From contig NC_049980.1 in assembly GCF_000003815.2 (NCBI RefSeq), positions 25,123,619-25,187,618 on the forward strand: DNA of 64,000 bases. The letters run 5' to 3'. This DNA comes from Branchiostoma floridae (Eukaryota > Chordata > Leptocardii > Amphioxiformes > Branchiostomatidae). Positions 1 to 64,000 of this stretch are shown here, piece after piece. The notes beneath the pieces were generated by a model. It did not search any database. It had not been told where the DNA came from and saw only the letters and a program-made list of their open reading frames with translations. Position 1 is the stretch's first letter; each line of letters starts with the position of its first letter. Position numbers and translations under genes: made by a program.

Positions 1-339
1 GGAGACAGGTGGCCATGGCACGCTGCTTACACTTGGAAAAACACTAAACATGCCTATCCATTGTCAACACGGATACAGGTGATGAACGTTGGGAGTAATG
101 TCTCGCATATCACAAACAATCCCAACATTTTTGCCTGCCAGTTGATGGCAATGAAAGGGTATAAAAATGCTTCAAATACTCTTCTGTCTAGACATAGACG
201 TCATTAGGTGTTTCAGACTCAAATCAATCTTTCTCTGATCTTTTTAAAGTCCTCCACAGACAAGATCAACATATATAGTATAACGTATATCATATGCTGT
301 TGGCACAATAGTCTGACCAGGTTGTTTGTATGTATACAG
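1..339 (+). other. Intron upstream of the nuclear-receptor terminal exon
   Basis: AT-rich sequence with no open reading frame I can support. It ends in an AG at 338-339, which I take as the 3' splice site of the exon that follows. No repeat or RNA gene was recognised here. Confidence 0.5.
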
Positions 340-575
340 TTCCAGGACTCGCCCACCCACACTACATCGAGGCTCTACAGAAAGAGGCACAGCAAGCGCT
401 CAACGAATACACCATGATGACGCGGCCTCTTGAGACGCTACGATTCGCCCGCATCCTCCTGATGGTTCCTCTCCTGAGGGGTATCAAGCAGGAACCAATC
501 ACAGAGCTGTTCTTCAGACCTCTCATTGCCAACGTTCGCATGGAGGACGTTCTACGCCAGATGTTGTTCACCTGA
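340..575 (+). CDS. Nuclear receptor, C-terminal ligand-binding-domain exon (NR0B/NR2E-like), partial
   Basis: Terminal coding exon of a nuclear receptor; earlier exons lie outside the window. It enters in phase 1 after the AG at 338-339 and stops at 573-575, giving about 78 residues. The reading PGL..P.YIEALQ.EAQ.AL then RFARILLMVPLLR, then ELFFRPLI, then a short final helix is the H9-H12 pattern of the family. The ELFFRP(L/I)I...M(E/D)D...MLxT ending recalls NR0B1 (DAX1) and NR0B2, while the EAQ/RF(A/G)(R/K)LLL part also fits NR2E receptors, so the subfamily is not settled. The last helix reads VLRQML. The AF-2 consensus has an acidic residue where Q stands, so classical coactivator binding may be weak (inference). 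No DNA-binding domain is in the window. Confidence 0.8.
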
Positions 576-3500
576 ACATTCCAGACCCACAAGAGCTGAT
601 ATCAGAAAAACACAAGACAAAGAAAGCCTCCCCTTTGAATATTATCATATTGTCATAAATATTACGATATCGAAAACAAAAAAAGAGGGTTATCAGTTGA
701 AATTTTTCTTCAGCTGAAAGATACGCCTAGAGAAGCAAGTTGATGACAGATAGATTGGAACCCATTTCTTTTGTGTGAATTCCAAGAAGTAATGACATGT
801 ATCCTCTCATTGGCTGAGCCAGTTTTCACTTCAATTTTCATTGGTCCAATGGATGACAGAATTGGGATTCTTATTGGCTGAGCCAAAGCAATCATGGAAA
901 CAAGAAAAAGCTGTAATAGAACAATTATGTCTTTTTTGAGTTTAGGAAATTGGTCCAATACAAAACTGTCATCTGTACAATCTTAGTACATACAATGTAC
1001 TACACCATACCCTGTCGAACTGCAGTAGAAGTGTTATATTGTCGTGAGTGATACCCCTGTCACTTTAGCGATATGTCACTTGTATGAGCAACCAACCCTC
1101 TGCTTTGTAGTTCAGCCTGTGTTGTTTTGAGCAGCTGAACTAGTGAGTATCACTGTTGCAGCCAGTAGTATCTACATGTAGGGTTCACATCCATGTTGTC
1201 TACAAAGACATCCTGCATACACCCAGTAGATCAAGCAAAAAAAGGAAGGAATGTTGTTGAGCCGAAGTTCATGTAACTCCAAACTATGATGATCTAGAAT
1301 TTGACTGGTTCAAACAGATCTGTAGATGCTGCTCTTAGCTTTGTGCACTGACCAATCAGGCCAGGCTATTATCCTACACAACTGATCAAGTTACAAGTGA
1401 ACATCTGATTGTTGTAGAGGGCTATACTATAGTTTGCAACAGTTAGAAAGCAATATCAAAATGACCATGTCTTTGGTAAAGCATAAACACAACAACAAAG
1501 TTTTTTTTTTAAATTATCATTTAGGCTCATATGATATTGTTTTCTTCTCAAAGGTGTAAAATGACAAAAGTTATAGAAAGTGAAGATTGTAAGGTGATTA
1601 AGTGGCTCGTGAGTCACAACTTGAGTCCACAGACAATATACAATATATACTACAGTATGCAGTGTGAGGCATGCTGTGGCCCTTCAGTACCAAGGACAGG
1701 TCATCACAAACAAGTTTGTACAGGAGGGTATGAAGAACTGAGAACAGAGAGAGAGGAAGTGATTATTTTTTCAGCTTGCCTTGATGTGGCGCTATCACTG
1801 TATTGCTTACGCACAACTAGCATCTGCACATTACATAGCAGATGTGGTGGCATGGATGTATTACTATTGTAAGATATGTATGCTGAATGATGCAGAAATA
1901 TGAATTTTGTGTATAAGATTATGAAAAATAGTATAAGAGGATCTATATGTGTATAACTTTATATATAAAAAAATAGCTCCTGTTGGGAACAATAGAGTGC
2001 ATTATTATATTATTGTCTATGTTAGCATACTTATGCAAGAGGGGATGTCAAGCCAAGGATATGACGTTACCCAGAAGGTGCGAAAGAAGGGTGTCATTTT
2101 ACATCATTTTGTCCTGTAGCATTGACACGTTATGAGGACTTTATGTCCCACCCCAACACTTTGACTTTTGGGAGTTATGTCAGATATGAGATGAGAAGGA
2201 CAGACTTCTACAATATGGAACATGGATGTTATTGTTGCTTTTAGTTATATTTCTTGACCAGGCAGTTATATTGAAAATGAAACCCAAGTTTCACCATTCA
2301 TAAATGGAGTTTTAGAAGGGTCATATCAAAAAGCTGTTTTCTTGGAAATTCCAAAATATAGAGAAAATGAAGAAAACTGACAGGTGGTAAAGTGGCTATG
2401 CTGGAGTTATTCCAAGTGCAAACATACTGAAAGAGGCTAATTTTGTGGAAGAGTTAAAACACAAAAATGACTGTTTCACAAGAATGGTTTCATCCAGGTA
2501 TGTGTATTATTTTTGTCCTTTACAATCCTAAAACTGCTTAGAATTATGTTTTGCGAGAGTCATCATTGAACGCCTGGAAAGCGAAAAAGCCGTACATGTA
2601 GAGGTGTCCAATGAGTGTGGCCTTGTCTGCGTGTTGTATTGGGAATTTGTACTTTGTTAAAGAAGATCTTAATGCAGCATTTGCTCAGATGTATAACAAA
2701 CATGCTATAAATACAGGCCCTTTGCCAATGTGTCAATGATGATCACATTTTTGATGTATGGCAACTGACAACAACATCATAAGTCGAAGTTGTCTGAGCT
2801 TCTCCACAAGTTGTACGTGCTGTGTTCTTGTGTCAAAAACACAGCACGAAAGAGATGGCTTTAAAGAACAGTTTTTATTCATAGGAAACACAAACTTTTA
2901 TGCAAAGTGTCATTTTTCAATCTGGTGGCTGTTGGTTGAGGTTTATGTATCAAATGGCTTTTGTTTACGCCATCATACAAAACAGATGATTAGTCATCGG
3001 GATGATGTGATATCAGTACTTGCGCTGCCCTTGTTTTATCAGATGGAGAGTGTACATGAAAGGTTTTAAAGTATGAAGGTGCCAAATGTGACCGTGCAAA
3101 CAGCCACAACTTGTGTTCTTTGTGCTGCCATTTAAAATATTCTTTTGTATCAGCACTATTGGAGCGACTTTTACGAATGCATGGCATCAACAGGATAGAA
3201 TCTTGTGGACATTTACTTTCAGTTCGTGTCAAAACAGCGTTTCCTGTTTCATAACTGTTGGCTCATCCTCTTCCATCAGATCGTAGAAGGTCAGATCCTG
3301 GATGAATATTTGGCAACAAGAGGCCCGAGGCCCGCTTTGAAATCTGTATTGGGAAAATGAAACCTTGTTTCTTTGATGATCTCATCAAGCAGTGTTTAGC
3401 CTCCGGATCCAGTTATTTTCATTGGGCTTTGTATTTTTGTACTGTTTTGTTGATGTCTCTCTGCCTTAGGTGACACATCAACAAATCGGTACAAAAATAG

Positions 3501-3970
3501 AAAGTCTGATAAAAATGCTGAAAGAAACAGCAGGAGCCTAACCTCTGTTTGGACAGTGTTTTTATGAGACTTGTGTTCAATTGAAACTGAGTTTTCAACA
3601 CAAAAGATTTGGTACAAAGTGGCAGTTCAAGAATGCTGACATCAAATTCAAAGAATTTGATCTTAGATATTAGAGAAGACATTGATCTTCATTCAGGCGA
3701 ATGCTGTTTTTCATTCTGGAAGTTTCCAAGGTGGCCAAGCAATTGCTTACTTGTCTGCTGCTTTTTATATGTGGAGTTTGGAAAATGTTTACTGAAGGCC
3801 ATGTAGGTGGAATTCAGTTGCTTACCCTGTCTCTGGTTTTGAAGTATTTGTGAACATACAACTTGTAATTTACAAGGCAGAGATCATACCACAAGTTGGC
3901 TTCTTGATGTTATGCACTTTGTAATTTATTGCACAGAGTTGGGTTTGAATAAATACTATTTATGCCTTGA
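576..3970 (+). other. Probable long 3' UTR of the nuclear receptor
   Basis: No coding exon is supportable between the stop codon and about 3970. Short open frames here (for example 1531-1872 and 2758-3069) have no recognisable domain and no conserved composition. The sequence is A/T-rich with TGTA motifs typical of a 3' UTR. The first convincing polyadenylation signal with a downstream GT-rich stretch is at 3948, so the region may be one long UTR. That extent is inference; an earlier poly(A) site would make most of it intergenic. Confidence 0.4.
3948..3953 (+). terminator. Candidate polyadenylation signal AATAAA
   Basis: AATAAA followed within about 30 bases by a T/G-rich stretch (TTGTTGGGTGTTT). 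It is the best-placed candidate for the end of the nuclear-receptor transcript. Confidence 0.45.
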
Positions 3971-4076
3971 ATTGAAACTTGTTGGGTGTTTATGATGCAA
4001 TCAATTATTCCCATATACCACATGGGAAGGGAGGCTACACATTACATAGTAATCATCTGTCAAAGACAAACTAAGC

Positions 4077-4324
4077 AGGGCTCGAAATACTTTTTTCTGC
4101 ATACCTGCTCAGGAACCATTGCTATTTTTTCTTTTATACTTAATAGGTGGTAACAGTCAATGCAGCTGATAACAATCCATGTACACCTACATCATTGGAC
4201 ATTTATGTAGTAAACCCAGTACAAGGACCAGTGCAGGCAAGGTGCAGGTAGACACCAAAAATACCTGCACAGCTCCAATTTTACCTGCACTAACCTGCAT
4301 ATGCAGATATTATTTCGAGCGCTG
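4077..4324. repeat. Inverted-repeat element with CTCGAAAT ends, copy 1
   Basis: About 248 bp bounded by GGGCTCGAAATA at the left and TATTTCGAGCGC at the right. The interior repeats short runs such as CCTGCA and CAGCTCCAAT. A related copy lies at 15716-15945 with the same ends, and sequence resembling its interior (GGAGCTGTG, TGCACC) occurs near 11890-12000 and 14880-14940. It looks like a non-autonomous DNA element. Confidence 0.6.
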
Positions 4325-5442
4325 TTAAGCAATAATAGAGCTTTAAAAGTGGAAATATTCTTGATGAGGCAATCTGTGTCACTGTGAAATGATATCTACT
4401 GCATTATATTCCCACATTTACATTTATTTCATACTGTAAACGGCGCAGAAACGAGCCATGCTAGGATTCCCTAAATATTGTAACCCACAAAAATTAGAAT
4501 TCACCTGACTGGGCTTGGTATATACGGGCAACATAGATGTGGCTCACAGAGTGAAGACTTGTCAATATTATGATCAAGAGGATATAATCAAGAGGGTGTA
4601 GTTTAAGAACATGGAGCAATGGCAAAAAAACTACAGTTCGGCAACCTCATAACTTCATGAAATATGAGTAGATTTTATGCAAATTTTACTACACTACACT
4701 ACAGATTTTACTACACTAGAAAGTTGTTGAATGGCATTATACTCATAGTAATGTCCTAAATGTGATACGTGGGGATAATTTTGGGAAAATAGGATTAGGA
4801 GCAGGGGATTCCGAGATACAACAAATTAAATTTGTGTGGCCTTTGAATAGTATGGTAAAATTAATGGCAGGACAACAGTGGCTTTCAGATTGAGAAGTTG
4901 ATATGCATGAAATTTCCTTTTTTCATTCAATTCATTTCATAAATATTTTATCGTGTACAAACTGACCAGTACTTTACAATATACAAATTGGCCAGAACAC
5001 CAGGACAGACTTCCTGTTTCAAGTGAGATGGTTCTTCCCAAGTTCAAAAGGGCTCATCTGAAATTTGTCTTTGCAGATAGGTCTACTCATAAGTCCTCTC
5101 ATAAAGACAATAATGTATGTTCTATGTAATATGTCAAAGGTAACGTTAAAGGCCCTATAAAAGAAAACAGTCCTTGTCTCGACATTTGTTTCAATTTGCA
5201 TAATAATGTCCTGAAGGGTTTCGTTTTCTTTTCCGGGGACTTTAGGCTTTACCTTCGACATATTACAAATAATTCCTGTCGCTGCAAAAGTGTTCTGATC
5301 TCTGTGAGAGGGCTTGTACACATGACAAAAAATAGAAAAGAAATACAATAACATCGAACTTTCAGGTTCTTTTTGTACATACATGAGATGTCCTGATGAA
5401 ATGGGAAGGTAAAAGTTTATAGGCCAAAAGCAACAAAAAAAC
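4325..5442. other. Intergenic, no gene seen
   Basis: Between the repeat and the tRNA I see no supportable coding exon. The minus-strand open frame at 5019-5486 overlaps the tRNA gene and has no recognisable motif, so I do not call it. Confidence 0.5.
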
Positions 5443-5529
5443 TCCGACGAGGCGGATTTGAACCACCGACCTAAGGATGACAGCATTAACCACTACAGTC
5501 CTCCGCTCTACCAACTGAGCTATCGTCGG
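5443..5529 (-). tRNA. tRNA-Tyr (anticodon GUA) with a 14-nt intron
   Basis: Read on the minus strand, the sequence folds as a tRNA with a perfect 7-bp acceptor stem (CCGACGA / TCGTCGG) and discriminator A. Box A is TAGCTCAGTTGG and box B is GGTTCAAATCC. The anticodon GTA is at 5494-5496. The anticodon arm is broken by a 14-nt intron at 5479-5492, just after position 37, which is the canonical place and is normal for eukaryotic tRNA-Tyr. The mature length is 73 nt. A run of seven T follows 3' on the minus strand (5434-5440) and serves as Pol III terminator. It is a single copy with no other tRNA nearby. Confidence 0.95.
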
Positions 5530-6593
5530 ATCGTGTTGGTCAGGGTTCTAAAATTAGATATCAATGACAAAATGAAGTATTCTCAAATGCTAGGGAAGAA
5601 AAATCTTTTTGAAAGCCACCACTTGAACATAATTTGCGATCAAAAATGCATCAGTTGATAGCTATCCGAATGGTTGCGTCAGACTATTCAAAACAGGCCA
5701 CAGACATGAATGTAAAACGGGACGAGTTACATCACTGCCAGTGCTAAACGGCCCAGTACTGAAATAATTTGAACATTTCGGCAATCGAAAAGAAGTTCAG
5801 TAGGCAAAAAAAAGACATTCTTCGAAATTATGACATAGAGAACACGTTTACCTGTCACATGATACCACAACAACCTGTACAGGGACACAATAAAACGCAA
5901 AAGTTAACATTTCTGTCACCTCACCACAACGCACGTGATGGAGTCCCAAACAGCGACGGTTCAAACACGACACCTTGCGAAATATTACCAAAGTGCAAGA
6001 TGGGAGTGGTCACAGATGCTGCACTTATCCTTTTCACCGCCAGAGGTCGTGATTAATACTTTGCTGAGCACAACCTTGCCTCATTTGCAAAATACATCAA
6101 ATTCACCCAAACTATCCTATCGATTTTTCGTCGTACTTGGAATAGAAGCCTCTACTCCGAAAAAAAGTTGACGTTGCTTCTTATATTCACAAGCACAAGA
6201 AAAGCGTCACCCTGCTAAGCAACAGATGCATGATGGGTAATTATGACCAAAGGAGGAAAATATTTTGGGGCGCCACTTTCAGTGTTGTTGTTGCACTCAG
6301 TCGGCGAGAGTACGTTTCATGTTGCCTCTAGAGCTTTACTTCTCAGTGTCACTTCGCGTCTTAGTGGACCATGTTAGGTGAAAGGTCCTGGTTTGCCTGA
6401 TTTGTTTTTCCGCGTCAAACCATTGACGTTTTCTGCCAAGCGTTGTCCGAAGCCAACCCGTTTTCCTGCCCCCCTCCCCCATCTCGAGGAACGGTTCTAG
6501 CTGTGGATATCTGGATTAGATTTAAGATGTGAACGTGGATCTGTTTTGGTTTTATCCGGAGTTATTCCTGCTGAAGCGGCCGATAGTGAAACT
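5530..6593 (+). promoter_or_regulatory. Intergenic region and probable promoter/5' UTR of CC2D2A
   Basis: No open frame is convincing here. From about 6280 the base composition becomes more G+C rich (CGGCGAGAG, CGCGTC, CCCCTCCCCC), as expected of a CpG-type promoter and 5' UTR. The start codon of CC2D2A follows at 6594. The transcription start cannot be fixed from sequence alone. Confidence 0.4.
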
Positions 6594-9500
6594 ATGGCGG
6601 ATACGTGAGTAGTTTCTTCACAAACCTCTTCTGTAAGACCGTAGTACAGATGTTGTAACGTTAACTTGTAAAGATGGTCAACAGCATCATCATATTCATA
6701 ACGCTATATCGCATTATATTACGTATGTTTCAGGCAAGTACTGTAAATGTTTTTATGTTCGCGGGGATTTAATTTCGCGGTAGCGGGAAAAAGGACTTTT
6801 CGCGGTGGATTTAAGTTCGCGGTAACACCATAGACTGCAATCTAATATCATAGTAGAAAAAATGTTCGCGGTGGTTTTAAATTCGCGGTGAAGTGGTCAC
6901 CGCGAAAACCGTGAACATTAATCCACCGCGAACATTTCTGCATTTACAGTATACCGAAGTCACGGGTTCCGCACTGGGCGCCCAGTGCGGAATTCGTGGA
7001 GAAACTGGCGTCGGCACTCGGGGCCCAGTACGGAAGAAACTTCCGCACAGGAATTCCAGTGCGGAAGGGTTTTTTCGAGTGCTGAAGACCCGTCAGCACT
7101 GGAATTCCAGAGCTACACCTTGTCTCGGCACTCGTTTTCCAGTGCCGAACTCCGCCCAGCACTCGGTTTCTAGTGCCGAACTCCGCCCAGCACTCGGTTT
7201 CTAGTGCTGATCTCCGCTCAGCACTCGGTTTCTAGTGCGGAAGGGTGGTTCAAAGATCGTTCAGCACTGGTTACCCAGTGCGGAGGTCTTTGAGCACTGG
7301 ATAACCGAGTGCCGATCTACCTAAGTCACGGGTTCCGCACTGGGATTTCTAGTGCTCGGTGACTTTTCGGCACTAGAGGCCGAGTGCTAAGACCACTTCG
7401 GCACTAGAAGCCGAGTGCTACTATCATTTTAAGACCGTCAGCACTGGGTTACCAGTGCTCGCGTCCAAATTGTTACTCAAAAACATACTAGTACTCAGTA
7501 TTTTAAATCAATTTTGCCCTAGTCTTGTCTCTGTTGGAACTCGAAACAGCATGTGTGTATCATACGCTACATCCTACATGTATATAGTGTTATGTAAATG
7601 ATGACCTCATGTCAACAGTGTGTCAGCTTCGTTCCCTTTTTCTAAATTTCACGAAGATAAAATGCCAATAAATTACAGCTCCCTTTGTCGTGTTTGAGTT
7701 GCAGACTACTTTCAATCAATCGTTCGCATGCATCATTTGTTGATGCGTGGCGGCTACAGACAGTTTAGACAGTTCTACTTTGGTCACGAAAAAAAAATGT
7801 CTAAATAAGAAAGATAATTGATATGTACTGTTCTTTGAAAACCCGACACGGATATTTCCTCCCATACGCAGCTTTCTCAGGCTCAAGGTGAACGATTTGT
7901 TACACTTCTTTTATGTATTACATTTGTATATGTGTGCCTTTAACTGCCCGGAACTGTAAATAACGTAACGCACTCCGAGGCAGGCTGTCAGCACTCGCGG
8001 TTTCAAGTGCGGAATATTTGTCGTCACTGGTTTTCCTGTGCGGAATATTTGTCGTCACTCGTTTTCTAGTGCGGAATATTTGTCGTCACTCGTTTTCTAG
8101 TGCGGAATATTTGTCGTCACTCGTTTTCTAGTGCGGAAGGTAGTCTCAGCACTCGGTTTCTAGTGGTGAATCGGGGGTTTTCAGTGCTGAAGTCGACTCA
8201 CCACTGGACACCTAGTGCGGACGTAACGTCGGCACTAGACTTCTAGTGCGGAAGGCCCCTTCCGCACTAGACACCGAGTGCTGAGAGAGGAACCCGTGAC
8301 TTCGGTAGTTTTGCATGTTTCAGTGAGAGTAGAGTAAATCTCAGGCGCCACTAATTCTGATCCAGTTGGGCCACTGTCCTGTTTCAGTTGACAATTGGGT
8401 AAACTAATAGCCCTAACCTTTATTCCTATTTATAATATTTTGAATCTTTTTGGCAGACTGTTGAACCTCTTTAGATCTCTTGTCTCCAAGGTCTGGTTTT
8501 AATTCCAATGTAGTTGCTGGATATCAATGATGGCAGATGGCAGCATGTTAATAGCATGGCTTCTTTTGAAGTCTTTTCATATTAGAGTCATCTTCGTATT
8601 CAACACTTCATAAGTTCATTGAATGATCAATAATTTGTTGTTGTTGTTGTTGTTGTTTGCCACAGAACTCTAAGAGACAAGATCCGTGCGCGTCGGCAGG
8701 CCCTGCAGGAGTCGCTGGCTCAGAGCGATGCCGACCCTGACATCTCCACATCCCGCATGGAGGACACATGGGTAAGGTTCAACTCAGCTTCTCTCTGAAA
8801 GGAGGAGGAACGCCCATTATACTACATTCCACAAACTTATAAACAGCATATTGATATTGACACCACTAGTTTTCTCAAACCTATCCAGGGGTGCACCCGA
8901 GGGAGCCACCAACACAAAACTACAGCCAATATTAGCACAAACAGACACTTACAAATATTGCTTTTTTCCACGAACTACTAGTATACCAGAGCAGAACTCC
9001 CTGCCTGGCACGGTCGTGACAGCCCCCACAGTTGGGTCATTCCGTGCCTGCCTTAGTAAACCCACCCCACCCCCAACCCACACACTCACTTTGCCCCTGA
9101 TGGGGTTATCTAGGGGTAGTGGGTAGTGTATTGTACAACTTATGCAGCCCGAACAAGCAAGCAAACTACAGGTCATCTCTACAGGAAAACCTGTTGAAGT
9201 ACATGTACATGATTGTGTATTTTTCCAGGCATCCAATGACGTGGAGCCGATCAGTCCACAGCAGAACGGGAAGGTTCCAGCAGCCAATGGGCAGGTTGGA
9301 AAGGAACAACAAGAGGACACAGTGTTGGAGGTCAGGGTGATACGTAGACATCCCGTGTGTGAACTCAGTTTAGGAATGGAAATCATCTATTGTAGAAATG
9401 CTACTGTTATGAAATAGTAATTTATGATGCACCATATATGAACTCAGGAAAAACGTCCTTCATATTCTCATACTCATATCTTTCACAGACATAGTTCTTT

Positions 9501-12500
9501 GATAAAATGTGGAAGGTAGAAATTTGACTTCATTTTTCACCTTTAGGTGTTGGATGAGGAAACAGAGAAAGAGAACATGTTACATGACCTGGCATCACGG
9601 AGGAAGACCAGACAGAGAGAAGTAAGTCTTACAAACATGCTGTCTTCACCATTCTGATCTTCTGTATGCTTTAACTTTTATTTTATTGCTACAATCTGTA
9701 TTGTCTCTATTATATGCATTCATTTGTTTATAGTATGACTGTTTTAGTTTTAATTTTTTTATCTTGTTCAAAGTTAGTAATACCAAGTACACAATTCAGC
9801 ATGCTCTAAGTGCTGCGATGTGCTTGCAGATTGTTACCAAACACAATCAATGAATGATGGCTCTGTTTTCACATCTTGATTTCTTATGGCACATCTTCTC
9901 TCTCAAACTTTTCCCGTAGTTAAACAAGAGCCTACAGGGCACAGTGGAGCCTCCTACAGATGAGGTAGACTCCAGCACCAGGAAGAGTGAGTTTGACTTT
10001 CCATGTTTTTATCGCTCAAATCATACTGTAGTTTAAATGTTAATCATTTTAATGTCATTTAAGTTAATATGTGTCTCATTTCTGTACATACATTTTTATT
10101 ATAACAGAAGACAGCCATTAGTGGACTACATAATCTATGTGTGTTTGTTCAGTTTGAAGTTCCTGTTTCTCACCTCTATCATCTTATTACTGACTACAAT
10201 CATTCCCATGTTCCTCCCCTACGCAAAGGCCCAGAGTATTACCCAGGTACCCCTCTAAAGGGATTTTTATCACCCATTGGCATCTTCCTGCATTGAACAA
10301 TGCACAGCGCTGTTGTCTTGTTACATGTACATGTCTCTGACACATGCTGATTTACAAATGTAATCTGTGCTTCTCATATCCTGCACTGGCTTGTTTATCT
10401 AGCGATCTGTATTTATGTGGGTGATACTGATATTTACAGAATCTTACAATACATGTATGTTTGGAAAACTGTAACTGCCTTTAAGTGACAGGATTTAATT
10501 TTGTTGTTGGGACAAAATAGAGAGTTCTTGGTGGTTTTAAGTTTGTGGTGATGAGCTAGTTGCGAAAACCGTGCGTTAAACCACCACGCAAAAATGTCAA
10601 CATCTAGAATCCTCCAGAGCACAGATGAGTTCTTTCCTTTCCTGACCTTGATTGGCTGCATGGCACATGGCCACTTATGTGACCTTTGACATGTGAAAGA
10701 CAGGTGACAGTGAAGTCTGCTAGTCTGCTGCTACATGTATTGGTGAACTGCTTGTGATTTGAAACAAGTGCTTGACATTCTAACTGACTCACAACTTACA
10801 TTTGACTATCTACATACAAGCTTGAAAAGAATTTTATAGTGGCTCGATATACTAGTTTGACATTCCTTTGCTCTCTGCATATGAATAATACATGTCCGTG
10901 CATGCTACATTCTGCATTATTGTTGTGTAATCTATCATGACCTTGATATCCTGTGGTCTGCCACAAAAGAAGCTGATCGTTGACGACCAAAGTTTTCTAA
11001 AGAAGAAATTTGAATGCAATCATGTATCGTAAAAGAGCTTATGACTCAATAAACATTGTATCTGATGACAAGCTGATGACTAACATTCACTATGTTCCGC
11101 ACTGTGTGGTTTGTTGGTGCTGGATAATGATGCCTTAAAAATGTCTTTTTAAAATCATTACGACATTATAGGTTCGTGCTAGGAATATCTGTATATATTT
11201 TGCTGTGTTTCCAAGTGTTGAAATGTGGTATAATGTTTTGTTGTTGAACAGTGTCTATGGCTGATGCTGCCCTGAGTCTGACCAAGACCAAATCTCCCAC
11301 TGGCCTGACTTCCTCCGTCAGGGAACGACTTAAGAACAAAGTCAAGACTGTCCGGGTGGGTAAAAGCATCTCTAGCTAGGGTTGACTTATAATGTAACAA
11401 TTCTAGTCGTAAAGCCTTTTTTCCATGCTGTATCAAAATGTTGGAATGACTACTGGTACATATATATAGTACAATATATATGAGATCATGCAGAGGAGGA
11501 CAACCTTCCCACCAATCTTCAGAAGCAAAGAAACATCTATCATCATAGTAAAGTGGTTTTGATCTCTTCCATGTAGGCCAATTTGATCAAAAGGCTTTGC
11601 TGGTACATGCGTTTCAACACTGTACCACATTAGCAGAAAGTGTAACGTTTTGATATCACTCACTTACTTTATGTTTTCTTTTACTACTCCCACACTGTAT
11701 ATCACTAGGAGAAAGTTGAGAGTGAGGCTAAGGAAGAGTCCCGTCCAGCGAGGAAGCTGCGAGCATTGAGGGAGAGACCCCCTGCGATCACGAGGTTTGA
11801 TAAGGTATGGTCGGGTCTTCCTTCATATCTAGCTGGTAGATTATCCATGATTTCTGTACTATACATGTAGGACTGGTCTTGAATTGAAATGAAAATACTC
11901 CGTGCATATGCACTTATGTATACCCCGAATCGGAGCTGTGTACCTTATTCCTGACTGTGGATGCACCTAGATACATGTATAGGGTCATACACATAGAGGT
12001 ACCGTTGTATACTAGCATACAGCATATTCTCGACAATCAAGTATAAAAAATGGAACCTTTTTCTGTTCCCCCTAAATTTTTAGTTTTTTTTGTTCACCAG
12101 AAAACTTTCAGCACAGTATAATGTAGTGTATTGTTACAAGCCCTGACTGATCCCACTGACTGAAACATGTTGGGTCATTTTTTATCAGATGAACAAAGAA
12201 GACCTGGAGGCTGAGAAGAGACTGGAGGAGTCGCTCAGTGCCAGGTCCAAGTGGAAGAAAGCCGGCAAAGGAATGAAGGTATTTCAGAAGTTTCTATAAG
12301 ATTACAATTCTCTGTTAACCTTCATCATTCTGTGAACAGTGAGCAATGAATGAAAACATTACTGGCTGTTCTTCATTGTCCATTCAAAATTTCCACAATT
12401 TACTTTGAAAGGTTTAGTCTTTCAAAATTGAAATTTGCTTACTGCTTACCGGTCCCTTGACCGGGGGTGGTCGTGGGGGCGCTTTGCTGCTCAGCACACT

Positions 12501-15500
12501 GCCTCCCTCCATCTCTCCCTGTCATGCGCCAAATACTGAAATAGTTTAGAATGAAAAAGAGGCCACAGTGTAAGTCAGTATGCTGGAGGTTAACATACAT
12601 GTTCTGTGAAACTCCTCACTGAGTCTGTCTGTCTGTCACCAGCCTACTAATCAACTATCATTATGTCTTTCAACAGATAACCCGAGCTCATTTCAAACCA
12701 ACTACATCTAAACTCCATTACCCTCATACTAACTGTGCTTTCTGCTTACTAACTTAGTCTTCAATAATCCAATATCAGTTATTGCTGCCTCTTTTTTATC
12801 AAATCATTTCATCAATTAAGTAATGATTAGCTAATCATACAAACCAATCAAATAATGAGAAATCAGTAAAAAAAAGCTGTGATAATGACCCAACAATTCA
12901 CAACATTATAATGAATAGTATCTAGATGAAAGCATTTTGGGTGTAAATCCAGGAAAAGCATGTCTCCTCATGCTCCTCATGGTTGCTGTGCAATAAACCA
13001 TATACGGGTAATGCAACCCAATTTTTTTGTCCCTTTGACTGAACTGCAACCTTTCCTGTCACTCACTTACTGCCTGGTACTTGGTATTTCCCAGCCTTTC
13101 AAAGACAATCTTTTTTTAGATATTATGAATTCAAGATATGCTGTCTAAGTTGCATGGTTGTATGATAAAGGCAAGTTAAAAGTGAATTGCAATAGACCCA
13201 GCTCAACTATAAGCAGTAGAGCTAACTAACATACATGTAGTTCTGACATTTCTATTGTAACCCAGTGTTGTCCATGAGTGCGCTATGTAGCAATCCCTGT
13301 ACAGTCAAACCTGTATTAGGGGCCACCTCTACAGAGGGGCCACCTGTCCATAGTGGCCACTTTTTGTCGGTCCCTTGGGTATTTTATCTACAAGTTACCA
13401 CCTCTATACAGAGGCCACCTGTCTATAGTGGCCAAATTTGTCCAGTCCCTTGAGTGGCCGCTATAGACAGGTTTGACTGTACATGTGTTTGTAGACAACT
13501 GCTTTCTGCTGTGTTTTACACTGTTTTGTTTGTGTTTTTGCCGGTGTGTCTCTTTTCTACCACCTCTGATTTCGCACGCAGGAGCTGCTAGCCAAGAAGG
13601 TTGGTTGTAAGACTTGCACGCCCCAGACACAACCTTTGTCCCATAAGTACCATATGATTGTTTTAAGAAAGATGTAACCTTAATGACAGCCTGTGTTGCT
13701 ACAAGAGCATGCTTTGATAAGTAAGCAAGTTTACAATTGGATGTATTTTTTACATGCCATGTTGATTGTTTGGTATAGTTTTTATCAAATAGATGCATGA
13801 TATTTCTCTTTGCATGTCATAGAATGTTTAACCATGTTGAGCATGTGCAGAGTCATCTATTTGTTGGTGAAACTTTTGAGATTGATAACAACAACGGAAT
13901 ATACTTTCAGACTGCATTGTACTTGGAATACTGACTACATGTATCATGTTTTTTGAGATATATGTACTATTTTGGCATGTACGGATTCAAGTAGTCCTCT
14001 GTTTATCATGGAAGCTCATCTGTATAGGTAGTAAACATAGTACAATGCTAAACTTTCTTCCAACACAAAGGTATACACTGATCACATTTTCAGTGACCAC
14101 TGTCTCCTCTTTCATATATTAAAAGGATTATTGATCCTGAAGAAGATGCCAGTGATTTGATCTTTGTATACCCTTGTGTTGGAAGAAACTTTAGTATTGT
14201 ACATGTACTATAAACACCATCCAGGTTAATTTTGGACTTCCAGATTAATTCCGGACAAACCTTAATTGAAAAATGATTAACCAAATGAATTGAGGTTTGA
14301 AATCATGGTACATTAGTAGGTAATTAATAACAAAGCCAATTCTGGAGAATTCTGGAAACCTGAGCCAGAATTCTGGCCCAGAGTCAGAATTCTCCAGAAT
14401 TCTGGGAACCTAAGTCAGAATTCTCCAGAATTCTGGGAACCTAAAGCCAGAATTCTCCAGAAGCTTTCTTCCTGAAGACATCTAATTGCAATCTACATAT
14501 TAATTACCTTTAAATAGACCATAGCTGCAAATCTTAATTCATTTGGTTAATCCTTTTTCAAATTATTAAGGTTTGTCTGGAATTAATATGGAAGTCCAAA
14601 CTTAACCTGTAGGGTGTTTATAATAATATCTCCAGTGTGTGTGTATCTCACGACGGACTGTGTTCCCCTGTGTGGTGGGACTCCAGGATGCCCTGCCCAC
14701 AGATGAGGAAGCCTATGACTTCTTCACACATGTGTATGATGCTGAGGAGGAGGAGGTACCAACACCCCCGGCCCCCCAGGAGCCTGAGCCCGGCCCGAGC
14801 GGGGAGGGGGTGGAGGAGGGGGAGGAGGCTCGGGAGGAAGGGGAGACTGAGGTACAGTCAGGGCTCCTTTAATTTGTGCTCCCAAATTGGAGCTGTGCAA
14901 CTAAGTTTTGACTGTGGGTGCACTGATGCACCTACGGGTAGATGTTTTAAGCACTGCATCAGGGGGCTAGTCCACTGGTAGTGTAATGTGTTTAGCTTCC
15001 ATATGCTTCCTCTTAGCAGAGAAAGAAGTATGTACCATCTTTGGTATGACCCGGCTACAACATCCAGTCTTTTGGTGGAATCCATGACTGATGTGATAAA
15101 AGACTAGAAGGTAGATTGCTGTCTCTGCAACAAATCCTCATAATGTGCCTTTTGTTGTTCAAGCATGTCTTTCATGGTACCAAGTCTTCCTTGGTGGTCT
15201 CCTATCCAAGTACTGACCTGACTGCACGTTGCTTAACTCCTGAGATTGAGGGATCGGGTGTATCAACGTGCCATGGCCATAGCCCTTCCAAGCCCCTAAA
15301 GTTTTTCTTTTGTAACCTCCCCCCAGCCTAAGGAGGAAGGGGCAGCTGACCAGCCCCAGAGGGAGGCGGACCGGCGGAGAGAGGAAGCGGAGAAAGCCCA
15401 GGAGGCGCTGGAGGACTACCTGAGCGAGGGCTGGCAGATGACTCACGTCCACGCCGCCCAGTACGTGGGGTACCAGACCAGGGTGGACAGGGAGAAGGAC

Positions 15501-18500
15501 ATCTACTTTGTACCCAGCATGCTGCCTGGTACTTTTGCTTGAAATACTACTGTAACAATCTCACTTGTACTACCATTGCCAGAGCAAGTACATGGATAAT
15601 CTGAAGTAGTAACACAATCCTAGAATAGTTAACATGCTTAGCAGCATCTACAGTCTCCCTTGGGCCACACAGGGTTGCTAGGGGCTAGTCCATTGGTAGG
15701 GAGATATTTGTACTCAGGACTCGAAATACTGGGTGCATGTGCACCCGGGTGCACCCAAAATTGGAGCTGTGCACCCAATTATTTACCCAGCCATTGTACT
15801 TGTTTAAGAATTTGATAGCATGGATGGAACTAAGTGTTGTTATTAGGTTTTTCTGACATTCTACTTGAATTTAAAAGGTGCACCCAAAATTTTTTAACCT
15901 GGGTGCACCAGTGCACCTTATCACAAAAATGAATTTCGAGCCCTGGTACTTAAGAATATCTTATCCTGACAACTACATGTATCATTAGAGAATACAGTTT
16001 GTCTCAAGAAGCTAGCTGTACTGATAAATGCAGGAATGTCATACATCTGACCATCCCTTTTCCACGTACTCCAGTACCTGCAGAAGAGAAGGTTCCCCAG
16101 GACGCCCAGCCCAGATATCTTGAAGACGAGGGGTTCTACGTGGGTGAGAGACCTCCTGTGCCCTACAGGAACCAGAACATTGCTGAGGACAGACTTCTCA
16201 AGGAACCCGATGAACGGGGGTCCAAGTGGTTCGGAGAAGACGGAAAGATAATCGCTCTTCCCGATCCGTTAAAAACGGAACCCACCCGTCCCCCAAACAT
16301 GCTGATAGACGAACCAGAGCCCATGTTAGAAACTGAATACCGCAAGGCGTGGCTGAAGGAGTTTGATGGGCGGTACATCGATGGATCAGAGCAGATATCC
16401 GGCCATGGACGGTACCAGCTGGATGTTGACGTGAACACGCTAGTCTTCACCCACCACTCCCTGTTCAGTCGTGAGCACGTTCTGTCGGCAAGACTGAACC
16501 AGCTGTACCAACAATACTTGGTGAGGACACACAAAAACATGGCCAATTTCCTGACTGATAAATTGAAAGCGCTGAAAGCTGCAGCAAGACACCTGGAGTC
16601 TCAGGAGGGACAGGGACTTAACCCTCAACCTGCCGAGCAAAGTGGGAGGCTGAGGGAGTACAAAAATGAAATAAGGTGCGCCTCTTTTAAATTGTGGGAA
16701 TCCAGTGTTAATAGCCTTTTAGATTTCATGCTGTAGTAATTCAGTAATTTGCCGATTATATTTCCATTTTCTAAGTGATAAAATTTGTAGGCGAGAATAT
16801 CGTTCTCAAGAGAAATAATCTAAAATGATACTAGCTCATTTGTATGTTCACCCTTTTGAGAAAACTGACAATTTTTCATTTCTGAAATGAGATAGACATC
16901 TACCAGAAAATAGTCATCTTTGATATGTAACAACAGCATACAGAAAAATGGCCGTAAGGCCACAGTACAGAAGGAACATGTGATGTTATTCATGTCATGT
17001 CTTTCCCCAGACAAACCCGTAAGCTGCGCGATGCGGAGCAGCAGGCTGACAGAAACCTGCTGAAGAACATCCTGAAGGTGTGGCGCGACATCAAGGCTCT
17101 CCGCCAACTGCAGGCCTTCGCTAATACCTCCGTCAAACTCGTCGTGCGCAAGTACGTCTTCCTTAAAGTTAGATTTCATTCTCAAATTATCCAAGTATCA
17201 TTCCCTGATCTGTAGCCTGGCTAAGAAACTGTCCAGTGTACCAGACAAATGTGGGAATGTGGAGTTGAGTATGCCTAAACTGCTGAAACTTATAGATAGA
17301 TATCTAATTTTAGAAATTTAAGCTACTTGTGAACATGCTGTCATTTAATTCTCTTTAGCATTAGAGTTTGTATTTAAGATTGGAGGAGAAATTGAACCCA
17401 GCATGGACAGTCGTTAAGAAAAGGTCCTGTTCTATTGAAAAATATGTCCAGGCCCCATGTTCAAAACACATGTGACAGTTGAGAGAAATTCTTAACAAAG
17501 CCATAAATAAGAAAGATGTAGGGGTGTGATTATTCCCAGTTTTCTGTTGAAATGAGACTGAAAATTCTGTCCTTTTCCCCTTAGAGAGGAGACAGACAAG
17601 GAGAACGACAGGGTGGTGTGGGAGCAGGAAGTAGTAGAGGAGGTGCAGGAGGAGGAGGATGCAATGGAGGAGGAGTACCGCAGGCAGGTGGACAGATACG
17701 AGGCGATGATGGCAGAGTGGAAGAGACAGCACAAGGCCAGGGTGAGTGCATGAAAAGGCCTATGTCTAGGGAAAAAATGTTGTGTTTCCTGTTTCCCTAC
17801 CTGCCCTAGTAAAACCTACTGATCCATAACTCTAGACTTTTTTGGGTGGGCAGTTGAGTCAGATAGCTTCTAGTTAGAATTCCTATTCAGCCTGCTTCCT
17901 ATTGATGTAAAGATACTGCTTGTCCTATCTCAATCAATCATTCGCCAGCATCATATCTAATGACGGATAAATGCATCTACATGTATTATGCACAGCATTC
18001 AAGGTCGACATTGAAAGACACTTAGTGTCCACATGCATTTCAGTTTACTTTGTTCAACTGCATTGTAATATGTCACACTAGAGTTTCGGCCAGCCTAGAA
18101 AAAATTACAAGAAAACAAAAAGATAATCCCTTCCTACTGACCCCAATTTTTTCAGGACTGAAACAGGAAACACAACATTTTTTCCTAGGCCCTAGAGGCT
18201 TTTTGCCCATGTCTCAGGGTTTTCTTTAAAGAAGCAACAAAAGATTGTTTGATAAAGATTGAAGCCTGCCTTCACTTCTTGTTGTAGAAGCAAAAGAAGA
18301 AGAAAAAGAAGAAGAAAGAAGGCTCACAGGAGAGTCTGCAAGACAGTCTTCAGGATGAGTCTGTTGATGAGGGGGAACAGTTACCCAAACCAGAGGTAAT
18401 GTCATACAGAAATCCACAGTTTACCAACATACATGTACAGTAGACAACATTCTACAAATAGCTAACAGTTTTGCACTTTATTTTGCTTAAAGTACAGGTT

Positions 18501-21500
18501 TAGATGTCATATGTCTATTTTTGCACGTGTTTTGAAAACGAAATGGAAAACACTGTTATGACAATACGTATACAACTGGTGCTTTGTTACTGTTACTGTT
18601 AGGCTTACTGTCCTGTGCTATTATTGGGAAAGTGAATTAAGTTTGGAAATTGAATGCATTGGCCCTGATTATATTGAGTTTGGAAGTTAAACACACCATT
18701 ACCAGCAGACTAGCCACTGCTGTAGTGATGGCACAAACTTGTGTGTCTCGGGGCTACAGAAACAGATATGGGTGCCACCTCATGTGCCAATTGGATTAAC
18801 TGCCAAGTGATTTAACTGATTTAGTTTACCTGTAAGTGTAACCACACTGTCCTCCTCAGGCGCCCCCACCCCCAGACAGGGAAGGTTTACGTGAGAAGGT
18901 GCGACAGAAAGCCCTGCAGATCCGGAGGAGACCAGGGGAGCCCATCCTGACCCCAGAGGTCACCAACACAGCAACCATCACTCCTAAACAACAGTGTCCC
19001 AGGTAAACTGGTCAACAAGTAAATGTTAAGTCTCCTAAAACTGATACATTTTTTTAAAACTGTGAATTTAAAAAGATCTACTGTGATATACTACTACTAC
19101 TGATGCAGCATTAATAATCCTCAAGGTATAAAACTTATCCAGGTCTTAAATACATTAAGTTTCTTGAAAAATCCTTCATAAGACTTATCAGAATTCATCA
19201 GAATTGTGAGGGTTAATCTTGTAGATTTCTGTATTTAGCTGCTACAGTATTATCTGCCTTACACTGTTGATAAAAGCATCCTTTATCATTGTGATAAAAA
19301 GACTACCGGTACTTCAAACATAATTATACACTGTTTGTCCAACAAGAGACCTCAATATGGTGTTAATATCATTATCAATTTGTTACCTGGAAACTTTTTG
19401 ACAACATCTTGGTATTCTTTGCATTGTCTTGTTTTTACGTTTTAACACTTAAAGGAAATGCCTGTTACTGCCTTAGGGGTGAACAAGAGAGGAGACAAGA
19501 TGTGGAGAGACTGCAAGTTTTTGTCAAGGTGCTATTCAATGACAAGGAAGTGTCAAGAACTAGGCCAAGAAGTGTGACGTCAGACTTCAAGGTGACGTTT
19601 GGAGAAATCTTCCCCATCCTCATCATACAGTGGCCAGAGAGTATCAAGCTACAGGTAGGTAGTTTTGTTTCAACGTTACTGACATGACAAATGCAACTTG
19701 TAACATTGCGCCATTTCATAGGGATAAGAAATGACTTTGCATTGAATCGTGGAAACACTACTGACAGGGTTACTACTTCACCTTCTGAAATGTCATTGTA
19801 ACAAGATGCACTTCTACCAACTAGACAAAATATATAGCACATTTTGGGCTGTCACAAGGGACCCGTCCCTCTGTCTTTGGACTTCATTATGTGAAATTGA
19901 TGAAAATGTATGTTCTCAAGGTTAAAATGACAGATTTGGCAACAATAAATAGCAAGGTCTCCCGAGCAATGAGTGGGACAGAAAGACATCTACAGCTGGA
20001 GACAGCCTTCGTGCACATTCACAGTCACACGTCCATCCCCCTGCAGGTGTATGAGAAGGGAACCCTGTCTAACACACTCCTGGCCGAGGTGTACGCCGGT
20101 ATCCCGGAGGCCGCCATCACGTCAGGGAACGTGGAGCTGGAGGACCTGGAGTTCAGTAGTGACCAGCGCGTGGCGTACGACCACGAGGCCGTCGGCAGTG
20201 GTACATGTTTCGTGGCTTTATATGAACTTTGTGACTGATTTTTGCACCAAACTGTCTATGAAGGAATTCCCTATTGCATACGATAACAAGCCTGTCGGTA
20301 GTGGTCCATGTTTGGTGTCTTTATTTAAACTTTGTGACTGATTTTTGCACCAAACTGTCTATGAAGGAATTCCCTATTGCATACGATAACAAGCCTGTCG
20401 GTAGTGGTACATGTTTGGTGGCTTTATCTGAACTTTATCTGACTGATTTTCACACCAAACTCTCTATGAAGGAATTGTCTATTGCATACAATAACAAGGC
20501 CATCGGCAGTGGTACATGTTTGTCTTCATTTGGACTTTGTGACTGATTTTTCACAACACTCTTCTATGAAGGAGTTACCTATTGCATTATGAAAAGTTTA
20601 GCTTTGATATAGAAGACTTTAAAAGGGGAAAGTAAACTTACTACATGTAATAGACATCAGGTTAAATTTTTAAAGGCAATTCAATGTCTACAACTGGATA
20701 GAAATCAGAGAGATTTACTTCCGGATGTTCAGTAACAAAGTTTGAAGAACTGTCAGAAAGAGATGCTTACCTAAATAAAACATGAGCACATGTCAGTGCT
20801 GTCAGGAATTCATCCTTTCTCTGTCTCCCCAGGAGTGATGTTTTCCTTTGAGGAGGACAACTCGGACGCCTTGTGTCTCCTGACCACCGGCATCCTCAGC
20901 ACCAGTGTGTCCTGGGGGACGAAGGACGACGGCACCCCCCTGGTCCCCCCTGTGGGACCCACATCGGCCACCATCCACAGGTTACACGTAGGACTACTTT
21001 GTACAGCTTACTTTCGTTATCTGGGGCACAACATGTTTTTCTTCCCTATGAAGTCCAATGAGAATGAAGCTGAAAAGATGAAAAACTGCACAAAACTGCT
21101 AAGAATCTCACACAGATGTGAAGTTAGAAGACCTGTATAGTTCGTAGTTTTTTTACTTGAATAGGAAGCAGGCTAAAAGGTGTGACTTGAAACTATGTGA
21201 CTCCACTGACGACCCCCCACCCCCCCAAAAAGGATAGGGTCAGCAGTTTTTTCTGGAAATGCAACATTTTTTTCTAGGCCTTACACTAAGAATAGTTCTC
21301 CCTCTTGTACCATTGTTATTTGTCTGTATGTTGTTAAGCTTTGTACTCCTGATCCACCTTGTTGCCCCCCTCCCCCAGCCCAATGATGCAGGCTGACCCA
21401 GTGGCAGCCATCGGAGCCACAGGGATGGTGGACATGGAGAAGCTAGCTGACTGGATAGAGGAGTCACGGCTGGACCCAAACGACCCCAGCAATGCAGCAC

Positions 21501-24500
21501 TGATGCAACACGTCAAGGTGAGAGGGTTGGCATGTACCTCGCGGTTCAACATGGCTTGCAATTTTCTGGAAATTCCCTCATTAGTTTTGTCGCAAATGTA
21601 GGTATACTACCTGAGAAAGGTAGCTGAGCAGTTCCTGAAACCTGAGCCAGGTAAATCTTTTCAAGGTTGGGTAGTAAGAACGTTAAATATAAGAAATTTA
21701 CTGTGTATCAAAGACATGCAGTTATTACATGTCTATTTTTGGATGGTAATGCAGAACGTCCCCATCTTTTTGGGTATCTTAGTTAGATGGAGCAAGTTTC
21801 AAAGCAGACAGGTAATTGTACTGAAAAAGAAATCTCTGTACTGCTAGAGGTTTAAGCATTTCATTGTGCATTGTATCATTCCTGCAGAGAATTGCCTGGA
21901 GGAAGCTGTACTTTATTGCTCCTCCAACTCACTGTTGCAGCAATAAAGTACAGAAAACTACTATACATGAAGCATTTAAATTTACTCATTTTCACATAGA
22001 ATTTCACTGGAGGGAAAAACGGAGTCTCCAGACTGCCCGACTACTTCAGGTTGGAGCAGCTCCAGGAAGAATTCAACTTTGCCACCGACGAGGAACTGGA
22101 GAAGTCGAAGAGATTCCGTCTGCTGAAGCTCAGGTCCCGGGAGGTCCCAGAGTTCCGGTCCTACCCCATGGTGCCACTTCGAGACAGGGAGATTCCAGAT
22201 GCCATCTTCAAGGTGATAGACATGTCAACGATCGTACCTTATAAGCTGCAAGGTTCTGGCCAGTTGAGCATAAGGGGCCCCTAAGCTCTGATTTGTATCC
22301 CCTATGCTGTGATATGGGCCCCTCTCTGTGCTTCAACCAATGTGAGTGCATTTCTTTTTTGTTCTGCAACAAAATGGGCTTTATTTCATTGTATCTGACC
22401 TTCAAAATGCATGGAATACTGGTCCTTTTTTTGAGGGTCATATATGTAAAGATTTTCAGGGAGACAATAGCCCCCAGACCCCTCTACAACAGTCATGCCT
22501 TCACCGCTTGCCATGCCAAGATGCTCCCTATACTGTGGCTGATGGTGTTATATTATTCCTTATCCTAGGAGTACGAGAAGAGACAGAAGGAGAAGGAGGA
22601 GAAAGAGGTCCGGGATGACATGGATGCGCACAGGAAGAGGGTCGCACGGTTCCAGTCTAAGGTGGGTCCTCACTGCTAAAATAACATCATGTAAACTGAG
22701 GGTTTAGACATAAATTTGTCGGAATATCCCGCCTGTCATGTGCTGTCAATCTTGGTCTAATCTTTCAGCTATTGTGGTAACATTGTTGATCATCCTTACC
22801 TTCCCGCAGGTGAAAGAGCATGTGCTGAACCGGTACAGAATGGCCAGGCACCAGTTCTCCACCAACGACATGGTTGTGGAGGACCAAGTACCAGACATTG
22901 GGTAGGTTTGACAACTGTCCTGACACATCAGTGATTGATATTAGAGTTTGGGGCAGAAGTTTTCGGATTGGGAGAAAAGAGTAGGCATGCTTTGATGAAG
23001 TGGGGTCAGAAAAAGAGTGCTTCACAAAAGCAGTTTGTACTTTCAAATGTCTACATGGTTGTTCTTTACAAAGGAAGAAAATTGTTGGACTTGTAGGGAT
23101 ACAAACATAGATGTATTCTTCAAGTGTCTCTTACCCTTCATATGATATACCAGTCTTCATTGTGACATTGATATACTAGGTCTGATATTTAAATGGTTGC
23201 ACAGTGGTGGGCATTCAACAGAGCATTTGATGCGATGTCATTCAACATATCTCATTAAGTTTAGTGATTGTTCACACTTGTGATATCCCCAGCTCTGACT
23301 GTTGTTTCTGCTCTGTTCAGGACCCTCACAGTGACCCTCCTGAAGATCACAGAGCCCAGACGTCCCCTGCGCCCGGTCAGGAAGGAGCGTAAGAAGGTGA
23401 CGGCTCAGGCACTGTCTCCTGGAGACGTGAAGATCCTGGTCAACATACAGAGGGCCTTCAACATGCAGATAAGGTATGGGGACAATTTTCCATGTTGCCT
23501 TGTACAGTTTTGGCTCTGGCAGAAATTATTCAGTTTGACCTTATTTTAACTAGTAACAATATAAAGGTGTACATTGTAGATGTGCTTTCATGTCCTTCCT
23601 GTTTGTACCATAGGTGACAATTCTTCCTTTGTATGTCCTGAGAAGTTTTGGGGAAATGAAATTAAAAAGAGCTTTTGGAAGCCCTGCCTATTCAAGTAAT
23701 TTATCAGTAGATGCCATGTAATGTCTATTGTCTACATGTGTATATTTGAAATTTGAAATCCTGCCCCCAACCCCCCCCCCCCTCCAGGACTGGAGGTGCA
23801 GGCAGTGGTGCAGGAGCTGGGGCATCGTCAGCTGGAGACAGAACAGCAGGAGACGCACACTCAGGGGTAAGATTAGTCACTCTTTGGCCAAAGGCATCCA
23901 TTTCCCACAGTGCAAGTTTCATACATTCTGTAGGGTTTGCAGGAAAGGTATGTACATGTATCTTATTTGAACAAAATGTTGACTTTGTCTCCTATTCATG
24001 CACACACCCGTGTTTCAGGTGTTGGTCCGTCCCTTCGTGGAGGTGACGTTCCAGCGCACAAACCAGAAAACAAGCACGGCAGAGGGAGTCAATCCCAGCT
24101 GGAACGAGGAACTCCAGCTACCTCTGAGGTGTGTAGCATTTGTTTTTTATACTTGACATCTACTGTATTATATTATACATGTATCGTGTTATAGCATTGG
24201 TTCGGACATTTCCAGCTTATTTCCAACTTCTCCATGTAATACTTTTTGTTGCAAAAGTTCATAACTTTGTGTGTAGTCAGATTAGAATTCCAGCAGCATT
24301 TCTCCCCATGAAAAGCTTATGCTTTATGTGGGGAATCATGCCTTAAATCGTGGGCTTCAACTCAGTAATTATGTCATATATTACAACGATTTACCTATTA
24401 ATAAGTAGACTATGGACTTGAACCCTTGCAGCCCTGTTAAGCTCTTGTACAGCTCATAATTCAGGCATGATATTATGATACAAGGAAGTACTCCTAGTAC

Positions 24501-27500
24501 CACAGCTTGACCCATTGTTACTCCTCTGTACAGGGTACCGAACAATGACTACTCTCCTAGCAACTTGCAGACCGTGGACGACACTCTCTTCATCAATGTG
24601 TTTGATGAGCTGATTATCGACATTCTCGAGGTGGGCGCTAGTCACCTTGTTATTAGTCTCATGGACAAAATAACAAGCATGATAAGCAAGACAAGCATTT
24701 ATGGTGAATAAGTACAAAAATGAAGTTAAGAAGAATGAAGACATTTTGAGGTTTCCTCAACATTTTAAGGTGTGTTTCTTTACACCAATATTTTTCATGG
24801 AGTGACAACATTAGTGTAAATCTCCTTAGCAATATAACCATATCATAGGGATAAGATCAATTCAAAAAAATACTTATAGCTTCCTGTACACCTTAGTATG
24901 CCCATATTCAGATTTCATATTCAGCTGTTGCCTTCTTGCAAAATTCTTCTGTGTGACAATTGTTCAGCTAACATCCTTACATAGACGGAAATGGCTTTCG
25001 GTAGATGTGCTAAGATCTAGACTAGACTGCAGTAGCTCTACACTTTGCTTGAACACTTGTACATTGCTTGAACACTTGTACATTGCTTGAACACTTGTAC
25101 ATTGACTGCAACAACTGCGCTGTAACATCTTGGTCTGTTCAACATGCACTGCGCCTGTCAGTCTTCACTGGTGAGTTTGTCTGCTGTAGTTAGTGAGACC
25201 AGCCCTGAGGCTGGGGACATTGTCACTTCTTTCTTTCTTTCTATGCTGCCATGTTAGATCAGTTTTTGACACAAACATGCATGGACATAAAAATTTTGCT
25301 CTGTAACATTAATCTGATACAGTGCATGTATTACAGTGTGAACTATGGAAGGTATCTAGCTGGGCTGGGCCTGTTGGTGACTGTTTGCAAAAGACATTGT
25401 CTAACAGTTGACAACATGTTGCCTATTTGTCACCAACAGGCTGGAGCCATTTGTTAGGTTATATTGAAGCATGCAAAAATCAAGCAATGAATACATTGCA
25501 CTTAATGCTAAAATGTCAGTCTCCCACATTTGACAGAATTTTCAGATCTACCCATTTTTTTTGGAAAGAATGTAGATAAATTAATATTGCATAGTCACAT
25601 TATCAGGACAGTCTACCAAACCCAGCATGAAGTAAGGCTGTTTAGTGTCNNNNNNNNNNNNNNNNNNNNNNNNNNNNNNNNNNNNNNNNNNNNNNNNNNN
25701 NNNNNNNNNNNNNNNNNNNNNNNNNNNNNNNNNNNNNNNNNNNNNNNNNATAAACACCATTATTGTTAGTTTTTTGTATATTGTCTTTTACCTGTATATT
25801 TGATTGCTGTGTTTTATCTAGTATCACATATGTATAACATATTTGTACTGTGAGCCTCACAATTCAGCCACTTGTCTGCTAAGAGTTTCAGATCAATAAA
25901 CCAAACCAGTCTAAACCAACCAGTCAATTGATAGAAAATTAACATAATTTGGCATAATATTGTTTTGATGGGTGTGCTTTCTTGCTCCCTGATTTTAAGA
26001 GTTCCTCCATTTTTTACAGATTGATGGCACGTTCAGAGTGGAGGCCCCTCCCGTGTTGCTAGGTTACAAGCGCGGAGGCGGCGGTGGGACGGAGGGTCTG
26101 GACCTGCAGATGGGCGGGAACGAGCACACGTACCTGACCCTGTTCATCACCATCGAGCCGCCCCTCACGCCGCTCGAGCCACTCAAGGAGAAGTTTGACA
26201 GCCAGGAGGACGAGAAGCTGCTGTTCCAGGCCGAGAAGTGGCAGGGCGAGGTCGAGAAGCGCTTCCCCAAGCGAAACATCTCCACCACGGTGACGGACAT
26301 CAACGGGAAGTCAGTGTTTGTGACCAGGTTCATCCAGCCGCTACGGCCGCCAGATGAGCTCATCGACAGCAATGCCGATACAAGACAAAATTCTGTAGGT
26401 GTTGGTTTCTTGTTAGAGCCATCTTGTTATTGTTATTGGTTTGGATGGGCCAACTACTAGTACTCTCTTTCTGCAGCCAGGGGCTGAATTGTGTGAAGCT
26501 TCCAATAAACATTAGATCCATCTTGTTATTGTTATTATAATTGGGTGGGCTGACTACTCTCTCTTTGAAGCCAGGGGCTGAATTGTGAGGAGGAATAAAT
26601 AATCTTTTAACTGTTACACTTGTACTTATTGGTCAAAGGTTTTTCTGTGATTTGTTATCGTATCTCAGTGCATCAAGTAATGAAAGCTACTTTACCTTAC
26701 AGGAGCGTGTGGCAAGGTTCGTGTCCTTGATCCCCTTCATCTCTGACTCGACACTGTTTGCAGGAATTTGTGACATCTGGAGTACCTGTGATGTGAGTTG
26801 GCATCACACAGACTGCCCTTTTTGTAGAATCCACATGATCACTTTTACATGTTAATGTGTGTATTTATATTATTGCCAGAACTTTTTTAAAATATGGTTT
26901 GACTGATAACACACAGTAAAAACTTTTCAACCCTCCTTCAGGACTCTACGTAAAAGCAGTTTCACAATATTCTAACATGTAAGTTGGTGCCTGAAGATGG
27001 CACTTGTTTGCTGATTTGCTTATGTGAATACAAACTCTGGAATATCTCAACAAATAGTTGTTTTCTTTTTGCAGCAATTTCTCCAGATGTTGTCTGGTGA
27101 TGAGGAGGAGCATGCAGTGTTGCTGTGTAACTACTTCCTCCACATGGGGAAGAAGGCCTGGGTGCTGCTGGGGTCAGCTGTGCCTGAGGGGCCAACGGCA
27201 TACGTCCTGACACTCGTATGTGGTTGTTAGAACAATGCAATGGTTGTCTGTGTCTGTCTTCCTGTGTTATGCTAAGGTCACATTTCCAAACCGGGGCCCG
27301 GCTGGGATGTTTGCGGAAATAAAAGATGAAAGTAAATTTGACCAAGAGAAAAAGAACTGACCCTCTTCTTAAATGTATGGGAAAAGGATAACATGCACAT
27401 ATCCTGCCATTACCCATTACCATAACTAAATTTTAGATGCTGCAAGTTTGATTCTGGCCGTGTCGCTCACCTGACATGCACGCTAATGGAAAGGGTTGCA

Positions 27501-29792
27501 GTCCTTAGGATGGGACATCAAGCCATAGTTCATTTTGCTCGTCAAACAGAGCTAGGGGAAGTTCTCTGGTACAACAAACCTGTACATACTGTACATAGCA
27601 TCTTTCTCCTCTGTAATGACCACTGGAAGACGGTAGCTCTTCAGTGAGCTAAAACTGGATTGAAATCACTTTCCTTTGTCTTCTACAGGAATCCAACAGC
27701 GACTACCTCCTGTGGAACCCCAGCTCGGGGGAGTTCTTCCAGCAGCACGACCCGTACTGCCCCATGCAGTCCGTGGGCTGCCTCATCAACCAGGACAACA
27801 TCTGGGCCAACGTGCAGGAGTCGGACTCCGCGGGCAGGATGAGCTTCGACACCACCAGGGAGGCGCAGTGGAAGCCGTTCTTCAGCCGCAGCTACCCCAA
27901 CCCCGGCCTGTCCAGCATACAGCCTGACCAGCTGGTCTATCTGCCCACAGACAAGGACTATGTGGCAGACCTGCAGGATAGGTCAGTTTCACACCGCAGG
28001 TTTCATAATGTTTCATATTCACGACCCTGTTTCATTGGGCTGGTAAGTCATTGTAAGTGACATAGCAAGTAGTCATTCGTTACATAGAACTCTTTGTCAT
28101 TGTTATGTGTAAGCCTGTTATGTATAAAACTGCGTAGATATTAGCCTTGATGCATTACTCTCGAACTTGCCATATGTTGTACACGTACAATTGTTGTGTA
28201 TTAAAGATTGATCATAGGATATTGAAAAACATAGCTGGCAATGACAAACTGGAAATAAGCTTCCCCATGTACAAGAAAACTCTGCATTCAGCAGCCCTAA
28301 TTAACTGTTCAGGGTCCAGCTTTGGCACACAAACAGAACTTCATACATACAACTAAGTTAGGGATCATTTTTTATATATACGTAGGTACTACTGTAATGT
28401 TGGCAACTTTTCAAATCAAGCTCACTATGTTCTGTTTCTGATTTTACAGATCTAGAGATAACCTGATCATGTTTGTCATGTGTCGGTTCTTTGATTACAT
28501 CCTGATCAAACACCTTTGTGGTGTATTCAATGAACATGTGTTTTGTAACATCAACTCACATAATTCCACCAGGTGCCATAATACTGCAATATCAAAAAAC
28601 ATTGTTAATACAGGGCTTCTCAAGACTGTCTTACACCTTCATATCTGTAGTGTAACTGTACAATGTATATACCTCAGGATTACTAGTGCTGCATTGGTAC
28701 ATGTCTTAACATAACTAGTCTTTACAATCATGTAGGATTGAGAGGAAGCTGAGAGACAAGGTCATGGAGTGGCGCCCCCACTCCATCACGCGCTGGAACC
28801 GGTACTGCACCCAGATCTTCCGCCGGCTGCTGCCCAGACTGGAGCAGAGCGGGGGGAGGGGCACCGCTGACGAGCACAGGACGGAGCTGGAACCCATCCT
28901 GGCTTCTTACAAGGTCTGGACTTCCCATTCCTATAGCATTTACCGTAGTGCAGTTTTTCCTTTCCATTAAAACCAAGTAATATACGTTGTGAACTCTTGT
29001 CGATCGTTGTCGTTGTCGATAAACAGCTCATCAAACATATTGATGAAGAGAGTGTCGTCCACGGTCTGCAAGTTGCTTGGAGAGTAGTCATTGTTTGAAT
29101 GCTATTTCTATCAGACTGTTATAGATTGTATTCATTGCTTTACATCTTGTATTTGAGTGTTGTCTAGAATCTGTTTTGTGATTTTTAATGTAATATGTAA
29201 CTGTTATACCTGCAATTGCTACCTAGTGCTCCATGAGTATTGAGTTGTTGCAGTTCACATGAAGTCAAAGAAAACACTCACTTCTCACCTATCATTTGAT
29301 ACAAGGGTTTTTGTCCTGTGTGTTGTCTGTGCTATCAGGTAGTGACAGAGAGACGTAGGCATATTCCTGATAAAAAGTTAGTTCCAAAACTGTTCTGAGG
29401 CCATGGGGGCAGTAGGTTGTTATCCAGGGCATGGTATTGCAAGATGGTGCCAATCACTCTCCTTCCACCACCTTTTACCTCCTTACTGGTACCTACTGCA
29501 AAGATGTTTCAGTCCCAGTTTGTCTGTGTCATGTTTAAGTACCTGACTTTTGGCATGTTGACATTGTTACTGAAGATTGTGTTGTGTTGTTGTGTCACTG
29601 CAGATGTCAGGGTTCCCCATGCAGATGCCGTACACAGAAGACAACCCAGTTGTGGAGGCAGTGTTCAGTACAGGGGTGCACCAGCTGCAAGGCAAGGACG
29701 TGGAGTTTGCCCTGGCCGTCCACATCCATCCCTACCCCAACACTGTCCTGTCTCTCTGGGTGTACGTGGCCTCGCTGGTCAGGAAGAGATGA
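6594..29792 (+). CDS. CC2D2A: CC2D2A, coiled-coil and C2 domain protein of the ciliary transition zone
   Basis: Coding exons: 6594-6604, 8666-8771, 9229-9330, 9547-9621, 9920-9986, 11252-11355, 11709-11804, 12189-12278, 13582-13599, 14687-14851, 15327-15528, 16075-16675, 17011-17151, 17585-17741, 18288-18395, 18860-19002, 19477-19654, 20047-20200, 20833-20980, 21379-21517, 22000-22212, 22569-22661, 22810-22901, 23321-23473, 23788-23866, 24019-24128, 24534-24630, 26020-26394, 26703-26792, 27075-27215, 27689-27981, 28736-28913, 29604-29792. All junctions are GT-AG and in phase. The sum is 4908 nt, 1635 aa; human CC2D2A is about 1620 aa. The start reads [14 protein letters not shown]. Identity rests on family-typical blocks such as [30 protein letters not shown] and the C-terminal HPYPNTVLS...YVASL(V/I)RKR. 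In vertebrates CC2D2A is a Joubert/Meckel (MKS module) protein of the ciliary transition zone. One exon expected between 24630 and 26020 is missing, probably in the gap. Confidence 0.95.
6739..6951. repeat. TA-targeting MITE 'A', full copy 1 (CC2D2A intron 1)
   Basis: 213 bp with inverted ends TACTGTAAATG and CATTTACAGTA. The interior has several GTTCGCGGTGG / CCACCGCGAAC motifs in both orientations, so most of the element can fold. The same family recurs at 57595-57776 (full) and 49810-49907, 52460-52546 and about 10518-10592 (partial). The TA at each end suggests a mariner-type mover. Confidence 0.85.
6954..8305. mobile_element. Non-autonomous DNA transposon with palindrome arrays (CC2D2A intron 1)
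   Basis: A 1352-bp element with perfect 17-bp terminal inverted repeats (CCGAAGTCACGGGTTCC at 6954-6970; its reverse complement at 8289-8305) and TA on both sides (6952-6953, 8306-8307). Both ends carry subterminal arrays of about 30-bp units, each an imperfect palindrome of the form GCACT..G...C..AGTGC. At 6969-6990 the unit is a perfect 22-bp palindrome. The right array has four near-identical units ending in GTCGTCACTCGTTTTCTAGTGC. The middle (about 7460-7980) is unrelated AT-rich sequence with no transposase frame. It sits directly against MITE A. Confidence 0.85.
10518..10592. repeat. MITE 'A' remnant (CC2D2A intron 5)
   Basis: The sequence GGTGGTTTTAAGTTTGTGG ... GCGAAAACCGTG ... ACCACCACGC matches the interior of the copies at 6739 and 57595. 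The CTGTAAATGC ends are missing, so it is an old truncated copy. Confidence 0.55.
13300..13481. repeat. TA-flanked MITE with CAGTCAAACCTGT ends (CC2D2A intron 8)
   Basis: About 180 bp. The ends are TACAGTCAAACCTGT and ACAGGTTTGACTGTA, an exact inverted repeat including the flanking TA. The interior has repeated GGCCACCTCTACAGAGG / CCTGTCTATAGTGGCCA motifs. Elements of this kind are widespread in marine invertebrates. Confidence 0.85.
13582..13599 (+). CDS. CC2D2A: CC2D2A microexon 9 (18 nt)
   Basis: An 18-nt exon (ELLAKK) between a TTCGCACGCAG acceptor and a GTTGGT donor. It starts and ends in phase 0 between exons 8 and 10, so including or skipping it keeps the frame. Its charge suits the surrounding Lys/Glu-rich region. 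The call rests only on splice sites and phase, so it is less certain than the other exons. Confidence 0.5.
14041..14201. repeat. Short inverted-repeat element (CC2D2A intron 9)
   Basis: Arms 14041-14076 and 14166-14201 pair over about 36 bp; the shared core is TTTCTTCCAACACAA. The loop is about 90 bp of AT-rich sequence. It lies immediately upstream of the foldback element at 14211. Confidence 0.8.
14211..14620. repeat. Foldback-type element with long inverted arms (CC2D2A intron 9)
   Basis: About 410 bp. The first 95 bp or so (TAAACACCAT, GGACTTCCA, GACAAACCTTAAT, GGTTAATC) return inverted at the right end up to AGGGTGTTTA. The interior holds a short tandem array of CCAGAATTCTGGGAACCTAA-like units, themselves palindromic (CCAGAATTCTGG). 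Confidence 0.8.
14687..18395 (+). CDS. CC2D2A: CC2D2A N-terminal half: acidic linker, conserved core and coiled coil (exons 10-15)
   Basis: Exon 10 encodes an acidic Glu/Pro/Gly-rich linker (runs of [15 protein letters not shown]). Exon 12 (16075-16675) is the largest exon with 601 nt. It holds the conserved stretch with [29 protein letters not shown] and HHSLFSREH. Exons 13 to 15 form a heptad-like coiled coil rich in E, K and R ([31 protein letters not shown]), ending in a lysine run (KKKKKKKKE-like) at the start of exon 15. This matches the coiled-coil region that gives the protein its name. Confidence 0.85.
15716..15945. repeat. Inverted-repeat element with CTCGAAAT ends, copy 2 (CC2D2A intron 11)
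   Basis: The ends are GGACTCGAAATAC and GAATTTCGAGCCC. The interior repeats GGGTGCAC and GTGCACCC, giving nested palindromes. Same family as 4077-4324. Confidence 0.7.
17757..18199. repeat. MITE with GGCC...AGGGAAAAAATGTTG ends, copy 1 (CC2D2A intron 14)
   Basis: Left end: TAGGGAAAAAATGTTGTGTT followed by TCCTG. Right end: the inverted form (AACACAACATTTTTTCCTAG). A related copy is at 56471-57087, and a reversed partial copy at about 21170-21283 keeps GGAAGCAGGCT and TTTTTTCTAGGCC. Confidence 0.75.
18860..22212 (+). CDS. CC2D2A: CC2D2A first C2-like region (exons 16-21)
   Basis: Residues roughly 681-1006. Exon 17 (19477-19654) reads [20 protein letters not shown]...[19 protein letters not shown], a beta-strand pattern that matches the N-terminal C2-like domain described for CC2D2A proteins. 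Exons 18 to 20 continue it ([34 protein letters not shown]). Exon 21 includes [15 protein letters not shown] and [15 protein letters not shown] see no clear set of calcium-binding aspartates, so a non-calcium role is likely (inference). Confidence 0.8.
20173..20590 (+). repeat. 103-105 bp tandem array copying the exon 18 end and its 5' splice site
   Basis: Exon 18 ends at 20200 with GTCGGCAGTG, followed by donor GTACATG at 20201. The same 28-nt exon end plus donor recurs, slightly diverged, before GTCCATG at 20304, GTACATG at 20407 and GTACATG at 20512. Each is preceded by the repeated intron part (CTATGAAGGAATT). The period is 103, 103 and 105 bp, not a multiple of three, so use of a downstream copy would shift the frame. 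A fifth, partial unit without the exon-like end runs to about 20590. Confidence 0.85.
21170..21283. repeat. Partial MITE related to 17757-18199 (CC2D2A intron 19)
   Basis: Reversed partial copy: GGAAGCAGGCT, then GTCAGCAGTTTTTTCTGG and an end TTTTTTTCTAGGCC. It includes a run of C (21212-21226) in place of the usual interior. Confidence 0.55.
21904..21957. repeat. Short hairpin in CC2D2A intron 20
   Basis: CTGTACTTTATTGCT at the left pairs perfectly with AGCAATAAAGTACAG at the right, a 15-bp stem around a loop of about 24 bases. No known RNA gene fits. Confidence 0.6.
24019..26394 (+). CDS. CC2D2A: CC2D2A second C2 domain (exons 26-28), split by the gap
   Basis: Exon 26 reads [12 protein letters not shown]...[15 protein letters not shown], the classic C2 strand with the NPxWNEE motif. 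Exon 27 (24534-24630) continues with [13 protein letters not shown]. After the gap, exon 28 starts [16 protein letters not shown] and runs to the FITIEPP and FESQED-like ([11 protein letters not shown]) blocks. Vertebrate CC2D2A has roughly 30 residues between the FDEL...DILE and IDGTF blocks; they are absent here. Exon 27 ends and exon 28 begins in phase 0, so the missing exon should be a multiple of three. Confidence 0.85.
25046..25105. repeat. Three-copy 21-bp tandem repeat (CC2D2A intron 27)
   Basis: Three consecutive units of GCTTGAACACTTGTACATT followed by a short spacer. A small minisatellite with no evident function. Confidence 0.8.
25650..25749. other. Assembly gap (100 N)
   Basis: Exactly 100 undetermined bases, the usual placeholder for a gap of unknown size. 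It lies in CC2D2A intron 27, where one conserved exon is expected. Confidence 0.99.
26703..29792 (+). CDS. CC2D2A: CC2D2A C-terminal transglutaminase-like region (exons 29-33)
   Basis: Residues about 1340-1635. The blocks [66 protein letters not shown] and [13 protein letters not shown] correspond to the C-terminal region that published domain analyses assign to an inactive transglutaminase-like fold in CC2D2A. The last exon ends at the TGA at 29790-29792. This is the best conserved part of the protein and made the identification. Confidence 0.88.
27266..27330. repeat. MITE end fragment (CC2D2A intron 30)
   Basis: GCTAAGGTCACATTTCCAAA followed by CCGGGGCCCGG resembles the right end, in reverse, of the element at 35678-35881. 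Only one end is visible. Confidence 0.45.
29015..29095 (-). pseudogene. Inverted 81-bp copy of CC2D2A exon 27 inside intron 32
   Basis: The reverse complement of 29015-29095 matches 24541-24621 of exon 27 at 78 of 81 positions without gaps. The three changes alter one codon silently (CCT to CCA) and two by V to M and I to F. The match lacks the first 7 and last 9 bases of exon 27, its splice sites and all flanking intron. On the minus strand the frame stays open for about 15 more codons beyond the match. In the CC2D2A pre-mRNA this segment would be antisense to exon 27. I call it an exon-derived pseudo-copy; it could also be a used regulatory segment. Confidence 0.85.
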
Positions 29793-30670
29793 TTTCTGCT
29801 GCACCATTGGACGACCAGGACCAAAACTTCTGCTGTGTATACACCCAGACAGATGCTTCTCACAATGTCCTTAGCTCCAAAACTTTATATAGTGATGCAT
29901 CACCACTTGCTGTATTCTGTAGGTAAATCTGATGTTGTTTCAAATGTTCACCAAGAAGGAAGAATGTACAGAAAAGTTGCCAAAACTGTTGTGTTTTTAA
30001 AAAGACATGTTTACAAATATGATAGGAATGTGGTGCTACATGTACTATTAGGTCAACACTGTGGCAGAGTATTTTACAGACTAAGTGTACTTAACTCAAG
30101 TTTATGGACTTAAAGCATTTGCTGTACAATGTACAATGGTATCGTTCTAGTGACAATCACACTGACACTGTCATTACACAGTCCAAAGAAGAGATGTCCA
30201 TTACCCAGATTTATTGACAAATCTTCACATTTAGATAAAGATACTGTCTGTGTGTGAAATGATTTATTCTTGCATATACTTCCACCATGACATGTTACCT
30301 GAAACAGAAGCTGATAGTTTGTGTGAATGTCTTATGCCTTCCTTTTTAAGTTATGGTGCAAGCCTTATGTTCAACCTGTGACATTAGATCTTAGCACAAT
30401 GTTTTAGTGTATACAGACCATGGTATAATCAGAGTCATCTCTCATGAACTTTGCACTGATTGCATAGCTTTATTATTCTATAGGCTCTAATGTTTCTACA
30501 GGATGTTTGCCATCTTTTGTTGGACAACTGCCAAAGAATGGATAGTCTGGACAAAACATGTTTATGTTCATGTACAAATTGTACAGTTGTTATACGTTTA
30601 TCAAGATTTATGTTTTTATTTAGGTGTAAATAAATTTAGAAGAATAAATTTTGTTGTAAGCAAAACAAAT
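29793..30670 (+). other. CC2D2A: CC2D2A 3' UTR
   Basis: No coding potential is evident after the stop codon. The region ends at two AATAAA signals (30629 and 30643). It includes TGTACA-rich stretches common in 3' UTRs. Confidence 0.65.
30629..30648 (+). terminator. Pair of polyadenylation signals for CC2D2A
   Basis: AATAAA at 30629-30634 and again at 30643-30648, followed by TTTTGTTGTAAG and other T/G-rich sequence. These are the likely 3' end signals of CC2D2A. Confidence 0.65.
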
Positions 30671-31675
30671 GTGGAGTTGTGCATGTGTAATACAATGAGT
30701 TTTGTTGTGAGAGATTTGCCAGGTACTAATAGATTTTATCTGAAAAAACCTTGATACTCAAGCTGTTTTTTCCTGGGGGTAGTTCAAATAATGACGGAAT
30801 GAAACACTTGAACAGCAGGAAAAGTTGTTTACTTGTACCTTTAGACTGTACAGGGCCTATGCTATCATGTACGCATGCGTGTACAAATACACAGTAGAGA
30901 TTTCCAGACTCTTCTGACGATTTTAGATCACGCAGGCGAAAACAATTCCGTCTCTTCTGAAGAAGGTATGTGGGCGCCCTTGTGAGGGCCTTGGTCATTT
31001 TTCACAAGGGTTCTTTTTATTAGATATCATCCTGTTGCTGTAATATGCGCAGAACACGGTTTATGCAAGGAGGTTATATCACATTGTGATATAACTTCCT
31101 TGGTTTATGTAAGGTCAACGCGCACGCCTTAGTTTGTTAGTCACATCATGATGAAATGAGTGCCTTTTTTCAATGATCAGTTTCTAATAAAAAACATTCA
31201 CCTCTGTACACTGTATTACCTCGATATATGGGATATCGTACGATCGTCTGAAAAAAAGATAACTTGATATGAAGTTAACTTTTTATTTCTCTATCAAATC
31301 GACCCGAACGTCTGTTCCAAATAGTTGTCCGAAAGGCAGATTTATCAAAACTGGTCTTATATATATATATTGTGAACGATACGTTAGACGTCAACATGTT
31401 TAACGTTATTCATATACTTCTGCGTAGGTTGATTCATTTGTACCCACTTGTTTGTATAGTTCGAAGACCATACCAAAGTTGCTGCACTTTTGTTCTGTCA
31501 ATAAAGGTACTGCCGGTATCAAGTTATGCCAGACCCCTAAACTGTTCGTCAAGCTAAGGTTTCCATTGGTTATTTGTTGTATGGAAGCTTCAATTTCGAA
31601 GAAGGAAGGAAATCAAAAGCATGTTGGTCTCTAACTACTTGTTATCTTAACTTTGCGCTATGAATTACAGGCACC
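30671..31675. other. Intergenic between CC2D2A and the folate-receptor-like gene
   Basis: About 1 kb with no supportable coding exon. It holds a 17-bp near-perfect hairpin at 31067-31101 (AAGGAGGTTATATCACA and its inverse) and a short TA run near 31360. The last bases before the start codon (TATGAATTACAG at 31660-31671) look like a 3' splice site, so a non-coding first exon may lie upstream. Confidence 0.5.
31067..31101. repeat. Short palindrome
   Basis: Arms 31067-31083 and 31085-31101 match at 16 of 17 positions around a single-base centre. Too short to classify. Confidence 0.7.
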
Positions 31676-33191
31676 ATGGCACCCATGATCCTGTTTCTCC
31701 TAGCCGCTGTTGCCGGAGCTGCAGTGGCGGGAGACGTCCCCTGCCGTCCCATCAGGGACATCTACCCGTCCGGGAAGGAACTGTGCGAGAAGATGTGGGA
31801 CGGCGCCTTCGTGTACGAGACCGACCTGAGCCGGGCCTACACCATGTGGTTCTTCGAGCGGGACAACCCGAACGACAAGGTCTCCTACAAGCTGGGGAAA
31901 ACTCCGCCGAACAAGTGTTACCTGCAATACCTGCATAAGGTGAGAAAGGGGCAGTGTTACAGCTGTTCTTAGCATCGATTCCATGGTGCTTCATCATCCA
32001 AGTTGTTTGTTGTTAACTTGTGTTTGATCCAAGCCACTGATTACATATTGTTTGTCGAATAAAAATGATCCATACTCAAGAGAGTAGCGCAAATTTGTTA
32101 GTAAAATGAGCTACCGTGTTCACAGGTGTATTTTCATAACACAGCCATGCAGCAGTTTAGAAGGAGAGCATTTTGTTTGCTTCGTAGTATGAACACTTAC
32201 ACTTACCTTTTCCCATCCAAGACCAACACCAAAAGCTTTGTGCCGGGTCAAACATTATACATAAAAGATCTGGCTAATCATCCAGTTAGCCTACCGATTA
32301 TTTTCAACACAACTGTCTTTTTTATTGGTAACGTTACCGTTACTCTTCAACAGACTGTTCCGGGTCCCGAGCCCGACAACTTCACCGAGTGCCACCCCTG
32401 GAAGGACCGCACCTGTTGCCGCCAGCAGACTGTCCCCTCCCCGCAGAAGATCAACCAGAACTACGGGCCTGAATGGCGCTGGGACCGCTGCGGGCCTCTG
32501 TCGTCTGCCTGCGAGCGCTTCTTCGTGCAGGAGGCGTGCTTCTACGAGTGTGATCCAAATGCAGGTATGCTAAGTTATTCTTGATAACACCGTCACTGAT
32601 GCCTTAATCAAAGTTAACCAACAAAATGTCAAAAGAAATAACAAGCAATTTAACAGACACCTTCAATCTCACTCCTGTCCTGTTTCTTCGTCAATTTGTA
32701 TCATAAAACACAGATAAAATAAGTAAGAGGCCAGGGACCGAGTCATCATCAAGTAACAGGTGAAATACTGTACGATCTCGAACAAAGCTAATGCATACTG
32801 CACCGAAATGGGTCCAACACTTGAAGAAGAACCGTCGTCTCGTACATTCAAGCAAGGGGGTTCTCATTAACTATCAGTCCTGGAGTTGGTCATTAGCATA
32901 ATACGATTATCCCATTGGCTTCCTTTTCCCCCTAAAGGTCTTTACCGCAAGGTCTCAGACAAGGATTTCGACGAGTCCAACCCCGAGCACAACAAGTGGC
33001 AGATTCAGGGCATGCCGATTCGAGCCGACTACTGCGACGCCTGGTGGACCGCCTGCAGGAACGACCTGTTCTGCGCACACAGCCAGGGGAGCTACTTCTC
33101 CTGCGCCGCGGAGTACGACAAGGCCGGCAAAGATTACTTCTCTGATTTCATCAACAGTATCAAGTCCATTATTGCCTGGTTTTCCCAGTGA
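31676..33191 (+). CDS. Secreted folate-receptor-family protein with permuted block order
   Basis: Three exons, 31676-31939, 32354-32564 and 32938-33191, give 242 aa with phases 0 and 1. The start sits in GCACCATGG and is followed by a signal peptide (MAPMILFLLAAVAGAAVAG). Exons 2 and 3 carry the folate/riboflavin-binding core: PGPEP...ECHPWKDRTCC, WRWDRCGPLSSACERFFVQEACFYECDPN, then MPIRADYCDAWWTACRNDLFC. They match FOLR-type CRPW...CC, CGxxxxxCxxHFxxxxCxYECSP and CxxDCxxWWxDC. Exon 1, however, reads CRPIRDIYPSGKELCEKMW...MWF...NPND.V, which in folate receptors is the C-terminal block (CQPF..FP....LCNEIW...MWF...NPNEEV). The protein ends soon after the WW-C block with no GPI-anchor tail, so it is probably soluble. 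The ligand is unknown; folate or riboflavin is only a guess. Confidence 0.85.
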
Positions 33192-34039
33192 TCTATGGTT
33201 TGTGACAGAAGTTACACAACACGCACGTTAGCACCACAACTGTGGCTGAGCTCTTCCAAACGCTTTTGGTAAAGGCAATTATCATGGTCTGAATATGTGA
33301 CCATAAAGCACCTAGACTTACCTAAAAAGAAAGCAACCTGTAATTGTGATGGACACATGTAACCATCTACGTGTATGTTCCCTCTGCATATTAAAACGCA
33401 TGTTTCAAAAGATGATTGTACTGACTGTTTCCTTGTACATGTACATATGACGTTACACACCAGCCCTTAAAAAAAGACACATAGAAACTTGTGGTCAGCT
33501 CTAGGTCAAGAATACCGTTTTTATTTGGCTTTGCCATGTTACTGTATCCAATATATAATAATACTCCAATGCTTGACTGTCTGTGAACAAAACAGCTTGT
33601 GCCAAAACATCGCATGTACGACATACGCTCGAAAATTCTCGTTTAGCCCTTATTTCTATCTTTGAACAAATCAATATAACATGGGTTGATGGGTTTGGTT
33701 TATGATTTCTGATGCTATTGTCACGTATACAACCACACAAATAGAGACAACATCATCAAGCGATGTCCAGTTACAATCCCACAAGGACTGAGGTACAGAC
33801 ATGTAGTCATTATTCGGTAAAACTGAGCACAACTGTCAAAGGGATATGTTGTCAAATGATGCTCGTGCCTCGATGCCTATGTTCAGACGACATTTACAAC
33901 AAAACATTCCGTGGTAGTAAAATTCAATAAAATATGCGCACCATATACACATCATCTCTTAAAACGTTAACCTTTTGATACTCGAATGCTGTTTTCCGAT
34001 TCTGCTTTCCTTCATTTTGAAACTTACATCACGCATATA
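33192..34039. other. 3' UTR of the folate-receptor-like gene and start of the convergent overlap zone
   Basis: No coding exon is evident. A plus-strand AATAAA at 33926-33931 is the best end signal for the gene at 31676. The minus-strand ENPP gene probably ends just beyond, so the two 3' ends are about 100 bp apart. Confidence 0.5.
33926..33931 (+). terminator. Candidate polyadenylation signal, folate-receptor-like gene
   Basis: AATAAA about 735 bases past the stop codon, with no earlier canonical signal noticed. Confidence 0.45.
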
Positions 34040-34045
34040 TTTATT
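34040..34045 (-). terminator. Candidate polyadenylation signal, ENPP gene
   Basis: TTTATT on the plus strand, AATAAA on the minus strand, about 315 bases past the ENPP stop codon. Confidence 0.45.
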
Positions 34046-34358
34046 TGAATACATTCTGTTTTTACAACGTGTCTTGCTGCAAAACAGCAAAGTCGCAACG
34101 GCACTTTTTGCTTTCCATGATGCATAGATAGGATTGCGCCCCTAAAGCTATGATAAGATCATATTTACTGAGAATGTGGGCATGACAACAAAAGTACACA
34201 AGATATATAGGCGCCCTACGTTTCAAATTGGTTGGCGGTTCAGATCAACGGTAGAGTAAACTGGCGTCGACAAGAGGAGGAGTTGCCGGACTCCATCGAA
34301 CTACACATGTTTCTGTCCTTTCTCGTCCAAAGCAAACCGTACAGCCCAACACCCGTGT

Positions 34359-37300
34359 CTATGCCCAGGCCCAGAGGTCCTGAGCTTCGGGCAGGTGGGT
34401 CTTGAGTCGGATGGCGTCGGTGACGGGGAGGTCCCGGTAGAACGTCAGGCCTGTCAGCAGCTCCACGTCCTTCACGCGTGCCACGTTCATGGACAGGTAC
34501 TCCCGTGGGGTCTGCAGAGAAACAACATGTTCCCAACATATGCCTGGCGTCACAATGTCGTGAAGCATGATCATGTTTTTTTCGAGTGCTGCTATTGCAT
34601 AGTACAGATTTAGAATCCAGCAACCTAAGTGAATGGCTCTGTTAATTACCATCACAGATTAACTTTCATGTTATTGTGAATGATGTTGTTAAATGTATCG
34701 ACCACTGTAATTGAGAGGTGCGGAGTTCACTATTTGTAAAATATTCTCTTCTTTCCTAATGCTTAGGTCACATTTCTAAACTAGGGCATTAGGCGACGTG
34801 CCGACTCATGACATGCGAAAGACGTGATACAGGTTATCAATATACATATGCGAGCCACTGTTAGCTATGATTTTTGGGACAGTCGACTTTCTGAAAAGCT
34901 TGATACAGGGAAAATTCTTACCATACAGGTGGGTATGCTGTCTGCGTGCGGCAGGATGAAAGACACCACCTGCCACCTGGGACACCTGTCCGTAGATACT
35001 AGGCTGCCTCCGTCACACCTGGTGACAGTCACGAAGAAGTGCGTGGGAAGCGGGATCCTGATAGGCATGCCTGTTGTAGTATCTTCCACGAACCTGTACA
35101 AGATATTGAGTGTATCATTGCAGACAACTTTTTTCTGTTATCATATCCTATGTTATATCTTTAAGACCGCCTTAAAGATATAACATAGGATATGGCAACA
35201 GAAAAAGTTGTTTGAAATGACTGACCTCCTTCCTTGAACTAAAAACGACAGAGACCGAAGAGTACGTGGTTTCAAGGTTAAAAAGGGAAATGAAAATGAT
35301 GGTGTAAAGGGCGGTGTTCACAGACGATTGAATATAAAAGTGCAAATAAGCAACGTGTGAAGACAAAATCCATGGACCTCATGTACTGGGCAGTTACGTT
35401 GTCCCTCAGTCCGTCAAAGTTGTAATCAAATATGGGCCCGGTGACGACATGGACCCCTTGGTACATCTGTGCCCAACTGGCGACTAGGCTCATCGTGAAG
35501 TTCCAAATGCCTGCAAAATGCAGCAGTCAGTGATGTCATGATCATTTTTCATAAACGACGTCCAGTGGTACCTTTAAATCACATGTTTATCTACTCGACT
35601 CAAGCAGTTATAAGGGTTTAGAGATGATGGACGATGGAACAAGACGTCCAAAAGTGATGATTTATCTTTTATTATTTCTTAGGCCTACGTCACATTTCCA
35701 GACCTGGATCCATCCGGGCAGCTTTTGCAAACAAAAAGTATGATATAAAGGACACAAGACGTAAAGAGAATAGTCGTGGGCATTATTTGTGTATATTTTA
35801 ACATATAACGTTATGTGTCTATTTATCGTTTCCACAAACAGTCCGTCCCGGCCCCGGTTTGGATATGTGACGTTAGCCTTACTGAGATACCGACACATGG
35901 TAGGAAAATATTCTCAGACCTTCCTTGAAGCCCCGGTGCTGCGGTACGACGTTAGACATGACCAAGGCTTCCATCTGCCCCGTGAGGTCGGCACTCAGAC
36001 CTGGCGAGGGGAAACGAAAACGTCAAGGATATTAGTATCTATTAAGAGACAATTGATACAGGCATTGAGGAATTCGTGTCATCCGTGACCGTATATTGAC
36101 CTTATCGTATTGATCAATGCGACGTGATGTGCATGTAGATAAAAATCGAATCTAAACGATGATCCAGGGATTTCACATACGGTGGAACTCACTTGGTGGA
36201 TAGAGGAATCCCATGGACAGCGTCGTGTTCTCGTACTCGGAGCAGGAGGCCGCCTGCCCCGCCGGTAGTCTGACATCTGTCCGGAGGCAGTCAGCGATCT
36301 CAGACGAGAGACCCTGGGTGGTCTGTACGAAATCTTTGTGTCAGAAACTTACAATCAAACAAATTTCGTTCTTATATACCGGGGATCTGTTTACATGCTA
36401 TTCACCTATAAGGACTTAGTGAAGACACACACAGAATACAAAACAGATAGGTTGACAAAATGAAGGGATGTATTTGAGCAGATACAACATCACATGCAGT
36501 GCTCATTTGGTCGTGGTTCACAACAACATCATTAAGCCTATATTCTCTATTTGAAAAAGGATAAGTACTTGGTCCAGTGTGTACGCCGTCCACGTGGGCA
36601 TGGCGTAATGCTGGGAGAAACTGGTGACGTAGTTGGACGCTGTCAGGACACAGTAATCTGAGGTATACATGTTCTGGGGCGTCCCGGTTGGTAGGTGAAG
36701 TTGCTGATACTGCGAGACTGTAGAGAAACGACATTATACCTTGATAGTAATTAAAACTGTAGGGTGCTCAGCATAGAATAAAACAAGCGAAGTAGTCTGC
36801 TATTATACTGAAATGTCTGAATTGTCGAAGGGACGAAAACGACTTCAGTAATGTTTTAGCTGTACCTTCTGAATTGGTCAGGTTGAAGTTTTGGTCATAT
36901 GTTCTCCACTGGGCCACCTGAGGACACACATGACAGCATTAGGATTTGTGTACATAAGCACAGACTGATATTGTCTTGAAGTGTCTTGTTGTTGTAGTAG
37001 ATCATTGATCTATAGTTATCCATTTCATGCTTAATCAGGTGTTGTATGAAAATGGTGAAATGCTGAAGTGGCATGTGACCGTACTTACGTTGCACGAACA
37101 TCCGGGCATGGTTGCTGCGAGGATAGAGTTGTAGTCTGAGTCGGTGTCAGGAAAGGAACACGTCATCGTAGAGTCCAACCCGTCTTCCTGGGGCGGGATC
37201 GGCCTGGGCTGCCGCAGGAGATGGTTCAGACTGCCCCTGGTGCCGTTGTTCGGGGCAGGAGTTACGCCCAGTAAGTCTGGATGGATGGGTGTGGGCAAGA

Positions 37301-40300
37301 CAGACATACATGCATTTTACAGGCAACGTTGCTTGAGTAACTGCTTTTTGGCATATCTTAATACCTGGATGTCATCGGACTTTGTGATTGTTACATTGCA
37401 GCATCGCAGTGCTCCTGGTTCCCATTCGTTAGTACATGGGCCACCCCGGTTAAATTCGGGGAAGGGTATCTCGGTTGGGGCTGCACTTGGCCCTTTTAAA
37501 GAGACGTAATTTAATGGGGGTCCCGTTTCTGAGAAGGCTCCTCGAGCAAAAGGGGAGGGCTAGCAACCCCTCGTTGTAAAACTATACACTGCTACTGAAG
37601 CAGCAAGGAAACTCATCACCATATATGCCACAACGTACTTTGAGATTGTTACATTACATCAAAATTAAATTCTTATGTTCTAGCAACAGCCTATCAAATG
37701 GACATTTTTGTCAGATATCAATCAAAAATATCATGAAATCGCTGCTGCTGAAGTACTGAAGGAGCATCTTTACCGGAAAACATATTGTACAGTTCGATGT
37801 TGCCGAAAGGCTCAACCTCGACACCTTGATGGAAGGCGGGTCCATAAGCAATGAACAAGGCCTGGAAAGAAAGATGACAAGTCGTTTAACTAGACCATGC
37901 GTCGTATAGTACATAGAAAAGATGAGGAACAATTGTATGAATGCATCGATCAATGGATATTTGTAAGCTCAAACCGTTGACATCGAACAACACAGTACAT
38001 ACCGACATGTTCCTGAACTCGTTGTCGTACCCATGTTCGCCGCCATCACAGTTACTAAAACTGCGGAGCCTGAAAAAATGTAACGTTATGCTTATTTATA
38101 ATGTATAGGGTTAGAACATGTTCAAATACGTGCACTATTCATTACTACCATGCGTCTTCTCCTTCTTATTGAGCGTAGTGTGTAATATATACTAGTTTTC
38201 ATGAGTAACTCTCAGTCTAAAAGGGGATTCAAATACAGTCAACCTGCCACTTTTCGTGGTCCCGTATATTATGTTTCCAATCGTTCCAAGCATCAAGAAC
38301 CTTGGGTGTAATGGCCACCTGTATACTATAACGTTATGTTCTTCAAGTCTCTTGGGCCAGGTCATTATAGACTACCAATTCCAGATAACGGACACGGTTT
38401 GAAAGAACAATCCCTCCGACCTGGCGAACAGCCACTCGTCCTCCACCGTGCACACCACATCCTCGATCCTGCGGTTGTTGGCGTAGTGTAACCTCTTGGG
38501 CAGACCGGCTTGCTTAGTGTAGGGCATAAAGTGGTCATCGACGCACTGTGGATAGACAAGAAACGTCAAAGGACTTCCAATAAAAAATACAACGGTTTAA
38601 CAAAGGAGCTTTGATAAAAGCTCATTGGTTTATCTTTTTCTATGGCAAATGGGAATTTTTGGGTCAGTGTTCGCCAACAAACTCTCCGATATAGTGACAC
38701 TGGGCGAAGTTTGCAATGTAAAATCTTTCAAGGTTATTCTTAATACAAAAAATGTCGGGACAAAACGTTTATCTTTCACTAAATATGGCATGGGAGACTG
38801 ACCGTCAAATTCTTGACCACGCCATCGGGATCCCCTGAAAGGCAAAGAGAAGTTCCATATGTCTATTTTAGTATTTTTATCTTCTTGATTTATTCGGAAC
38901 GTAGCCTTAGTTACAACACACGATTCATGTAGCAGAACACAAGCGCGTTAAAACTCCAAAAATATGTTACATTTCTTCTTTTCGTTTGGAAGAGATGAAG
39001 CTTCAGAGGAAGCCTTGGGTCTGACTTTTGGCGGCGGTACTCACAGACGTAAGATTCCGGTGCCCTGAAGGACCTGGTCAGGCGCATGAGCGTGCCATCA
39101 CGTGGCACATAGATCGGACTGATGTCCATCAACTGTAACACGACATTTGAAAATCTGATCATGATGAAAGTTCAGTCGAAAATGTTCAAATCGCGTTTTC
39201 CAAGTAAAGGCATTGGTGGATGGTACAATGTTTAAAACATTAATTTGGTGACTTAACGAAAATTAACTCACGTCTTCTAGATAGACAACTCTGTCGCAGC
39301 TCGTTGGAGTCATACCTGAAAAAATAAACAGAAACGTGACAATGGTCGATACCATAGGCGTTTATCATAATGAATATGTGACGATTGTGATAACAAAAAG
39401 CACAGTGCACATCAATAGATACAAATTGTAGGCACAGTTTCACGCTCAATTGTAGAGACTCTGGATTTGTGTGATACATTACGCAGTTGCAGCTTCTAAT
39501 AGTTTTCCCTTGTTTTCATTTTACGTGTACAAAACGTTAACTGCCATAGTCTCATGCCTATAGCTACTTGGATAGCTTCTTGAATTCCGTCTGACATGAT
39601 TACGTAGAGTTGATGACTGCTTACCGTGATCTGCCACCACCACCACGTTCACACAGTCCGACAGGTTCCTGGCATGGAGACCGTCCATCAACCGACCGAT
39701 CATCTTATCTACACGCATCAGTTCCTTGTTCACCTGAGGATGTTCAGTTTCCCGTAACAAAGTAGAATGTAAGTCGAAAAGTCAATTTTAAACGTTAGAT
39801 GTTCAAGACTTTGGTGCCACACACTGACAATATGGTATTGTATCGGGCATGTGCATATGGTATCATAACTCAAGCTTGTGGTAGTCTCCATTGCAAACTT
39901 TATGGCCAACGATTTTTTTTAATTTGTCATATCCATCTTACTTTGGTTTTCCTATTGCTGCATCTTCTGCCATGACTCCCGGTTTCAATGATGTCAGCCG
40001 ACAGGCAGCAGTGAGAAAAACATACATAATCAGCTAAACCGGCAACATCATAATGTCAGCAGTAGTAGAGACTGCTGTAGCGGACAACTCTCAGGTTTCT
40101 ACTTACGGCGTCGCTGTCAGGTCCTTCTATATGACCCGCCAGGTCAGGCTGGTCAAAGTACGTAATGAGTAGACTCGGCCTGCAGATAAAAAAACCTTGC
40201 GTTATAAAATTTATCTACAAAAGCGTACAACGATAATAAAGAAAAAATACCCCCAAAACAATCAAACGAACAAACTTTGGATCAATTCTAAAATCCAAAA

Positions 40301-43300
40301 CATACACACCAATCAGAACCGACCGAACCCACGTACATACCGTTCACTTTGAGGCAGTTCTAGCCACTGCAGGGCTTGGTCTATCCTATCTTCATACGGT
40401 ACGCTCCTGCAATGACGATAACTTGATTAAACAGGGACCAGGTAGTCGCTTTGCTGCATAGAGCAACGTGTCGATATTCCATTATCGATATTCCATGGCA
40501 ATTATTCACCTTGTTGTATCAATACAGTCAGTAGGTACCTGTCCGTGTAATGTGAGGCTGTGCTTGAGGCACCTCCTCGAACTCGGGTCTTCCAGTTACC
40601 AAATAATCTAATCGGAATCTAGAGCTCAGCTGTGACGCCGATACCAATTGAGCTACTGGGTATCCTCATTGTGAACAGCAAGATGATAATCACGAAAATC
40701 ACATTAACATTCGTTAACGATATCGATGAAACGAAACTTAAGGTAAAATATTATCATACTTACCCATCGTATTGGTAATAGTAAGATGGCAGCATGCCCT
40801 GGATGTCCACATCAGACCCGGGCCAGAAGTATGTAGCCGCCTTCAGCCCCTGCTGCTCCACTGTATTCCACAACTAAACACCATGAAGCAGAGACATCAA
40901 AACAATGTGAGGTCAAGCCTCTGTTGCAGAAGTCTCATCGATTATTTTTCCTCCACTGTATATTATACACAAATATCTGATCATATACCTGGTTCTGATT
41001 ATGCACAATTTTCTGATTGTATCTAGTTCTAGATTGTATCTAGATCTAGTTCTCGGCAAGCAAACCAACATTAAGGGGAATAATGCATTAGCTATCAGAA
41101 AAATGTTCTTAGTTAGCAACGTTTGCAACGGAGGCTAACGATGAACATATTGTTGGACGACGGAAGAACGAGAAGTTGAGGATTTCAACATCTTTCAACT
41201 TTTGCAATATCAACTTCAATACTTAGATGCTTGTGATTTCAGTTACACCATAGAAACGTTCGTTCGTTCGCTGCAATAGCATTGCCAATGTATTAGGGAC
41301 TTGTGACAGAAGATAGACAAGAAAAAAAAAATACAGGTAGAACAAAAACAGTCAAGAAGTCAGAAGAAAGCCTAAACCTACCGGCTCCCCTCCCCACCAC
41401 CGAGCATTCCTGGCCTCCGAACTGGAGATTCTGAAGGTGGCCCTAAACACTTCGTCGTACATGAGGTTGTCGATGATACCGTGCGACTCCGGATATAGGC
41501 CCTGGAGAGAGATCGTTATGTTTGGTAACTTAAAGGACCTTAAAGTTTTGCAGAACTAGAAGACATCGACAACCAAACATGAAGACATCGACAACCAAAC
41601 TAGAAGGCATCGACAACCAAACTAAAAAGAAATACTTAGTAAATCATAATAGACCTTACGGAAGTTGCTGTACTTTTGTTGTGTCATATGTACGAAAGAC
41701 TATGTAGGCAACACATTCTAAAATTAGACACAGATTTTTTTATGTCAACTGGCTTTCTTTCTGTTTTGTTATGCCTAACAAAAACAAATCGCCCCTTTTG
41801 CACAGATGCCTCTAATGTACGTGTAACACTGATTTTAACGTCAACAGTTGAACTTACCGTGACAATAGTGTAGTGGTTGGTGAAGGTTTTGGTTGGGTAC
41901 TGTGCCCTCATGTACGGTGCGTGGGTCCCATACCTTCCTGGAGAAACAGCACATGTAAGTTTACACTATGTAGTGGTAGATATTTCAATGTCACTGTAGG
42001 AGCTCAACCGGTAGCAGTATCGCAGATAGAGCTCCTGGCTCCCTTTGGTTAGTACCTAGGCGACCCCGCTTCAATCATGGGAAGGATATCTCGGTTGGAG
42101 CTGCACCCACCATTTTAAACAGACATAATTCAATGGGGGCCTGTTTTTGAGAAGGCGCCTCGAGCGCGTTAAAGGGTAAGGGCTAGCAACCCATATATAC
42201 ACTGCCACTGAAACAACAAGGTAACTTGTTGCCCTATATGCCACAGGACAATGCGCGTGTCTGAACGAACGAAGTAGAGCACTCATCATTAGAATCTTAA
42301 GTTTTTTCTTCTTCTTAAAACTACAGATAGCTCAGTGGATGAGGAAGGGCGTTAACATACTCATTTTGCCGAGGTAGGGTGTGATGTTCCTCAGGAGGTA
42401 GTCTGCCCGGAAACCGTCCATGGAGATCAGAATCAAGGGAGGCTGGGAGAATCTGAATGATGAAAAAAAGCATCTCTTCTTGTACATCAACGCAAAATAT
42501 GTTGATTCAATTATGCTGATATGGTCAACCAAAGAATTGCAACACAGATACACATGGTCACAGTCGACAATAAGTCATGGTGATATGGACATTACCTTAT
42601 CATAAAAACATCTAAATGTCTCTGTCTGTTTGTCTTGAAACCAAAATAACGACTCCAGTAAATCAACACCTACACATACCCGGGAGGACATGAGGGCTCT
42701 GGTCCTGGTACCACACTATCATCCAGCCAGCTGTCACTGATAGCAAACAGGAAACATTGGTAAGAATGCGCACGCCACACGGGGGTTGCACAAGACGAAA
42801 TGATGATGACGTCATTCTTGAAGTCATTGATAGATTAACAAAACCAATTTCCTCAGATACTAGATACAGTATGCTTACCAGCTAGTATTGAGTCTGGGTC
42901 CACAAAATAGCCTTCGCTCCCTAAGATGTTGTGCATCCCGCCACCAAGATGAGCTTTAAAGGTGTGAGCCAATTGCCCGGCTGAAACTGCTACATCCACT
43001 GCTTGATAGACCACTAGTTCCACAAGAACGCCGCCTGCCGGTGCCGATCGAAAAGATAATACCTTGCAGCCTTCGTACACGGCGGTAACATCGCTCCCTT
43101 GGAAAAGGATGTCAACCTGCAGCAGACCACCGTAATGTCTTAGTTTGTTTCAACCAGAGACACATTATCTTTAGATTGATTATAGACTCGATTAGTTATT
43201 AGGAAAGGCTGTCTGCAAACTTTGCCTTTAACTCGTTTTTAAGTTTAAGCAGTGCAATATGTTGTATTCCCAAATATTCTGTGTGTGTATGAAAACAAAA

Positions 43301-46300
43301 GTTTAAGTAACTGATGTATGTCAATACTCCTCATAGCCCTGTTGATCCTGACAGAGAAGGGGAATGATGTGTATGATAAGATACATGTGCCTAACTCTTG
43401 AAATAAGACAGGTGGAAAAAGGTAGTACAATGGATTAATGATGCCAGATACGACCAGTTCAAGATTGACTCTTCGCTGAGCTAAGCTGGTTCGAGATTTC
43501 CTCCTAAGTTAATGTCTCCTCGAAGCACCTACCGATTCTTCTATGGCTACCGCATGTTTCTGGAAGTCAGCTGAGGTTCCGTCTCCGAGACTGTCGGTGT
43601 ACTCGGCGGGAAGACCGGCCATGGCTGTTAGAGTTATCTCCAACTTCGTGGTCGTGACGTCACCTGAGTATCGGTAAATATTTTGACGTTAGGAGTGGCT
43701 TTCTTTTCCAGTTATTTACATCAAGGCATGTGAAACGTGTGACATCCTTATGCCCCTTATGCCATCAACGACGAGCATTTCTTGACAGCTTGCAGGTCTA
43801 CATGATACTTTCTGAACAATACTAGTGAGGAACTCTTGAGAGTATTGAAGTCACAGTACCTTCGCCCTGAATGACCAGGGACTCGGGAAGAATGACGTAA
43901 CCGCCGGTCCCCAGCAGATTGTTCTCGGCGCCTCCGAGGCCAGCTCGGAAAGCATCGGTAATCTCCGTAGTGAACTTGGGTGACCGAAGACGCAGAACAA
44001 ATTTCGCGGCGATTCCCAAGTCATCATCCGTAAAACCGGTGACTTCGGAGTCGCTGTAGATATTTTTGAGATCCCCTGCCGAAAAAAGAGCGTCAATCTG
44101 AAAAAGAAAGTAACACACAAAATTTCTTATGTAGTTTTTTTTTTTTAATGAGAGTACTTAGGGCAAGGTTCAAACCTGACAGCGCCAAATTGCGCAAGGC
44201 ATTCGCGTCGCAAACTGGAGCAAACAGGCGAGTGACGCCGATTTCATATCCTAAAGACACAATTACAGCACCACCCACCTCTCTTTCCATGTAAGTGGCC
44301 AGCTCCACGGATAGTGCTGAAGTGCCATCAGTAAGATCGTCGGAGAAAATGGCAGGTTCTCCGCGGACAAAGCTCAGGACGACCTCGCCATTGTACCGCC
44401 TTTCTGCGCCAGGCAATGCTGTTCCGGGAGGAGGCATTGTCGGGCCATGCGTTGACCCACCATTTGTGTTATCTGAAGCACATCGTAGGTAATGTTAGTA
44501 GCTTGGTCGCTCATCAAAGATTTTACCTTCGCCAAGGTTATTTTTTTTGTAGTGTTTATGCGTTGGTGGGTACATGGATGAACAGCATAACTCAAGAAGG
44601 CCTGGTTGAATTCTCTTGATATTTGGTATGTAAAGACATTGAAATGATTAGATTCTAGGGGCCCTAGCGGCTTGTTACGGTATTGCAACGGAAGTTCTGG
44701 TGTTAAGGATATGTCATGGTCGTCATTTTGGCTGCAGATGGCTCTTGGGATAGAGTAAGTGGTGTCACTGAGGTGGTGTAAGTGGTGTTGGGTGATACCA
44801 ATTCTGTTGGGCTGGTCTGCTAACCTTGGAGGACAGGTTAACAAACCAGCCCGTACCCCATACGGTGTCCTCATTGTCAGAAGCATATACACACAGGGTG
44901 TAGGAGCAGTAGTGACAGGCCAAACATGAACGGTGACGAGTCAATAGACGTCGAGCAAATCTTGGGAGGAAAAATCGTGACATTTCCATAGCTTCCCTTC
45001 TTTCTGTTTGCAGGTGACGCTACCGGCCTTGATCATAAATGTGCCTATTCCCTCATCTTCGTACCTTCATGATTGCCCTTATTCAAGTTATTGACTCTGC
45101 CCGTAAACTTCCAGTTGATATTGTGATCGCCCTCTATGTACAGTGCTTTAGAAGAAGTTTTATGTGAAGGGTGTACGTTAGGATTATGTGAGGGGTGTAC
45201 GTTAGCAAGGTCGTGTATATAACATACAAAGATAATATCTTGTATCTAGTTTATACAGTTGTGTCCGGCTAGAAATCGTATCATATGGCAACGCACGATG
45301 ACGCATGACGTCATGGGAACGTGCTGAGTGACAGGGCGTGATTGACCTGTACGTCCGCGTGCGATAAGCGTGATCGGTCTACTTTGCACAGGTGCTGTGG
45401 CACCGTGCCTGTGGTTATCACGTGTGCTGAGTACCGGTGCCCACCTAGACAGACATGAGTTGAACACGGGATAACCTCAACAGTTCAAACACCGTTTCCA
45501 AACGAGAGGAGAGTCATGCAAGCGTCGGATGTTATCAGTGTCTGTGAAATCGAAGTAAAAGTGGGTTCACATGTGCGTATATGTTTAAGTCCGTATGAGG
45601 CGCGCATGGGAGTATTTGCCTCCACCAGGCCCCACAGGTCGTTGGAAAAATAATAGAAATTGGACAAACGTAAACAGGTAACATGTTAGACGAGTTAGCT
45701 GGGTCGCTAACCATACTTCTCGGTTAGCTAACTCATCTGGCATGTTATGCATCTATATTTGTCCAATTTGTACTATTTTTCCCGCGACCTGTGGAGCCTG
45801 GTAGAGACTAAGAGCTTCATACGCACCTCAAACGGATTTTAATATATACGCATGTGTGACCCCACCTTAACCCTATCTGCAATATCTGCCACACTGACAA
45901 GAACTCTAGTGGAGGCGCATGGCGAAGGCGCATGGCTATTGCGGATTGGCCCTCTACAAGCTAGTACCACTCTCCACCTGAGCGGACGTCTTTCGGCAAA
46001 ACGCAACTTAACTCAGTAATATGTTGTAACCTTACAATAAAACTGCATTACACGGCCGGCAGAGTAACTCAATGCAGTGATGAATAAAAAATTTTTTTTT
46101 AAAATCTAGTCCTTACACTATTATCTGCACCCTTTCCTATTTCAATCAAGGGGATACTATTAAAGGCGGCACTGCAAAGTCGCTTCAAATCGTGTTGGAT
46201 AATGTCATTCGCGATACGATTCTGTATTGGTCGAAGTTCAGTTGGGATTGATTAGGGACTGCTGCGCCCATCCCCCTGTAAGGCACGTAATTGCCTGTTG

Positions 46301-47536
46301 AAGTTGAGCATCTCGAGGTTATACTGAGTGCAGTCAACAGTTCACCTATCGGTCACTGCGTAGTGTATAAATCTCAGGCAAAGTCCCTTTGTTGACACAT
46401 TGTGAGCCTTTTGTGTTTTCTTGTTTGAGTATTGATTTTTTTCTTTCCGGCCGTCTTTCTATTGGCTGTGCCGGACAACGCCCCCAAACGCTTGTCAAGT
46501 AGGAATCAAGGCGTTGGTGAAAGGGTTAAATGTGTTCTTATGTGTTCGCAGTAGTAGACTACGCAGCAGCAGTTAAATGTTTGGTCTGAATGATTTTCTG
46601 TTGACACGGGGACAACATTACCTTTTGGAGGCGCCCTCGACAGGACGACGCCTAACCCGACTGCCAGACCAACCACCGCTAGGATGAGGATCTGTGAGAA
46701 CACAGCCATACATGCACGGAGTCATTTCAAGCACTGATAGGAACATCGATTGGTTCTGTGTTCCAATTCCTTCCCTTTTCTTCAGACAATAAGCAATTCT
46801 CTTATATCAGACGTACCTTCTATATTAAAAATGTAATCCCCTGGAATATTTTCGCGGGTGCGGCTTTTAATGCGGTATGCTTGCGTTATCCACCATTGAA
46901 TTGTGCATATGTGCTAAAGGTAAACAACCATATATCAAACGTGTCCCTGTTCTTAGTCGGACTGTGTATAGTATGTCAGAGTGAACAGTTACAAAGTGTC
47001 GTACCAGTGCGCCACCTGCGAGCAGTCGCTTCTTGGACGAGACGCCGCCGAACTTGATATCACGCGGAGACTGAAATAAAGGGGAGCAGAAATGAAAACG
47101 TGATGGTGAAAGTTGCTTTGTTTTTTCTCCTTAAATCATTAACCTATATCCGTTTTCGGCTTGCAATTGTGGTAGTAGCACTTGCCACCTGCACTGCGTG
47201 CTCGACCTCCGATCAACACCAGATACCACTTTTCTAAGACTGAGTTAGTCCACGTCAACTTTCCAAGTAAAGTAAAAAGTACATATAGACAACAACTGTG
47301 GAATGCGGATGTGTAAAGCACTTTATACGTCGTTATACAAGAAAGTAAACATGGCCATATTCTGTATATAAATGGTTTAATACTGAAGCTACTACGTTGA
47401 CTGCTATCACTCGTGTGTATTTTTACAGACGTGCACGGTCTGATCTGGACCGAAAGTAAAAAATGGGCATGGTACTTACTTCCTCCAGTCCGAAGTCCTT
47501 GTCCTGGAACTCCAGCCGGTCAGAAGATCGGTTCAT
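34359..47536 (-). CDS. Type II membrane ENPP phosphodiesterase with two SEA domains
   Basis: Exons, 5' to 3' on minus: 47536-47480, 47070-47005, 46691-46622, 44472-44279, 44097-43860, 43663-43533, 43116-42879, 42736-42680, 42452-42361, 41937-41858, 41501-41382, 40873-40764, 40406-40341, 40179-40107, 39733-39625, 39315-39272, 39132-39045, 38834-38803, 38545-38421, 38069-38003, 37861-37774, 37276-37089, 36917-36866, 36717-36569, 36322-36193, 36000-35920, 35510-35378, 35093-34922, 34511-34359. About 1067 aa: short cytoplasmic tail, one membrane helix (about 37-59), two SEA domains, phosphodiesterase domain, nuclease-like domain. ENPP1/3 family residues are present: SMDGF, YPTKTF with the nucleophile Thr, D/H in QPDLAGH, VADHG, and H in GGEHGYDN. 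The calcium loop reads DYNFDGLRD. All junctions fit except 42879/42736, which is one base out of phase. Likely an ectoenzyme hydrolysing nucleotide or lipid phosphodiesters. Confidence 0.9.
34740..34830. repeat. MITE end fragment in the last ENPP intron
   Basis: GCTTAGGTCACATTTCTAAA followed by CTAGGGCATTAGGCGAC resembles the ends of the element at 35678-35881. Only one end is clear. Confidence 0.4.
35125..35210. repeat. Near-perfect 41-bp-arm palindrome (ENPP intron 27)
   Basis: Left arm 35125-35165 and right arm 35170-35210 are close reverse complements, sharing CCTATGTTATATCTTTAAG, with a loop of about 4 bases. Such a tight, well-matched palindrome should be a recent event. Confidence 0.85.
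35678..35881. repeat. MITE with GTCACATTTCCA ends (ENPP intron 26)
   Basis: Left end TTAGGCCTACGTCACATTTC; right end the inverted GGATATGTGACGTTAGCCTTA. The subterminal GGATCCATCCGGG and GTCCCGGCCCCGG are also inverted. About 204 bp, no coding sequence. Confidence 0.7.
37387..37610. repeat. Interspersed repeat 'F', copy 1 (ENPP intron 21)
   Basis: Shares with 42005-42225 the ordered blocks GTTAGTACATGGGCCACCCC, ATCTCGGTTGG, GAGAAGGC.CCTCGAGC, GGGCTAGCAACCC and ATACACTGC.ACTGAA. There are no inverted ends, so a SINE or other retroelement fragment is possible. Confidence 0.7.
42005..42225. repeat. Interspersed repeat 'F', copy 2 (ENPP intron 9)
   Basis: Same orientation and block order as 37387-37610, with roughly four fifths matching by eye. 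A shorter piece with GCTCGAGGAGGTGCCTCGA and CGTTAAA lies near 59655-59720. Confidence 0.7.
42879..44472 (-). CDS. ENPP exons 4-7: tandem SEA domains
   Basis: Each SEA domain is encoded by two exons. The first half reads EVVLSF...[21 protein letters not shown] and [27 protein letters not shown] (split for length) in the two copies. The second half reads [19 protein letters not shown] and [19 protein letters not shown]. These fit the SEA pattern of a strand, a dS-x-x-F helix, and a Y-x-G-x-x-V-x-x-F strand. Both modules have the same phases, 1 outside and 0 inside, so each is a symmetric 1-1 unit and the pair looks like a tandem exon duplication. SEA domains usually sit next to the membrane in glycosylated surface proteins. 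Confidence 0.85.
45558..45868. repeat. 311-bp inverted repeat (ENPP intron 3)
   Basis: Arms of about 140 bp meet near 45715. The outer ends are GTGGGTTCACATGTGCGTAT and the inverted ATACGCATGTGTGACCCCAC; near the centre GAGTTAGCTGGGTCGCTAAC faces GTTAGCTAACTCATCTGGC. It has the form of a foldback element. Confidence 0.8.
46622..47536 (-). CDS. ENPP exons 1-3: cytoplasmic tail and membrane anchor
   Basis: The start at 47536-47534 opens [10 protein letters not shown] and is followed by a donor at the GAA codon (GTAAGT). Exon 2 ends ...[11 protein letters not shown] and exon 3 continues [17 protein letters not shown]. Together they form a basic stop-transfer flank (KKR) before a 20-plus residue hydrophobic helix, the pattern of a type II protein. 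An internal ATG in the intron just before exon 3 (46709) is not needed and would delete the tail. Confidence 0.85.
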
Positions 47537-48850
47537 GGTCTCAGACAATATTTTCTTATCGTGGAAAAAAAAGTTTTTTACCCGTTACAGTATATCATAC
47601 ATGTATACCCTTCAAGCAGAGAAACAAATATTGGTGGGTAAATCTGTACGTGGTATGTGACGTTTTCCCACCCGCTTCCATGGGTGGACCGAAAACGGGA
47701 GATACTAAATAAAAGGTCACAAAATTACCCACCAACCCCTCTTTGGAGAGTAAATGTAAAGGGACTCAACATAACCTGCAAGCGGTTGCACTTGGACGAC
47801 GCATTGGTTTTCAAAGTGTACGCTGGGCCTTTGCACCAGTATTCTGCTTATGGCAACAAATAAACCACTTTACTCAGGCCACATTGTTTGCCACTATGCT
47901 TTGACAAGATGTAAAAAATAAATTGACAACGCATGATTTCGTTAGCATGCTTTGGTGTCTACTGGTGACGTTTAGAACGTTTTGTTTACAATGAAAATGT
48001 TTGAACTTTCATTTACATTTTGTAAATAAACGTCGACACCGTGAAGAACTTCTATCTGATAGACACAACAAGCATAAGCGAGCTAAAGGAGAAACGTCAG
48101 TTTGCTGTAAAGGAGTTACGACGAATATAGTACATGCTGAAAGCTTTACCTCTTCGATGTAGTTAATGGTCGAAGACTAGTAATAAGGAGAATTATCCCT
48201 CTGTTGCTTGACCGCCTTCCCACTTGCGTGTGTCACAGTCACCCACAAACTTGGCGCTCGACCAGACCCTTTCCTATCTTGCCGTTACCACAGGAACGAG
48301 TCAGAGGTAGGATGGGTCCACCTAGGTTTGGCTGACTCTCGGCCTGGTTGGGTCTAAAAAATCTAGCCTTTAAGCCGAAACGACTAACGGACTAACTTAC
48401 ATCCAAAAGAAGAAAAATGATGTAAAATAAAGCTGAAGAAACGGTATCAATGAATTTCTATATGTCAACTGACATCGGGAACACCCCTTTCTGTAGTGAG
48501 TCCGGCCATGACTACAAACACGCCCCCAAGTGTCACAGTTGAGTGTGTCACGTCCTTTAATCAAGGACGTTATATAGTCTCTAAGCAGACGTGCCAGCTG
48601 GATGACAAATGAGAAGAATTCGGCTAAATAGGGACAAATAAGTTACCATGGAACCTCAGTCAGTCTTTTGCAGTCTATCCCGCCGGCCGGTCAGTTCACT
48701 TCTAGGCGCCTAGGCCAATTATAATTATACTAGGGTTTTGTTCCTCCCCATTTAATACGGGAGACTGGTAGACTAGACGTTATATAAGTTCAAGGACATT
48801 AATATATTCTTGATGAGTTATATAACGTCCTTGCCCCAATCTCCCATGAC
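47537..48850. other. Upstream region of ENPP, no gene seen
   Basis: Probable ENPP 5' UTR and promoter zone without a clear TATA box. Inverted ends GGTGGGTAAAT and ATTTACCCACC-like sequence bracket about 47631-47743. AAGGACGTTATATA (48563) and TATATAACGTCCTT (48818) form another loose inverted pair. No coding exon is supportable. Confidence 0.45.
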
Positions 48851-49227
48851 CTACGAAGGACCATTGGGACAAAACCTGTTTTAGCGAAGGAGCTGTGTGC
48901 TCACAGCGAAGGGGCTGCATGCTCGGCGAACGAGCTGTGTGCTCACAGCGAAGGGGCTGCATGCTCGGCGAAGGAGCTGTGTGCTGACAGCAAATGGGCT
49001 GTGTGCTCAGCGAAGTACCTGTGTGCTCGGGGAAGGAGCTGTGTGCTCACAGCAAAGGGGCTGCATGCTCGGCAAAGGATCTCTGTGCTCACAGCAAAGG
49101 GCTGTGTGCACCAGGCTGAAGTTGGCCGCCGATTGGTAGCCGCCGATCCAGCCGCCGATTCGTCATTAGACAAAATATAGCATCCCATTCAGACGCCCAT
49201 TCGAAGAAACAAAAAATTCCTAATTTC
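48851..49227 (+). repeat. Minisatellite-bearing repeat, copy 1
   Basis: Starts CTACGAAGGACCATTGGGAC and runs through about 230 bp of a 42-bp tandem unit built of two similar halves (GAGCTGTGTGCTCACAGCGA and GGGGCTGCATGCTCGGCGAA). It ends after GACGCCCATTCGAAGAAAC. Because 42 is a multiple of three, several frames stay open by chance. An inverted copy is at 53251-53670. Confidence 0.85.
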
Positions 49228-49380
49228 CTTTAAAAGCTTAAATGGATATCAATAACTGCTAGATATTGTCTGTTACCGCCCGATGTATGTATATATAAAC
49301 ATAAATAATAACAGAAAGTATGATATCAACAATTAAGGACAAATAGTAGGCCCAATGGACGGCCAACTTCAGCCTGGTTT

Positions 49381-49735
49381 AAAATCGGCTGCCATTCGTA
49401 TACGGCTTGTAGAGCAATCTGCTACTTATCTAGACGTGGCCTGTGAATCTTTAAGACGAATTTAGATAGCGCATACCCTAACGTATTCAAAACAAGTATC
49501 AAATCTTACGGGCCGAATTTAATTAATGATAGAGGGGAATTAATTAATAGGAAATACCCAAGCAAAGGGGATGCTAAAATCGGCTGCCATATGGCTTGTA
49601 GAGCACTCTGCTACTTATCTAAATCTCTCCCGTGAACTTTTAATACGAATTTAGATTGCATATACACCAACGTATTCAATACAATTATCAAATCTTAAGG
49701 GCCGGATTTAATTGATAAACTAGAGGGGAACGTAT
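49381..49735 (+). repeat. Tandem duplication with about 193-bp period
   Basis: AAAATCGGCTGCCAT starts two successive copies (49382 and about 49575). Both contain GGCTTGTAGAGCA.TCTGCTA, TACGAATTTAGAT-like sequence, ACGTATTCAA and ATCAAATCTTA.GGGCCG. Function unknown. Confidence 0.75.
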
Positions 49736-49809
49736 TATACTAAAAACTTTCGCTGGCGTTTTAATGTAAGTATCATTAACTGCCTGTTTAGATCAAGTTT
49801 GACTGTATA

Positions 49810-49907
49810 TACTGTAAATGCAGGCTCTTTCGCGGTGGTTTTCTATTCGCGGTTTTCGCGGTGGCCTCTTCATAGCGAACTCAAAACCACCGCAAACATT
49901 TCCCTTC
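49810..49907. repeat. MITE 'A', left part
   Basis: Starts TACTGTAAATGCAG and includes TTCGCGGTGGTTTTC and AAACCACCGCAAACATTTC. The right terminal CTGCATTTACAGTA is missing. Confidence 0.65.
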
Positions 49908-50027
49908 TGTGTTCTGTCCGTGCCGTCTACGGCACTCCCTTCTCACAACATGTATGTAGTATAACGTTACATTGTCAAAGTATGATGACATTTAGTTCGC
50001 ATTCATTCATTTCTACATAACACCTAC

Positions 50028-50182
50028 TGTATAACACCATGGTATACAACTACAAGTATTACTGTACTAGTAATCAGAGGGTAGATATGGTTAGGTCAGT
50101 GACTGTCACAGTTGATCACGCCAGCACTGTCAAAGTCAAAAGTGGACTGTTCTGGTCGTTTGTAGCACCCTTGACGAGTAAC
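50028..50182 (+). repeat. Direct repeat, copy 1 (unoccupied)
   Basis: Starts GTATAACACCATGGTA and contains CAGTTGATCACGCCAGCACT, then GTCAAAAGTGGACTGTTCTG and a GAGTAAC end. The same sequence flanks the TTAA element at 51322-52276, so this copy shows the site without the insertion. Confidence 0.75.
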
Positions 50183-51321
50183 ATGTAAGACTTTTTCTTT
50201 GGTTTGGCAAACAGTATAGTCATTTTTGACGTACGTCTCTTTTAAGAATTTATCTTTGAACAAAATAAGTTTTGGTGACAATATACAATATAGTGTTGAC
50301 AATACAGTGCGTATCTAATTTGAATATTCTCACGACACCCCCACATCTGGTGATCGTCACGAGACTTACAAATACGTGTACCATACCTGCTCTTTTCTTT
50401 TACACATATATGATTTGCTGGTCTTAAATGTTGTTGTGTCCCATCAACATAGGTCAACACCTGATCATTTCTATCGGTTTGTGCTTCTATCAAACTTTGT
50501 TCTATAAACCACAAGCGTATAAAATGAAAACTATGTCATAGTCGATCCAGGAAGTTATCAAATATTGAGTTCGGACACCTTACTGGATTTCTAAGCATAC
50601 CAGCATTTTTGTGAGCATGTTGTTAAAACTTCGTCCAAAAATGCACACAAAATCACAGTTAATTCATCTTAGTTGAAACCTCAGCATCATTGTCGAATGT
50701 ACACTGCACATCGCTGAGTCCTTACCTGAGAGTTTACTTGTCGTGCCTTCTTCCTCTGAATACAGAAGTCAAAAGAGACCGTGTGATGTGTTCATTTAGA
50801 GTTATGTCAGCTGTATATTCAGGTGTTACCCATTTAGTTACAGGGGTGTTTAAACGTAATCTGAGGCGTTTTGTCGGAATTCAGATGGCTGTAAATATTT
50901 TGTATTTAAAAACATTAATTCAGGTTGAATTTGCAACTTGTTGCGTTACTTTTTTTCCACATTTTCACCATCAGTATACAATAGCAAGCCGTGAAAATAT
51001 GTGATAGCCGATCGCGACCAATTCCCATTTGGACAAATATGGCTGACAAGTCAAGTGGTTGTGGGACTAGTTTATATTTAAAACATTCCCACGGCAAAAC
51101 AAAGTCGTTTTCATACGCCGTGAACATCACTGTGTAGTGTTACTAGTGTCAACTTATGTTGTATAAAATTGTGACTTGATGACAAGATTCTATAATACAT
51201 ACTTTTTTTCTGCTCAGGTGCTGTGAATACACATGAATACTTTTTTTGGGGTTCGTAATTATTCATTTCACCGTGTATAACACCATGGTAGGAAAGTTGT
51301 ACTGTCTGTACTATGTATTAA

Positions 51322-52276
51322 CCCTATTCAGACCGGGCTTTTTTGATCATCCCTGGACCGTGGGGGGGGGGGGGGGGGGGCTTTTGAGGCCCTCCACTTC
51401 TAAGTCCTCTAACTCTTGAACGACGTGCCGTAGGGCCACCAAATTTTCAGGACATGATATGGACATAATATCTGAGGAGTATTTGACGTTTGACGTTACG
51501 TTGACGTAAGAAGACGTAATTATGACGTCATCAATTTGATTATATTGGCCGGACCCATGAAAATAGGGTATTCTCAGAAAAATTCAAGTTATACTACAAA
51601 AATGTAACAACAAGTGCAGATAACAGAATAATAATGTTTATTACGACTTGTATTGCCAATAGCAACATCGATGACGTCATAATGACGTCATAAAATGACG
51701 TCATGCACATCTAATATACGAGTTAGGCTCCGCCATATTATATCCACCACCGTGAATTTTTAAAACTACTTTTTTTGCAACAAATAATCACAAAGGGCAA
51801 TGGAAATAGACTAAATTCATTCATTTAGATGGTTTTTGATGAAAAATACCAGGTAGTTACAAATTTTAAGGGATAATTAGCTTATTATTCTTGATCTGGC
51901 CATACGGTCCGCCATCTTGGATTTTGGGCTGATGACGTCATCACATTAGCATAATTTATGCATATATAATTATGAAAGATATGCTAAATAATATAAAATT
52001 TTATTTATGTAACAAAATACCAGTAATATAGCAAATAAATGTGAAAAATACATTGCTAGAACCAAAAATAGTGATTTTTGGCAAAACTGCCTGTCAGCAA
52101 ACGGTTGCCATGGCAACACGAAAAAATAGAAAATTTGTCAAACTTCGCAAATTTGTTGCCAACAATATTTTAGGAAAACTCACCAAATTTGGTGGCTTTA
52201 GCGTAAGGCGTTCTGGCGTTATAGGACATCGAAGTTGGCGCGGGCCTCAAAAGCCCCCCCCCCGGTCTGAATAGGG
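51322..52276. mobile_element. TTAA-flanked non-autonomous transposon (piggyBac-like)
   Basis: 955 bp. Ends CCCTATTCAGACCGG and CCGGTCTGAATAGGG are perfect inverted repeats, each flanked by TTAA (51318-51321, 52277-52280), the target duplication of the piggyBac superfamily. Just inside are GCTTTTGAGGCCC and its inverse next to runs of G (51362-51380) and C (52253-52262). There is no transposase frame. The interior has five perfect TGACGTCA palindromes (51523, 51672, 51683, 51696, 51933). Confidence 0.85.
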
Positions 52277-52280
52277 TTAA

Positions 52281-52378
52281 GAGAGTAGTTACGGATCAGT
52301 AACAGTTGATCACGCCAGCACTGTCAAAGTCAAAAGTGGACTGTTCTGTCCGTTTGTAGCACCTTTGCCGAGTAACCA
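52281..52378 (+). repeat. Direct repeat, copy 2 (right part, after the inserted element)
   Basis: Continues the repeat interrupted at 51317: AACAGTTGATCACGCCAGCA and GTCAAAAGTGGACTGTTCTG match 50115-50160. The left part of this copy is about 51273-51317. Confidence 0.7.
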
Positions 52379-52459
52379 CTAATTGTGGCTTCCGACTGGC
52401 GGTTGGTAAATGTGCCGGGTTTTCCATTACAGTGCAGTACTCACATGCATGGATGGTGC

Positions 52460-52546
52460 ACCCGCGAACTCAGAACCACCGCGAATACTCCATTTTCCCT
52501 CTACCGCTAAATTTAAATCCCCGCAAACGTAAATGCATTTACAATA
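52460..52546. repeat. MITE 'A', right part
   Basis: CGCGAACTCAGAACCACCGC, TACCGCTAAATTTAAATCCC and the terminal AAATGCATTTACAATA match the right half of the family. No left terminus is seen here. Confidence 0.6.
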
Positions 52547-53250
52547 CTCGGTAAAAATGACTATAAACTCTCTACGCTCTTGTTATTTGCGTCGACATGT
52601 AAGCCCCAAACATGTGGACGCCTGTCAGTATAATTAGTTCATTTTCGAATCGGTCCAACATCAGGTCCACTGTTTTACGTCCGGTTTTACCGGACAGGTC
52701 CAACAAGAAAAATCGGTATAATTATACTTCACTGCACAACCTTTTCAGCCATGCTTATATCTATTGTCGTGTTGCAGCAGAATATGAGAAATGTGAACTC
52801 AAATTTTGGACTCTTGAAACCTCTTTCACGGTGTACTTTGTTATGATGCTGACTTGAACCTTTTTTCTACCTTAAAATAGTATGAACTTCTTAATTTCAT
52901 TATGTGACAGACGAATACATTACATGTAGTAATTTGGGTGATTTGGTATAGGGGAAGTTTTTGCACAAAATGTGGAGAGAAGTACCACATTATAGATCCA
53001 GTGTACACTGCATCAAAGGTACATAAAGTCTGTTTTGTTTTTTTAAAATCAGTTCCCCTCAATATGCTGTAAAATACAACAGGTTTTTCATAAAAGCCTA
53101 GCAACAGTTGCCATGTAAAATCTAGATCTGGCTTCTTTTGGCTCCACCCCTAGACTTGTTTCCATTTTTGTACTGAACACATATGCCAAGTTTCATGCTT
53201 TAACCATAATTTGAACAATTTTTGCACCAATCCCCTAGACAATTCCCTAT

Positions 53251-53670
53251 GAAATTAGGAATTTTCAGTTTCTTCGAATGGGCGTCTGAATGGGATCCTA
53301 TGTTTTGTCTAATGACGAATCGGCGGCTGGATCGGCGGCTACCAATCGGCGGCCAACTTCAGCCTGGTGCACACAGCCCTTTGTTGTGAGCACATGATCC
53401 TTCGCCGAGCATGCAGCCCCTTTGCTGTGAGCACACAGCTCTTTCGCTGTGAGCACACAGGTACTTCGCTGAGCACACAGCCCATTCGCTGTGAGCACAC
53501 AGCTCCTTCCCCGAGCACACAGCCCATTTGCTGTCAGCACACAGCTCCTTCGCCGAGCACGCAGCCCATTCGCTGTGAGCACACAGCTCATTCGCCGAGC
53601 ATGCAGCCCCTTCGCTGTGAGCACACAGCTCATTCGCCAAAACAGGTTTTGTCCCAATGGTCCTTCGTAA
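53251..53670 (-). repeat. Minisatellite-bearing repeat, copy 2 (inverted)
   Basis: Reverse complement of 48851-49227 with more tandem units. It starts AATTAGGAATTTTCAGTTTC and ends GTCCCAATGGTCCTTCGTAA. The two copies face each other across about 4.0 kb. Confidence 0.85.
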
Positions 53671-53756
53671 TGACCAGATACTGAATTCAAGTAATAACGA
53701 CTACGTGAACTGTCAATGCAAGAAACAAAGCTTAACGCGTTGTGTGTTCGGGTTTA

Positions 53757-53920
53757 TAATCTTCAAGCAGATCTTGCGCGGCATAAGACAGTAACGTTAT
53801 CATATTAAAGCTGGGGAAGGGGTTAAGCCGGCAGAGGAGTAAATTGGCCACTCTGCCGGCTAAACCCCTTCCACAATATGATGACTGTCTTATGCCACGC
53901 AAGATCTGCTTGGAGATTAC
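53757..53920. repeat. Inverted repeat of about 70-bp arms
   Basis: AATCTTCAAGCAGATCTTGC, GGCATAAGACAGT and GGGGTTAAGCCGGCAGAG return inverted as CTCTGCCGGCTAAACCCC, GACTGTCTTATGCC and GCAAGATCTGCTTGGAGATT. The loop is about 12 bases. Confidence 0.85.
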
Positions 53921-54078
53921 GGGTTTAGGCTTATAACCATGCTTATAACATTTTGTAGCAAGAGAGTCCGACATTCGGCCAGCGCACGATTCGAATGTAT
54001 CGTATGCCACGGCGAATGCACTGCTACTTTTACTATGCCGATCAGATGGCTGCCTGACCATCATTCAGTGAGTTGGAA

Positions 54079-55596
54079 ATAACGGAAGGTGCTGTAACTT
54101 CGGACGTAAATTAACGAGTTCGACATCGAATTGTATCAGTGTCAGTTGTCTAAAAACTGTTGCGTTTTGACTAATGATAAATGAGAGTGGTGGTGTTTGG
54201 GAATTTTCCGTTCAGGAGTTTACTTTACATCATCTGTGCACGATTTACACCATGAATCTCGGCCGGTAAAACAGAAAATTGTTGTTGTAAATATTGCGTT
54301 CCACATTGTTCCATTCTAAATAGGGTACCCTAACTTCGGATTACAAATACCTCTGTTTCTCTTTGACTCATTGGAACAATTTTAAGAAAACAGAAAGAAG
54401 AATTTTGTGTCAACTAACTTCAGCTTCCCTCTGGTTCGTATTTTTGGACCGTGCGTAAATTTCCGCCAATGCAAGGCCCGCTGTAACTTAGCGATTGTTT
54501 ACGCCGCTTGTTGCATTCCAAGTCACTTCAACGCTGACGATCTGTTGCTTCGTTTGGCGATGAGAGTAAATACTTCATTTCACACCCATGGCTCTTGAGT
54601 ATGAGCGCACAAAATGCCACAAATTTGTTACAAGAATGCCGAAAGTGTCGGCAGGCATGTTAACACCGGAAACAGATATGCTGACCCCTGCACGGCACCG
54701 CATGTGATCTCAAAGTATGCGGCAAATCCCTCCATCAGTTCAGTGCAAAGTCATTAATATATTTGAACCAAATCCTCGATTTTTTTGGGGACCGCTAGCT
54801 GTGTTTTACTTGGTTTATTTTAGGGCATGCAATGAGAAATTCACTTTCAATTATGTTCGTGTTATGATGCACTCAGCGATTTGCATATTGTCAGATGGGC
54901 GGGCCGCGCGCTGACTTCAAAGCCTGTCGCGAACTTTATGTGAGTCTAAGGTTTCATGCAGACATGAGTTTGCTACATCAATGATCCAGTCGCGTCGTGT
55001 TTCGTCAGCCGGTCACTGAGATTTTTCAAACTCAAACTTATACGACGTGTATAAGCTAGATAAATGCAATTTTACCGATTTGCGAGTCCTACTTGACTTA
55101 TGTACAGCGCGACCAGAGGTACCTGCACTGTTGTAGGTACATTTCGAACAGCGGTCAACAGATATGTCCGTGACGTAACTTCGGGAGGGCGTTCGACGCC
55201 ACGATTACTTCGTAATTTCAGGTCAGTTTGATTGCCAGATAAACTCCCCAGTACCCAAGTTATTGGTGTTTTGTATAGCTTTATGCCTCATGTCTAAAAC
55301 AACTAAATTTGCAAGGTGATTGTTGAGTAAGTTAAATGTAAGAGGCGCCACTACACAGTGACCTTGTTTCGAACGTAGCCATTTTAAATGCTCAAATTCC
55401 TTGGTTACGCAAAAATCGATTATTGTACACAAAACCGTGTTTCATCCAGACGACAGCTGTGTGCATTAACTTGGGTTCTTCGCGATTTTATTCAGCACTA
55501 TTGATGAATACAAACATGCCTCATTTCTGCATAAAGGGACAATCAAAAATTAATCCGAAGTTACAGCACATCCGAAGTTACAGCACCCCCCGTTAT
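54079..55596. mobile_element. 1.5-kb DNA element with 26-bp inverted ends and GTAACTTCGG motifs
   Basis: Both ends read ATAACGG, two bases, then GGTGCTGTAACTTCGGA (right end inverted), a 26-bp inverted repeat with two mismatches. The core TAACTTCGG recurs inside the element (54333, 55175 and a second copy near the right end), like the subterminal motifs of hAT- or Mutator-type elements. No long open frame is present, so it is non-autonomous. Confidence 0.7.
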
Positions 55597-56470
55597 CTGT
55601 GTTCCGTTCTACAGCACAGGTAATGATGAATTAACCCTCAGTGTGTGTGTTGACGTGTGGTTTGTTTCATGTGTATAGACGCTAGTCATGGCTGAATGGG
55701 CGCTGGAAATGGGTCCAAATGTTGCTGTGCCCCGCCCATCTCCTCACCCCTCCCACCCCTGAGGGCCTGAACCTGGCCTGAGCCATAGCTCCATCCAGCA
55801 AAGCGGCTTCTTGTGATGATGCAGATGCTGGTTGAACTTGTGTATGGACTCTACATGTTTGTCCAGCAATGCTTTATTTCTCTAATGTTATATAGCGCTA
55901 TATGATAATACCAGAAGAAGAAAAAATCGTAACGTTTATTTCATGAAGCAGTTTTTGTTAACGATAAAGGAGAGCGGCCCAAACTTGAAATTCTAATTCC
56001 TAGCTGACCGAAGATTCTACTCTGCTGTTCTCAATTTAATTTTCCCATCATTTCACATCATAGGGATTCACAGATAACTGTTGCCACACTTACTGAGAGA
56101 CACTCAACACTTCTGATGTCAAGTCTTAAGTCTGTTAACGTTACCTCTCAAACATCCATTTGGGATGACACAGATGGTTTGCTGGTTGAAGTTTTGTATG
56201 GACTCTACATGTTTGTCCAGCCATGATGTCAGCCATATACTCTAAGTCTAACGTTATATAGCGCTATATGATGATGCCAGAAGAAGAAAAAATCGTAACG
56301 TTTATTTCATGAACAGAATTTTTTAATATCAATAACCATTATGCACCGCATTACCAATGTGTTCCATTGTTTCTGCACTAGCCCCCAGCCCATTCTGCAG
56401 CCAGTGTTTTGACATCAGCCATTGTGTCACACATCATATCTCTTCTGTCGTTGATAATTATATACTTATG
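55597..56470. other. Gene-free stretch with a direct repeat
   Basis: The segment 55822-55950 recurs at 56168-56318: GGACTCTACATGTTTGTCCA, GTTATATAGCGCTATATGAT, CCAGAAGAAGAAAAAATCGT and ACGTTTATTTCATGAA occur in order in both. No coding exon is seen. Confidence 0.6.
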
Positions 56471-57087
56471 AGGCCTAGGGGGAAAAATGTTGTGTTTCCT
56501 GTTTTGCTACCTATCCTAGAAAAACCTGCCGACCCTAGAATGTTTTGGGTGGCCAGTGGAGTCACATACCTTTCAGCCTGCTTCCTATTGAAGTAGATAC
56601 AGACTGCTTGTCCCATCTAATAAAGGATAGATGTATCTATTATTACCCGACATAAGTCAAGTCAAGTATCCGTCGACAGAAGAGCACTTTGAACAGGGAC
56701 AGGGGGCGCCACTGAGACCTGTGTATAACTGTGTCTTGTCACGTGACGATGTCCATCAAACGTCACGTGACAAAGAAACTCCAAGATGAGACCTCCGGGT
56801 TGACAAAGAGACAGAGTTCGTCTCGAAAGCTTCCCCAAGCTAATTGAACTTAAATTGTGTGTATGTGTTTAAATCTTTGCCAAAAGTAAGTCAAGTATCT
56901 ATTATCCACAGAATTAAAGTTTTAAAGAAAAGTGTCCTCATGCTTTTCAGTTTACTTTGTTCAACTGTATTGTAATATGTCTCACTAGAGTTTTGGCCAG
57001 CCTAAAATTACAAGAAAAAATCCCTACCTACCAACCCTAATTTTTTCTGAAGCTGAAACAGAAACAGGAAACACTTTTCCTAGGCCT
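56471..57087. repeat. MITE with GGCCTAGGGGGAAAAATG ends, copy 2
   Basis: Left end as at 17757, right end GAAACAGGAAACACTTTTCC then TAGGCC. The interior is longer than copy 1 because about 200 bp (about 56640-56890, CAAGTCAAGTATCCGTCGAC to AAGTCAAGTATC) appears inserted. Confidence 0.65.
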
Positions 57088-57594
57088 GATCATGCAGACT
57101 CTACACATTCAAGAAGTTAATGATGGACCAAGAAACATGTTTATGAAACGTTACATGCCTTCCACACACAGCAGACAATTCATGTGCCCACAGCATGTTT
57201 CACACCATATTCTACCAGGTTGTTATTCCAGCTACAGTTGCACCATTAATCTAAACAGCCTAGTCTGCTTCGGTGATGTATAAATCAACTACTGTATTAA
57301 TAGTATTATATCTGCTGTCAGCTCCAATGGAGTATTGTTTTAGTTTGTGTAACTCAAGATACTGTTGATGGATTGGTATGACTTTTGGTATGTAGGTAGG
57401 TATTGAGGTGCCTTAAGAATACTGGTGAAACTTGGGCCCCCTAGCTTTTGCAGGTACGTAACATTACAGGCTGATAGCCTTGTTGAGTGTAGAATGGTAT
57501 AGTCCAAAGACAGGTGACTTACAGAGGTCAACAGGCCATGGGTAATTTTGGACATGCATAGAACCAGTTGGTATTGCCATGGGGAAGGTAATGT

Positions 57595-57776
57595 TACTGT
57601 AAATGCATTTAAGTTTGTGGGGATTTAATTTTGCGGTAGCGGGAAAAATGACTTTTCGCAGTGGTTTTAAGTTCGCAGTAGCACCATGCACTGCCATGAA
57701 AAAATATTCGCAGTGAAGCGGCTACCGCAAAAACCATGAATATTAAACAACCGCAAAAGCTTTTGCATTTACAGTA
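57595..57776. repeat. MITE 'A', full copy 2
   Basis: Ends TACTGTAAATGCATTT and GCATTTACAGTA. The interior GGGGATTTAATTTTGCGGTA and TAGCGGGAAAAATGACTTTT closely match 6739-6951. It lies about 150 bp upstream of the DUSP23 start codon. Confidence 0.85.
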
Positions 57777-57926
57777 CTTAAAGCAGAAGGACTACCCAGT
57801 GGTTCCCATGTAAATTACAAAGTTACATTTCTCAACAAGGACACCAATCGTGGATGCCCTTGTCATGTTTGTGTGTCTTCCATTGACAATTCCAGGCTTG
57901 TCAGTTGTAACCAGGGACCAGTCAGC

Positions 57927-60900
57927 ATGGCAGAACGACCCTCCAGTTTCAGCTGGGTGATCCAAGGAAAGCTGTGTGCTCTGGCGTTCCCCCATCGGGC
58001 GGAAAACATTAGGTTAGTATTGCAAGACCACAGTCTGGCCATGATCTGGTCATACAATATTGGTGTCAGAGAAACAACACGTTAAAGTTTTTGGTACCCT
58101 GAACTTTTAATACAGACATTTATTTAAGCTATTACAGACTATTGGTTTGCAATGGTCAACAGGCTTGAGGAAGTCAAAGCCATCGGCAATAACTCAGGTC
58201 ATTAATATCCCATATACTACCCACTTTTTGCAGGGTTCCCATTGGTCCAAAAATACAGGCATAGGACTCGTTCTCAGAGTGTTGTCCATGATTTGTGATT
58301 AGAAGATTTTACAACTCTGGGAACGAGAGCCACCAAATACGGTGGATGAACAAAATGGCGGCAAGTTTGAAGACACGTTTGTACATAGAGATAAATCGCA
58401 AACAGTGACGTTACAGCAGGTGCAGAGGGTGGTGATGAGATTCTATTGCCTGGCCACACAGGTTTAGAAGGCAGGGAGAGCAGCAATCCGACCCAACCAG
58501 CAAGATAAATGGCGGCCGGATGAACAAAACCTCAGCGGCTCTCGTATGGGCTACAATATTATGTAACAATGCGAATGTGTCCTCTAGAGTCGTCACGGCT
58601 AGGTATCAGACAATATCTATATGATAATAACGTTAATGATCCGCTAAAATCCTTTGTATATATTGTGTATATGGTGCCATAACTTATTCAGTGGTTATAG
58701 AAATAGGCCATGAATTATGGCACCATACACACCTTGGGGCGGGTCATTAACCCATGGAGGTTGTTCAGCCTCCTTGATTAACCCCATATTCTTGCCCGAG
58801 AGCTAATTACAGGTAACATAAAAGGGGAAAAACAAATAGTGCAGAACAGTGCACAATGTGCCTACTCTGGTCTAAAAACTAAGTTATTGGGTGAGAAAGT
58901 GGATATAATAATTATGAACAATAATTAGAATAATGAATATAATATATGTGCATGTAAAGTCTTACAGTATATCTGGATTGACAGTTAGGCCATGTGATTT
59001 GATTATATGGATGACATCCTCTGAACACCCCTAAACTGATGTGAGTGTTCCAATAAAAAAACGTTTGGCCAAAGTAAAAAGTTGCCTTCATTATAAAATC
59101 TTAAGTGGTCAAAACCACTGGGTTATGGACCAAACACCCTGCTGTAACAGCATAGGACCCCTAATTGGGATACTTAACCCACTGGGGACACTGGATCTCT
59201 GTGCACCCATGCCCTACTTGTTCACTGTCCCTTGAACTGTGTAGCTTTTTGATTAATTCCCCATTGTCTTCTGACAATGCCCACTTTTCAGTCATTAAGA
59301 AATAATACTGTGGCACTAAACCAACCTGATTTGTTCATACCTTGGTTGTTTGAGACAGTATTGCGATAAAACGTCCTTGATATATTTGATCACTTTGCAG
59401 CTGCTTTATACGATTTACAATATGGTCGGAAGCTTTTTTTTGTTTGAAAACAGACGAAAATCGATGCGTGCGCGGATGTCATCCATATAATCAAATCACA
59501 CGGCCTTAGCTATTTTACATATTCAAAGTTTGATGAAGTAGGTTATTATCATGTCACATGCAATTCGTTAGCCTGCAAGCATGAATTGGCATTATTTGTA
59601 AGGACGTCCGGATTGCTGTAGCCTCACGAAGCTTTCCACAAAATCGTCTTCCGGGAGGGACGTAAAACGGGGGTCCCGTGCTCGAGGAGGTGCCTCGACC
59701 ACGTTAAACAGCCTCATTACCCTCACTTTGGGTACCTACTGGCTGCAAAATACACCCGATATTATTATTATTAGATATTGGCTCCACAATTTACAGAATC
59801 AGTGATGGGCTCTTTTTAAAAAATTTTTCCCCAGATGGTTGTACAAGGAAGGTGTTCGTCACCTGGTCTCCCTGACCTACAGACTGCCCCCTGTGGACAG
59901 CTGCCCAAACCTGAACAGTATCCACATGAAGATTGAGGACTTCACTCCTCCCACTATTGAACAGGTGGACCGCTTCATCCACATAGTGGAGAGCAACAGT
60001 ATCATTGGAGAGGTGAGAAATGTTCTCTGCTTCCATGTTAAGAGTTTTGGTTTGATTTTGATTTGATTTTATTTATTTGCACATAAAAAAGGGCATGCAT
60101 ACAGTAAAGATAACTGATTGATAAAAAAACAGTGCGGGAGAGAGGTAGAAGCCAAAAAGGCTTATGGGAGACCTCCTCCTAACAAACTATTGAACACAAA
60201 TTCAAATGAGGTAATTTAAATGGTATACAAATGATAACAAAACATAAATGTGAAAGGAGGTTTGATTTGCTTGGCTGTATAAAAAAGATACAGCCAGGGC
60301 TACCCAACTATCTGGATATCTCACCGAAAAATGCCAAATTGTGCAAAAGAATTGATTCAACTTGTGCCAATTTCCCCATGCGGTCACTTCGACATGTGGC
60401 GCATTTGTGTATGAAGCCTAGATGTGCAGGCTACTGGAAATCGCACTGAACTACAAACTGATGATTAAAAATGCTTAAAAAAGAGATTTGCAGTGATAAA
60501 GGATGTTCACTTTTGTCCCAACATAGGTAAGGCATTCTGAAATATTTCAATTATGCTGCTTTGCACCATTTTGCGCCCATCTGAATTGCAAATTCACAAA
60601 ACCTCCTGTTTTGCAAATAGTGTCATAATTTTTGCTAACACTAACATTATACCCAATACAAAGTGATATAATAATCTATAACATGACTACATGTATGTTT
60701 ACAGGACATCTACCTTAGAGTTGCCTCAGATTTATCTGCAATAAATTCGATGTAGCTGATAATGTTGCCATGTTTGTCATAATGTCATGTGTGTTATCCC
60801 TGTTCTCAGGCTGTTGCAGTTCATTGCCAGTGGGGCAGGGGGCGCACAGGTACCATGATTGCATGCTACTTTGTCAAGACAAGGAAAATCTCAGGACAAG

Positions 60901-61010
60901 AGGCCATTGAGGAGATCCGACGCATCCGTCCAGGCTCAATAGAAACCTATGACCAAGAGAAGATGGTGATTCAGTATTACCAACAGTTAAAGTCCAGAGG
61001 GGAGGTTTAG
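57927..61010 (+). CDS. DUSP23: DUSP23, small dual-specificity protein phosphatase
   Basis: Exons 57927-58012, 59835-60012 and 60810-61010 give 154 aa; human DUSP23 has 150. Junctions are GT-AG with phases 2 and 0. The start ATG follows GTCAGC and opens MAERPSSFSWVIQGKL, matching the FSWV(L/I)xG(R/K)L opening of the family. Exon 2 has GVRHLVSLTYRLPPVDSCP. Exon 3 carries the catalytic loop HCQWGRGRTGTM, that is HCxxGxxRTG with the nucleophilic Cys and the phosphate-binding Arg. It ends with the diagnostic RRIRPGSIETYDQEKMVIQ. No extra domains, signal peptide or membrane helix: a cytosolic/nuclear atypical DUSP, expected to be active. Confidence 0.95.
58663..58735. repeat. Short hairpin in DUSP23 intron 1
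   Basis: TGTATATGGTGCCATAACTTA faces the inverted ATTATGGCACCATACACA across a loop of about 30 bases. Confidence 0.6.
58986..59508. repeat. MITE 'G', copy 1 (DUSP23 intron 1)
   Basis: The left end TTAGGCCATGTGATTTGATT, continuing TATATGGATGACATCC, returns inverted at the right end (GGATGTCATCCATATAATCA then AATCACACGGCC). About 32 of 35 positions match. About 520 bp with no transposase. Confidence 0.85.
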
Positions 61011-61586
61011 ATGTGCATCTAACATTACATAAGCCAATACAATCATGCCAACCCTTCAAAATTCTACAAGTAAAGAAATTAAATACGTAAGAATTCAATG
61101 AGAATGGGTAAATGAAAGAGTTATATTTTCATCTCAACTCGCTAAATGTGCAAATTGTTAGTTTCAAAGGTAACAGTTATTCTTGCTAAATAGGAAATTC
61201 TCTAGTACTTAACCTCTAGTACCCAGCACTCCACGGTTGCCAAATGGCGCCAAATGTCTTATCAAGGAAGGGACTAAGGGGACAAGGTTCAAGAATTAGC
61301 TTCCAACTTGTCAGTAACATTTGTTGCATAACAAACTTTGCTCCTTTGTGTAAGAGATTTGTGTTAATATTAAAAGGTACAGGAGGAGGCAGTGGAGTAC
61401 GTCTTTCTCAAGCTAACATAAAGACCACACCTTGCAAGTTCTACAAAACTACAAAGGTGAAGAAAAAATCAAACAAAAATGACCTTGGTTTATTTGTTTT
61501 TACAATGTTCAATGCATGGAACGCATGGAAATCAATACAGAGGAAAACTGGTGCTTCTCTGAAAGCCTTGTTCTTTTGAATTTTGC

Positions 61587-61958
61587 ATAGACCATGTTGA
61601 TTTAGTTATATGGATGACATCTGCACATACATGTATGCATGCATTGATTTCCAGCATTTCTAAAAAAACATTTTGTGCAAAGCTTCAAAAAAATTTAGTA
61701 ATCATATGCTGCAAGTTGAAAAAGTATCAGCAAATGGATACTAATGTCATAGAAGGCCAAAGTCAATTCCAAAGTCAAAGAAGATTTGAAAGAACAAAAA
61801 TGAAGAATTCTCTGTGTGTTCAACCCTCCTGACCACTTTTGGTAGATTTCATAATGAATTACCCTTTTTTTTTTTTTGAACTTCTTATTTGCACTCACTC
61901 ATCACTTTTTGCACTCACTCCCAGAGGATGTCAACCGTGTAATCAAATCAACAAGGCC
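61587..61958. repeat. MITE 'G', copy 2 (3' of DUSP23)
   Basis: Left end CCATGTTGATTTAGTTATAT then GGATGACATC; right end GGATGTCAACCGTGTAATCA then AATCAACAAGGCC. It is more diverged and shorter than copy 1. Confidence 0.7.
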
Positions 61959-62648
61959 ATACAGAAGCGGAATGATTGGTAATTGTTGTGTTGTACTAAA
62001 AGTGATAGATGCATGTAGATAAAGGATTGTTCATGATTACGGGGAAATCGTGTATAATTTCTTTGGAAACTATAGTGTTACTCCTGTGGTGCTTTAATAC
62101 TTTCCATTGTTAACATTTTTGACTACCTCAAGATGTTAGAAATGTGTTCAAACCATAACCGATTATATTTCACTCAGTCATGTCACATTTCTGATCAACA
62201 TAGTGAAAAAGGAAGAGTGAGTCTGTAGGTGTGATGAACCATGTCAAAGTTGCTGATGGAGTTTGCCCATACCAGGGAAGGGATAATGCTGGGCTATGCA
62301 ACATTGAGCTGTCTAAAGGCAAATGTACCTGTATGCACCAGATTCTGCTGTGTATATGAAGGCATAGGCTATCCCTACCTTAAGAAGTTTGACACGTCTT
62401 CAGGTCAACCTGAATATATTTTATCAGAGTATTACAAGCATATAGCATTACATCGTTTTACAGCATTATATGCAATGATCTTTTTTTTGTAACTACTAAG
62501 GGTAGTGTTTGCATGGTAGCTGTGCATCTTATTTTTGTACCTTATGTGTTGTATTCATCCATGTGCTAAGATCACTTTTGTGCGATAGTAGTGTTTGCAG
62601 CTATCTTAAGAGTTTGTAGTTTATCTTGCAATCATTTGATTATGTCAT

Positions 62649-62654
62649 AATAAA
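62649..62654 (+). terminator. Candidate polyadenylation signal, DUSP23
   Basis: AATAAA followed by GTTTGAAATGTG, a reasonable 3' end site. Confidence 0.4.
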
Positions 62655-62726
62655 GTTTGAAATGTGAAACTACGAGCAATTCTTTAGCAATTAATTAGAA
62701 TTTCATATAAAAGAAATACCGGCAAG

Positions 62727-62946
62727 TAAGGGCGCGGTCACAGAGGTCGTGCGATCGTCATACGATCGCTAACTTCGGGCATTTTGGAGGACTGAAAATG
62801 TGCGTCTCCTGCAAAGTTCAACATTCTTCGTACACAAAATGCTGTTTTGGATCCATGTTGGTGGTTGGTCTGTCACGACCTGCTTATGAAAATCTTATGG
62901 CATCAAAATCGTACGACGATAGCACGACCTAAGTGACCGCGCCTTA
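62727..62946. repeat. MITE with GGGCGCGGTCAC ends
   Basis: TAAGGGCGCGGTCAC at the left and GTGACCGCGCCTTAA at the right, with subterminal AGGTCGTGCGATCGTCATAC facing GTACGACGATAGCACGACCT. About 220 bp. Confidence 0.8.
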
Positions 62947-63336
62947 AAGTAGAGCGTTGGCATCTTAATTGTGATCTGTAAGACGTTAGGTGCGTCAGCG
63001 GGGTGCGGACATGGCCGCCCCGGCCCGAGGTAGGTGAGGGGCTGGGTCGGCCGGTCACGGTCCTGCAATTAATCCTGGTCCTGTAATCACCGACTTGGCT
63101 CACCTTTTCACAACCTGCGCGGCCCGGCATCTGGTCCATATCAACCTCGGGGGGACACGCGTCTGTGATGGCGCGCTCACGTGCATTCATCGCAGGTCGT
63201 CATACGATGTTCATTTCGTAATGAGTAATGATGGTAGATTAGCGCACTAAATGTATATAGCTTGTAGTTGTTAGTTATACGACGTGTAATTTGCCATACA
63301 TTGTACCCTATGCAGTCGTTAATAAACTTGACTTGT
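62947..63336. other. G+C-rich gene-free stretch
   Basis: From 62990 to 63180 the sequence is unusually G+C rich (ATGGCCGCCCCGGCCCGAG, CGCGGCCCGGC), like a CpG-type promoter. An ATG at 63011 followed by GTAGGTGAG could be a tiny first exon of a gene lying to the right, but nothing confirms it. Confidence 0.3.
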
Positions 63337-63580
63337 CTTAGGCCCCGTTCAGGCCCAGAACAAACGGATAGAAACGTTTGATTTCTTTGCATCTTGAACG
63401 GGCCTAAGATCCTTCTAGGCGGTCAGTTCTGCCTACTTGACGATCTGATCTTAGGATCTTCAAGTAGGCAGAACCATCCGCCTAGAAGGATCTAAGACGT
63501 ACAGCCTTTTCCCAGGCAAGACAGCTGAAGGCCCATCCGTTTGCGATCACAGGACGGATGTGATGGGGCCCTTACAGTGA
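63337..63580. repeat. Nested inverted repeats
   Basis: CTTAGGCCCCGTTCAGG (63337) faces TTGAACGGGCCTAAG (63393-63407). Next to it, arms of about 42 bp at 63404-63445 and 63454-63496 pair closely (GATCCTTCTAGGCGG; TTCTGCCTACTTGA). The pairs share bases, so alternative hairpins are possible. Confidence 0.75.
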
Positions 63581-64000
63581 CACAGAGGTCTGTTACAGGA
63601 CAATTTACTGTAGGATTGGTTATCATTACGTCAAGCACAGGGCCAGATAAGCTTCTGGCATTTTATGTCAGGCTGGATGGCTGTCAGAAACCTTTGAAGA
63701 TAGAAAATCTATACGATCAGAAAACATGATATGCAAAAAAATTAATAGTTCAGCCACGAAGCTTTCTATGGAGACTAACCGGACCTTCGTCTGAACGGTG
63801 TTTTTTCCATCATACTTATGAGGGAGTCTTGACTATTACATACCATAAGAAATCTGAACCTGACAGAGTTAATATGCTGCCTTCCAAACGATGTGCTGTA
63901 TGATACTGAAAGGTTGACCGAGATCGACCCGCTCTAAGGTTGCGTCCTCTGACATAACGCCTTGTTCTTTCTTCCGTCTTGGATCAGCCGAAACCCCGTG
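63581..64000. other. Window end, no gene seen
   Basis: A short open frame at 63541-63729 has no recognisable motif. Nothing else is supportable. Confidence 0.4.

Follow-up and report, generated by a model that had tools for sequence, protein, structure and literature searches.

The folate receptor-like gene described here, in a 64,000-nucleotide stretch of Branchiostoma floridae DNA (the window), is very probably one of a group of natural circular permutants of the folate receptor domain. The block that is C-terminal in ordinary folate receptors (the C-block) comes first, and the blocks that ordinarily precede it follow. Circular permutation had been proposed in a sequence-only reading of this DNA, and it is supported by the order of the profile matches, a rotation scan, the joint loss of a cysteine pair, and the finding of the same order in four paralogues. 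At the sequence level, the permuted folate receptor domain family is real and conserved, and it is new as far as literature searches show.

The gene lies on the + strand, with its ATG at 31676 and a TGA that ends at 33191, exactly the extent first read from the letters. The start, the stop, and GT-AG joins in an open frame confirm three exons (31676-31939, 32354-32564, and 32938-33191), which give a spliced product of 242 residues. Two possible start codons and the GT-AG sites combine in sixteen ways that keep the frame open; the model chosen has a phase-0 intron after ...HK and a phase-1 intron in ...NA/G, and both introns also fit the four paralogues. The features of the gene are as follows.

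31676..31939, + strand: exon 1, 88 codons with signal peptide, canonical C-terminal block, linker, and the Cys that is canonically N-terminal, up to ...LHK before a phase-0 intron
31676..31729, + strand: signal-peptide-like segment by hydropathy, residues 1-18 (19-residue Kyte-Doolittle mean of 2.16 at residues 1-19)
31742..31885, + strand: C-block (residues 23-70), by profile and sequence matches
31796..31798, + strand: Trp41, now in exon 1, aligned with FRalpha Trp171 (pterin stacking, excerpt of PMC4947182)
31886..31939, + strand: 11-residue linker after NPNDKV, followed by Cys81, the first canonical Cys (Cys37 of the FRalpha precursor), and ...LHK, where the exon ends
31940..32353, + strand: intron 1, phase 0, position common to the chosen models of all five permuted genes
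32354..32564, + strand: exon 2, TVPGPEPD..CC..CFYECDPNA
32543..32545, + strand: Tyr152, aligned with FRalpha Tyr85 (pterin stacking, excerpt of PMC4947182)
32565..32937, + strand: intron 2, phase 1, position common to the chosen models of all five permuted genes
32938..33191, + strand: exon 3, with the ..GMPIRADYCDAWWTAC.. block, the new C terminus, and the stop
33108..33191, + strand: new C-terminal tail, residues 215-242 and the stop, amphipathic and without a transmembrane helix; four paralogues have one beyond here

Pfam PF03024 (Folate_rec) matches the whole protein at 130.9 bits over two stretches, against a curated cut-off of 29.8, which confirms the family assignment made from the letters. 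The blocks are not in the usual folate receptor order. The better stretch places residues 81-213 (exons 2-3) on profile positions 2-122, whereas a scan of exon 1 by itself gives positions 133-163 with 19.9 bits (E 7e-4), under the cut-off. Searching the two halves separately had been suggested as a check, and the reversed order that it gives bears out the claim that the last folate receptor block comes first, after the signal. Nine distinct folate receptor and Juno sequences in the PDB each align with the window protein in two stretches whose order is swapped; the exon 1 stretch is weak (i-E 0.11 to 0.5 in four alignments). Exon 1 on its own recovers these nine at E 0.0018 to 0.033, and the next matches are unrelated nucleases at 0.069. 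A C-block profile whose training set included the window's own sequence scores a single place in the entire window above 12 bits, namely exon 1, and the human C-block has its sole match at E up to 1 in the same place. A further exon restoring the usual C-terminal block had been named as an outcome contrary to permutation, and none was found within the window.

Related genes were sought in the same genome (513,431,437 bases in 431 contigs), where match counts are lower bounds. The window protein gives at least 18 matches at E up to 0.001, and Folate_rec gives at least 35 at E up to 1. Among the Folate_rec matches listed, seven start at profile position 124 or beyond and are separate C-block exons, a count that leaves out tandem-gene matches running from core into C-block. 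Five of these exons lie upstream of their core, one on contig C2 (the window), one on C9, and three on C3, all with weak matches under the cut-off (E 0.02 to 0.86); the two downstream of their core, on C6 and C7, match at E about 1e-4. The permuted order is found in at least five genes: the window gene, a C9 gene, and a tandem trio on C3. The normal order is found on C6, where the first exon was read, and C7, where it was not located; these two genes and the human receptors are unpermuted homologues. The spliced C3 models have 273, 268, and 287 residues and the C9 model has 278. Intron 1 of each C3 gene can also be joined 4 bases further on at both sites, with the same length and an open frame; the join chosen here matches those of the window and C9 genes. 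The end of the third C3 model differs after the tail motif, and its last residues are uncertain.

The three C3 copies, standing in tandem, spell out e1-e2-e3-e1-e2-e3 and are readable in another phase, one in which exon 1 would end one gene and exons 2-3 would start another, both in ordinary order. In the single copies on C2 and C9, however, exon 1 comes first; it has its own start codon and signal-like segment, precedes the core at five loci, and is joined in an open frame at all of them; and no other C-block or core was found in the window. That exon 1 might belong to another gene had also been named as contrary to permutation, and both this misjoined-gene reading and the tandem-phase reading were rejected on the paralogue evidence, which leaves them scarcely any probability. 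Chance is made unlikely by the occurrence of the same order at five loci on three contigs, loci related by descent, together with the rotation test below.

The second and third of the three tandem C3 genes (L010, L011, L012) are very close, with dS of 0.03-0.11 by region and ends that differ, and are a recent duplication. Intron 1 of the C9 gene holds a 24-codon exon-2-like remnant followed by a stop (L009 5145-5074, minus strand), nearer to permuted exon 2 (37.0 bits) than to C6 exon 2 (26.2). When remnants of normal-order genes were sought in the permuted loci with C6 exons, only this remnant and weak, chance-like matches appeared. Lesser Folate_rec matches (L048, L049, L050, L051) lie on C13 (two), C7, and C14 at E 2.5e-6 to 0.03, and the C-block profile finds no C-block above 12 bits there. 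Among bacterial and archaeal genomes, a search for relatives turned up 12 pattern matches, of which none was confirmed.

For the rotation test, a profile was built from human FRalpha and the normal-order C6 and C7 proteins only (C7 without its first exon), and every rotation was scored. When each ectodomain is cut three residues beyond the SCA with the Cys169 equivalent, a trimming chosen after the untrimmed result, rotation raises the score of the window protein from 105.0 to 140.9 bits in one continuous stretch. The C3 proteins rise from 96.1 to 136.3, 93.3 to 126.3, and 93.3 to 124.3, and the C9 protein rises from 96.0 to 137.5, the gain being 31.0 to 41.5 bits in all five trimmed ectodomains. 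The best first residue in the window protein is 77, between the C-block and Cys81, and residues 70-86 come within 3 bits. Shuffled C-blocks (200 per gene) reach maxima of 113.7 (window), 99.1, 105.2, and 101.2 (C3), and 106.6 (C9), staying at most 12 bits from the unrotated score. Untrimmed, the window protein is the sole gainer of the five (105.4 to 129.4 bits), and the transmembrane paralogues show no real gain (95.4 to 95.7, 93.3 to 93.7, 92.5 to 92.8, and 95.4 to 95.4), presumably because the paralogue tail then sits inside the rotated domain.

The eight disulfides of the FRalpha precursor use sixteen cysteines (37, 57, 65, 66, 89, 96, 105, 109, 135, 139, 146, 152, 169, 175, 189, and 209), of which the window protein has 14. 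In an alignment that left out Juno and riboflavin-binding protein, positions 135 and 209 are both non-cysteine in all five permuted proteins and both cysteine in the eight others (two human receptors, C6, C7, and the four domains of a tandem gene considered below), and the other 13 columns are complete in all 13 sequences. Cys37 falls outside that alignment and is present in each permuted protein. In a permuted gene, position 135 is in exon 3 and position 209 in exon 1. We take Cys135 and Cys209 to be bonded in folate receptors, following a pairing list assumed here. This list is in accord with the disulfides of the FZ-CRD superfamily and the N-terminal CRD of HHIP: HHIP bonds C141-179 and C145-168 and ECOD bonds C8-C12 and C9-C11 (excerpts of PMC8660895 and PMC4256011) correspond when mapped by order, a mapping that is our own. 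Loss of the pair jointly, across the new break, is what a retained fold would predict; the loss is one inherited event, not five.

Relative to an ordinary receptor, the new ends of the chain lie in the short Cys169-Cys175 loop (FRalpha numbering), and a linker of 11-12 residues bridges the old ends. In the mechanism that we propose, exon 1 would occupy the position normally taken by the C-terminal block, where the bonds Cys89-175 and Cys139-189 would hold it. The bond Cys135-209 would have tied the former C-terminal segment to the core and would have been given up, and it is possible that the polypeptide itself now ties there, making the bond dispensable. Pairing within a chain and pairing between chains look alike in the sequence and cysteine data, and the C-block might be unable to reach its own-chain place and complete the fold of a partner in a domain-swapped dimer. 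We consider such a dimer improbable, as the stretch from the end of the C-block to Cys37 keeps to that linker length in all five permuted proteins and each of the 14 ectodomain cysteines has a same-chain partner under the ordinary scheme.

Duplication followed by out-of-phase trimming is a general route to circular permutation. What sets the present proposal apart from that general route is the kind of domain, extracellular and rich in disulfides, and the presence in the same genome of a tandem gene with a similar exon layout. On C2, at 24.6518-24.6626 Mb (24651771-24662557), the blocks of four ordinary-order domains (D1 to D4) follow in succession. With GT-AG joins, an open frame runs from block 1 of D1 into block 3 of D4; 56 splice combinations pass, and the joined model leaves out the gene's first exon and the final exons of D4. 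His-rich stretches occur in and after the later part of this gene. Between D2 and D3, and again between D3 and D4, one exon holds C-block, linker, Cys37, and HK and is followed by a phase-0 intron and then by PGPEPD or PTPEPD, the same layout as that of permuted exon 1. The D1-D2 join and the start of D1 differ from this layout, and in C6 and C7 the nearest intron lies directly before the Cys57 equivalent.

Because the inter-domain exons of the tandem gene are laid out like exon 1, out-of-phase trimming is suggested. In the likely course of events, the first domain of a tandem two-domain gene was trimmed at its front and the second at its back, so that the signal, the C-block, and the N terminus of the next domain remained. 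We infer descent from a tandem ancestor of this kind and not from the living C2 gene. The permuted core is nearer to C6 (39% identity) and C7 (36%) than to the tandem units (28-33%), with the human receptors at 31%, and the tandem gene has introns absent from the permuted genes; for both reasons, it serves as a model of the ancestor and not as the ancestor.

Unrooted trees built from the full sequences, the core only, and the C-block only all split off the permuted set, with support of 100, 100, and 82. The full tree also groups the normal-order and human receptors (98) and the tandem domains (100), for which the C-block-only tree gives 91 and 68. These trees bear on whether the permutation is real but exon 1 came from another folate receptor-like gene by exon shuffling and not by trimming. 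Exon shuffling into a folate receptor gene has been proposed for an amphioxus locus (excerpt of PMC10199209), but the same main groups appear in the core and C-block trees, modestly supported in the latter, and exon 1 has, in addition to the C-block, the ordinary N-terminal Cys and HK, laid out as in two of the tandem joins. We regard shuffling as unlikely and favor trimming.

The protein had also been described as secreted without a GPI tail. By hydropathy, that description fits the window copy, which is probably secreted; it does not hold as a rule for the family, four of whose five members are transmembrane with a short cytoplasmic tail. In these four, a hydrophobic helix near the end (19-residue mean of 2.97 to 3.06) precedes a shared short tail. 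The window protein has no C-terminal hydrophobic helix, its maximum beyond residue 40 being 0.40. A hydrophobic tail of the GPI type is found in neither case, the window protein having none and the paralogues having a transmembrane helix with a polar tail. A tblastn search with the C9 tail against positions 20001-45000 of the window gave no match at E up to 0.5. The window tail is amphipathic (its 18-residue moment is reached by 8 of 5000 shuffles) and might touch membranes.

The missing transmembrane tail could also be a sign that the window copy is a pseudogene or is decaying, with an order that has no consequence. This seems very improbable, as the copy has open frames, all 14 ectodomain cysteines, and usable splice sites, and the dN/dS of its C-block is 0.14, 0.15, and 0.18 in three of four comparisons, the fourth being saturated. 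Simple dN/dS over four regions (one nested in another) and ten pairs is 0.08 to 0.48 in the 26 of 40 cases where it is computable, values with dS above 1 being rough and most dS above 1 unreliable; the other 14 are saturated at synonymous sites (pS 0.75-0.85, pN 0.15-0.27).

Nine folate contacts of FRalpha are named in PMC4947182, with Tyr85 and Trp171 stacking the pterin. The window protein keeps these two alone. Asp81 is replaced by Glu, His135 is in a shortened loop, and Arg103, Arg106, Ser174, Tyr60, and Trp102 are changed, with less certain columns in the gapped Trp102-Arg106 region. The C9 permuted protein also keeps Ser174, and the normal-order C6 protein keeps six of the nine (Asp81, Tyr85, Arg103, Arg106, Trp171, and Ser174). 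The stacking Tyr and Trp are kept in all five permuted, all four normal, and three of four tandem sequences; D4 lacks both. Because most folate-contacting residues are gone, folate binding by the permuted class is unlikely. A flat ring compound, sandwiched by the conserved Tyr and Trp, would be the likely ligand. The permuted proteins could be extracellular flat-ring binders, acting as transmembrane receptors in the four paralogues and as a secreted binder or carrier in the window copy.

Like FRalpha, FRbeta, and Juno (PF03024), the window protein has the same blocks, 14 of 16 cysteines, and the stacking Tyr and Trp; unlike them, it has a permuted order, a lost Cys pair, a shortened Cys152-Cys169 loop, no GPI-type tail, and few of the folate contacts. 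Riboflavin-binding protein is secreted and has the ordinary block order, and its single match to FRalpha is consistent with that order. Its structure (PDB 6hce) matches exons 2-3 at E 4.8e-14, in the core stretch only. Amphioxus FrLRR and BbFR/BfFR share with the window protein their lineage and a folate receptor domain and are set apart by their description in PMC10199209, which, in the part available, gives them an N-terminal Fr domain and predicted GPI sites, calls the folate contacts of FrLRR poorly conserved, and mentions no permutation. The excerpts of PMC8660895 and PMC4256011 contain no permuted member of the FZ-CRD superfamily, the circular permutation treated in the latter concerning other families. 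Among the titles and abstract openings listed from the open-access literature on folate receptors with amphioxus, Branchiostoma, or circular permutation, no permuted folate receptor is described.

The fuller account toward which we lean, with less assurance than we have in the permutation, is that of a conserved permuted group, mostly type I transmembrane, that arose by trimming of a tandem gene, replaced a disulfide by a peptide link, took on a new ligand, and would be the first natural permutation on record in the folate receptor/NPC1/Frizzled CRD superfamily. To our knowledge, natural circular permutants of disulfide-rich extracellular domains are uncommon. With normal-order, tandem-domain, and permuted genes in one genome, the steps of a permutation can be studied directly, as can the possible exchange of a disulfide for a peptide link, and a permuted receptor shows which parts of a vitamin pocket depend on chain order.

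Around the gene, 2 of 10 window frames scanned with Pfam gave a match. Both are upstream on the + strand, at 15954-16733 and 27653-28057, with DUF5523 and CEP76-peptidase-like domains, which we take to be marks of a CC2D2A-type ciliary protein and perhaps of one gene. Downstream, at 34359-46000 on the - strand, are pieces that presumably resemble an ENPP phosphodiesterase, with a SEA-like stretch; one ENPP-like piece had no match in Pfam. These neighboring exons have no bearing on the permutation finding. The window also contains an inverted repeat (24541-24622 and 29014-29095), with 82-nt arms that are 96% complementary and 4.4 kb apart, and a hairpin at 35130-35206, with 36-nt arms that are 94% complementary and a 5-nt loop.
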